From: an uncultured Mycoplasma sp.
GTDB taxonomy: Bacteria > Bacillota_I > Bacilli_A > Mycoplasmatales > Metamycoplasmataceae
Length of the DNA stretch: 64,000 bases
NCBI GenBank assembly: GCA_947039955.1
Contig: CAMRAC010000003.1
Span: 1-64,000, forward strand
Reading direction: 5' to 3'
Shown here: piece after piece, positions 1 to 64,000 of the stretch
Layout of the letters: each line of letters starts with the position of its first letter
Numbering within the stretch: the first letter of the stretch is position 1
Notes under the pieces: generated by a model
The model's database searches: none
What the model was told of the DNA's origin: nothing
What the model saw: only the letters and a program-made list of their open reading frames with translations
Position numbers and translations under genes: made by a program

Positions 1-1530
1 ATTTCTTTGTCAGTAGCATCCAAGTGAGAAAATTCACTTGCATCAATTGTACCTACTGGGCTAATTTGAGTTACAGAAATATCAATTATTACAGGTGTAA
101 CTGTAAATTCTAATGAATTAATTGTTGTTAATGATCCATTGATTGTGTGACCAGTTATAACATTCAATGTAATAACATTTGTATCTGGAAGCATTTTAAT
201 TGTAAATGCTGCTTTTAAAGCTAGTAAGTCCATTGATGGTTCAATGGTAAATAGTTTTTGAATTAAATCAAATGACGGTTGATCAATTTCTTTGTCAGTA
301 GCATCCAAGTGAGAAAATTCACTTGCATCAATTGTACCTAATGGGCTAATTTGAGTTACAGAAATATCAATTATTTCAGGTGTAATTGTAAAACTGATTG
401 AAGGAAGTGAAGTTGATCCATTATTAATTGTAAAGTTTGCGCCATCTTTAACTTTTAAATTAATTACACCAGTTACTACACCATTTGTTCCGATAGTTCT
501 TTTTAAATTAAATTCTAATCCAGCTATCATGTTTTCATGTTCTAATTCATTAAAATTAAAGAATTGATTTAAAAATGTCATTGCCGGTCCAGGAGACACA
601 GGTACAAATTTTTCACCCAATCCTTCAACATAAGCTTCTGTAACATCAGCAACCACATTTTTAGATTCTAATGTTATATTAACTGCATTTTTTGCAATCA
701 TAAAATTAGTTGAAAGAAGTTCTCCTTCTGCAATTGTGTTAATTGAATAACCCAGTTTAGCTTTCAATGTAATTGTGCTAAGACCATCAACTGAATTTGT
801 TGTTAACTTAACTTGTAATCCTTTTAATATGTTAGCATTATCTGCATTTAAATCAATATTAAAGAATTTAGCCAATAATATCAATGTATTTTCATTCACG
901 TTTTCGAAATCAGCAAGTAATCCTTTAACTTCAGCTTCTGTAGCTGTTGTAACATCTATTTTTGATAATGTTAAATCAATTATTTCAGCTGTAATTGTAA
1001 AAGTATTTGAAGGAAGTTCGTTGGTTAATCCATTAATTGTATAATCTGTTTTAGCTTTTAATGTAATTGTGCTAAGACCATCAACTGAATTTGTTGTTAA
1101 CTTAACTTGTAATCCTTGAATTAATATCGCTGGATCTAATGCTTTGAAATCAAAGAATTTAGCCAATAATGGTAATGTTATATTAGTAACATCTAGGAAA
1201 CCATCTGTCAATCCTTCAACGTCAGCTTTATTAATAGGTCCAATAATTGTTATAGCTTCTAAATCAAAATTAATTATTGTAGGTGTAATTGTAAAATCAA
1301 TTGAAGTAAATTCACCGTTAACAATTGTATTAATTGAATAACCTGGTTTAGCTTTCAATGTAATTGTGCTAATGTCATTAACTGAATTTGTTGTTAACTT
1401 AACTTGTAATCCTTGAATCAATATCGCTGGATCTAATGCTTTGAAAACAAAGAATTTTTTCAATAATTCCAATGTTATATTAGTAACATCTAGGAAACCA
1501 TCTGTCAATCCTTCAACGTCAAGTTCTGTA
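1..1530 (-). repeat. High-identity tandem repeat units (285-297 bp) in the C-terminal part of the giant lipoprotein gene
   Basis: Block at 1-90 recurs at 286-375 (offset 285, about 1-2 mismatches); block at 761 recurs at 1055 and 1352; 'gtaacatctaggaaaccatctgtcaatccttcaacgtca' occurs at ~1187 and ~1487. Confidence 0.9.
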
Positions 1531-4500
1531 ACCTCAGTAACTGCTATAGTTTCTACTGTTAAATCAGTTGCAATTGTAAAAGTAGTTGAAGTTTCAGTTA
1601 CTCCATCAACATTAATGTAAAACCCTTCATTAGTTTGTAAAGAAATTGTATTAACACCATTAACTGTTGTTACTTTGATCATTAATCCAGTTTTTAAAAT
1701 TTCAGGAGATATTTTATTAGTAAATAGTTTATTAATCAATGTTACTGAATCATCAGTAATAGCTTGGTAGTCAGGACCTATAAGGTGATCAAGTTCAGTT
1801 TGCGAAATTACAACTCCAGAAATAGGAGCTAATTCTAACTTAACCGGAACTGAGAATTGATTTGAAACATAATTTCATTCACCACTATTAAACACAACAC
1901 CCTGTTTACCTTCTAATTCAAGTGTATATTTGTTTCCAGCTAACATAGTTTTCTTAACAGTAACATTTCCAATCATATTATTTGAATAATTATTTGCATA
2001 ATCATTTACATTAAATACTTTTAAAACTATCTGCAAAGTATCTTTAGTAATTAGTGAATATGTATTAAGAATTGAATTTATTTCAAGTTCAGTAACATTA
2101 ATAATGTCTGATGCATTTTTTGTTATTTCAAAATTTAAAAGAGATGTAATTGAATATGATGTTAATTCATCAATACCATTAATTGAGAATCCTGGGTTTG
2201 AATTCAAGATAATTGTGAATTTGTTTGAACCCACTTCCTGCACACTTCTTTTAACTTGTAAAGCACTCATTAGAACTGAATCAGTAATTGCACTATCTAT
2301 TTCAAATAAAGTCTTAATTATTTCTAATTGTTCAGTTGTCATTGCTTTAAATTCTTCAGAAAATGACATCACTTGTTCATGTAAAAGCTCGTGACCAGTA
2401 GTTACACTCCCAGCAATTGGTTTTATCAATAAATTTTGAGATGCGACAAATTTATGTTCAATTTGGAATGTTGAAGAATTATTGAATGAATATCCATTTT
2501 TTGCATCTAAAATCAATACATATCCATTAATTCCATTAGTAGTTTGTAAAGTTACATCAAATGCTTCATTTGGATCAAATGATGACAACGGAGGATTAAA
2601 TGTAAAAACCTTGTTAATTATTGGTAAATTAAGTTCTGTAACTAATCCATTAACAAAATCAACAAGTTCTGAAGCATCTAATTTTGGATCCGCATTTATT
2701 GTTACCTCTAGTTTTGTTTTAACTGTAAATTCGTTTGACATCAGTACTGTAGAACCATCAGAAAACACATAACCTTCTTTAGCTGTTAAAACTAACTTGT
2801 ATACATTAGTTTTGTTTTCTATAGCTATTTTGTGAACTTCTAAACCTTTGTTAGCTACATTATAAATCATATTAGTTATGAATAATTTTTTGATAATGCT
2901 GTAATTTTTTTCTGTTAGAGATCCTGCAATAGGTAAAATATTAGCCATGTCTTCTTTGGTGATTTGAACATTATTCACTTGAGATTTAATAACTATATCC
3001 ATTGGTGCGCTTAAGGCAAAGTATGCATCAACTGAAGTTTGTTGCGTTCCATTTACTAAAAATTTTAATCCAGAATCGGGTTTAACAGTCAATGTAATTT
3101 TCCGCTCCAGTGACACTTTACTTCCTTTATTAACAACATTAACAACAGCATTAAATCATGCATTTGCTTGGAATACAGAATCAAGACCAGTAATTTCAAA
3201 AGCTTTTAAAATAGTTGCCAATTGTTCTTCAGTAAACTCAGATACTGTTTGTCCTCCAAAACTTGCTAATTCTTCACTTGTAATTTTGATATTTGCTCTT
3301 TGCTTCACAACAACAGTTATAGATTTTGATGCTGAAAATTCGTTAGATTCTAAAATATCTAAAGTAGAATTAATCATAAAATTAGGGTTAGCAATTAAAA
3401 TAAATTTGAATTTAGTTGCATCAGTTGGATTAGACTCTCTCTTAACCTTTAAGCCCTTAAATATTTCATCATTAGTAACATGAGGTAAATTGAAAACAGA
3501 TTTAATTATTTGGATATTATTCTCATCAATAGCTTGTGCTTCTTTAGAAATTAATGTTATTTGAGTTCCTGTTAAAGTAATTTCCGATGTTTCTTTCAGA
3601 GTTATTTCAAAACTCAAAGGAACGGTAAATGTTGTTGAAGGTAATTCAGATGTTCCCCCGTTGATTGTATAACCTAAGTTTGACTTTATAACCAATTTAT
3701 ATTCATGACCTGTCGCAGATACTTTTTCTTTATGAACAGATAGGCTATTCATAATATCAGCTGGTGATAAAGCAGGATCGAATTTGAACAATCTTTTAAT
3801 TATTTCTACTTGATTATCTTTTACCTGTGTTGAAGTGTTTGAGAAAAGTGTTAAATCAGCCACAGAAAGCACAGGGTTAGGTAAATCAATTTTAGATTCA
3901 ATAAGTAAATCTACATTAACAGTAAATGTGTTAGATGATATTTCTGGAACTTTCGTTCAGTTGTCAATGTTATATCCATCATTAGCTGTTAAAACTAATG
4001 TATATACATTATTTGTTTCAACTCCACCTGTTTTGTGTAACTTAAATGCTTTTTGGATAAATTCAAATTGACTTGTTGCATCATCGGCAATATCACTTGG
4101 TATTGTAATTGTTAAAACCTTATCGATTATTCCAACTTGTTCTAAAGTTATTAATGTAGGTGTATCTTTAGTGATAGAATCAATTTCTTGATTAGTAATT
4201 TCTCTCATGAAATGATTTGGTTTGGCACCAACACTTACACTTTTAATAACTGTAAAATCGCTTGATGTATAAGCATCTTTTTTACCATTAATTGTATAAC
4301 CTGGTTTAATTTCTAAAGTGAATGTATAAACATTGCCTGATGCAGGGGCAGATTTCTTAACCATTAATCCATCAGTAACATCAACATCATTGGTGATATT
4401 GAAAACTTTTTTCAACACTGTCAACATACGTTGTGTTATTACTCCTTGTGCTTCAGAAAATAATTTTAAATCATTCTCAGTAATTGTTTCAATTATGTTT

Positions 4501-6437
4501 TTTCTCTCTAAAATTATATCAATAATTTCAAATGCAAAAAATTCCGTTGAAACAGGTTGATTACTGTTATTCAATAGAAATTCTGGTCTATCATGCTTCA
4601 AAGTTAAAATAAGTTTAGCTGTTCTATCAATAACGATTTTCCTAACTTGTAAAGAAGCCATAATCTTCTTATCAAGAGATGAAGGGGTGTCGATTTTTGT
4701 TGTTATATCAAAAGCCTTTTTAACTATTGCCAATGTCTCTACAGTAATATTTTGAGAAATTAATCCTATTTTTTTCATTTCTGCACTAGAAATTTTACCT
4801 TCAATTAAATTTATTTCTTTCGCTTCAACAAGAATATCTTCACGAAGATTAATAGTATTAGATACAAAATCATCTGTTGAGTTTCCGATCATAACACCTT
4901 CTTGTGGGATTAATGTAAGAGTAAATTTTGTATTATCAGTTTTAGTTAATTTAACAAAAAAGTTAGAGAAATCACTTGCTTGAAGCGCAGGAGTAAAGTT
5001 AAAGAACTTTTCAATAGTAGCTCTTTGACTTGCCACTTCTATGGTTTGCCCTTCTTTTCCTACATTTAAATTGAAATTATCATACATTTCATCAAGTGTA
5101 ATTGCTTGAGGATTATCAGGAGATGTTCCCAAATCCGCTCTTGTTACATTGAAGTTATGATTAACAGAAAACGGAACAGTTTTAAATGATTTATTTGTTC
5201 CATTAATTAAAATATATGGATTATCAGTTGTTAAAGTGAATGTAACAGTTCCATCGACTGTGTTTAATTCTTTTTCCAATTTAAATATTTTCTGGATATC
5301 TTGATTACTTGACATAACTGATCCAAAATTAACAACTTTTTTAACAATTTCTACTTCTACCAATGACATTTCATGTATACCATTTGGAATTAAACCCATT
5401 TCAGTAGGAGTTATTTTACCATCTTTATTTGACAAGGTTACCATAACATTAACAGGGAATTCAAGTGAAACAAATGGTATTGTTTCTCCATTAATTGTAT
5501 GTCTATTACCAGGTGTTAAAATCACTTTAAATTTATTTCCTTCAATCGGACCTTCTCTATGAACTATTATCGATCCATCAAGTTGCACAGCTTCATCTAC
5601 ACCATCTAAGTTAAATATTTTATTAACTATTGGTTGAAATGAAATTTCTAGTTCTTTAGGTTCTACTGGGATTTTAGCTATTTCTTCATGAGTTAAAGAT
5701 ACATCTTCACGACGTGAAATTACCATATCTTTCGGACTATCTAAATGTGTTGCAAATTCTGCTGACACATGTGTTTTTGTTTGACCATTAACATCTACAC
5801 CCGGCATTTTAGGGCTCAACTCTAATTTATAAATTAAACGTGCTATATCAACTCTTTTAACTTGCAAAAGTCTCATTACATCATCTTTATCTGAATGTTT
5901 AAAATCAAAAACTTTAGAAATAGTATTGAACATACTTTCAGTTATATCTACCGGTGATGGACCTCGAGGAATTTCTGTCAATCTTGAATCAGCTATGTTC
6001 ATTTCGTTAATATCAGCACTTGTATTATTTTCAATTAAAAAATTAGGCTTAGTTTGAAAAGCACTTGAAAAAAGCGCTTTTTGATCACCATTAATTACAT
6101 AACCTTCTTTAGCCATTAACTCTAATTGGTACTGACCAACTTTATCAGAAGAAAGCTTTTTAACTTGTAAACCTTTGATAATATCACTATCTAAAGAACT
6201 ATCAATTTTTCAAAGCTTTTTAATTATTAGTAGATTTGAAGAATTAATATCCTGATTTTGCTGAGTAATAGTTTCTATTTCTTGGTAAGTAATGTCCTCT
6301 GGTGTTTTAATTCCTATGTGTAGATTAACCACATCTGTTGTGGTAGCACATGAGGAAATAAGGGCTAATGGAAGTCCTGCCGCTGCTATAGTTTTTAAGT
6401 AGATTCGTTTGTTTTGTGTTTTGCTTGTTTTGTTCAT
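1..6437 (-). CDS. Giant repeat-containing surface lipoprotein, 3' end truncated by window edge
   Basis: ORFs 6210-6458, 3957-6116, 3156-3872 and 1875-3116 are in one frame joined by UGA(Trp); I translated 1874-1 by hand and found it open. N-terminus MNKTSKTQNKRIYLKTIAAAGLPLALISSC has a lipobox. At least 20 degenerate ~95-99 aa repeats with a G-Y-x-I-N-G / S-x-x-F-T-V signature. Confidence 0.9.
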
Positions 6438-6838
6438 AATATACAAAGTATTATACAATATATTTGTTTATTTTGAGCAATAAAAGTAGATTTTGCAACA
6501 TAAATACATAATTATTTACACTCTAATTTAATAGATATCATAAATAAAAACGAGATAATTATCAATGTAACTTGATGATTTATATTAATTGATGTATTAT
6601 CAAAACCAAAAATAAGTCATTTTATACTTTTGTTATTAAAAATAATATGATTTTGAATGTAATTGGCTTATAAAGATGATTAAATAATTTTTATAATGAA
6701 AGAAATAAGAAAATAAAGCTAAATATACACTTACATTCACTTCAGAACAAAATGGTGACTCAATCAAATGTTTTGTTTTTTAATAAAGTTTTATAGAAGA
6801 CAAATTATTATAAATTAGAAAGAATAACCTAAACTTAA

Positions 6839-7031
6839 ACTCCTAAAAGAGTAATCACAATTCAAAAGGTGAATAACCCCTCCTGAAATTATGATGTTTC
6901 AATAATATCTCACATAGATAAACTAGATCAGTTCAAGGCAAAATATTTGATTGACTTAAGGTATCATGCTTTTGAAGTAGCTAACTTATCACACCTTAAC
7001 TATATAAGAGTGCTTAAAGATGGGTTTAAAT
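6839..7031 (+). pseudogene. Coding-like relic, unidentified
   Basis: Code-4 reading without a start codon: TPKRVITIQKVNNPSWNYDVSIISHIDKLDQFKAKYLIDLRYHAFEVANLSHLNYIRVLKDGFK*; upstream frame has stops. Confidence 0.35.
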
Positions 7032-7390
7032 AGTGTGTCGTTACTCTTAAGATAATCATATTTTAAAAGTTATCTCCAAGAAAAAAACTTTGATGAAAAA
7101 TAAATATCATTCTTAGATCTAAAACCTGAGATAAATAAATGATGTTTGATTTAATAGTAGAATATAAAATTGATATATTTATCAAAATACAATTCTACCC
7201 CAACACTCCAGACTAGTCTTTTCTAAAGTTATGAAATTTAATAAATAAATCATTAATGATAATCAATTATCGCAAAACCAAAAAAGAATGTTGATATATT
7301 TAAAATACAGTAATGAAGTAATCTTTCATGATGACACTATAGTCATATATAAAAATAGAATAAAATTATAATTAGGAATATAATAAAATT

Positions 7391-8245
7391 ATGAAAAAGT
7401 TTAATTCAGAATTATCAATAGTATCACTAATAAATAAATTCTTTTGAAAATCTAAAATAGGTCCATTGACCATGTTTTTATTACCAACTGGTTTTATGTT
7501 AATTTATTATTTAATTGAAATGAATAGCAATACTGGTTCAAGATTCTTTGTTTCTGCTTTCCCGGCTTATATTGCTTTATCAGTTTTACCAATTACTTTG
7601 ATTACATTACCACAAATGTTAGTTGAGATTAAACAGTCAATTGTTTTAAGAAGAATATCAACATCAAGCATTACACCAATTAAATATAACTTAATAGTAG
7701 CTGCATGATTCTTTTTGATGTGTACCTTTTCATCTTTATTTGTAATCGTTGTTTTCTTAATGTTTCTAAACACAGATGCTCCGAAGGAATTGTCACATAT
7801 TAATTGAGGGGAATTTCTTTTAGCATTAATCATGTTATTTATAAGTGCTATCTCAACAGGTATTTTATTAGCTTCTGTTTCAAAGAAATCATCAACAGTT
7901 CAATTAATTGGATTGTCAATCTTATTTTTAACAATAACTCTTGGAGGTTACTTTGTTCCAATAGCTGTTATTGGTGGAGTTGATGCAATTAAGTATATAA
8001 GTTTATTTTCACCAATAAACTTTGCAACATCATTATTAAACAACACACTAATCAAACCAATAGATGGAATATCACAAAGTATTTTTGATATTAGTAATTT
8101 CAACATTCTTTCTGTTGACCCAAGGGATCCAGCAATTACAATCATTGCTGGATGACAAAAAGTTTTAAATTTAATTATGCCAACATTAATATTTGGTGGA
8201 TTTAATTTTATAGCTTATAAAAAATTTAGTTGATCAAGCAGGTAA
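7391..8245 (+). CDS. ABC-2 type transporter permease
   Basis: Rebuilt through UGA from ORFs 7466-7708 and 7832-8155; starts MKKFNSELSIVSLINKFFWKSKIGPLTMFLLP; about six hydrophobic segments; followed by an ABC ATPase gene. Confidence 0.8.
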
Positions 8246-8280
8246 GAATGAACTTAAAGAAAAAGAAGGAAGGTAATAAA

Positions 8281-9120
8281 ATGATAAATAAAAATAAACA
8301 AGATAACATTTGAGAAAAAATTAAAACAATCGAATCAAATAAAAAATCTAATCCTTATGATGAGTTAGCAATTTTGTCAAACGATAAAAGTGATTCGAAA
8401 GAATTAGTGATTGAAGTTAAGGACTTATCATGTAAATTTAAAACTTTAAAAGGTGAAAATATTGTCTTCCAAAATGTTTCTTTTAATTTATACCAAGGAG
8501 AACATGTTGCTTTCTTAGGTCCTAACGGTGCTGGTAAAACAGTTATGGTGGAAATGTTATCAGGAACAAGGAAACCCACTAGCGGTAAGGTGAAGTATCA
8601 TTTTAAACATAAGAAGAATCGTCCTTTTGAACATTTAGGAGTTCAATTCCAAGATTTTGAATTTCCAACAGGTTTAACAGTTAAAGATATGATTGATTTT
8701 ATCATTCAATTAAATAACATTTCTAACATTGATGTTGAAGAATTCAATGACATCCTAGAAACCTTTCAACTGAAAAGAATTTTAAAAAATAAAATATCCA
8801 AACTTTCTGGTGGTCAAAAACAAAGATTGAATGTGACACTTGCCTTATTAAATAAACCTAAAGTTTTATTCTTAGATGAATTTACTACAGGTTTAGATAT
8901 TGCTATTAAAAACAATATTCAAAAATTTATTATTGAATATTGTGATAAAAACCAAACCTCTTTAGTTTTAGTTTCACATGATGTTGATTCAATTGATGAA
9001 ATGACACAAAGAATAATTATCTTAGCTGAACAAGAAATTAAGATTGATTTAACTAAAGATGAAATTATTAAAAAGTTTGGTAGTGTTGCTGAATTATTAA
9101 AAACATACATTGCTTATTAA
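8281..9120 (+). CDS. ABC transporter ATP-binding protein
   Basis: Walker A GPNGAGKT, signature LSGGQKQR, Walker B VLFLDEF; start extended upstream of ORF 8374 through UGA (MINKNKQDNIWEKIK...). Confidence 0.9.
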
Positions 9121-9130
9121 TAAAATATAA

Positions 9131-9163
9131 AAATATCCCTTGAGATCCAATGGATATTTTTAT
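9131..9163. terminator. Hairpin with T-tract, possibly bidirectional between convergent genes
   Basis: AAATATCCCTTGAGATCCAATGGATATTTTT; near-copy at 11190-11223. Confidence 0.7.
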
Positions 9164-9174
9164 TGTTCATTATT

Positions 9175-11112
9175 TTATATTAAACGAATACCAATTCTGC
9201 TTAATTCTGTAGGAGTCTTGAATTGAGCAGGGATATTTAATTTAGATGCATCTATTGGTGGATTGCCCTCGAAAGCAAAATCTCCAATTGTTGTTACTGA
9301 GTTAGGGATGGTGATAGAAGTTAGTCGGTTGTTAGCAAAAGCATGTCCTCCAATTATTGTTATTGAGTCTGGGATGATGATAGAAGTTAGTTGGTTTAAA
9401 TAGAAAACATTTGATCCAATTGTTGTTACTGAGTTGGGGATGATGATAGAAGTTAGTTGGTTGGAAGCGAAAGCAAAATATTCAATTGTTGTTACTGATT
9501 TGGGGATGATGATAGAAGTTAGTTGGTTGGAATAGAAAGCTCATCCTCCAATTGTTGTTACTGAGTTACCTAAGGTTACAGAGGTTAGTTGGCTATTGTG
9601 AGAGAAAGCTGATTCTTCAATTGTTGTTACTGAGTCTGGGATGGTGATAGAGGTTAGTTGGCTATTAAAGAAAGCTTTATTTCCAATTGTATGTGCTATA
9701 ACTTCAGTTATTGAACCATCAGGGTGTGTATAATGGAACTTACTTGGTATCTGTAATTGTTTTTCATTATTTCCCTCAGATAAACCTAAAATTATTCCAT
9801 CTTTGTGAATTCTAAATCCTTTATCATTAAATTCTGTCGGAACAACTGGTGGTTTATAAATAGTAATACCAATTCTTTCTAACTCTGTAGGAGTCTTGAA
9901 TTGAGTAGGGATATTTAATTTAGATGCATCTATTGGTGGATTGCTGGCGAAAGCAAAATCTCCAATTGTTGTTACTGAGTCTGGGATGGTGATAGAAGTT
10001 AGTTGGTTATTAGAGAAAGCTGATTCTTCAATTGTTGTTACTGAGTCTGGGATGGTGATAGAAGTTAGTTGGTTATAATAGAAAGAATTTGCTCCAATTG
10101 TTGTTACTGAGTTAGGGATGGTGACAGATATTAGTCCTCTCATTGTGAAAGCATTTATTCCAATTGTATGTGCTATAACTTCAGTTATTGAACCATCAGA
10201 GTGTGTATAATGGAACTTACTTGGTATCTGTAATTGTTTTTCATTATTTCCCTCAGATAAACCTAAAATTATTCCATCTTTGTGAATTCTAAATCCTTTA
10301 TCATTAAATTCTGTCGGAACAACTGGTGGTTTATAAATAGTAATACCAATTCTTTCTAACTCTGTAGGAGTCTTGAATTGAGCAGGGATATTTAATTTAG
10401 ATGCATCTATTGGTGGATGGTTGGCGAAAGCAAAATCTCCAATTGTTGTTACTGAGTTGGGGATGGTAATAGAAGTTAGTTGGTTGAAATAGAAAGCATT
10501 TGATCCAATTGTTGTTACTGAGTTGGGGATGATGATAGAAGTTAGTTGGTTGGAAGAGAAGGAACTACTTTCAATTGTTGTTATTGAGTCTGGGATGGTG
10601 ATAGAAGTTAGTTGGTTGGAAGCGAAAGCGAAATCTCCAATTGTTGTTACTGAGTCTGGGATGGTGATAGAGATTAGTCGGTTGAAAGAGAAAGCTGATT
10701 CTTCAATTGTTGTTATTGAGTCTGGGATGGTTACAGAGGTTAGTTGGTTGGAAGCGAAAGCTTGATCTCCAATTATTGTTACTGAGTTAGGGATGGTGAC
10801 AGAGGTTAGTCCTCTCATTGTGAAAGCATTTGATCCAATTGCACGTGCTATAACTTCGGTTATCGAACCATCAGAGTCTGTATAATGGAACTTACTTGGT
10901 ATCTGTAATTGTTTTTCATTATTTTCCTCAGATAAACCTAAAATTGTTCCATCTTTGTGAATTCTAAATCCTTTATCATTAAATTCTGTCGGAACAACCG
11001 GAGTAGGTTTTTCTAAATCAACCACCGGTGCACATGATACCATTGATGCTACTGGTAGTACAGCAAGACTAATTGTCCCTAATCCTAATAACAATTTTGT
11101 TGATTCTTTCAT
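9175..11112 (-). CDS. BspA-like leucine-rich repeat (LRR_5-type) lipoprotein
   Basis: ORF 9541-11211 continues through UGA to TAA at 9175; start MKESTKLLLGLGTISLAVLPVASMVSC (lipobox); repeated 22-aa unit S(I/V)TIPDSVTTIGDFAFASNQLT. Confidence 0.9.
9180..11010 (-). repeat. 66-bp LRR-coding repeats inside three larger near-identical modules
   Basis: Linker PPVVPTEFNDKGFRIHKDG..LGLSE.NNEKQLQIPSKFHYT..DGSITEVIA occurs three times; cap PPIDASKLNIPAQFKTPTEL occurs three times; 22-codon LRR units between. Confidence 0.9.
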
Positions 11113-11189
11113 AAAAATATCCTTTTTTAATTTATTTATTAATACATTGTTAACTAAATTATAGTCTTTATATGTTTGAATTAGATATA

Positions 11190-11223
11190 AAAAATATCCA
11201 TTGAGATCCAATGGATATTTTTA
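11190..11223. terminator. Hairpin with T-tract, second copy
   Basis: AAAAATATCCATTGAGATCCAATGGATATTTTT. Confidence 0.65.
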
Positions 11224-11299
11224 TTGTTAATTATTTTATTCTATTGTGTCATGAACAAGAAGTAAAGTTAATTAATTTTCTTAAAAAGTGTAGTTTCAA

Positions 11300-11420
11300 A
11301 TATTCAATACTGTTTTAGGAATTGTTACAGAAGTTAGTTTATTGTTAAAAAGGCAAGTTCACCAACCTTTTTTATTTTAACTGCAATTGTTTTCCCTTCC
11401 TCATCCAGATCGGAGTTACA
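11300..11420 (-). pseudogene. Decayed fragment of a second BspA-like LRR gene
   Basis: Minus strand reads CNSDLDEEGKTIAVKIKKVGELAF(frameshift)NNKLTSVTIPKTVLNI, matching the linker-LRR pattern of the neighbouring intact gene. Confidence 0.6.
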
Positions 11421-11621
11421 ATGATTTATATTAACTCGGACATAAACTATTATCCAAACCGTACAATCAAAAGGAATTGCTCAAAAGTTCTCTATATTGA
11501 TTTCTGTTCAACTTTTATAAAAGAGATGAATACTTGCTCTACAATATTATTCTAATTATTAAATTAAATATGAAAACACTATTAAGATAAGAGATTAATT
11601 AAATAAAAATATTAAGGCAAA

Positions 11622-11652
11622 TAAAACACCATTTCAATAATGGTGTTTTATT
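11622..11652 (-). terminator. Terminator of the S10-spc-alpha operon
   Basis: AAAACACCATTTCAATAATGGTGTTTT downstream of rplQ. Confidence 0.8.
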
Positions 11653-11673
11653 TTATTTAGATATTCTAAAGAA

Positions 11674-12039
11674 TTATTTTACTAATTCAAGAATTGCCAT
11701 TTTAGTTGCATCACCTTGACGGGCTGGTAACTTAATAATTCTAGTATATCCACCTTGACGGTCTTTGTATCTTGGAGCAAGAGTTTCAAATAAATGTTTT
11801 AAAGCTGGAACACCATCTTTAGTTTTAACATCTCTTAAAAATGCTGCTGCTGATCTTCTAGAAGCCAAAGTATTGATTTTCCCTTTAGTGATCATTTTCT
11901 CAACATGTCTTCTAACTTCTTTTGCTCTTGTTTCAGTAGTAGTAATTCTACCATGCACTAGAACATCAGTTGCTAAAGAACGAGCTATTTGCTTTCTTCA
12001 TGTTGCGTTTCTCCTAAAGAGTTGATGTGGATTAGCCAT
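11674..12039 (-). CDS. rplQ: 50S ribosomal protein L17
   Basis: [51 protein letters not shown]...; UGA extension to ATG at 12039. Confidence 0.95.
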
Positions 12040-13040
12040 TATTCATCTCCTTTATTCAAGAATATTTTCAATTCTTCTAATTTTGCTACAATTTCATTAA
12101 CTGATTTTTCACCAATTGAATTGATGTTTTTTAATTCAGATTCTGATAAAGATATCAATTCTGAAACTTTTGAAATTTTCGCTCTTCTTAAACCGTTAGT
12201 TGAACGAACGGTTAAATCTAAGTCATCAATTGTCATTGATTCAAATTTTGAATCTTCTTTTTTAGGAGTTTCATCTTCAAAAATATTGTTTAAGTCTAAG
12301 TTTTCAATGTTCCCAATTATTTGCATATGAGCAATCATGATTTCTCCAGCTTGCGAAAGGGCATCTTTAGCTTCAATAGTTCCATTTGTTTCAATTGTTA
12401 ATTCCAATTTTTCTTGTACAGCATATGATGAAGTATTTAATTCTTCAACATATGTTGATACTCTAACGATTGGAGAGAAGTTTGAATCAATAGCAATGAA
12501 AGATCCTGATTTGATTTTTGAATCCATTTTAGCACTGTTTTCTTTAATGATAACTTTGTTAAAATCTGAATCATAGTAACCTCTATCAGCTCTTAAAAAT
12601 AATTCGAACTCTAATGCTCCTTTTTTAGCAACATTAGCAATTACCATATCTCCATTAGTTGCTAAAGTTAATTCAGAAGGAATAATTAAGTCACTAACTT
12701 TAACTACACCTTCGTTTTCGTTTTTAAAAGAAACTTTAATAATAGTATCTTCTTGGAAAACATCAGCATTGTAATTAAATTTGATTAAAGATAAGTTTGA
12801 TAGCAAAGTAATAACATCAACGTCAACTCCTGAAATAGGAGCATATTCGTGTGAAATTCCACTAATTTTTGCAGCGAATGAAGCAACACCATAGATAGAA
12901 GAAAGTAATACTCTTCTAATTGATGTTCCTAGAGTGTTTGCCATACCTCTTTCAAGAGGTTGAATAACAAATGTTGTGTTATTTTCTGAAATTTTTTTAG
13001 ATTTAATTTCATTATAATTAATTTTAGTTATTTTAGGCAT
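12039..13040 (-). CDS. rpoA: DNA-directed RNA polymerase subunit alpha
   Basis: LERGMANTLGTSIRRVLLSSIYGVA motif; alpha-CTD at C-terminus; operon position. Confidence 0.97.
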   Translation of the reverse strand: MPKITKINYNEIKSKKISENNTTFVIQPLERGMANTLGTSIRRVLLSSIYGVASFAAKISGISHEYAPISGVDVDVITLLSNLSLIKFNYNADVFQEDTIIKVSFKNENEGVVKVSDLIIPSELTLATNGDMVIANVAKKGALEFELFLRADRGYYDSDFNKVIIKENSAKMDSKIKSGSFIAIDSNFSPIVRVSTYVEELNTSSYAVQEKLELTIETNGTIEAKDALSQAGEIMIAHMQIIGNIENLDLNNIFEDETPKKEDSKFESMTIDDLDLTVRSTNGLRRAKISKVSELISLSESELKNINSIGEKSVNEIVAKLEELKIFLNKGDE

Positions 13041-13423
13041 TATGCTCTCCTTCTCTTTAAAATTTTCTTAGGTGGTCTAGTACCATTATGAGGAATTGGA
13101 GTTACATCTTCAATACCTTTAATTACTATTCCAGAAACTTCTATTTGTTTACGAGCCGCATCTTTTCCAGGACCTATCCCTTTTAATTTAACATCAACTT
13201 CTTTGATTCCGAATTTCTTCGCCTCTTCAGAAGCTGCCGCTGCTGCTAAACCTGCAGCATAAGGTGTTTTTTTCTTTGTACCTTTATACCCAATAGCACC
13301 AGATGATGATCAAGCAAAGACATTACCTTGCTCATCAGCAAATGATACTATTGTATTTTGGTGAGTTGAGTGAATGTGGGCAACGCCGCTTACAATAACT
13401 CTTTTTTTAGTTTTTTTAGCCAT
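13040..13423 (-). CDS. rpsK: 30S ribosomal protein S11
   Basis: [57 protein letters not shown]; contains UGA Trp. Confidence 0.95.
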
Positions 13424-13435
13424 AATTACATCCCC

Positions 13436-13801
13436 CTACTTCTTCTTACCTGTTGGACTATTTCTTGGTCCTTTTCTTGTACGAGCATTCTTCTTAGTTA
13501 CTTGCCCTCTAACTGGCAATCCTTTTCTATGACGAATACCACGGTAAGATTTGATTTCCATTAAACGTTTAATGTTAATCCCAACTTCTCTTCTCAAATC
13601 ACCTTCAGTAACATATTTACTTGCAGCTTTTCTGATTGCACTTAATTGATCCTCTGTAAGATTAGCAACTTTTGTGTCCTCACTGATTTGTGTTTCTTCT
13701 AATATTTTTTTAGATAAATTTTTTCCGATTCCAAAAATGTATGTTAGTGATATCACTACACGTTTATTGTTTGGAATCTCGACATTTAGTATTCTAGCCA
13801 T
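13436..13801 (-). CDS. rpsM: 30S ribosomal protein S13
   Basis: [26 protein letters not shown]...[14 protein letters not shown]. Confidence 0.97.
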
Positions 13802-13804
13802 TAA

Positions 13805-13918
13805 TTAACCTTGTCTTTGTTTGTGTTTTGGTTGGATACAAATAGCACGAACAACGCCCTTTCTTTTTATTATTTTACAATCTTTACACATTGTCTTTAC
13901 TGATGCTCTTACTTTCAT
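13805..13918 (-). CDS. rpmJ: 50S ribosomal protein L36
   Basis: [37 protein letters not shown]. Confidence 0.95.
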
Positions 13919-13930
13919 CTTTCTCCTTGA

Positions 13931-14146
13931 TTATTTATGTCTAAAAACAATTCTACCTTGAGTTCAATCATAAGGACTGATCTCAACATCGACAGTATCA
14001 CCTGGTAATATTCGAATTTGGTGAATTCTCATTTTTCCAGATACTCTTGCTTTTATTTTTAAGTTGTTTTCACATTCAACTTCATATTCGGTTGTTGAAA
14101 AGCATTTTGTTACTTTCCCCACCATTTTTAACGCTTCATTTGCCAT
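13931..14146 (-). CDS. infA: Translation initiation factor IF-1
   Basis: [65 protein letters not shown]. Confidence 0.95.
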
Positions 14147-14243
14147 ATTATGTTTTATTCTATTTTCAGAAAATAAAATAATTCCTTTCTATTTTTGATG
14201 AATATACATAGATTTAATGCATCATCTGAAATTCGTTTTTCAA

Positions 14244-14372
14244 TTATGTTTTATTAATTTCTTTAAAAGCAATTGATACTAATCTTTTAAAGAAATCCTT
14301 GGGCTTATAACTATCAAGAAATCTTAATGTAGGCCAAGTTTTGTTTTCAATAATAAAATCAAAACTTTGTAT
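14244..14372 (-). pseudogene. Coding-like relic between infA and map
   Basis: Open stretch without start codon: IQSFDFIIENKTWPTLRFLDSYKPKDFFKRLVSIAFKEINKT*, in a ~300-bp gap of an otherwise compact operon. Confidence 0.3.
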
Positions 14373-14445
14373 TTAAAAATAATACCAAATTTATAGATAA
14401 AATCAACACTTTTGCAATAAATTTTTACATAAATATTGTTTGATT

Positions 14446-15189
14446 TTAGGTTAGGACGATTCCTTTACCATTTTTTATTAAAACTGTTTGTTCGAAATGA
14501 CTTGTTTTTTTACCATTTTTAGAAACAACAGTTCAACCGTCTTTTAATATTTTTATTTTTTTAGAATCTTGAACGATCATTGGTTCAATACAAATAACCA
14601 TATTATCTTCTAAAAGAACGTCTATATTGCCTCTTTCAACATCATTGTAAACATATGGTTCTTCATGGAGAGAACTTCCGATTCCATGTCCAGTAAATTC
14701 ACTCGGTGTATAAAGGTTCATTGATTTAATATATGAACCAATTGCTAAAGCTAAATCCCTGGTTTTCGCACCTTTTTTAATAGCTTTTAAACCCCTGTTA
14801 AAAGCTTCTTCTGCCACTTTAATTAATAAATTGTCTTCTTCACTAGGAGTTCCAACGGCTTTCGTAAATGCTGAATCAGAATAATAACCTTCATAAATTA
14901 CTCCAGCATCAATTGAAATAAGATCTCCTTCAAGCAATATTCTATTAGAAGGTATTCCATGAATTAACTCTTCATTAACAGAGGCACAAATAGTTCCTGT
15001 GAAACCATGGTAACCCAAGAAAGCCGGCTTTCCTCCAAGCATTGCAATTTCATCAAAAGCAATTTTATCTAATTCTAAAAGTGAAACTCCGGGTTTGATA
15101 GCATCATGAAGAACTTTTTTAACTTTAGATAAAATCTCACATGACTTAGTAATTAATTCAATTTCTTTTTCAGTTTTTATAAGATTCAT
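14446..15189 (-). CDS. map: Methionine aminopeptidase, type I
   Basis: HGIPSNRILLEGDLISIDAGVIYEGYYSDSAFT, EFTGHGIGSSLHEEP; extends past UGA to TAA. Confidence 0.95.
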
Positions 15190-15839
15190 TATTTATTATA
15201 CAATTCTATTACTTGATTAACAATTACAGGAATTTCTAAATCTGAGTCAATAGTCACAAGTATTGATTTAGATTTGTAGTAATCAATCAATACCTTTGTT
15301 TGATCGTTGTAAACTTGTAAACGTTTAATAATTGCTTGTGGCTCATCATCAGCACGAGTAATCAATAACGTGTTGTCCACTTCACAGTTAGGGTGTTTAG
15401 ATGACTTCATTGTTGTGCTATTATATGTTTTTTTACAAGTTGAACAAAATAATCTTTGTGATAATCTAGCAACAATCTTTTCTTCAGATAGTTCTAAAAG
15501 AATAACTATGAAGTCATCTTGGTTTAAGTTAACTAAGAAGTCAGCTTGCTCAACAGTTCTTGGATAACCATCTAAAATGTAATTTGTATTAGATGCTTTT
15601 AATTCAGTAACTGTCTTCTTAACTACCTCGTTAGTAATGTCATCAGTTACATATGAACCCGACGCTACAATTTCTTTAATCTTTAAACCTAGTGTTGTTT
15701 CGTTCTTAATTTCTTCACGAAAAATATCACCTGTAGAGATATGTTTGATCGGCATTGCATTTTGCAATTCTGAAGAAATAGTACCTTTCCCTGTTCCGGG
15801 AGCTCCTAAGAAAATAATGTTTTTAGTTTGTTTTATCAT
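15189..15839 (-). CDS. adk: Adenylate kinase
   Basis: NIIFLGAPGTGKGTISSELQ; HISTGDIFR; YILDGYPRT; Cys-type lid. Confidence 0.96.
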   Translation of the reverse strand: MIKQTKNIIFLGAPGTGKGTISSELQNAMPIKHISTGDIFREEIKNETTLGLKIKEIVASGSYVTDDITNEVVKKTVTELKASNTNYILDGYPRTVEQADFLVNLNQDDFIVILLELSEEKIVARLSQRLFCSTCKKTYNSTTMKSSKHPNCEVDNTLLITRADDEPQAIIKRLQVYNDQTKVLIDYYKSKSILVTIDSDLEIPVIVNQVIELYNK

Positions 15840-17326
15840 AATATTGATCCACTTTCTTTTTCACTGTCATAATCTTCATTTACTAATTCAACATCTCTTG
15901 ACATTTTTGCGAAATCGTAAACTTCTTGAGCGGCAGCTTCTGTTTTATCTTTTTTGTCACCTCTAAAATTAGATGTTTTGTAACGAACTCTAATTTGCTC
16001 CATTGTTTCTATTGATACAGAAACAACAATCATTAAGGAAGTACCACCGAAGGTTATGGAAGGACTTACTCCTGACAATTGCATTATATACTCTATGGAA
16101 GCTAGGAATGTTAAATAGAATGCCGAGAAGATTGATAACCTCATAACAATAGATGTTAAGTAATCTTCTGTTTGTTCTCCAGGTCTAATTCCTGGGATGT
16201 AAGTTGAATTACGATTAAAGTCTTCAACCATTTTATCAATTCTTGACTGTTGTAATCCCATAACAATAGTAAATATAAAAATCGATACCGAGAAAATCAA
16301 TAACCCGATTGGAGCAGTTAATACAAAGTTTTCTTGGAATCAAATAATTGCTACATATGTTTCATCTAAGAATCCGGCAACAAAGTTAATAATCATCAAA
16401 GGGAATGAAGTTATTAACATTCCGAAAATAACAGGCATTACTCCAGCCGCATTGATCTTTAAAGGTAAATACGCAAGTTCTTTAACGCTTCTACTTCTTC
16501 CTGAACCGATATGTTGAATAGGAATTTTTCTTTCAGCTTGATAAACAATGTTTATTAGATACATAACTAAAATAAAGGCAAAGATATACAAAGTAAAGTA
16601 AACAATACCAGTTAATAAATCTGTACCAGTTGATCCTGCAGGAATCATTTGCGTGAATGCTGCAGTAAAAATTGGAGGTAAAGAAATAATTGTCCCTGTT
16701 AAAATTAATAACGAAGTCCCATTACCAACACCCTTGTTAGTTATTTGTTCAGAAATGAATAATGAAAGAAATGAACCCGCAACCATTACAAGTGGCAATA
16801 CAAGATAAACAAATCATGAATGATTAAATTCTGTTGATAACTCAACAAAACCAATTGTTCCCGTTTGTAAAGACTGAGTTAATACAAGGGCTTGAATTAA
16901 AGCAATAAAAAATGTTAACGTTCTAGTAATGTAATTTATTTTAACCCTACCAGCAGGTCCAGCTTGAGATAAACGATAAATTGGGGGGAATAATTTTGTT
17001 TGGGCAAAAGTCATAATAATCGATGACGAAATAAAAGGACTTATTCCTAACGCAACAATGGAGAATCTTCTCAATCCTCCACCACCGATGGTATTTAATA
17101 TACCAAAAAAATCATTGGGGTTAAGATCTTGACCTTCAACTATCTTTACACCAGGAACTGTAATAGATCCGATGATAACAAAAAACGACATCATCATTAA
17201 TGTAAACATAATTTTCTTAGTTAATACTTTACTTTTAAAGTTGTCAACTAAATGTTTTTGAAAAAACAAAAAAATTCTTGAAAAGAAAAGTGAGATTGAT
17301 GTTCCGATTCTTTTGAAGAATTTCAA
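15833..17326 (-). CDS. secY: Preprotein translocase subunit SecY
   Basis: Three UGA-split ORFs in one frame; GISPFISSSIIMTFAQTKLFPP; ends ...ESGSILW-TAA; apparent TTG start. Confidence 0.95.
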
Positions 17327-17327
17327 G

Positions 17328-17765
17328 TTAAATAACCTCTACGCTTCCGCCAGCTTCTTCTATTTGTTTGATTGCACTTTGTGATGCAGCATTAATTTTA
17401 ACAGTGAACTTTTTAGTTACAGAACCATTTGATAGTAATTTAACAGGCATGTTTTTATTACGAGCAATTTTAAGATCATTTAGTTTTTCTACAGTAATTT
17501 CTTCATTAGCTTCGAAGTTTAACTCTAAATCTTCTAAAGAAACTACTTGGTACTCAACATGATTAACATTATTAAATCCTCTTTTAGGAACACGTCTAAA
17601 TCAAGGGTTTTGTCCACCCTCGAAACCTGGTCTGGTTCCACCTCTTTTATTTTGTCCTGATTGACCTTTACCGGCTTGCTTACCTTTACCGGCTGAATGA
17701 CCACGACCTACACGAGTTTTTTCTTTACGTGCGCCCTCATTTGGTTTAAGTGAATGTAATTTCAT
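17328..17765 (-). CDS. rplO: 50S ribosomal protein L15
   Basis: [64 protein letters not shown]. Confidence 0.96.
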
Positions 17766-17822
17766 ATTTGCTCCTTTGTTTAAATTTTATAAAATTTTGA
17801 TTAATTATTTTAAAATAAATCA

Positions 17823-18518
17823 CTATTTCAAGATTTGGTTAACACTAATATCTCTTAAGCTTGCAATTTCTTCAATTGTTCTTAATTTTGAAAGCGCTTT
17901 TAAAGTTGCTTTCGCTGTATTAGCCTTAGTTCTTGAACCGTATGATTTTGTATAAATATCTGTAATACCAGCTAATTCAACAACTGAACGAACTGTACCT
18001 GATGCGATAATCCCTTTTCCTTTTGGAGCTGGTTTTAACAATACATTAGATGATAAATATTTTGTTTGAATTTCATGAGGAATTGTTGACTTATTAATAA
18101 TAGGAACATTGATCATGTTTGTTTGAGCATTCTTGATTGCTTTTTTAATTGAATCAGGAACTTCTTTCGCTTTACCGTGACCAATTCCAACTTTACCTTT
18201 TTTGTTACCAATAATAACAATTGCTGAGAATGAAAATCTTCTTCCACCCTTTACAACTGTTGTTACTCTAGCTATGTCAATAACTTTCTCTTCGAATTCG
18301 CTCACTCTTTTTTTCATAGGAGGACGTTTTCTTGAATTAGGTTGACCTTCACCTCTAGGTTTTCTAACGAAGTTAGTTGAGTTAGAAGCAAAATGAGATT
18401 TTCCTTCTTTTGGTGTAGAAGCTACTTCACGAGTTCCTACTACTTTAGGAGCTTCAGTTTTCACAGTTTCTTGTGTTGCTTGAACTGGGTTTTCCAATTT
18501 TTCTTTTGTGTTATCCAT
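17823..18518 (-). CDS. rpsE: 30S ribosomal protein S5 with N-terminal extension
   Basis: S5 core [44 protein letters not shown] preceded by ~75 aa low-complexity extension. Confidence 0.96.
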
Positions 18519-18520
18519 AA

Positions 18521-18871
18521 TTAAAACTTAATCCCTTCTTCTCTTATTGCGTCAGCAAAAGCTTGCACACGTCCATGATAAAGATATCCTGAACGATCAA
18601 AAACTATTTTTTCAATTTTTAATTTTTTGATTTTCGCTCCTAATTCTTTACCTACTTTTTGTGCAGCCTTAACGTTACCACCATAAGTTTCTTCTTTAAT
18701 AGTTGAAACTGATGCTAAAGTTTTACCTGTAGTATCATCGATTAATTGTGCATAAAAGTTTTGTAAAGATTTGTGGATAGATACTCTAGGAATAACTGGT
18801 GTTCCACTTATCTTAGTTCTTATCTTAAGATGTTTTTTTATTCTTGCTTGATTTCTTGATTTTGTTGCCAT
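18521..18871 (-). CDS. rplR: 50S ribosomal protein L18
   Basis: L18 motif [27 protein letters not shown]. Confidence 0.96.
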
Positions 18872-18884
18872 ATATTTTACCTAC

Positions 18885-19439
18885 TTACTTAGAAGAAGCT
18901 TTCCCCTCTTTACGACGAATAACTTCATTGTCGTACATAATTCCCTTACCTGAATAAACATTTGGTTTTCTGATTTTTCTGATTTTAGCAGAGAATTCTC
19001 CAACTGATTGTTTATCATTACCAGAAACAGTTATTTCTGTAGCTTTAGGTAATTCTAACTTAATGTCTGAAGGAATTAAAAGTTTATGTGGGTGTGAATA
19101 CCCTGCATGAACTTCTAATTCTTCACCAACAACCATAGCTTTGTAACCAACACCCTTAATTAAAAGTTTCTTGGTAAAACCTGTTGAAACACCAATTATC
19201 ATTCCTGATAATAAAGAGTTTGTTGTTCCGTGTAATTGCTTAGTGTGTTTTTCTTCATTAGCTCTTACTGTTGTCACTTGATTGTTTTCAACTTTTACAG
19301 ATATTAAAGGTGAGAAAACACGAGATAAAGTACCTCTAGGTCCACTTACTTCAATAAGTGTTTCTTTTATATCAATAGTAACGCCTGCTGGCATTTCTAA
19401 AATTCTATTTCCGACTCTTGACATATGTGTTCTTATCAA
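18885..19439 (-). CDS. rplF: 50S ribosomal protein L6 (start may be internal, MSRVGN)
   Basis: [15 protein letters not shown]...[10 protein letters not shown]...[24 protein letters not shown]. Confidence 0.96.
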
Positions 19440-19831
19440 ACATAGGCTAGCACTTCGCCACCTATATTTGCCTTTCTTGCTTCTTTATCTGTAATTATTC
19501 CTTTTGAAGTAGAAATAATTGCGATTCCAAAACCTGATAAAACTTTAGGAATTGATTCAACTTCTGAATAAACTCTTAGTCCTGGTTTTGAAATTCTTTT
19601 TATATCAGTAATAACTCTTTCATTACCTTTATATTTTAAAGTTAAAATAATTTCTTTTTTAACTCCATTTGTGTTAACTTCAAATTCACTAACATATCCT
19701 TCTCTTTTCATAATTTCTAAAATTTTTATTTTAGTATTTGAATGAGGTATCATAACTGTTTTGTGTTTTCTTGAGTTAGCCATTTTGATACGAACGATCA
19801 TATCTGCTATTGGATCTGTAATAAATGCCAT
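19436..19831 (-). CDS. rpsH: 30S ribosomal protein S8
   Basis: [26 protein letters not shown]...[30 protein letters not shown]. Confidence 0.97.
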
Positions 19832-19834
19832 ATA

Positions 19835-20020
19835 TTATCAACTCGCTTTCTTTACTCCAGGAATTTTTCCTTCATGAGCTAATTTTCTAAAACAAATTCT
19901 ACATATTTCGAATTTTTTAAGAACTGAATGAGGACGTCCACATAATTGACAACGTGTATATTCTCTAGCACTAAATTTAGGGTGTCTAGCAGCTTTTACT
20001 TTTAATGATTTTTTTGCCAT
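19835..20020 (-). CDS. rpsN: 30S ribosomal protein S14 type Z
   Basis: [61 protein letters not shown]; four zinc-ligand Cys. Confidence 0.96.
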
Positions 20021-20028
20021 AACTATAC

Positions 20029-20580
20029 CTACTTATTACCTTTGCTAAAAGGCATCCCTAATTTTTCTAATAAAGCAAATGCTTCTTTATCTGTTTTTGC
20101 GGTTGTGACAATAATAATATCCAAACCTTTTATTTTTCTAATCTTATCAAATGAAATTGATGGAAAAATAATTTGTTCTTTGATTCCGATAGCGAAGTTT
20201 CCTGAACCATCGAAGGCTTTTGGATTAACTCCTCTAAAATCTCTTATTCTAGGAATTGATACATTAATTAATTCGTACAAGAATGATCAAGCTTTGTCTC
20301 TTCTTAAAGTTACTTTCCCGCCCATTGGCATTCCTTCACGTAACTTTCAAGAAGCTAATGACTTTCTAGCTCTAGTTTCAGCTGGTTTTTGACCAGTGAT
20401 TAGAGCTAACTCGTTTTGTACTTCTTCAATAGCTTTTGAATTAGTAACTTCACGACCTGCAGTCATATTTAAAATAATCTTTTCTATTCTTGGTACTTCC
20501 ATAATAGATGAATATTTAAATTCTTTCATTAATGCAGGAACGATATCTTTATTGTATTTAGTGTGTAAAACTGTTGCCAT
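20029..20580 (-). CDS. rplE: 50S ribosomal protein L5
   Basis: Two UGA-split ORFs in one frame; [49 protein letters not shown]. Confidence 0.96.
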
Positions 20581-20583
20581 AAA

Positions 20584-20901
20584 TTAAACTTCCTTCCCTG
20601 TTTTTCTTTCAAAACGAACTTTTTTTCCATCAACTATTTTGAAACCAATTTTAGTTGGTTCATTAACACCTTTTTTAGAGTGTTTTGTTTTAAGAGCAAC
20701 ATTCGAAATATGTATTGAAGCTTCTTTTTGTTCAATTGAACCTTCAGTTTTTTCTTGTGTTGGCTTAACATGTTTAGTTACCATGTTCACATCTTTAATT
20801 AAAACTCTTTGAGTTTTATTATCAATTTTAATAATAAAACCCGATTTTCCTTTTTCTGATCCAGCAAGAATTACTACTTCATCATTTTTTCTTAATTTCA
20901 T
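20584..20901 (-). CDS. rplX: 50S ribosomal protein L24
   Basis: MKLRKNDEVVILAGSEKGKSGFIIKIDNKTQRVLIKDVNMVTKHVKPTQ. Confidence 0.95.
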   Translation of the reverse strand: MKLRKNDEVVILAGSEKGKSGFIIKIDNKTQRVLIKDVNMVTKHVKPTQEKTEGSIEQKEASIHISNVALKTKHSKKGVNEPTKIGFKIVDGKKVRFERKTGKEV

Positions 20902-20911
20902 AATAACCTTC

Positions 20912-21280
20912 CTATAATACTTCAGATGCCAATGAGGCAATCTTTAGGTATCCTTTTTCTCTCAACTCACGAGCTATTGGTCCAAAAACACGAGTTCCTC
21001 TAGGAGTTCCGTCTTCTTTTAAAATAACTACTGCGTTGTCATCAAATCTAATATGTGATCCGTCTTTTCTCTTCACACCATATTTAGTTCTTACAATAAC
21101 AGCTCTTACAACTTGTCCTTCTTTTACTACACCATTTGGAGTAGCTTTTTTAATTGAACAAACAATAATATCTCCAATGTTAGAAGATTTTTTAACTGAT
21201 CCACCAATGTTCCTAATAACTCCGACAATTTTTGCACCAGAATTATCAGCAACATTTAGTCTTGACATCTCTAAAACCAT
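20912..21280 (-). CDS. rplN: 50S ribosomal protein L14
   Basis: [23 protein letters not shown]...[16 protein letters not shown]-type; [29 protein letters not shown]. Confidence 0.97.
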
Positions 21281-21564
21281 TATTTACCTTCTTTCGCGAT
21301 TTCTCTTACTTTTTCTAAACGAAAGCTCTTTGTTTTAGAAATAGGTCTTGTACTAGTTATTTTAACAATATCACCTAGTTTTGCAATTCCTTCTTCATCA
21401 TGAGCGGCAAAACGTTTTGTTTGTTTAAAACGTTTATTATACAAAGGGTGTTTTACATAGATATCAACAGCAACAATAATTGTTTTTGAATTCTTTGTTG
21501 AAACAACAATTCCAGTAAGTGATTTTCTAGTATTTACTCTAACAACTTGTTCGACTTGTTCCAT
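21280..21564 (-). CDS. rpsQ: 30S ribosomal protein S17
   Basis: [46 protein letters not shown]. Confidence 0.95.
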
Positions 21565-21848
21565 TATTTCACTTCCTTATCTTTTGTTGTTTTAACTGAT
21601 TTTTTTTCTGTAGCTGGTTTAGAAGCAACTTTTTTAGTTTCTTTCTTTACAATCACAGAAGGATTATCAATATTTTTTAAAGCAGTTAATGCTTTAGCAA
21701 TATCTCTACGTACCATTTTTATTTTATGTGTTTGATCTTGTTGACCAGTTTTGTTTTTAAATCTTAATAAAAACAATTCTGCCTTAAGTTCATTGATTAA
21801 TTCAAAAAGTTCTTGTTGAGATTTTTTTTGGATTACATTATATTGCAT
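21564..21848 (-). CDS. rpmC: 50S ribosomal protein L29 with C-terminal extension
   Basis: [47 protein letters not shown] + Lys-rich tail. Confidence 0.93.
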
Positions 21849-22272
21849 GTTCTGCCTCACTATCTGCTTTAGAAACTATTTTTACTTTAACTGGTAATTT
21901 GTGACCACCAAGTCTTAAAGCGTCTTTAGCGATTTCTTCACTAACTCCTGAAACTTCAAATAACATTGTATTAACTTTAACAACTGCTACTCATTTTTCA
22001 ACATTCCCTTTTCCTTTTCCCATTCTAACTCCAATTGGTTTAGATGTCAAAGATAGGTGAGGGAAAACCCTAATAATAACTTGTCCTTCACGACCCATTC
22101 TACGAGTAATAGCAATCCTTGCAGATTCTATTTGTCTAGCAGATAATCAATTAGAAGTTTTAGCTTGTAAACCAAATTCACCAAATGAAACTTTGTTACC
22201 CTTGAAGGCAACTCCCTTATCATGGTTAATTCTAAATGTTTTACGATGTTTTGTTCTTTTAGGTTGTAACAT
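21838..22272 (-). CDS. rplP: 50S ribosomal protein L16
   Basis: [79 protein letters not shown]; not in ORF track because of UGA. Confidence 0.95.
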
Positions 22273-22922
22273 TATTTACCACCTTCCATAACATCTCCAA
22301 GAGATATTCAAACTTTAATACCGATAGCTCCGTAAGTAGTTCTAGCAGTTGCTGTTGAATAATCTACGTTTTGTCTAAGTGTATGTAATTTCATTTCACC
22401 TTCAGTATAACCTTCACTACGAGCCATGTCAACTCCATTAAGTCTTCCTGAAACCTTAGTCTTAATACCCTTAGCTCCTGCTTTTAAAGCACTTCTAATT
22501 GCAAATTTTTGTGCAACTCTAAAAGGTGCACGAGTTTCTAATTTAATAGCAATCTCTTCTGCAACTAAACGAGCATTTAATTCTGGAAATTCAATTGCTA
22601 TTATTTCTAGATTTAATTTTAAATTACGATTTTTTGTAAATTTTTGAATATTAGTTGTTAATAATTTAAGGTTTGCACCTTCATTACCCAGAACAACCCC
22701 TGGTTTTGCAGTATAAACAAGAACCGAAACTTTTCCGTCTTGTGTTCTTTTAATAATTACATTACCAATTTGATATTCTCTAACAAATTTTTCTAAGTAT
22801 TCACGAATTTTCATATCTTCTAATAAATAAGTTGAAAACTTAGATTTATCTGCTATTCACACAGCATTATGTGCTTTGGTTATCCCGTAACGGAAACCAT
22901 TTGGATTTACTTTTTGTCCCAT
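22272..22922 (-). CDS. rpsC: 30S ribosomal protein S3
   Basis: [29 protein letters not shown]...; KH domain; ends ...[19 protein letters not shown]. Confidence 0.96.
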
Positions 22923-22934
22923 AAATACCCCTTT

Positions 22935-23273
22935 CTACTTTTCTTCTAACTTAATTACAAAGTGTGAAGTTCTTTTTAATATTGGAAATGCTCTACCTTG
23001 AGCTCTAGGTTGAAATCTTTTCAAAGTTGGACCTTCATTAACTAACATTTCAGAAATGAATAGTTTATCTCCGTCCATACCTTTAGTATTAATTGCATTT
23101 GCAATTGCTGAGTTCAATAACTTTAGAAATAATCTAGATGCTTTTTTATTTGAATTATTCAAAATTGATAAAGCTTCTGAAGTAGATTCATATCTTATTT
23201 GATCGGCAACTAAACGTGCTTTTCTTGGTGAAATTCTTTGTAATTTCAATTGTGCTGTTGCTTGTACTTTCAT
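22935..23273 (-). CDS. rplV: 50S ribosomal protein L22
   Basis: RISPRKARLVADQIRYESTSEALSIL...EGPTLKRFQPRAQGRAFPILKRTSH. Confidence 0.97.
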   Translation of the reverse strand: MKVQATAQLKLQRISPRKARLVADQIRYESTSEALSILNNSNKKASRLFLKLLNSAIANAINTKGMDGDKLFISEMLVNEGPTLKRFQPRAQGRAFPILKRTSHFVIKLEEK

Positions 23274-23551
23274 TATTTTTTCTTCCCTTTATCATTACCG
23301 TGACCTGAAAAGGTTCTAGTTGGTGAGAATTCACCTAACTTATGACCTACCATGTCATCAGTAACATAAACATCTATAAATTTTCTTCCATTATGAACTT
23401 GGAATGTTAATCCAACAAAATTAGGAAAAATTGTTGAACGTCTTGATCAAGTTTGAATTGGTTTTTTTGGATTTTTCTTAGAAACAATCGCTTCAACTTT
23501 TTTAAGTAAGTGATCTTCTGCGAAAGGTCCTTTTTTAAGTGATCTAGCCAT
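23273..23551 (-). CDS. rpsS: 30S ribosomal protein S19
   Basis: [84 protein letters not shown]. Confidence 0.96.
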
Positions 23552-24396
23552 TATTTACCTTCTCTTCTTCTCTTAACAATTAATTTTGTTGAAGCTTTTT
23601 TATTATCTCTAGTTTTAACACCAAGAGCTTTTTTACCTCAAGGAGTCATAGGTGACTTACGTCCAATAGGTTGTTTACCTTCACCACCACCATGAGGGTG
23701 ATCAATCGGGTTCATAACAGATCCACGAACTGTAGGTCTGATTCCTTTGTGACGATTACGTCCTGCTTTACCGATGTTAACAAGTGAATGTTCTTCATTC
23801 CCTACAACACCAATAGTTGCTCTAGATTTAGGTAAGAATTTTCTTACTTCACCAGATTTAAGACGTAAGATTAAGTATTTACCTTTATCATCTCTACCCA
23901 ATATTTGAGCACTTGTCCCAGCTGAACGAGCTAATTTAGCTCCTCCTCCTGGTTGGATTTCAATATTGTGAACTGTTGTTCCTTCAGGAATATTTTCTAA
24001 AGGTAAACAGTTACCTGGTTTGATATCAGCTTCAGGTCCTGAAAAAACAGAATCTCCAACTTTCAATCCTTTAGGTTGGATGATGTATCTTTTTTCACCA
24101 TCTATGTAATTGATTAAACAAATGTTCGCACTACGATTTGGATCGTATTCGATTGAAACAACTTTTCCTTCAATTCCATCTTTGGTTCTTTTAAAATCAA
24201 TAATTCTATATTTTCTTTTAACTCTTCCACCCTTATGTCTTGTAGTAATCTTACCTTGGTTATTTCTTCCTGAATGTGTAGGAAGATTTACAAGTAAAGA
24301 TTTTTCTGGTTTGTCACCACTAAGGTTCGCTTTATAATCAAGGACTGTCATATTACGTTGACCATTTGTGGTTGGCTTTAAATGTTTTATTGCCAT
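23551..24396 (-). CDS. rplB: 50S ribosomal protein L2
   Basis: [21 protein letters not shown]...[31 protein letters not shown]. Confidence 0.97.
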
Positions 24397-24482
24397 AATT
24401 TTCTCCCTTTGCTTAAAAATAGTTTTTTCTTTTAAGCTTTTTATTTTTTAGTGTTGTGATATTTCAACTTATTTAAACAATT

Positions 24483-24947
24483 TTATTTAGTTGTTTTAGG
24501 TGTTGACTCAGTTTCAATTGTTATTTCAACTGGAGCTTCATCTGTTTTTTTAGGTTTAGCTTTTGCGATTTTTTCAGCGATTTTTTTCTCTGCCTCTGAA
24601 ATTGCTTTTAGTTTTTCTAAATCTTTTTTAGGTTTTTTAAGTTCTTCATCTTTAGCAATTCCTTCTTCAGGGAATATGTTAATTGATGCTGAATCTTTAT
24701 TAAGTGTAACAATGGCTTTTTTGTATGATTTACTAAAACCACTGTATTTCCCAACTTTTTTAGCTTTTTTAGGAACATTAAAAACGTTAATTTTATCTAT
24801 TTTTACTTCAAAAATAAATTGAATTGCTTTTTTAATCTCTGTTTTAGAAGCTCTCTTATCTACAGCAAATGTATAAACATGTCCTTCCATTTGTTGATAA
24901 GTTTTTTCAGTAAGAATTGGGTATTTGATTATTTCATTAATATTCAT
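24483..24947 (-). CDS. rplW: 50S ribosomal protein L23 with C-terminal extension
   Basis: IIKYPILTEKTYQQMEGHVYTFAVDKRASKTEIKKAIQFIFEVKIDKINVFNVPKKAKKVGKYSGFSKSYKKAIVTL + K/A/E-rich tail. Confidence 0.95.
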   Translation of the reverse strand: MNINEIIKYPILTEKTYQQMEGHVYTFAVDKRASKTEIKKAIQFIFEVKIDKINVFNVPKKAKKVGKYSGFSKSYKKAIVTLNKDSASINIFPEEGIAKDEELKKPKKDLEKLKAISEAEKKIAEKIAKAKPKKTDEAPVEITIETESTPKTTK

Positions 24948-25699
24948 TATTTCATCATCCCTTCTAGTATAGCAAGATCTTCTGTACTAATAACAAGTGC
25001 ATCTGTTCACAATAAAGATTCAACAGAAATAGAATTAACTTTAATTGTTACAACTTTTGTGTTACTTGCTGATTTGAAAATATTTTCATCACTAGTAACT
25101 AGTAAGATGTGCTTTCTATCCATTAAGTTTAAACTTGTTAATTGTTTTATTAATTCACTTGTTTTTGGTTTTTCTAATTTAATAGCATCTGTAACCAAGA
25201 TTAAGTTTTCTTTATTCAATAATGTTAGTGCTGATAGATAAGCTAAACGCTTAACTTTTTTGTTTACTTTGGTATTGTAGTTTCTTTCAACTTGAGGACC
25301 AAATGCTCTACCCCCACCAACGAATACAGGAGAACGTAATGTTCCAGCTCTAGCTTTACCTGTTCCTTTTTGTTTTCAAGGTTTTTTACCTGTCCCTGAT
25401 ACTGTAGCTCTTGTTTTAACAGCGTGAGTACCTTGACGTCTTGAACCTCTTTCAGAAAGGATTGTGTCAAACATTGCTTGATTGTTAACGTTTTCTATTT
25501 CAAAAACCTCTTTAGCAAGCGCCACTTTATTATTAAGTGGTTTTAATTCAGCTTTAGCTTTTAAACTTCTTTCTTTTGAAGAAAGTTTCTTAACTGGAGC
25601 GGTTGTTTTAACCACTTCTTTCTTTTCTACTTTTGCTTTTGGTGTTGTAGATTTCACAGGTTTAGCAATAGGTGTTGTTTTTTTAGTAACTGTTTCCAT
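24947..25699 (-). CDS. rplD: 50S ribosomal protein L4 with N-terminal extension
   Basis: [55 protein letters not shown]-rich N-terminal ~60 aa; rebuilt through UGA. Confidence 0.95.
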
Positions 25700-26517
25700 T
25701 ATTTCACCTCTTCTTTTTTATCATCTGAAGCTTTTTTAACTTCCTCGGCATTAGAGATAATTTTTTTCATCTCTTGAACAGACATATCAGAATTTACTTC
25801 TACACCTAAGTGTTTTGCTGATTCAATAAGAGTGTTTTTCATAGCTTCATCTTTTAGATTAACTAATTCTATTTCTGCCTTGTTTGGTAATTGTTTAACA
25901 GCTTGTTTAATAATTACAAAACCTTTGTTAGGTCCAGGAATTGAACCTTTAACCAAAATATAGTTTTCTTCAACATTAATGTTTACAACAACTAAATTTT
26001 GTACAGTTCTTTGTACATTCCCCATGTGTCCGGGCATAGTCATACCCTTAACAACTTTGTTTCCTGATATATCTCCAAGTGATCCTGTTTGACGAACTGG
26101 TTTAGAACCACCACCTCCACCGTGTGATTTAGGACCAATCTTTTGATTGTGTCTCTTAATTGCTCCGGCGAATCCTTTTCCTTTTGATATACCTGTAACA
26201 TCTACAAGTTCTCCTGATTTGAAGATTGAAGCATTAACTTCAGCCCCCAATTCAAATCCGTCCATCTCACGGATTTCCTTAACGAAGCGCTTAGGTGTTG
26301 TGTTTGCTTTTTTGAAATGTCCAATCATTGGTTTATTTGAACGTGATTCTTTTTTCTCTATTGAAGAAAGTTGAATTGCGTTATAACCATCCGATTCTGT
26401 AGTTAATACTCTAGTTACAATGTTTTGACTAATTTCAATAACTGTAACTGGAATTGATTGACCGTGATTTGAATAAATCTGTGTCATTCCAATTTTTTTA
26501 CCTAAGATTCCTTTCAT
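25699..26517 (-). CDS. rplC: 50S ribosomal protein L3 with C-terminal extension
   Basis: [15 protein letters not shown]...[55 protein letters not shown]. Confidence 0.96.
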
Positions 26518-26575
26518 ATGTTCCTCTTTCTATTTTTTAATTTTAGTAATATGTTTTTTATTTTATTGATAACGT

Positions 26576-26881
26576 TTAGCTTGAAACGATTTCAATGTTA
26601 ACGCCAGCAGATAGCTCTACACGTTTAAGTTTTTCCATTAAATCTTTTGAAGGTTTAATTAAAACAATTAATCTCTTGTGTGTTCTTCTTTCGAATTGCT
26701 CACGTGATTTCTTGTTAATGTGCACTGAACGTAACACAGTAAAAATCTCTCTCTTTGTAGGTAGAGGAACTGGTCCTCTAAACTCTCCATTTGCTTGCTT
26801 GATAATTTGTAATATTTTTATTGCTGATTCATCTAATATTTTAGCTTCATAAGCAGTAAGTTTTATGTTAATTTTATCCAT
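26576..26881 (-). CDS. rpsJ: 30S ribosomal protein S10
   Basis: MDKINIKLTAYEAKILDESAIKILQIIKQANGEFRGPVPLPTKREIFTVLRSVHINKKSREQFERRTHKRLI. Confidence 0.96.
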   Translation of the reverse strand: MDKINIKLTAYEAKILDESAIKILQIIKQANGEFRGPVPLPTKREIFTVLRSVHINKKSREQFERRTHKRLIVLIKPSKDLMEKLKRVELSAGVNIEIVSS

Positions 26882-27068
26882 TGTTGTCTCCTTTGTGTTC
26901 TTTTGAACAAGACTCCATATAAATACATAATACCCGGTTGACAACTTATCTCCGAGTATCAAGAACCTTATATTTCTAAGTCATAGTTGCTTTTTAATTA
27001 TATAGAAAAAAAACAAAATTGTTAGAAAATTATATAATAATTAATCTAGCAAAGTAAGAATTGAACTA

Positions 27069-27401
27069 CTAGAAAACAAATACTGCAAAAATCGGAACAG
27101 CCAGAAAAAATAAACCAGTTCCAACTCAGACCAAAAACCTTGAATATAGCGCTCCAGTTCCTAGATAATGCATATATAAAAATGATTGCACCAAAGGAAA
27201 TGTTAGAACAAATATTATGAAATATAAGTGTAAATTACTTCATTCTTGTTTCATAAATAAAAGTGGAATGATGAATAATAACGTGTAAGAAATCAGTAAT
27301 GCGTATTGCATTATCGTGATCTTCACGAATTTAAATAAATTATTAAATAAAAATCAGATCGTTATTGGTTTTTTTACTTTTATTTTCTTCATATATCTCA
27401 T
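27069..27401 (-). CDS. Small hydrophobic membrane protein (~110 aa), unidentified
   Basis: Code-4 ORF absent from track: MRYMKKIKVKKPITIWFLFNNLFKFVKITIMQYALLISYTLLFIIPLLFMKQEWSNLHLYFIIFVLTFPLVQSFLYMHYLGTGALYSRFLVWVGTGLFFLAVPIFAVFVF*; about three TM segments. Confidence 0.7.
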
Positions 27402-27491
27402 TATTTAGTGTTTTACTTAATAAAATTATATATAAAAAAATAAAAAAAATGACTTTAAAATCATTTGTTTATTTTTTTTATAGTTTCTCTC

Positions 27492-30606
<3,115 letters not shown>

Positions 30607-30670
30607 CAAAGAACTATAGAACTACATATATATTGAATATATATATAATTCATGAGAGTGTAGCACTCTC

Positions 30671-32366
<1,696 letters not shown>

Positions 32367-32598
32367 CAAAGAACTACGATTTACCTTTTTAGAAAAGATA
32401 AACCACATTTATTTTAATAATGCTTTTTAATAATAGCATTTTTTTTGTAAATTATACAAATATTTTTAAAATAATTTTTTACACTACTTTATGAACCTAA
32501 TTTTAACAATTTAATCCACAAAATGAGTGTAACTAATAGTATATATAATTATTTGCAAATTGTTTTAAAAAAGTATGTTTTTTTTTTAAATAATGTTT

Positions 32599-33387
32599 TT
32601 ATATAAAATTAATTAACTTAATTTTACTTTTTTTCTTATTAAGTTCAACTAATACTCCATTAAATTGCGAAGGATTTTTAGAAACTTGAAATCTAGAAAA
32701 AGAATCAAAACGCATTTTTTCATACACCTCTTGGAAGTTTGCGCCTATTGCACAATTAGAAGGACCAGTCATTCCTGCATCACTAACAAAGGCTAAATTT
32801 TTTTCAAATATTTTTGCATCATTAGTTTGTACATGTGTGTGTGTTCCAATTAAAGCATCTACTTTTCCATCTAAATAGACAGCTAAAACATTTTTTTCAG
32901 ACGTTGTTTCTGCATGGAAATCAATTAAATGAAAGTCAGCTTCATCTATTTCAATAAGTTCATCAATTGCATCAAAGAAAGAATTTGCATAATCTTCTTG
33001 TCATGGAGAAAGTAATTTATTAAATGTAATTCCCATTAAAGAGGTAACTCTCAATGTACTTCCTTTAATTTCAAAAACACTACTTCCATTTCCGGGGTAG
33101 TGTTTTTCAATATTAAGTGGTCTGATTATATTTTGGTTATCAATTATGTCCAAAATTTCTTTTTTAGCTCAAACATGATTACCTAAAGTGAAGGCATCTA
33201 CACCTGCGTTTGATAATCTATTATAATCTTTTTCAAGAAAACCTTTACGACCTGATACATTTTCTGACTGTGCAATAACAAAATCAATTGCATATTTTTC
33301 CCTTAATTTAGAAAGTTCTTGTTCAACCTTTTGAATTCCAGGCTTTCCGAATATGTCTCCAATAAAGAGGATGTTTAAATTTTTCAT
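32599..33387 (-). CDS. YmdB-like metallophosphoesterase (TIGR00282 type)
   Basis: MKNLNILFIGDIFGKPGIQKVEQEL...DAFTLGNHVWAKKEIL...DFHAETTSEK...DALIGTHTHVQTND; UGA extension. Confidence 0.9.
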
Positions 33388-33399
33388 AACTTAATTATA

Positions 33400-34470
33400 T
33401 TATTGTTTTAATTTTTCTTGTACTTTTTCTAAAATTGTTTTATATAAAGTGTCATCATTTTCTAAAATAAGTCTCATATTTACTTTTCCGTGAGCTATAT
33501 TATTTCCTTCATAGCTATATCAAGAACCTTTTTTCTCAATAATATGGTAATTTTCAGCAAGATCTACAACTTCAGAATGCTTAGAGATGCCTTTTGAAAA
33601 GATTATTTCTGTGTTTGCACTCTTGAAAGGTGGTGCTAATTTGTTTTTAACTATCTTAATTTTCACAACATTTCCACTAACATCATTTCCAATTCCGATA
33701 GATGAAACTCTTCTAACCTCCATTCTTAGTGTTGAATAAAATTTTAAAGCTCTTCCTCCAGGAGTTATTTCTGGAGAACCAAAAATAACGCCAACCTTTT
33801 CTCTAATTTGATTAATAAAAATGATAGTTGTCTTATTCTTGCTAAGAGATCCGGTTATTTTTCTCAACGCTTTAGACATTAATCTAGCTTGAGCGCCAAT
33901 TGTTTGGTCTTTCATTTCTCCATTTAGTTCTGCTTCAGGCACTAAAGCAGCTACAGAATCCACAACTATTAAGTCAATATGACCACTTTTAGATAAAATA
34001 TCCACAATCTCTAACGCTTGTTCGCCTGAATCTGGTTGAGATAAAATTAGATTATCAATATCAATTCCTAAATTTTGAGCATATTTTGGATCAATTGAAT
34101 GTTCAGCATCAATGAATGCTGAAGTTCCTCCCAGTTTTTGAATTTCTGCAATAGCATGTAATGCAAGAGTTGTCTTTCCTGAAGATTCAGGACCATATAT
34201 TTCAATTACTCTTCCTTTTGGGTAGCCACCAACTCCGGTAATATAATCAATTGCTATTGATCCAGAGGAAAATACTTCAGTATCAATATTTGGTTTAGAA
34301 CCCAATAGCATGATTGATTCTTTACCAAATTTCTTTTCTATAACTTGAATAGCATTGTTTATTTGAATATTTCTTTCAGTTTCACCGATTTTTTGCTCCT
34401 CTTTTGAAACTTTATTTATTTTAATTGTGGTTTGTGTATCTTTTTTTGTTTTGTTTTTTTCTTTTTCCAT
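33400..34470 (-). CDS. recA: Recombinase A
   Basis: [49 protein letters not shown]. Confidence 0.97.
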
Positions 34471-34539
34471 GTTTCCCCCAATATATAATGTTTAAATCAC
34501 TTAGATTTAGATTAAAAATAAATAAAAATAAGAAAAAAA

Positions 34540-34944
34540 CTAATTTTTAATTAGTTTTCTAAAAATTTCTAAAGCAAAATCAACACTTTGCCTTCTCACT
34601 TCTTCTCTATTTCCTTTGAAGTTTAATTCATGAACTTCATCATTAATAGCAATAAAAACTAATCCAACAGGCTTATCTTCAGTCGCGGTTGGTCCTGCAT
34701 TCCCAGTAAAAGAAAAACAATAATCAACCTCAAAGTATTCTTTTCCTCCTAAAGCCATCTCTTTAGCAACTCGGGAATTAACTACTCCTCGAGAAGTGTT
34801 AACGCCTATCTTATTCTTAATATCGTTAGAATAAGATACCAAAGAACCTTTAAAAAACTTGCTAGCTCCAGGGATTCCCACGATTTCTGACGAAAACATT
34901 CCGCCTGTAAAGGATTCAACTGAAGCAAAAGTAAGTATTTTCAT
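34540..34944 (-). CDS. CinA C-terminal domain family protein (NMN amidase-like)
   Basis: ASVESFTGGMFSSEIVGIPGASKFFKGSLVSYSNDIKNKIGV...GNAGPTATEDKPVGLVFIAI. Confidence 0.9.
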   Translation of the reverse strand: MKILTFASVESFTGGMFSSEIVGIPGASKFFKGSLVSYSNDIKNKIGVNTSRGVVNSRVAKEMALGGKEYFEVDYCFSFTGNAGPTATEDKPVGLVFIAINDEVHELNFKGNREEVRRQSVDFALEIFRKLIKN

Positions 34945-34959
34945 AAAATAATTATAATA

Positions 34960-37098
34960 TTAAATATTAAACTTCTTGTCAAATTCCACTAAAGAATCAT
35001 TATTCATCTTAATTTTAAAGGTAACATAATTTATTTCTTCTTTAATAAAGCTATCAATTTGTTTTATTTCAAAGATTCCATCAATTTTTTTGAATCCAAG
35101 CATTGCCTTATTAATTGATTCATCTTTTTTCAAAGGGATTGTAATATCTCTTTCTTTCAAAGGAGAGTTATCATATTCTTCAAACTTGTGAACATGTTTA
35201 ATGTTTTGTTCTGTTAAAATTTCTGCAAAAATGATGTTATTTTTAGTATTTTTAGGGTGCATCTTCCCAATTCAACCAACTTGAATATCATCATCAAACA
35301 GTCCGGCATTGTAATTTGGGTGTAAAAAATCTAGAGATAAAGGTTTAATGACTAATTCTTTTCCATATATTTTGAAAATATCTTTCTTCATTTCTGCAAA
35401 TGTTTTTTCATCAGAAGCAATACACAAAGCTTTCTTATCATTAATCATTCCTATGTCGAAAAAATTAATACCATCTATTTTTCTTTTTGCATTGTAGTCA
35501 TAGTTGTCATTTAGAGACGGAGCTATTGAGTTTCTAATTGAATTATGTTCTTCAGAAGTATATGTTAATAACTTAATTGTTTTATTGAATGAAAATGGAT
35601 CAAAAATATTCTTGTCCTTGTTCATTAAAGTATATGTTCAAAATTGAGTGTATCCCATAACCGCAGTTATATAAGCAAAGTCTCTTAACTTAATAACGTT
35701 TGAATTATCAAACTTAGTTAACGGTTGTGCATCATTAAAGTTATTTAGACCATAAAAACGAAATACTTCTTCAATAATATCCTGCATAACTTCAACGTCA
35801 TGTCTATATGAAGGAATAATGATTTGTTCTTTTTTAATCTCAAAACCTAAAACTTCCATAGCTTTTAAACATTCCAAATACTTTGGAGACTTGGTCATCT
35901 CAAAGCCTGCATATTTATTTAACTTTCCTTCAACAAATTCAACACTCTTTGGAGAACTCTTTAATTTATTAATATGATTAGAAATAGGAAGTTTGGTTCC
36001 TAGGAAGTTAACAGCCAATTCAATTGAACCATATGAAACTGCTTTTGATGAATTAATTGATGAATCATTATGCATTTTCATTATTCTCGTTGAGTTTCTG
36101 ACTTCTTTAGTATCTAAAGATGCAAATTCAAATAAAACTTTTTGATCACCCTTCTTGTAGCCTGCATCTATAGACTCTAAAACTCCAGCAACTGATATAA
36201 CATTTTTCTTATCTTTAACAACTAAAGCTTCTACCATTTTGATTTCATTAAAGATAATGTTTTTTTCAACGCTTAAAGTAATGTCTCCATTAATTTTTTC
36301 AGAATTATAAACTCTTGATGCAACACCTGTCATAATTAAAGTTAAAGAAGAGATATCTTTAATGTCGTTTTCTAATTTAATATTAGATTTCAATAACAAA
36401 ATTATATCTTCTATAGATAATTTAAAATCACTAACTTGAGATTCAACTCCTGAAAGGTAATTGTTGTCAATAGAGTGCATACTTAACTTAGAAGTTGTTG
36501 TCGATTTATATTCTGGAAGGGTTTGAGGTTTGGTTTTAAAGTATGCAGATAATTCTAAGGCCATTACAATATAAGAATTGGCATCAGATCTATTTGTTAA
36601 TATGGAAATATCAATAATGTTATCATCAAGACCAAGTTCAATAATTGGATTCTTCTTCAAAGAAATTTTATCAAAAATAAAGATTCCATCACTTCACTCT
36701 TTTCTCATCAACTTTTCATTAAAACCCAATTCTCCTAAAGCGGTTAACATTCCCTCAGAAACAATGCCCTTCATCTCTTTAGCGCCGAATGTAACTCCAT
36801 TAATTGATGAACCAGGAATAAACGCAATTAAATAATCACCATCTTTAACATTGGTTGCCGTTGTTTGGATAATTCTATTCTTATCTTCGAATTCAATTTC
36901 ACAAACATTTAAATTATCACTATTAGCATTTTTATAAGTTTTTAAAACATGACCAAACTTAATTCCTTGAACATCACTAACTTTTTCACAAGACTCAACT
37001 TCAAAGCCAATGTTATTAATAGCATTTAAAATTTCTTCTGTTTTAATATTTTTTCCAAGAGAAGCAAGTTCTCTTAATTTATTTTCTGAAAATAACAT
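34960..37098 (-). CDS. pheT: Phenylalanyl-tRNA synthetase beta subunit
   Basis: Four UGA-split ORFs in one frame; tRNA-binding fold at N-terminus, B3/B5 signatures; next to pheS. Confidence 0.94.
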
Positions 37099-37136
37099 TT
37101 AGTTTACCTTCCCCTCTTTTTATTTTTAACATCAAA

Positions 37137-38090
37137 CTAATATTTAAATTCTTTTAAGAATCTAATATCATTTTTATAGAACTCTCTAATATCATTTATT
37201 CCATATTTAATCATCGCTACTCTTTCAATTCCGATTCCGGCAGCAAATCCATTTAAATCATTTGTATATCCAGCTATTTTTAAGATTTTCTCATTGATCA
37301 TTCCAGCGCCTAAGATTTCGATTCATTTATTTTTGAAAAATACATCTACTTCCATAGACGGTTCGGTAAAAGGAAAGAATGAAGGTCTCATTCTAATCCT
37401 TACTTCTTCTTCAAATACATGACTTAAAAGTGATTTTAATGTTCAAATTAAATTCTCAATATTTGTATTACCAACAAACACTAAATCTAATTGTGAGAAT
37501 TGATGTGAGTGAGTTTGGTCATCTTCATCATTACGATAAACTTTACCAATTGAAAAAGAAGCAAAACTCTTATTCTTGTTAGCTTCCAGAACTCTAGCTG
37601 TTAATCCTGTATTGTGAGTTCTTAACAAATGTTCTTTATCAATATACAAAGTGTCTTGCATATCTCTAGAAGGGTGGTTTTTAGGAATATTTAGTTTTTC
37701 AAAATTATATGAATCTGATTCAATTTCCGAACCAGGTGTTTCGAAATATGAATTTTGCGAAAATCATTCACGCATTCTTGTCATAATCAAAGTTAAGGGG
37801 TGAATTAAAATATTGCTTTCAACATGTTCAAAAATGTCATTTTTATCTTGATTGATTTTTTTATTTATTTTTATTTCTTCTAATTCAATTAATTTTAGAT
37901 CAATTAATCTTCCGGCTTCTTCTTTAATTTTTGTTATTTCATTACCAATTTTAGATTTTTCTTCAACTGGAGCACTCTTTAATTTTGTTTGAAGGGAAAA
38001 AATCAAACCATCTTTTCCGTATATTTTGTTCTTAACATTTTTTAAATCTTCAATCGACTTAATTGCGTTAATATTTTTTTCTAAATTCAT
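37137..38090 (-). CDS. pheS: Phenylalanyl-tRNA synthetase alpha subunit
   Basis: Class II motif 2 region ([29 protein letters not shown]); UGA-rebuilt to TAG at 37137. Confidence 0.94.
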
Positions 38091-38116
38091 AATTAATTAA
38101 ATTATAAAGATAATAT

Positions 38117-38824
38117 TTAAAAATAAATAAAAGATTTCAATTTATTTTTGATATTTTTGAAGTTTGGTTCATATTTAGCTACTTTTGCTCAAAAATCTTT
38201 TGAATGATTTAAGTGTTCTGCGTGACTTAGTTCATGAACGATTACATAATCAATTATTTCCGGAGAATATGCAGCCAACCTAGTGCTGTAATTAATCTTT
38301 TTCTTATCAACATAGTTCGAAGCTCAAGCGCTTTGCTTCATCCTAATTAAGATATCATGATGATCAACACCCATTAATTGCTCTTTTCTGTATTGAGCTC
38401 CTATTAAATAAGATAGTAATTCTTTTTTATAAATACTGTAAATGATATCTTCTATTGACTTGCTGTTGATTTTATATTTTTTATAACGAAAAACTAAATG
38501 GTTAACAACTTGATCATCTTTTGATTTACTTTCTAGGATATCAAATGTTTCCAATTGACCAAATAAATGAAATGTACGATTTTCCAAATTAATATTAACT
38601 TTAATAGCATTAACTTTTTGAATTTCTAAAAATTTTTCTAAATACTTCTTAATAAAATCTAGAATAAATTCTTCAGTTGAATTCATTGGTGCCGAAACAA
38701 TAATCTTATTGTCTAAGTTAATTTTCATATATATGTTTTTAATTGGTTTCTTATTTATTTCAATATTGACAGTTTGTCCATTATATTTAAATGGTAAAAT
38801 CACTATTTTTTGCTTCTTTTCCAA
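38117..38824 (-). CDS. YgjP/DUF45-type metallopeptidase
   Basis: C-terminal ...YVIVHELSHAEHLNHSKDFWAKVAKYEPNF (HExxH...NHS..FW); UGA-rebuilt. Confidence 0.85.
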
Positions 38825-39491
38825 AAGACAATAACATTTTATAATCTTCTGGAGCAGATGTTTTATGATCTAAAAGAGCATAATAAATTTTTTGAATTTC
38901 ACCCATATTAATTTTCGGCATTAATTGGTCGTTAATTGCGTTCAATGATGTTTCCATATCTTCAACCTTAATAACTAAAACATGAGAAGGTATTTCAGTA
39001 CATATTAATTTTTCAGTTCTTGAATCAAACACAACCAAAGATAACATCGGAACTTTTAATTTAGATATTGCCAAAATGTGTTCAATGTGTTTGTCATTTT
39101 GAATAATTGGGTTATTGATTTCATGTCTTTTACTTCCCATAATTTTAAATCATGTTTTTTCAAGACCTTTTCCTTCAATTACTCCGTTAATATTTTTAAC
39201 TTCAATAACTATCAAAGCCCTGGCAGTAATTAAAATTCCATCAACTTCAAAAATTTTATTTTTGTCATATTTAAACATAGATGAAGGAATGTAGTGAGCA
39301 TTGTTCTTATTAGCTCAGTCTTGAACTAGTTTATTTACCTTAGTTTCTGCGTCTTTTCCTAACTTGTCTGTATAGCTATCAGTGGTTTTGGTTTTCTTTA
39401 GGTATAAAAATAATGATACAAAGAAAATTAACGCCATTATGAACAAGGAAATAGAGATTCCTATTAAGTATTGTATTTCTTCAAATTTCAT
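38787..39491 (-). CDS. Membrane-anchored NERD (nuclease-related) domain protein
   Basis: N-terminal TM, then GKDAETKVNKLVQDWANKNNAHYIPSSMFKYDKNKIFEVDGILITARALIVIEVKNINGVIEG (E-VDG-..-VIEVKN core). Confidence 0.8.
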
Positions 39492-39581
39492 TTAATCTCC
39501 TTATAAATTATTTTATAGAAAAATAATTTATTTTGATATAATTTATTCACTTATTAAATACATAGATTAGAAAGAAATAAA

Positions 39582-39848
39582 ATGGCAAATATAAAATCAA
39601 AAATGACTAGAATCAAAACTAACGAAAAAGCGAGAGTTGCAAACGCAGCAATGAAGTCTCGTGTTAGAGGGGCAATTAAAAAAGCGAGAGTTGCAGCAAT
39701 GGAAAAAGATCCTAAAGTAAAATCTTTAGTTTCTGAAGCTCATAAACTAATAAACACTTCAGTTTCAAAGGGTGTTTTCCACAAAAATAATGGTTCAAGA
39801 AAATGTTCTAGACTTGACGCATTCGTTAAAAAAACATTAGCTGCTTAA
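39582..39848 (+). CDS. rpsT: 30S ribosomal protein S20
   Basis: MANIKSKMTRIKTNEKARVANAAMKSRVRGAIKKA...HKNNGSRKCSRLDAFVKK. Confidence 0.94.
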   Translation: MANIKSKMTRIKTNEKARVANAAMKSRVRGAIKKARVAAMEKDPKVKSLVSEAHKLINTSVSKGVFHKNNGSRKCSRLDAFVKKTLAA

Positions 39849-39865
39849 TAATTCATAGAAAATTT

Positions 39866-39889
39866 AAAATGACCTTTGAGTCATTTTTT
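39866..39889 (+). terminator. rpsT terminator
   Basis: AAAATGACCTTTGAGTCATTTTTT. Confidence 0.75.
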
Positions 39890-39943
39890 GTTTCTTTCAT
39901 TTAGAAAATAATTAACTTTTCATTAATTTATAGAGACTCAAGG

Positions 39944-40885
39944 TTATTTTTTAGATTTCTTATTTGATTGAGAAGTATCAACTGAACCAATAACAACATA
40001 TTTAGAATATAATTCATCAAGATTTTGAGTTCCATCTAAACGACCGTGGAAAACAATTTTTCCACCATCCAAAATTGTTGCTGTATCTGCATATTTATCA
40101 ACTTCAGATAAAATGTGTGATGAAATAAAGATTGACTTACCTTCATCCTTATATTGATTTAGAACATTGAATAACTCTTGTCTTGCCAATGGATCTAAGT
40201 TTGCAGCAGGTTCATCCATAATTAAAATGTCCGGATTATGAACCATTGCTTGTGCTAAAAGAATTTTTTTCTTTTGACCAGAAGAAAAAGTGCTTGGTTT
40301 TTTATTAATTAAATCAAGCATATTCATTTTCTCTAGAGTTTCAACTGAGAAAAGTTTCGCTTCTTCTTTTGAAAGTCCTGACATGATTGACATAGATTCT
40401 AAATAATTTTTAGTAGTGAACTCTTTGGGGAAGATAGCCACTTCAGGAACATATCCTATTTTTCGTTTAGCAGCTACAGTTGAGTTTTTATGACCACCTA
40501 TCAAGATTTCTCCTGAATAATTAGCATATGCACCCACGATTGCTTTTATAGTTGTTGTTTTACCAGCTCCATTGGCTCCAATAAAAACATGAAACTCTCC
40601 TCTTCTTATATCAAAACTAATATCATCTACCGCTGGTTGTTTTCGATTTTTATATTTTTTTGTTAAATTAATAACAGATATTAAGACTTCGTGATCATCA
40701 TGTTGATAGATTGAACGCTTATTAATGTTTTCTTGTCTAACATTTAATGAATTTATTTTTTGATTATATTCAAATTCAGAAAGAATTTTTTCATCTTTCA
40801 AATATAACAAAGCTTCTTTGATTTTATTATCATCAAAAGAAGTAATTACTTTAGGCTCTTTATTTAAAGAATTATTTTTGGGCAT
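39944..40885 (-). CDS. ABC transporter ATP-binding protein with N-terminal extension
   Basis: GANGAGKTT, SSGQKKKILLAQAM, ILIMDEPAANLDP; ~70-aa N-terminal extension. Confidence 0.92.
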   Translation of the reverse strand: MPKNNSLNKEPKVITSFDDNKIKEALLYLKDEKILSEFEYNQKINSLNVRQENINKRSIYQHDDHEVLISVINLTKKYKNRKQPAVDDISFDIRRGEFHVFIGANGAGKTTTIKAIVGAYANYSGEILIGGHKNSTVAAKRKIGYVPEVAIFPKEFTTKNYLESMSIMSGLSKEEAKLFSVETLEKMNMLDLINKKPSTFSSGQKKKILLAQAMVHNPDILIMDEPAANLDPLARQELFNVLNQYKDEGKSIFISSHILSEVDKYADTATILDGGKIVFHGRLDGTQNLDELYSKYVVIGSVDTSQSNKKSKK

Positions 40886-42576
40886 TATTCGAAATCCTTT
40901 CTATAGTAAACAGCGATTGTACTTGAAAGTATAATTAAAATAATTGCTGTTCAAGATAGTCCCACAGCTATAGAGCTCGCTTTTTGACCATCGTTATTAA
41001 GGGTATAATAATTTTCTTTGACATCATATTTAACAAATAAAGCTTGTGGGTTTTGGTTATCATAATTAACTGAATTAAATTCAATATCTAAAAAATTATT
41101 AAATCGAGCATTGTTTGGGATAATAGAGTTTAAAAAAATATCTCTATTTTTAAAGGTTTCAATATGACCATCTAATTTTTGAATTCCATATAAATAGAAA
41201 AATAAAACACTTATTTTTTTCTCCAAATCTTTTTGATCAATTTCGGTAATATTTAATTCATTATTAGCATGGATAAGATTTTTAATTCCAGAATCTTTGA
41301 ACGCTTCTGCAAACAATGCTTTAGATTTATCCAGGATTATTTGCACAATTTCATCATTACTAAGACCGACCATTGTCTCATCTAAAATACTATTAAATAC
41401 TTTTTCAAACTGCGACTTAGTAATGTAAGTCTTGAAAAACTGTTCAACTTGATAAAAATCATTCAATTCAAAGTTTTCTTCATGGAAATTAGGATTTTTA
41501 TCCGTTTTCGCCAACAAATTAAATTGAATTTGTGTATTATTAAATTTATATACAAAAAAATAATTGTTGTTTTCTCAAAAATTATTTTTCACACTTCCTT
41601 CATTAAATGAAACATAATAATCACTAAAATTAACATATTCCCTATAATTATTTTCGTTAAAAAATGGATTTTGAACACTAGATATTTTTGTAAATCCAGA
41701 AATAGGATTAACAAAATTATTAACTATATTAATTCAAGAATAATCAACTTGGGTTTCTAATGCTTTATTAATTATTTCGATTTCTTCAGCTGTTAGCGGA
41801 GTTATAATGTCTTTTGTATAAAGAATTACTTTTCCATCAGTGGTTAATTCGTATTTTAAATTAAGATTATAGTCTGATATTTCTCCTATTCTTTGTGAAA
41901 AACTTTTCTCCATTAATGGAACAACCTGTGGAAGCACCTGCGAAAATACAGTTCCCATACTTAAAAAACCTAAAGAAAAACTAGAAACTAATTTTGTAGA
42001 AAACTTTAAAGATAAAAGAATTGATAATGAACCAAAAAATATATAAGCAACTAGCATTGAAAAGAAAAAGATAGTTATGTAATTAAAGATAGGGAATGTG
42101 GGATTGGATACACCATAGTAAGATAATAATCCAATTAATATTGCAAAGTAATTTAGTAAACATATGATAATTCCTAAAAGAAAGAAAAAAACAAATCTTA
42201 CAAAGATAATTTGGCTACGTCTAATTGGTTTTGAAACGATAATAATCTCCATTCCCTCACCGGAAATGTCTTTGAAAAGATTTAGAGCCTTAATAGTTGC
42301 AAAAACACTAGTTACAGAAATTGTAACTGAAGAAATAACTAATAAAAAAATAGTGTGAACTAAAACGTCACCCAAAAAAATAGGAATAATAGATAATAAC
42401 AAAACTAGAAGAAAACTACCAATAGGCATTAAAATAGTTGATTTCTTTTTCAAAATATATTTAGCAGTAAAAATTGAATAAGCTAGAATAGGTTTAATAT
42501 TGTCGTCTTCAAAATTGATTTTTTTGTTTTTAATTTTTGGATTAGTGGGACTTATTGAGATGTTTTTCTTAGACAT
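40885..42576 (-). CDS. ABC transporter permease (ABC-2 type, large loop domain)
   Basis: ORFs 41734-42576 and 40951-41517 in one frame through UGA; N-terminal TM cluster and C-terminal TM; translationally coupled to the ATPase gene. Confidence 0.82.
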
Positions 42577-42609
42577 TTAAAAATTATAACACAAACAAAG
42601 AATTTATCC

Positions 42610-44472
42610 TTATAAGTCTTCAGGGGTATTAACACCTGATGTGTAAAGATTGTGATAAAAACCTTTTGCTTTTAATAACGATGTATGATCTCCTTTTTCA
42701 ATGATTTCACCATCTTTTAAAACAATTATTTGATTTGCATTTTTAATTGTTGATAATCTATGTGCAATAACAAATGTTGTTTTATTTTTAGATAATTTAA
42801 TCATTGCTTCTTGAATATCTTTTTCTGTCTTTGTATCAATTGAAGAAGTTGCCTCATCCAATATTAGAATATTAGCTTTTTTCAAAATTGCCCTAGCAAT
42901 AGCTAATAGTTGTTTTTCACCTTGAGATAATTCATCTGCATTATTTTCAATTACAGTATCATAACCATCTTTAAGCACGCTTATAAAATGATGAGCATTA
43001 GCCATCTTTGCAGCTTCGATAATTTCTTTGTCTGTTGCGGTAGGTCTTGCATGTCTAATGTTAGCATAAATACTTTCTCCAAAAATAAATGTATCTTGAA
43101 GAACTATTGAAACTTCTGACCTTAAACTTTCTTTAGTAATTGTTTTAATTGAATTTCCATCAATTATAATATCTCCATCATTAATGTCATAAAACTTTGT
43201 AAGTAAATTAATAATGGTTGTTTTACCAGATCCGGTTGGTCCAACAATCCCAATTACTTCACCTGGTTTTGCATGCAATGAAATGTTCTTTAAAACATTC
43301 TTTTCACCATCATAAGAAAAGCTTAAGTTTTCAATCTTAACATCACCCTTTAAATTATTAACAACATCTACTTCACTCTCTTTAACTTCTTCTTCTTGTT
43401 CTAAAATTGAGAACGCTCTTTCAGTTCCAGCCAAGGCCGTTTGAATAACATTTAATAATTGGAATATTTGGAATGTTGGTGTTGTATAACTTCTCAACAA
43501 CATTGAAAAGGCAAGGACTAATGAAAAAGCAACCGAATTAATAGTTTCACCATTTGTATCAACAGTCTTGTTTAATAAAAATCCAAACTCAATATTATTA
43601 GAAGAAAGTAATCAAGCTACAAATACAACTAGCATTCCTAAGGTTGCAGTGATCAAATTATTTCAAGGACTCACTACACCTGAAAGGAATGATGTTCTAG
43701 CATCTATTTTTTGAATTTTTTTATTATAAATATTAAACACATCAATTGTTTCCTGTTTCTTATTAAAGTTATTGATAACTTTTTGACCGGAGATTGTTTC
43801 TTCAACAAAACCATTTAATTCACCAATATACACTTGCTTCTTAAAGAAGTTAGGTTGTGCTTTTTTAAGTATTAAAATAATAAAAGAAAATTGAAATGGA
43901 GCAATTGCCAAAACAATTGCAGCTAAAATTGGTGAAAATATAAACATAGAAATTATCATTATAAATATTTGGAATGAATTGGTTAAAAATTGCGTAACAT
44001 TTTGTGTCAAAACATTAGTTATGTTATTAACATCATTAGTTAATTTTGACATAATGTCTCCTGATGGTTCACTATCAAAATAAGATAATTTTAACTCTAA
44101 AATTTTATGGAATAAATCTTGCCTAATATCTTTTCCAATCTTTTGCGCTAGTTTCGTCATAGTAAATATTTGAGCGACTGATATAGTTAAAAAAAGAAGA
44201 TACGTACCAATAATTAAAAGAGTATATGTTAATATAATATTTGCGTCAGTTGTCCCTGTTGCTTTCAATGAATTAGTTATATATTCTGTGAAATAATATT
44301 GACCAAAAATAGCTCCGGACAAAAGAGATGTTACAATAAAAGAAGAAATAAAAATAACTATTGTCTTCATTTTATAAGTCTTAAGGTAAAATCAAATAAA
44401 TTTAAAATTTTTCTTAATGTCTATTTTTTGATTTTTCTGAGATTTAACTTGTTTAATATTATGAGAAGACAT
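42610..44472 (-). CDS. ABC exporter, fused TMD-NBD, half of heterodimer
   Basis: GPTGSGKTTIINLL, LSQGEKQLLAIARAIL, ILILDEATSSID; N-terminus rebuilt through UGA. Confidence 0.92.
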
Positions 44473-46241
44473 TATTTACCACCTTTCAACAATTCATTAA
44501 CTTTTGTTGAGCCAATTTGTGAAATAGCAATTTCACGATATATATCATTATTTTTCAATAAATTAGTATGAGTATCAAACCCATTAATTCTTCCTTCTTC
44601 AATAACTATTATCTTATCCGCTTTTTCAACAGATGAAATTCTTTGAGCAACAATTATTGTAGTTGACTGACTAAACTTTTTAATGTTCTCTTGAACTTTA
44701 GCTTCTGTAATATTATCTAAAGCACTTGTAGAGTCATCAAATATCAATATTTTTGATTTCTTCGCAACTGTTCTTGCGATTGAAATTCTTTGCTTTTGAC
44801 CACCAGAAAAGTTCTTTCCTCTTTGTTCTACATTTGATTCTAACTTGTCTTTTTGCTTATTGATAAATTCTCATGCTTCAGCAACTTTAGCCGCCTCTAT
44901 AGCTTTCTTTTTGATCTCTTCACTTGATAACTTAGAACTGAGTCCCATAGCTATATTTGTTTTTATAGTTCCAGAGAACAACGTTACCGCTTGCATACCA
45001 ATAGCAACATTGTTGTTTAGTTCATCAAAACTATAATCTTTAACATCTATACCATCAATTAATATTTTTCCTTCTGAAGGATCGAATAAACGACCTATCA
45101 AGTTTATAAAAGTTGTTTTACCAGAACCAGTTCTACCTATAATACCAATATTTTCATTTGCGTTAATAGTGATGTTTATTTTTTCCAACACAGGGGCTGA
45201 ATCTTCATGAAATTTATATGTAACATCTTGGAATTCTATTTTTCCTTTACTAATGATGTTTGTATTTTCATTATTATAAGTAATTGAATTTTTTCAATTC
45301 AACACTTCTTTAATTCTTTTGATTGATGGAATTGACCTTGCAATTTGGATAAGCACCATAATCATTGTAATTAAAGCGAATAATACACTCATTAAAACAT
45401 TTATAAAAGGCGCTATAACAATCATCTTTGATGCATCGGTAGAAGAATAAGAAAGAACGATTATAATTGCAATATTAACTGCGGATTGAATTGAAGGCAT
45501 TACTACACCCAATATTTTATAAGCTTTAGTAGTGATTTTTGCTAATTGCTCATTACTTTGATCGAAGTTTATCTTTTGATTATCCTTTAAATTAAAAGCC
45601 TTAACAACTCTTATACCCAATATTGTTTCTCTCATTGCTTTATTCATAGAATCGGTGTATTTTTGAGATGCGGAGAACTTAGGAACCGAAAGAACAATCG
45701 TCAAAATCATTACCACTAAAACAAAAGGTATTATTGCTCCAAATATTCAAGCTAATTCTGGATAAGAAATTATAGAAATAGTTATTCCGTAAGTAAATAA
45801 GAATATCCCGCTAACAAAAAACCTTAAACCAAAAAGAAAACTAACAGAAATTAATTCAGTATCATTTGTTATTCTTGTAATAAGAGAAGAAGTTGAAATT
45901 TTATCAATATCTTGATATGACAAATCTTGAATCTTTGCATATGTTTTAAGTCTCATATGAGAAATATAACTTGTTGCAGCTTTGGAAGTAAAATAAATAC
46001 CAGAAACTCCGCAAATAAAACCACCAATAATCATACCCGCAAAGGTTCCTATCAATTGCTCCATTGTAAGTAAGTCAATATTAAAAATGTTTTTTGGTGT
46101 TGGCCTTCTGTCGCCAGCAATTGCTTCCATTATTTCACCAATAAACATTGATTCTGTTATTGATTCAAAAGATTGCAAGAAAAGGAAGAACATTGTTGCC
46201 AACATATATAAAATTGTTTTTTTTTGAAATATCTTTAACAA
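44472..46241 (-). CDS. ABC exporter, fused TMD-NBD, second half
   Basis: GRTGSGKTTFINLIG; ILIFDDSTSALD; stop/start overlap with the next gene; UGA-rebuilt from three ORFs. Confidence 0.92.
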
Positions 46242-46326
46242 AATAACTCCTTAATTTTAGATGATTTCTAATAATAAATATATTTAAAATAGAGATTTAT
46301 AAATTATAACCTCTTTCATGGTTAAA

Positions 46327-48984
46327 TTACTTAAAATAGTTCTCACATCTAGTGCATAATTCGTTATTTAATTCTTTAATTCCAAAATGATTTCAACATC
46401 TTTGACATTTTGCAGAATCAAACCCAGTTACCTCTAAATCTTTACCTTCATGAAATTTACCAATCATTAATAATTTTTTAAAATCTAAAGACTTTAAAAA
46501 AGGACTATTTATTTTAGCAGTTACACTTGCTTCATTTGTTCTTTTTAAGTCTCCACTTTTAATTTTTGATTCGATTTCTTTGTAGATTATATTCTTCATA
46601 TCAAAGAAGTCTTTTCATTGAGTTTCAATTTCAAAAGATTCTTTTTTATTAAATTTATAAAATGCTTCTAAGTGAATTGATTCCAACTTATTTTTCTTAT
46701 TAAAGAAAGAGTAAGCTTCATCTGTGGTTGTTGGAATTATTGGCGCCATTGAAATTAATAAAAATTCTAATATTTTATATAAGTTATTTTGGATCATTAA
46801 TCTTTCTTTATTATCGCTTTTTTCAGCATAAAGAACATCTTTAACTATAGATAGATAGAAAGAAGATAAATCTGTAATGAAATTATTAACTTCTTTAATA
46901 ACATTAATGAAACTAAAGTTGTCATAATGTGATGCTATTCTTATTTTTAAATTTTCTAATCTTTCATCAATTAAAGCGTGAACATCATTCTTTGTAATTT
47001 CTTGATATTCATAATCATTTAAGTTAGCTAATAAAAATCTTAATGTGTTTCTGATTTTTCTATATATTTCAACATTTTGTTTAATAATATTATCACCAAT
47101 TGTGACGTCATTAGAGTACTCACTATTAGCTGATCAAAGCCTTAAAACATCTGCTCCATATGTTGCGATAATAGTTTGTGGATCAACTGAATTACCTTTA
47201 GATTTTGACATCTTATTTCCCTTGGCATCCAATACAAAACCATGTGAAATCAAAGCTTTGAATGGAGGTTTTCCAGATGAAGCCACAGAGTTAATTAATG
47301 ATGAATTGAATCATCCACGATATTGATCTGAACCTTCAAAATATAATTCAAAAGGAGGTTGTTCTCCATTAACATCAACCGATGCAAAAGATGAACCAGA
47401 ATCAAATCAAACATCCATAATATCATTTTCTTTTGTTCAATTCTTGTTTCTAAATTTCTCTGGTAAAAGTTCATCTACTGATTTCTGATATCAAACATTA
47501 GTTCCTTCTTTCGATACTAAGTTAATTACATAATCAAAAATTTCTTCATTAATAACCACTTCTTTATTTTCATCATAAAAAATAATAATTGGAACACCTC
47601 AAGATCTCTGTCTACTGATTGTTCATTCACTTCTATTTTGAATCATATTAGCTATTCTTTTGTGACCTCAATCTGAATAAAACTTTACACTTTCAAGACT
47701 AGTTAAAATTTGGTCTTTAACTTTCTCAATTGAAAAGAATCATTGAGGAGTGCCACGGAAAATAATTGGTTTATTAGTTCTTCAATCATGAGGGTATGAA
47801 TGCTTAATAAACTTTAATGAAAGCAATGCTTTATTTTCATCTAAAAATATTCCAATATTTTTATTTGAATCTTCATAAAATAATCCTGAGAATTGTGCGC
47901 CTTTATCATTAATGGTTCCATCATCTTCAATGTGCATAATCATTTCTAGGTTATGTTTCTTACCAATAAGGAAATCATCCTCTCCAAATAATGGAGCGAT
48001 ATGAACTAAACCAGTACCAGCTTCTAATGTAACGTGGTGACCGGATACAACAGGAGCTAAAGTGTTTTCAAGTATTGGAACATTATATTCAATACCAACC
48101 ATGTCTTTACCTTTAAAAGTATCAACAACTTTATACTCATTTCATTTAAATGTTTCTACTAAAGATTCTAATAATTCTTTTGCTACAACATAATTAACAT
48201 TATCAACTGAGACTTTTACATATTCAAATTTTTCATTAACTGCAACACCAGCATTTGCAATTAGAGTTCAAGGAGTTGTGGTTCAAATTATTAATCTATC
48301 ACCTTTTACTATAATGCTGTTACCTTTTTCAACATTAAATGATACAAAGATAGAAGGTGAACGATGGTCATGGTATTCTACTTCAGCTTCAGCTAGAGCT
48401 GATTGTGATGAAGGAGATCAAAAAACAGGTTTTAAACCACGAACAATTAATCCATCTAAAGCAAACTTCTTAAACAATCTTAATTGTTCAACTTCATATT
48501 TTTTATCAAGTGTAATATAAATATCTTCAAAGTCAGAAAGTAATTGTAAATCTTTGAATTGTGCTTTTTGAATTTCAACTTGACTAAGAGCATATTTCTC
48601 TGCAGCAATTCTTAATTCAGAAACATCTAAATTTTTATGAGAAACATTCATCTCAGTAAGCATTTTATTTTCAATAGGTAGACCGTGTGTATCTCAACCA
48701 GGCACAAAAGGAGAATAAAAACCATTAGCTGATTTATATCTAACGATTATATCTTTTAATATCTTATTAAAAGAGTGACCTATATGCAGAGAACCATTTG
48801 CATACGGAGGCCCATCATGTAAGACAAATCTTTCATTACCCTTATTTCTTTTTAAAACTTTTTTATAGATTTCTTTATCCAATCATTCTTTTCTAAAAAC
48901 ACCTTCTTTTTCATTTAAGTTTGCACGCATCTCAAAATTTGTTTCAGGCATATTCAGGGTATCTTTGTAATCTTTTTTTTCCAC
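46327..48984 (-). CDS. ileS: Isoleucyl-tRNA synthetase
   Basis: [28 protein letters not shown]-terminal zinc finger C-x2-C...C-x2-C; GTG start; many UGA Trp. Confidence 0.95.
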
Positions 48985-49176
48985 TTCGCATCTCCATTAT
49001 TAGTTATTTTAAATTATAAATGAAAACAAAATATATTCATAATAAACTAATCTTTTAAATAAGAAAGTGCTTCTTTTTATAACTTTGTGTAAATAATTCA
49101 ACACTTTTTACTAAATAAAAGTTTTTATGACTAAAACATACTAAAAAAGTCATTTATATACAAGGAGAGTGATTAT

Positions 49177-49947
49177 ATGAATTTGATATTAATATATTTT
49201 GCATTAAAATATAAAGGAGACTTTGTGAGCATATACAATGCTTTGAAGAATAAGGAAATTGTCGATCCAGATGAAATAGATTTATTAGAGAAAAGAATTA
49301 TTTCAGGAGAACTAAAGGTTATTACTATTCTTGATGATGAGTATCCAGAATCATTAAAAATAATAGCAAACCCTCCATTCGTTTTATTTTATGAAGGAGA
49401 TATTTCACTAATCAATAAAAGTGCTTTATGTTTGACTGGAGAGAAAAGTTCAGATGTAATTGTTGATTACTTAAATCAAGCAGTTGAGCAAACATCTAAA
49501 AATAATATCCTAACAACAAACTACTTCAAGGGATTGGATGAATTAGTTGTAAATTACTATTTAAAAAATAAGAAAGATGTAATTTTTGTTTCTTGTAATG
49601 GATTAAAAAATCCTTATTTTGCAAATCCAATCAAAACAGAAAGCAATACACTAATTATTTCAGAGTACCCCAATGGAGTTAATATTAATAACAAGCGATT
49701 GAGAGAAAGAAATAGGATTACAGCAGCTATAAGCGACGCCCTAGTTGTTTTCTCATCGCAAAAGGGAAGCGGAATAATGAACTTAGTTACAAACTTTTTA
49801 AACCAAGGAAAAGAAATATATTGTTATCCCGGATTACAAGATGAAAATGATGGTAACAATATATTAATTAAAGATGGAGCTAACCTAATTACTGCTATTA
49901 GTGATATAACAGATGAAAGCATTTCCAAAAATAATAATTTTAATTAA
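49177..49947 (+). CDS. DprA/Smf-like protein, divergent
   Basis: LDDEYPESLKIIANPPFVLFYEGDISLI; TLIISEYPNGV...RLRERNRITAAISDALVVFSSQKGSGIMNLV..FLNQGKEIYCYPG. Confidence 0.75.
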   Translation: MNLILIYFALKYKGDFVSIYNALKNKEIVDPDEIDLLEKRIISGELKVITILDDEYPESLKIIANPPFVLFYEGDISLINKSALCLTGEKSSDVIVDYLNQAVEQTSKNNILTTNYFKGLDELVVNYYLKNKKDVIFVSCNGLKNPYFANPIKTESNTLIISEYPNGVNINNKRLRERNRITAAISDALVVFSSQKGSGIMNLVTNFLNQGKEIYCYPGLQDENDGNNILIKDGANLITAISDITDESISKNNNFN

Positions 49948-50000
49948 AAAAATAAATCTCTAAATTAGAGAAATATTTTAATATATTAAATAAGTATTAA

Positions 50001-52076
50001 TTACTTAACCATTCTTTTTTTAATGATTGCTTCACTTACAGATTTAGGAGCTTTTTCATAGTGATCAAAAAGCATTTGGTAGTTACCACGACCTGAAGTC
50101 ATAGTTCTTAAATCTGTTGAGTATCCGAACATTTCACTCAATGGAATTCCTGCTTTAATAACAGATGCTCCATCTTGACGTGTTTCATTAGTTTTGATTT
50201 GCCCTCTACGACGAGAAACATCTCCCATTATATCTCCAAAGTATTCTTCAGGAACTATAATAGAAACATCCATGATTGGCTCTAAAATAACAGCTGCAAG
50301 TTGTTCTTTACCATTTGTTAGAGCTTTAGAAGCAGCAATTTTATATGCCATCTCTGAAGAATCGACATCATGGTATGATCCATCAAACAATGTTGCTTTA
50401 ATATCAATCATTGGGTATCCAGCAAGAATACCTGAAGTCATTTTATCTTCAAGTCCTTTTTGAATTGACTTGATGTATTCCTTAGGTATTTTACCACCAA
50501 CAATTTTATCAACGAATTCAAAACCTTTATCTTCATTTGGTTCAAAAGTAATTCAAACATGACCATATTGACCTTTACCACCAGATTGTTTGATGTGTTT
50601 TCCTTCAATATCAGCTTTTTTAGTAATAGTTTCTCTATAAGCAACCTGAGGAGCACCAACTGTACCCTCAACACCAAATTCTCTTTTCAAACGATCAACA
50701 ATGATTTCTAAGTGTAATTCACCCATACCAGCAATAATTGTTTGTCCAGTTTCTTCATCTGTATAAGTTCTAAAAGTTGGATCTTCTGCAGCTAATTTTT
50801 GCAAACCTAAAGAAAGTTTTTCAGTAGCAGCTTTTGTTGCAGGCTCTAAAGCTTGGGAAATAACTGGTTCTGGGAAATTCATTTTTTCAAGAATGATTTT
50901 TCTTTTACCTTCAGCTACAAGTGTATCTCCTGTTGTTGTATTTTTTAAACCAACCGCAGCAGCAATATCACCAGTTCTAACTTCATCAATTTCTTCACGG
51001 TTGTTAGCGTGCATTTCTAAAATACGACCAATTCTTTCTTTTTGTTCTTTAGTTGAGTTATAAACATAAGAACCTTTTGAAAGAACTCCTGAATAAACTC
51101 TAAAGAAAGTAAGTGTTCCAACATATGGATCTGTCATTATCTTAAATGCTAAAGCTGAAAATTCTTCATCATCACTTGCTGGAATTTCAATTTCAGCATC
51201 ATTAAAGTGACCTTTCATAGGAGGTACATCAATTGGAGAAGGCAAGTAATCAACAACAGCATCAATCATAGATTTAACACCTTTGTTTTTGAAAGCTGTT
51301 CCACAAACTGCTGGGAAAAAGTCAGAAGTTAATGTTGCTTTTCTTATAATTGATTTTAATCTTGGTGCATCAATTTCTTTACCGTCTAATAAATCCATCA
51401 TTAATTCTTCATCAAAGTCAGAAACCGCTTCAACAAGTTCGTGTCTTTTGATAATTGCAATATCCATTAAATCTGCAGGAATCGGAATTTCTTTACCAAT
51501 TTCATCTGGAGAACCATCAAATTCTCAAGCAATCATTTCAACTAAGTCGATGTGACCAACATAATCTGTTTCTGATCCGATATTTCACTGAATAGGAACA
51601 GCGTTTCCACCTAATAATTTTCTAACTGAATCAACAGCATTTTCAAAGTTAGCTCCAGCTTTATCCATTTTATTTACAAAAACAATACGAGGAACTTTAT
51701 AGTTAGTAGCTTGTCTTCAAACAGTTTCAGTTTGAGGCTCAACACCTGATTGAGCATCAAGAACAGCAACTGCTCCATCAAGAACCCTTAATGAACGTTC
51801 AACTTCAACAGTAAAATCAACGTGACCTGGAGTATCAATAATATTAATTCTTTTGTCTTTTCAAAGAGCTGTTGTTGCAGCAGAAGTAATTGTAATTCCA
51901 CGTTCTTGCTCTTGAGCCATTCAATCCATTTGAGATTCACCAGTGTGAGTTTCACCGATTTTGTGAATTTTATTAGTATGTAATAGAATTCTTTCTGTTG
52001 TTGTTGTTTTACCAGCATCAATATGTGCCATGATTCCGATGTTACGGTAATCTTTAATATCAAATTTTCTTGCCAT
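50001..52076 (-). CDS. fusA: Elongation factor G
   Basis: [34 protein letters not shown]...; UGA-rebuilt across several ORFs. Confidence 0.97.
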
Positions 52077-52183
52077 TGTTTTTCCTTTTTTGTTTTTGTA
52101 TTTTTTATAAATTTATTTTATCACTATTTTTATTAATAAAGTTCCAAACGAGGAACTAAATTAAAAGATATTTAGAAATAGAA

Positions 52184-52654
52184 TTATCATCTAAAGTGTG
52201 CAAATGCTTTGTTAGCTTCTGCCATTTTATGAGTATCTTCTTTTTTCTTAACAGATCCACCAGTAGATTTAGAAGCATCTATTATTTCGTTTGCTAATCT
52301 TAAGTCCATTGTTTTTTCTGTTCTTAGTCTTGAATAATTAATTAATCATCTAAGAGTAAGTGTTTGTTTACGACGAGCAGAAACTTCTGAAGGAACTTGG
52401 TAGTTTGTCCCTCCTATACGTCTTGTTCTAACTTCAAGTTGAGGAGTAATATTTTCAACCGCTTTCTTGAATATTTCGATAGGTTCTTCACCTGTTTTTT
52501 GTTTGATTATTTCAAAAGCTGAATACAAAATAGATTCTGCTGTTGATTTTTTTCCATCAAGCATAATAGTATTGATTAATTTAGTAACTATTTTAGAGTT
52601 AAAAATTGGATCGCTAAGTACTTCACGGACTGGAGCTTTTCTTTTTCTTGACAT
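52184..52654 (-). CDS. rpsG: 30S ribosomal protein S7
   Basis: [31 protein letters not shown]...[28 protein letters not shown]. Confidence 0.97.
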
Positions 52655-52687
52655 ATTTTTTTATCCTTTCAAGATTTTTATTTTAAA

Positions 52688-53107
52688 TTATTCTTTTGCT
52701 TTTGGTTTTTTAGTTCCGTATTTAGATCTAGATTTGTTTCTATTGTTAACTCCGGCAGCATCTTGTGTACCTCTAACTATAGTGTAACGAACTCCAGGTA
52801 AATCCTTAACTCTTCCACCTCTGATTAAAACAACAGAGTGTTCTTGCAAGTTGTGACCTTCTCCTGGGATGTAAGCTGTAACTTCCATTCCATTTGATAA
52901 TTTAACCCTTGCGTACTTACGTAGAGCTGAATTAGGCTTCTTAGGTGTCATTGTTGCTACCCTTGTACAAACACCTCTTTTAAAAGGAGATGGTTGAATT
53001 GTTGATTTTTTATGTAATGAGTTAAATCCTAAAGAAAGTGCTGGTGACTTTGTTTTACGAATTTTTGGATGTCTTCCATCATTTACAAGTTGGTTTATTG
53101 TTGGCAT
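52688..53107 (-). CDS. rpsL: 30S ribosomal protein S12
   Basis: [12 protein letters not shown]...[57 protein letters not shown]-type. Confidence 0.97.
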
Positions 53108-53232
53108 TTATTTCCTTTATATATCTACAAATAGTGATTGTAGTTTTCTAATTATACAACAACCCACCCTAGTGTATCGAAAAAAAGTTATATTTATTTT
53201 TATTTAAAGTAATTTCATAGAACAAGACAAGG

Positions 53233-54276
53233 TTATTTTTTTTCTTTATCTTTTTTAATTTTAGATTCTTTAGTCTTTTTAGACTTTTCCACTTTAGAAT
53301 CAGATGATTTTATTTCTGCTTTATTATCAACATCAATATCAATTTCATCATTTGAATTAGTTTCATCTTCACTACCTAAAGTTTGTGATACAGATAGTAT
53401 GATTTTAATTAACTCAGGTTTTTTCATTTCTTCATAACCAGAAATAGATAGTTTATCTGCTATTTTTTTTAACTGAGGAACAGTCATTAATTGTAATTTA
53501 GAAGTTTTGGCATCTGTTCCTTTCGCTTTTTCATTAGTAGTTGAAGATGCAGTGGTTACATCAACCTCACCTGTTTGTGGTTGAGCTGCAGGATTTTGTT
53601 GTTGTCTTCTTGGTTGAAATCCAAATGGAAATGGTGTTTGTTGTGGAAATGGATTATTCATAGCATTTGTTGGATCCATATTTGGGTTAGCTGCATAGAA
53701 TGCTTCAATTTCTTCTTGTCTCTTAGCCATAAAGAAAGATCTTTTAATTTTTTTGATTTGTCTTGAGAATATCAATCAAACTGGAATTGTTAAAAATTTT
53801 AAAACAAAGTAAAGAATTACAATTGTATTACCAGATATAATTGTAAATCCTTGAGAACCCATAAAGATTTGAATTAAACTAAATAATGAGAAAAATGTTT
53901 GAAAACCTAAAAAGAAAGAAGATATTAAATCTATTTTTTCAAACGATTTAGCTTTATAACAATTAAAAATTGAGAACACAAAGGTTCCAACACAAAATGA
54001 AAAGGCAATAGTCATACCAATTGAAGTCATGGCCATTCCATTAAATTGTTCTAAAGCAAGTGCGCTTGGATTGTCATGAGTAGTATAAATTGCTTCAAAG
54101 TGTAATATTAAAGAATCTCTATTTACATAAGAAAGAATAAGTACAGTCAAATGAAATGCAAACAAAGCCACTAAAGAGAAAATAAAACCAATGATTCATC
54201 ATCTATATTTTTTTTCATCCTCTCAAAGTTCACTAACTTTTTTAGAATTAGTTGCATTCATCGCTTCTGGAAACAT
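53233..54276 (-). CDS. Multi-TM membrane protein with cytosolic Rho_N/SAP-like tail
   Basis: ORFs 53776-54171 and 53233-53775 joined by UGA; start MFPEAMNATNSKKVSELWEDEKKYRWWIIGFIFSLV; tail LQLMTVPQLKKIADKLSISGYEEMKKPELIKIIL. Confidence 0.75.
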
Positions 54277-54350
54277 GTGACTCCTTATTAAATTAATAAA
54301 TTACCATTAATTATTTATTCTTTTATTTACTTTGTATTATATCAAAATCT

Positions 54351-55247
54351 CTAAGATTCTAAGTTTATATTTTCAAAAAATTCACTAGGTAATTCTGACT
54401 CAATTTCAATAAATTCACCAGTAATATGTACAAATGACAGCTTATATGCGTGTAGTCTTTGGTGAAAGTCATCCAATGACCTTCCGTATACTGAGTCTCC
54501 AACTACAGGAAAGTTAACATGTTTTAGGTGAACTCTAATTTGATGAGTTCTTCCAGTTTCTAATTCACAACGAACTAAAGTGTAGTTTGGGTAAACTTTT
54601 TCAGGATAAACATGAGTAATTGCATTCTTAGAATTTAGTCTAGTTACTGTCATTTTTTGACGATCATGAACATTACGTCCAATTGGCACATTGATATGTA
54701 TTACATCATTCATCATTTTTCCAACAACAAGAGCTTTATAAAATCTATTTACCTTGTGCTCTTTAATTAGTTCAGAAAAATACTTATGAGCAGCATTAGT
54801 TTTAGCAATTAGAATCAAACCACTAGTATGTTTATCAATTCTATGAACAATACCAGGTCTTACACTTCCATTTAAATCCGATAAATCTTTAAAGTGGAAA
54901 AGCAAGGCATTAACTAGGGTTCCATCTTTATTTCCAGGGGCTGGATGAACAACCATTCCACTTTTTTTATTAATAATGATTATGTGATCATCTTCAAAAG
55001 CTACTTCAACAGGAATATCTTGAGCAACCATAACAATTTCGTTTTGAATCTTTTCTTTAATAACAACAGTTTGACCATCATTAATCATAAACTTGACTTT
55101 TCTCACTAAAATTCCATCAACATAAACTCCGTAAATATCAATGATTTCCTTGATTTCATTTCTTGAAAATTCACTATTATCAGCGATAAATTTGTCTATT
55201 CTAACTTTCTCAGTTGATTTTAATATAATCTCTTCTTTTAATAACAT
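54351..55247 (-). CDS. RluA/RluD-family pseudouridine synthase
   Basis: S4-like N-terminus; GIVHRIDKHTSGLILIAKT; GRTHQIRVHLKHVNFPVVGDSVYG. Confidence 0.93.
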   Translation of the reverse strand: MLLKEEIILKSTEKVRIDKFIADNSEFSRNEIKEIIDIYGVYVDGILVRKVKFMINDGQTVVIKEKIQNEIVMVAQDIPVEVAFEDDHIIIINKKSGMVVHPAPGNKDGTLVNALLFHFKDLSDLNGSVRPGIVHRIDKHTSGLILIAKTNAAHKYFSELIKEHKVNRFYKALVVGKMMNDVIHINVPIGRNVHDRQKMTVTRLNSKNAITHVYPEKVYPNYTLVRCELETGRTHQIRVHLKHVNFPVVGDSVYGRSLDDFHQRLHAYKLSFVHITGEFIEIESELPSEFFENINLES

Positions 55248-55345
55248 ATATTTATAATAACATATATTAGAAAATAAAGATATTATGGTGAATTATTATT
55301 TTACATAACTGCTTTTTATTTTAGTTTTAGGTCTATTATAAATGC

Positions 55346-55351
55346 TATAAT
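55346..55351 (+). promoter_or_regulatory. Extended -10 promoter element (TGCTATAAT)
   Basis: TG at 55343-55344, TATAAT at 55346-55351. Confidence 0.65.
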
Positions 55352-55356
55352 TTAAA

Positions 55357-55393
55357 TGTGGTTATGGTGATGTAAAATTCGCTAATAACCACA
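55357..55393 (+). promoter_or_regulatory. Perfect 9-bp inverted repeat: operator or 5'-terminal RNA hairpin
   Basis: TGTGGTTAT (55357-55365) / ATAACCACA (55385-55393), 19-nt loop, directly downstream of the -10. Confidence 0.6.
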
Positions 55394-55424
55394 AAATTTT
55401 TCAAAAAAACCAGGAGGTATTATT

Positions 55425-55586
55425 ATGGAAAACAAAGAAGATTGCAAAAAAACTTGTTCAATTAAAAAAGAAAGTTGTGCAGATAAAAAATCTTGTGAAA
55501 CTAAAAAAGAAAGTTGTGCAACTAAAGAAGAATGCGCAACTAAATGTGGGGAAAATTGTACTTGTTCAGCATGTGCAATGAAATAA
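55425..55586 (+). CDS. 53-aa Cys-rich, metallothionein-like protein
   Basis: MENKEDCKKTCSIKKESCADKKSCETKKESCATKEECATKCGENCTCSACAMK*; 10 Cys; SD AGGAGGT at ~55412-55418; own promoter and terminator. Confidence 0.85.
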   Translation: MENKEDCKKTCSIKKESCADKKSCETKKESCATKEECATKCGENCTCSACAMK

Positions 55587-55625
55587 TAATTTAATATAAA
55601 TTAATTAAAACTACAAATATGACAT

Positions 55626-55653
55626 AAAAACACCATTTAAATATAGTGTTTTT
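55626..55653 (+). terminator. Terminator downstream of the Cys-rich gene
   Basis: AAAAACACCATTTAAATATAGTGTTTTT. Confidence 0.75.
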
Positions 55654-55686
55654 ATTTGCTGAATTTTCTTAATTATTGGAATTAAC

Positions 55687-56583
55687 TTATTTTTTGTAAT
55701 GTAAAATTATGCTCAATATAACTCTTTTTATCCTGCTAGATGTATATCTCTTAGAATTTACTCTATTTATAAATTCATCATAAGTCTTCTCATCAATATG
55801 TTTATAAAATAAATTTTCCATGCCTTCTGATACTAAATTTATTCTTGCAATTTCACTCAAAGGCTTGGTTTTCATGATTTTTTGGAACTTTGAATACTTA
55901 TCTTCTATTCTTTTTGGTATTTTTTTAAAAGTCATTGGCGAATAAAAAGAATAATCTTCTCCGTTGAAAAGCATTTTTCTTATTTTTGATGCAGAAGCCA
56001 TGTTATCTTTGGTTTCGTCAGAATGAAACCCCACTTCTCTTTTAATAGATATTGCTTGAATGTTGTAATTATTATTCACAATAGCCTTTACATACTCTAT
56101 TCCAAGAATATCATTCGGCATTACAAATGAATTACCACATATCTCTTCCAAAGTTAGTGCAGCTGCTTTAGGGAATGAGTTTCCTTTTTTAAGATTAACC
56201 TTTAATTTAGCATTATATTCAGCTAAATTGTCCTTCAAAACATTTGCAACTTGATAAAAAAGATCAACATTATTTGTTTCAGACCCAAAAACAATTTTGC
56301 TAACTCCATAATCATTCAATAACTTAACTGATTCTTGTGCAAAAATATGTGCTGCTTGAACAACGAACTTTTGTGGAATTTCAATAACTTTATTCACACC
56401 ATGTTTTAAAGCTATTTTTTTACGTTTTCTAAAAGAGGCTACAGCCAATTCTCCTCTTTGAACATACTTACCGGACATGACCACAAAAATTTCTTCCCCA
56501 GGAAATAATTTTTTAATATAATTAATTTGATATATGTGTCCATTGTGAAATGGGTTATACTCAGCTATAATACCTATTGACAT
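55687..56583 (-). CDS. TmcAL/YlbM-like nucleotidyltransferase (tRNA(Met) cytidine acetate ligase family)
   Basis: MSIGIIAEYNPFHNGHIYQINYIKKLFPGEEIFVVMSGKYVQRGELAVASFRKRKKIALKHGVNKVIEIP. Confidence 0.9.
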   Translation of the reverse strand: MSIGIIAEYNPFHNGHIYQINYIKKLFPGEEIFVVMSGKYVQRGELAVASFRKRKKIALKHGVNKVIEIPQKFVVQAAHIFAQESVKLLNDYGVSKIVFGSETNNVDLFYQVANVLKDNLAEYNAKLKVNLKKGNSFPKAAALTLEEICGNSFVMPNDILGIEYVKAIVNNNYNIQAISIKREVGFHSDETKDNMASASKIRKMLFNGEDYSFYSPMTFKKIPKRIEDKYSKFQKIMKTKPLSEIARINLVSEGMENLFYKHIDEKTYDEFINRVNSKRYTSSRIKRVILSIILHYKK

Positions 56584-56704
56584 AACTTAAATCTTACTAA
56601 TTTATAGGATTTATAAAAAATAAAAGTCATATTTATCAAAAAATGCTATAATAAATAAAATATATTTCATGCATTAAAATAGAAATAGAAATAGAGGAGA
56701 TAAA

Positions 56705-56899
56705 ATGGCTATAGTTCCTAAACGTAAGACGTCGAAACGTAGAAAACGTGCTCGTAGAACGCACCACGCTTTAGAAAAGTTAAATTTGGTATCATGTAAA
56801 AATTGTTCACAAAAAATTGAACAACACAGAGCATGTATGTTTTGTGGTTTTTACAAAGGTGAAAAAGTGCAAGGTTATAAAGCTCTTAACGATCGTTAA
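56705..56899 (+). CDS. rpmF: 50S ribosomal protein L32
   Basis: MAIVPKRKTSKRRKRARRTHHALEKLNLVSCKNCSQKIEQHRACMFCGFYKG. Confidence 0.95.
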   Translation: MAIVPKRKTSKRRKRARRTHHALEKLNLVSCKNCSQKIEQHRACMFCGFYKGEKVQGYKALNDR

Positions 56900-56928
56900 A
56901 TAACTGAATATTACCTAAAATACTAATA

Positions 56929-56958
56929 AAAATGAACAAAATTTTGTTCATTTTTTTT
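56929..56958 (+). terminator. rpmF terminator
   Basis: AAAATGAACAAAATTTTGTTCATTTTTTTT. Confidence 0.8.
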
Positions 56959-57041
56959 ATGCGGAAAAACACATCTAAATATTATAAAAAATTACACATA
57001 TTTTAAACATAATTTCTAGATATATGTATAATATGGAAGAT

Positions 57042-57059
57042 AGTGGTAAGGAGTGGTAA
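57042..57059 (+). promoter_or_regulatory. Putative MraZ-box direct repeat
   Basis: AGTGGTAA-GG-AGTGGTAA, 10-bp period, between -10 TATAAT (57027-57032) and the mraZ ATG. Confidence 0.55.
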
Positions 57060-57503
57060 ATGTTTTTAGGTACTTATATGAGAAATATTGACTCTAAAAA
57101 TAGAGCCATTATACCTCCAAAATTGAGAGAAGAACTTGGTCCAATTTTTTACATCACCTTTGGTGCTGATAAAAATCTTGAACTAAGATCTAAAACACAA
57201 TTTGAGGATTTTGCTCAGAGAATTCAATCAAATAACGCTATAGATCCTTTAATTAAGAAATATAACCGTTATATATTGGGTAATACTGTCGAAGTAGAAC
57301 TTGATAAAATTGGTAGATTCACAATTACCGAACAACACCTAGTTCCTGCCGCTATCAAAAACGAAGTTGTATTCGTTGGAGTTGGGTCACATGTTGAAAT
57401 GTGATCTAGCGAAAATTATACAAAATCACAAACAGATTTCGAAGATGAAGATTACTTATCAAGTCTTACAACAGAAATGTATAAGAAAGGTATTAAATTA
57501 TAA
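57060..57503 (+). CDS. mraZ: Transcriptional regulator MraZ
   Basis: MFLGTYMRNIDSKNRAIIPPKLREEL...ILGNTVEVELDKIGRFTITEQHL; UGA extension to TAA 57503. Confidence 0.95.
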
Positions 57504-58399
57504 TGGAGCATATTCCGGTTTTACTAAATGAAGTCATTGAGGCTTTGGATATTAAAAAAGATGGAATATATCTAGATTTAACACTTGGAAGAGCAGGACA
57601 TTCAAGAGAAATCTTGAAGCGAATTCCTCAAGGTAAGCTTGTCGCTTTTGACAAAGATATAAACGCTATTATAAAATCTAATAGTTATCTTTTGGAAGTT
57701 GGCAGCAATTTCGAGCTAGTGCATTCAGACTTTATAAACATAAAGAATACATTAGATAAACTTGGAATAAAATCTGTAGATGGAATTCTTGTAGACTTGG
57801 GAATATCTTCTCCACAAATCGATGATAAAAATCGCGGATTCTCTTATTCAAAAGATGCGCGTCTCGATATGAGAATGGATCAGAGCCAAGAATTAGATGC
57901 AAGTGTGATTGTGAATAATTATTCTGAAGATGAGTTAGTTGATATTTTTAGAAATAACGCAGATGTAAAATTGCCAAAAGCAATAGCGAATGCCATTATA
58001 GAAAATCGACCGATAAATACGACTGAAGAATTAGTGAATGTCATACGTGATAGTTTACCAGCGAAGATTGTAAGGTTAAAGAATCCGGCAAAAGCCGTTT
58101 TCCAAGCCTTAAGGATTGCGGTAAATAATGAATTGGAATCACTCAAAGTCCTTCTAGACACTTCGGTAGAATTCTTGAAGAAAGATTCGACATTAGCAAT
58201 AATATCGTTTCATTCTATAGAAGACAGAATTGTGAAAAAGTTTTTTGGCGACCTTACCAAAGACAAAATCGACCATAAAATTCCTATTCAAGAAGAAAAA
58301 GATTGGTCAGTGAAAACGTATTCACCTAAAAAATCTGAAGTAGATTTAAATAATCGTGCTCGAAGTGCAAAACTTAGAGTACTCAAAAAAATAAAATAG
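57503..58399 (+). CDS. rsmH: 16S rRNA (cytosine1402-N4)-methyltransferase
   Basis: MEHIPVLLNEVIEALDIKKDGIYLDLTLGRAGHSREIL; DARLDMRMDQ; FQALRIAVNNELE; FHSIEDRIVKKF. Confidence 0.97.
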   Translation: MEHIPVLLNEVIEALDIKKDGIYLDLTLGRAGHSREILKRIPQGKLVAFDKDINAIIKSNSYLLEVGSNFELVHSDFINIKNTLDKLGIKSVDGILVDLGISSPQIDDKNRGFSYSKDARLDMRMDQSQELDASVIVNNYSEDELVDIFRNNADVKLPKAIANAIIENRPINTTEELVNVIRDSLPAKIVRLKNPAKAVFQALRIAVNNELESLKVLLDTSVEFLKKDSTLAIISFHSIEDRIVKKFFGDLTKDKIDHKIPIQEEKDWSVKTYSPKKSEVDLNNRARSAKLRVLKKIK

Positions 58400-58417
58400 A
58401 AATGGAAAATAACAAAC

Positions 58418-59644
58418 ATGGAAAAAGACATCTTAGTTTTAATGAAAATATCAAATAAAGAATTATCAATGACTGCAATTGAAAAATTTGGTTCAACTCA
58501 AGTTGAAATCTTTTCGGATAATGATATCCCAATAGACGCAGCAACATCGATTGAATTCATTAAAAAATCAATTAAAGAAATTGAAAAGCTTGTTTTGGCA
58601 AAGATTACTGAAGTTTCAATCATTTATGATGCAACTTCTTTAGCTAAGATTAAACAAAAACTTGTTAGTGAAAACATTTCTAATTTAGATAATGAAGAAA
58701 TAAGTCAAAAACACTTTGATAACGCTCTAAAGAAAGTTAATGATTACTATGTGAATAGCGATTCGCAAGATGACGTTCCCATATTATTCCAACCTTTTCA
58801 ATTTAATGTAACTGATGAAAATGATAAAGTGAAAACATATTATGAACTGCCAATAGGTAAAAAGGCTAAAAAAATAGAAACACTATTTTCAGTTACAACC
58901 TTGACCAAAAATCACTACAATAGTGCTTTAAACATTTGTAAGAAAGCGGGCTTGAAAATATCGCAAATATATTCAAGTTCAAATGTAAGTCCATACATAT
59001 TAGAAACTGATCAAAGAAAAAATGTATCTATCACAATGCAAGTCGAGAAATATTATTCTAACTTAATTATTACTAATAATGGAGTTACAGTTGTTACAAA
59101 GAACTTAAAGTACACATTTGAAGATTTATGTTTAAAAGTTGCAACAGAATTTAAAGTTTCTAAGAAACTAGTTTATGAATTGATTGCTAATGAAGGAATT
59201 ATTACTCGTGATAATGAAAAGTTAAATAGAATTATTTTTCACAAAAAGAATATGCATATTAAAGCTTATCAATTGACCGCTATACTGAAATCATTTATAA
59301 AAACATTACTTGAAGAAGTGGATGAATTTATAAAAACTAAGCACCAATCTCTAAAAGCCTACACTCTAAATGTAATAGGAAGAATTGAAGGAATTGACGA
59401 AATGGAAGAATACTTCAAAACTATTCTACCCAATAATGTAATTCGTATTAACAACAGACCTATCAATTACCTACTGTTAAACTATAACAATAGACCAATA
59501 TTTGGGTTAACTAAATTATTGGAAAACATAAGTAAAACAAAAAACACTCAAGAAATTATTGCTAATACAAAACCTAACATTGTTACTCAAAAGGGTTGGA
59601 TGAAACCCCTATACAAAAAAAATATTTCATCCGTAACTAAATAA
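58418..59644 (+). CDS. Divergent FtsA-like protein
   Basis: Position between rsmH and ftsZ; FtsA-like length (408 aa) but weak motif conservation. Confidence 0.5.
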   Translation: MEKDILVLMKISNKELSMTAIEKFGSTQVEIFSDNDIPIDAATSIEFIKKSIKEIEKLVLAKITEVSIIYDATSLAKIKQKLVSENISNLDNEEISQKHFDNALKKVNDYYVNSDSQDDVPILFQPFQFNVTDENDKVKTYYELPIGKKAKKIETLFSVTTLTKNHYNSALNICKKAGLKISQIYSSSNVSPYILETDQRKNVSITMQVEKYYSNLIITNNGVTVVTKNLKYTFEDLCLKVATEFKVSKKLVYELIANEGIITRDNEKLNRIIFHKKNMHIKAYQLTAILKSFIKTLLEEVDEFIKTKHQSLKAYTLNVIGRIEGIDEMEEYFKTILPNNVIRINNRPINYLLLNYNNRPIFGLTKLLENISKTKNTQEIIANTKPNIVTQKGWMKPLYKKNISSVTK

Positions 59645-59661
59645 AAAGGAAATGATAAATT

Positions 59662-60792
59662 ATGATTAATGCTAAAATAAAAACCCCACTAGTTGACATA
59701 AAAGTCATTGGGGTTGGTGGTTGTGGAACTAATTCAGTAGCCAAAATGGTCAGCGATGACTTTGATGGTGTACAGTTTATTTTTGCAAACACCGATAAAC
59801 AAGCATTAGACACAATAAACTCTGAAAACACTATTTATTTAGGTAGCGAAATAAACAGTGGAATGGGGGCTGGTGCTAATCCCGAAATCGGGAAAAGCGC
59901 TGCCATAGCTTCTGAGGAACAAATTAGAAATAAAATTATTGGTAGTAAATTATTAATCATCACAGCAGGAATGGGTGGAGGTACCGGAACGGGTGCTTCT
60001 CCAATTATTGCAAAGATAGCAAAAGACATGGGAATATTGACAATAGCAATTGTTACTACTCCTTTTAATTTTGAAGGAAAGAAACGTGAAGTTAATTCTC
60101 TAGGTGGAATTGAAGAACTTAGAAAAACAGTAGACTCATTGATAATTGTTTCAAATAACAAATTATTAGAAAATTATTCGGAAATCTCTTTTGAAGATTC
60201 CTTTACTATGGGAGACAAAATTTTAAAGAGCACAGTCCAAATACTAACAGATATAATTTTAAAACCATCATATATTAATCTTGATTTTGCAGATGTTTGC
60301 TCAGTGATTAAAGATAAAGAAAATGCATATATCTGACAAGGGAAAGCTACTGGAAAGAATAAAGCTGAAAAAGCTGTAATGAAAGCCATTAACTCAAACA
60401 TGTTAGAAAATTCAATTACTGATTCCACCGATGCCATTGTTAACATCACTGGTGGAAGTGACATTTCATTAAAAGAAGCAAATTTCATTATGACAAAGAT
60501 CAAAGAGGAAACAAATGAAAATATCAATATTATTTTTGGTATTAGAAAAGATGAAAGTATTAGGAATGAAATTCATGTTTCAATAATTGCCACTTCAGGT
60601 AAAGTGGATTCGAAACCCATAGAACCTAAAAGTGAAAAATCATTAAACATATTTGGTCGTAGCACAAAACATAAAAAACACGAAGAAGAAGAATTTGATC
60701 AAGAATTCGTACCAAAGAATGTCAACGTACAAGACGATTCCTTTAAGATAATAGATGATGAAGATGATGAGATTCCATTCTTTCTAAAATAA
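59662..60792 (+). CDS. ftsZ: Cell division protein FtsZ
   Basis: VIGVGGCGTNSVAKM; AGMGGGTGTGASP; C-terminal peptide DEIPFFLK; UGA-rebuilt. Confidence 0.96.
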
Positions 60793-60864
60793 TAAATTTC
60801 TAAATTGATGTTTCGAAAATTAAAAATTTAAATTTAAAAAGATAATATTTTATAAAAACTTATC

Positions 60865-60892
60865 AAAATAACCCTGCAAGGGGTTATTTTTT
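60865..60892 (+). terminator. ftsZ downstream terminator
   Basis: AAAATAACCCTGCAAGGGGTTATTTTTT. Confidence 0.8.
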
Positions 60893-60946
60893 ATTTTTAA
60901 TTATTAAATCAACTATAATTAAAAATAAGTAAAAGAAAAGGGGATT

Positions 60947-61717
60947 ATGAAAGATAATTGAGTTAAAAATTCTCTAGGTTATGAGTCTGGAATTGAAATA
61001 TATCAAGATAAGACAATGTTTAATTATTCCGTTGATACAATTCTTTTAGGTAACTTCGTTACAATAAATCATAAAACCAGAAATGTTCTAGAAATCGGAG
61101 CAAATAATGGAGCTTTGAGTATCTTCGTTTCTGAGAGAAGTAGTAAGATTAAAATTGATGCAGTTGAAATTCAATCCAAGGCAGTTGAGCTTGCAAAAGT
61201 AAATGTGGAAATGAATAACAAAGAAGATCAAATTATTGTTATTAACAAAGATTTTAATATATATGCTAAAGAATATGCTAAAAAACAAGGTTCCAAATAT
61301 GACTTAATTATATGTAACCCTCCTTTTTATAAAGTTGAAACAAAACCCAAAAGAGATGTCACTGAAGAGATGTTGATTGCTACACATGAGTTCAAATTAA
61401 ATCTTGAACAAATATTTGAGGGTAGTTCTAAGATAATTGAACAAAAGGGTGCTATAGCTTTAGTTATTCCACCAGAAAGACTTGTTGATATCTTTGTGGC
61501 AATGAGAAAATATAACTTTGAACCAAAGAGAGTTAAAATGATTCATCCAAGAGAAACACAAAAACCAAACTTAGTTTTAGTTGAAGCAAGATTCCAAGCA
61601 GGATGAGGAACTAACTTTGAAGAAAATATATATCTACATCCAGAAGATAAAAGTGTTCATAAATACACGGATGAAGTATTCAAAATTTACAAACCAATAA
61701 AATTAAAAGAGGAATAA
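60947..61717 (+). CDS. TrmN6/YfiC-like tRNA1(Val) adenine-N6 methyltransferase
   Basis: MKDNWVKNSLGYESGIEIYQDKTMFNYSVDTILLGNFV; VLEIGANNGALSIF; LIICNPPFYK. Confidence 0.87.
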
Positions 61718-63262
<1,545 letters not shown>

Positions 63263-63279
63263 AATAGTATAATGATTTT

Positions 63280-64000
63280 ATGAAAAAAAATGCAATACCA
63301 GCAATTAAAATTGCCTTATTTGGATTAGGATTGGTTACAGTCGGTCTCGCCACCTGACTTACCACTTCTTTTATCTTAAATAATAACAGCGATAATGCAG
63401 CAGATGAAGTCATAGATAAAAACAATAAAGAAATTGTATTTTTAGAGAAATCTGCTGACGTTCCAGTAAAACTTGTGGAACACGAAACTAATGGTTCATT
63501 CTTCTTTGGTGTAGCGGGATTGAAAATTCTAAATGAAAGAATAAAAACTGACTTACAATTCGGACCAGAAATTGAAGACTTGAAAACAATTACTATCAAC
63601 AATTTATCAAAGTTAGAAAGTAATGTTAATGGGCAATACAATCCTTTTACTCAAGAAATTTCAATATCTATTTCTAACTTAATACCTAATTTTCAAAACA
63701 TTCCTTCAGATGAAAAAGTGGAATTAATTTTTCAAACTATTTTTCATGAATATGCACACCACTTTGCCAATGTATATATAACGAGTATTGCTACAAATGA
63801 TGTTAGAAATTCAAAAAAACTATTCACATTAAGTCGCGATAGAAGTGTGCACAAAAATATTTCTAAAAAATTTCTTGAAGCGTTTGAAAAGTCACTACAT
63901 TATAGCGACAATGAAACTAACAACTTATTGAGTCAAAATAGGAATCAAATATCTAACCTAACAACAGCTCGAAAACTTTATGAAGCATCTAATAGTGCTA
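63280..64000 (+). CDS. Membrane-anchored putative zinc metallopeptidase, truncated by window edge
   Basis: MKKNAIPAIKIALFGLGLVTVGLATWLTTSFILNNN (TM anchor); IFQTIFHEYAHHFANVYI (HExxH). Confidence 0.7.

Follow-up and report, generated by a model that had tools for sequence, protein, structure and literature searches.

The locus between rluD and a nucleotidyltransferase gene in an uncultured Mycoplasma raises two questions: whether a Cys-rich frame of 53 codons is a gene at all, and what its product would do in the cell.

A short Cys-rich gene opposite two minus-strand genes

The window, which is the whole stretch of 64,000 nucleotides that was analysed, forms the start of contig C3 of a 739 kb genome in 8 contigs. 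On its plus strand an ORF runs from ATG to TAA at 55425..55586, from which we reproduced exactly the 53-aa peptide described in the sequence-only reading, with 10 Cys at positions 7, 11, 18, 24, 31, 37, 41, 45, 47, and 50. The ORF holds no TGA codons, so its translation is the same under codes 4 and 11. In the N-terminal modules the Cys are spaced 3-6 residues apart, which is looser than in typical metallothioneins. Both flanking genes are antiparallel to the Cys-rich gene, as the sequence-only reading had placed them. They are rluD (54351-55247, minus strand), which encodes an RluA-family pseudouridine synthase and is divergent from the Cys-rich gene, and a PRK13671 nucleotidyltransferase gene (55687-56583, minus strand). 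An rpmF-like gene of 64 aa is a further neighbour. Neither a modification enzyme nor a transporter thus adjoins the gene, and its surroundings yielded no metal regulator or operator.

Chance expectation was determined on a 228 kb sample consisting of the window and ten other stretches of the genome. The window gene was the sole SD-preceded Cys-rich ORF (at least 4 Cys, 12% Cys) in this sample, and five first-order simulations of equal length gave a maximum of 6 Cys in any ATG ORF of at least 15% Cys. The window gene exceeds chance expectation.

Two observations were made elsewhere in the assembly. A short frame that lies in the window at about 147-218, close to the start of C3, recurs on the opposite strand within a few hundred bases of the start of contig C4 (L058), and the ends of the two contigs seem to share a repeat. 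In L056, an identical 48-aa frame occurs at about 8038 and again at about 9099, some 1.06 kb further on, which hints at a tandem duplication.

Promoter, 5' hairpin and terminator

The extended -10, inverted repeat, Shine-Dalgarno sequence and terminator listed in the sequence-only reading were all located in the window. The promoter element is an extended -10, TGC-TATAAT (55343..55351, plus strand; TGCTATAAT, with TATAAT at 55346-55351), without a recognisable -35. TGNTATAAT is found likewise in G010, G003, G005, and G008, and TATAAT lies upstream of the gene in all seven close genomes (a number that includes the window genome, G000), in G002 as TTAAAAT. The inverted repeat (55357..55393, plus strand) folds as a 5'-UTR hairpin at -18.7 kcal/mol (RNAfold, z -3.4); as it begins 5 nt past the -10, it should coincide with the 5' end of the mRNA or lie very close to it. 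The Shine-Dalgarno sequence AGGAGGT follows at 55412..55418 (plus strand). Downstream of the ORF, a terminator-like stem-loop with a T-rich tail lies at 55624..55655 (plus strand), which a simple terminator scan had missed because the stem is A+T-rich. Its folding is modest when the window is taken alone (z -1.9, 11 of 200 shuffles equally good), and the homologues have a hairpin and T-run at the same place. This stem-loop possibly also serves the minus-strand nucleotidyltransferase gene. From these signals, the gene would be transcribed alone from the extended -10 promoter. A uORF or attenuator role was rejected, as in the window no co-directional gene follows the ORF ahead of the terminator.

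The combination of promoter and stem is rare in this genome. The stem begins 0-7 bases from the -10 in six of the seven close genomes, G011 being the exception, and only 7 of 412 TATAAT sites in the 228 kb are followed by a stem of at least 8 pairs at such a distance. Three of these seven sites, including that of the gene itself, were flagged for an SD-like word and a start codon. Of the two that do not belong to the gene, the first is a stem of terminator type with the SD-like word formed by one of its own arms, and at the second the SD-like word lies far from the stem. By reading of the printed sequences, the gene's own site is the only clear TATAAT-stem-SD-start case in the 228 kb.

In G000, G010, G003, and G005 two pairs of the hairpin are changed on both sides, giving all four combinations. 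The hairpin cells pair in 32 of 32 cases, compared to at most 66% with the partner slid, which for four sequences is a modest statistic. G002 and G008 retain a stem of quite different sequence. The inverted repeat might instead be the operator of a repressor such as a metal sensor, which would concern only the regulatory part of the locus. Its place directly downstream of the -10 would suit an operator, as would the outer arms TGTG...CACA, which are invariant in the four genomes. We nevertheless think an operator unlikely. The total length varies out of helical phase (37, 29, 30, and 29 bp in G000, G010, G003, and G005), the stems of G002 and G008 are altogether different, and a search of all 739 kb of the genome meets the pattern a single time, so that there is no regulon. 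The length variation and the single occurrence therefore favour an RNA hairpin. No Rfam family, metal riboswitches included, matched the 5' UTR at E up to 1. By its likeness to known stabilising 5' hairpins, the structure probably shields the short transcript from degradation.

Homologues at the rluD locus

RluD was found in 11 of the 12 genomes of the genus. Wherever RluD identity is 81% or more, which is the case in seven genomes, the interval beside rluD contains a Cys-rich frame that has an ATG start and an SD. The encoded peptides measure 53 aa with 10 Cys (G000), 28 aa with 6 (G010), 42 aa with 8 (G003), 40 aa with 7 (G005), 20 aa with 4 (G002), 41 aa with 7 (G011), and 34 aa with 8 (G008). 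Residues other than Cys are nearly all hydrophilic; aromatic residues are absent from six of the seven, and G008 has one Phe. No Cys-rich frame was present at rluD in the sister genomes G001, G006, and G009 (RluD about 61% identical), the contig of G007 ends at this position, and an HMM gave no match elsewhere in these four genomes. Those relatives at rluD that carry a name are MAGs of uncultured Mycoplasma. One of them, AC_MYC01, is from the gut of farmed Arctic char (PMC11092275), and for this reason the window genome is probably that of a fish-gut mycoplasma. In G002 (L022 / L007), the 20-aa gene is followed on its own strand by a YbjQ-family gene (Pfam 'putative heavy-metal-binding', E 2.9e-7), with a terminator-like stem between the two; the corresponding place in the window has no such gene.

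Aligned Cys codons differ by 11 synonymous versus 3 non-synonymous changes and other aligned codons by 9 versus 79, these being counts over pooled pairs from three homologue groups that share branches rather than independent events. All 3 non-synonymous Cys-codon differences concern one position, at which the 20-aa member has no Cys. The contrast indicates translation of the frame and selection that retains Cys in particular; judging from these alignments, the non-Cys residues and the length change rapidly while the Cys stay. The same counts bear on whether the locus encodes a small non-coding RNA in which an ORF arose by chance, or whether the ORF is simply spurious. With its own promoter, strong 5' hairpin and terminator the unit does resemble a small-RNA gene, but ATG, SD and open frame occur in all seven genomes and the Cys codons differ almost only synonymously, so that we rejected an RNA gene alone on the codon evidence and give both variants hardly any chance. 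The self-contained gene proposed in the sequence-only reading is well supported by synteny in seven of seven close relatives, selection on Cys codons and the covarying 5' hairpin.

Part of the length change among the homologues is accounted for by in-frame tandem repeats, as read from the sequences. Tandem Repeats Finder reported such a repeat at 55446..55544 (plus strand), as 39 bp in two copies or 18/21 bp in four, which multiplies a Cys module within the ORF; the G008 gene has 3.4 copies of a 21 bp repeat with 98% matches. A C-terminal core K-C-x3-C-x-C-x2-C-x2-K, common to G010, G011, and G002, lies at 55542..55583 (plus strand).

Relatives beyond the genus

More distant relatives were searched for with a profile of the seven peptides and then with a second profile to which the first distant match had been added. 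Three genomes of another family of Mycoplasmatales (G318, G086, and G037) have a 24-aa, 7-Cys gene adjoining a gene that reads like elongation factor P. G163, from another genus of the same family, has a 31-aa, 9-Cys gene, and a co-directional thioredoxin-like gene follows it directly, with a terminator-like repeat between the two (L097 3178-3729 spans both). Each of these distant genes, which represent two other Mycoplasmatales genera, has an SD and, by eye, a terminator-like repeat, and CxC patterns are denser in these carriers than in the window clade. Of 397 genomes drawn evenly from the class, none gave a score except the window genome and G037. The matches L063 and L065 were rejected for want of a Cys-rich frame with start and SD, L003 as a long open frame without Cys clusters, and L070 because it sits within a longer membrane-protein-like frame; L052, L071, and L072 are weak HMM matches. 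In G318, a degenerate-looking second Cys-rich short frame, MLIKNKCNCFCTCNITSQK, stands ahead of the 24-aa gene (L066 1251-1310 and 1504-1578), which suggests duplication and decay.

The Cys spacing of the C-terminal core is common also to all four distant genes. The sequence-only reading had made its proposal depend on conserved Cys positions in related species, and this was borne out in part: the C-x3-C-x-C-x2-C core is kept in four of the seven close genomes and in the four distant ones, whereas G003, G005, and G008 differ in spacing and have only Cys richness in common with the rest. Sequences this short and biased are compatible with homology as well as with convergence of the window-clade and distant genes.

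Heavy-metal pumps in carriers and sister species

No P1B heavy-metal ATPase was found in any of the 11 carriers; their matches to NCBIfam TIGR01525 are only weak, as other P-type ATPases give. TIGR01525 is over cut-off in G006, G007, and G009, congeners in which no peptide was found, and in G001, likewise without a peptide found, the ATPase is split into two pieces that lie on different contigs. The protein of G006 exceeds both the copper-ATPase and the cadmium-family cut-off, and the P1B ATPase of G009 has a neighbour with an HMA domain (Pfam HMA; weak NCBIfam CopZ match). Order-wide, 95 of 334 genomes are over the P1B cut-off, and the probability that 11 carriers all lack the pump, (239/334)^11, would be about 0.025 only if genomes were independent, which they are not. 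Because of this non-independence, and because some carrier MAGs are incomplete (G010 75%, G002 86%), we count the contrast as a hint. Within the genus it sets one clade against another and may therefore be a single event. The opposition between peptide and pump is suggestive, and the peptide may stand in for the P1B export pump of the sister species.

A probable metallothionein-like buffer and its alternatives

We consider it likely that the peptide is a metallothionein-like buffer of Cu(I) and/or Zn(II). The metal-buffering role put forward in the sequence-only reading is the best reading of the locus and gains from the distant Cys core and from the absence of the pump in carriers. According to this model, the peptide would be cytosolic, unfolded when metal-free, and would buffer or detoxify soft metals by taking up their ions, with Cu(I) and/or Zn(II) the most likely ones, into metal-thiolate clusters. 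The C-terminal C-x3-C-x-C-x2-C box would be its core, and upstream Cys modules would be copied or lost by in-frame tandem duplication, setting a capacity of 4 to 10 Cys between species. The 5' hairpin would guard the short mRNA against decay, and the peptide might substitute for the P1B export pump.

The main rival is a thiol or redox buffer, or a cysteine store, in which the Cys would switch between thiol and disulfide forms and take the place of low-molecular-weight thiols. High Cys with a remainder of nearly only hydrophilic residues fits such a pool, and so does the G163 gene upstream of its thioredoxin-like neighbour, despite the terminator-like repeat between them. A simple thiol pool has no need for clustered CxC/CxxC spacing that recurs across genera, however, and no thioredoxin gene adjoins the gene in the window clade, so that we regard this role as improbable. 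We see a still slimmer chance that the peptide does not buffer at all and has a regulatory or other role: delivering metal to one partner as a chaperone, regulating in the manner of a zinc knuckle, or serving as the precursor of a modified peptide. The shortest member (G002) could bind just one ion, and the YbjQ-family gene behind it would agree with such a role. A fixed partner is hard to reconcile with the fast turnover of length and of almost all residues other than Cys, and a modification enzyme or transporter adjoining the gene is lacking.

More tentatively, and with rather more doubt than confidence, we propose that Mollicutes have their own class of minimal metallothioneins, down to 20 residues and 4 Cys, which would replace heavy-metal export pumps during genome reduction and change in capacity as in-frame Cys repeats are gained or lost, the stabilising 5' hairpin being conserved throughout. 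A full-text literature search, with matches judged mostly by title and abstract, returned no report of a mollicute metallothionein. If the metal-buffer reading is correct, wall-less bacteria retain, in genomes of about 0.6-0.9 Mb, a metal-buffer gene of 60-160 bases, and such genes escape coverage by profile libraries. The natural series of 4-10 Cys at one locus would then be a set for measuring the minimum Cys of a working metallothionein, and buffer peptide versus export pump would be a testable trade-off.

Comparison with known metal-binding peptides

The seven peptides agree with a broad description of metallothioneins: a length of 20-53 aa, a Cys share of 17-24%, CxC in every peptide, a single aromatic residue among them, and Cys conserved above other residues in the codon counts. 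No Pfam or NCBIfam family, metallothioneins included, matched the window peptide at E up to 10. The G163, G318, G003, and G008 peptides gave no match to these libraries either, and G011 only a chance match to CSRNP_N. PDB sequence and profile searches gave no match, as expected for short biased sequences, phage records held no similar DNA, and PADLOC gave no match.

The likeness to SmtA and BmtA drawn in the sequence-only reading holds insofar as these too are small bacterial Cys-rich proteins, and the mycoplasma peptide would be expected to bind Zn, Cd or Cu as they do. Membership in their family is not supported. The SmtA/BmtA profile (Pfam Metallothio_Pro) does not match, no regulator gene adjoins, and the window peptide has no His (one of 11 peptides has one), which speaks against SmtA-type His ligands. 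The window sequence also gives no support for the zinc-finger-like fold reported for SmtA (PMC7558416). CopZ, with its HMA domain, is likewise a small cytosolic copper handler of bacteria, a role predicted here for the mycoplasma peptide, but CopZ is folded with a single site and the mycoplasma peptide lacks an HMA domain. By description it can be likened to MymT of Mycobacterium tuberculosis, in a different phylum, which was also a small Cys-rich ORF at first unannotated and protects against Cu(I) (PMC7558416).

The Cu-thionein of Neurospora crassa and Agaricus, fungal metallothionein Family 8 with 7 Cys in 26 residues (PMC4755600), is similarly short, CxC-containing and hydrophilic, and the terminal Cys spacing is common to both. 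The window peptide has only the last four Cys of the pattern [CXC]-X5-[CXC]-X3-[CXC]-X2-C, and G318, G086, G037, and G163 match its last five, C-x-C-x3-C-x-C-x2-C. A BLAST alignment of G163 with the Neurospora peptide covers only 16 residues at E 6e-5, a value for that single comparison. Unlike the fungal peptides, those of the mycoplasmas are bacterial, and the window form has sparser Cys with Lys/Glu/Thr linkers; on these sequences, convergence appears as likely as homology. Membership in any named metallothionein family is not supported, and the mycoplasma peptide probably works like a metallothionein. Cu-thionein forms in Cryptococcus and Tremella are amplified in tandem (PMC4755600), and the mycoplasma peptides would resemble them in gaining capacity as a Cys module is copied in tandem.
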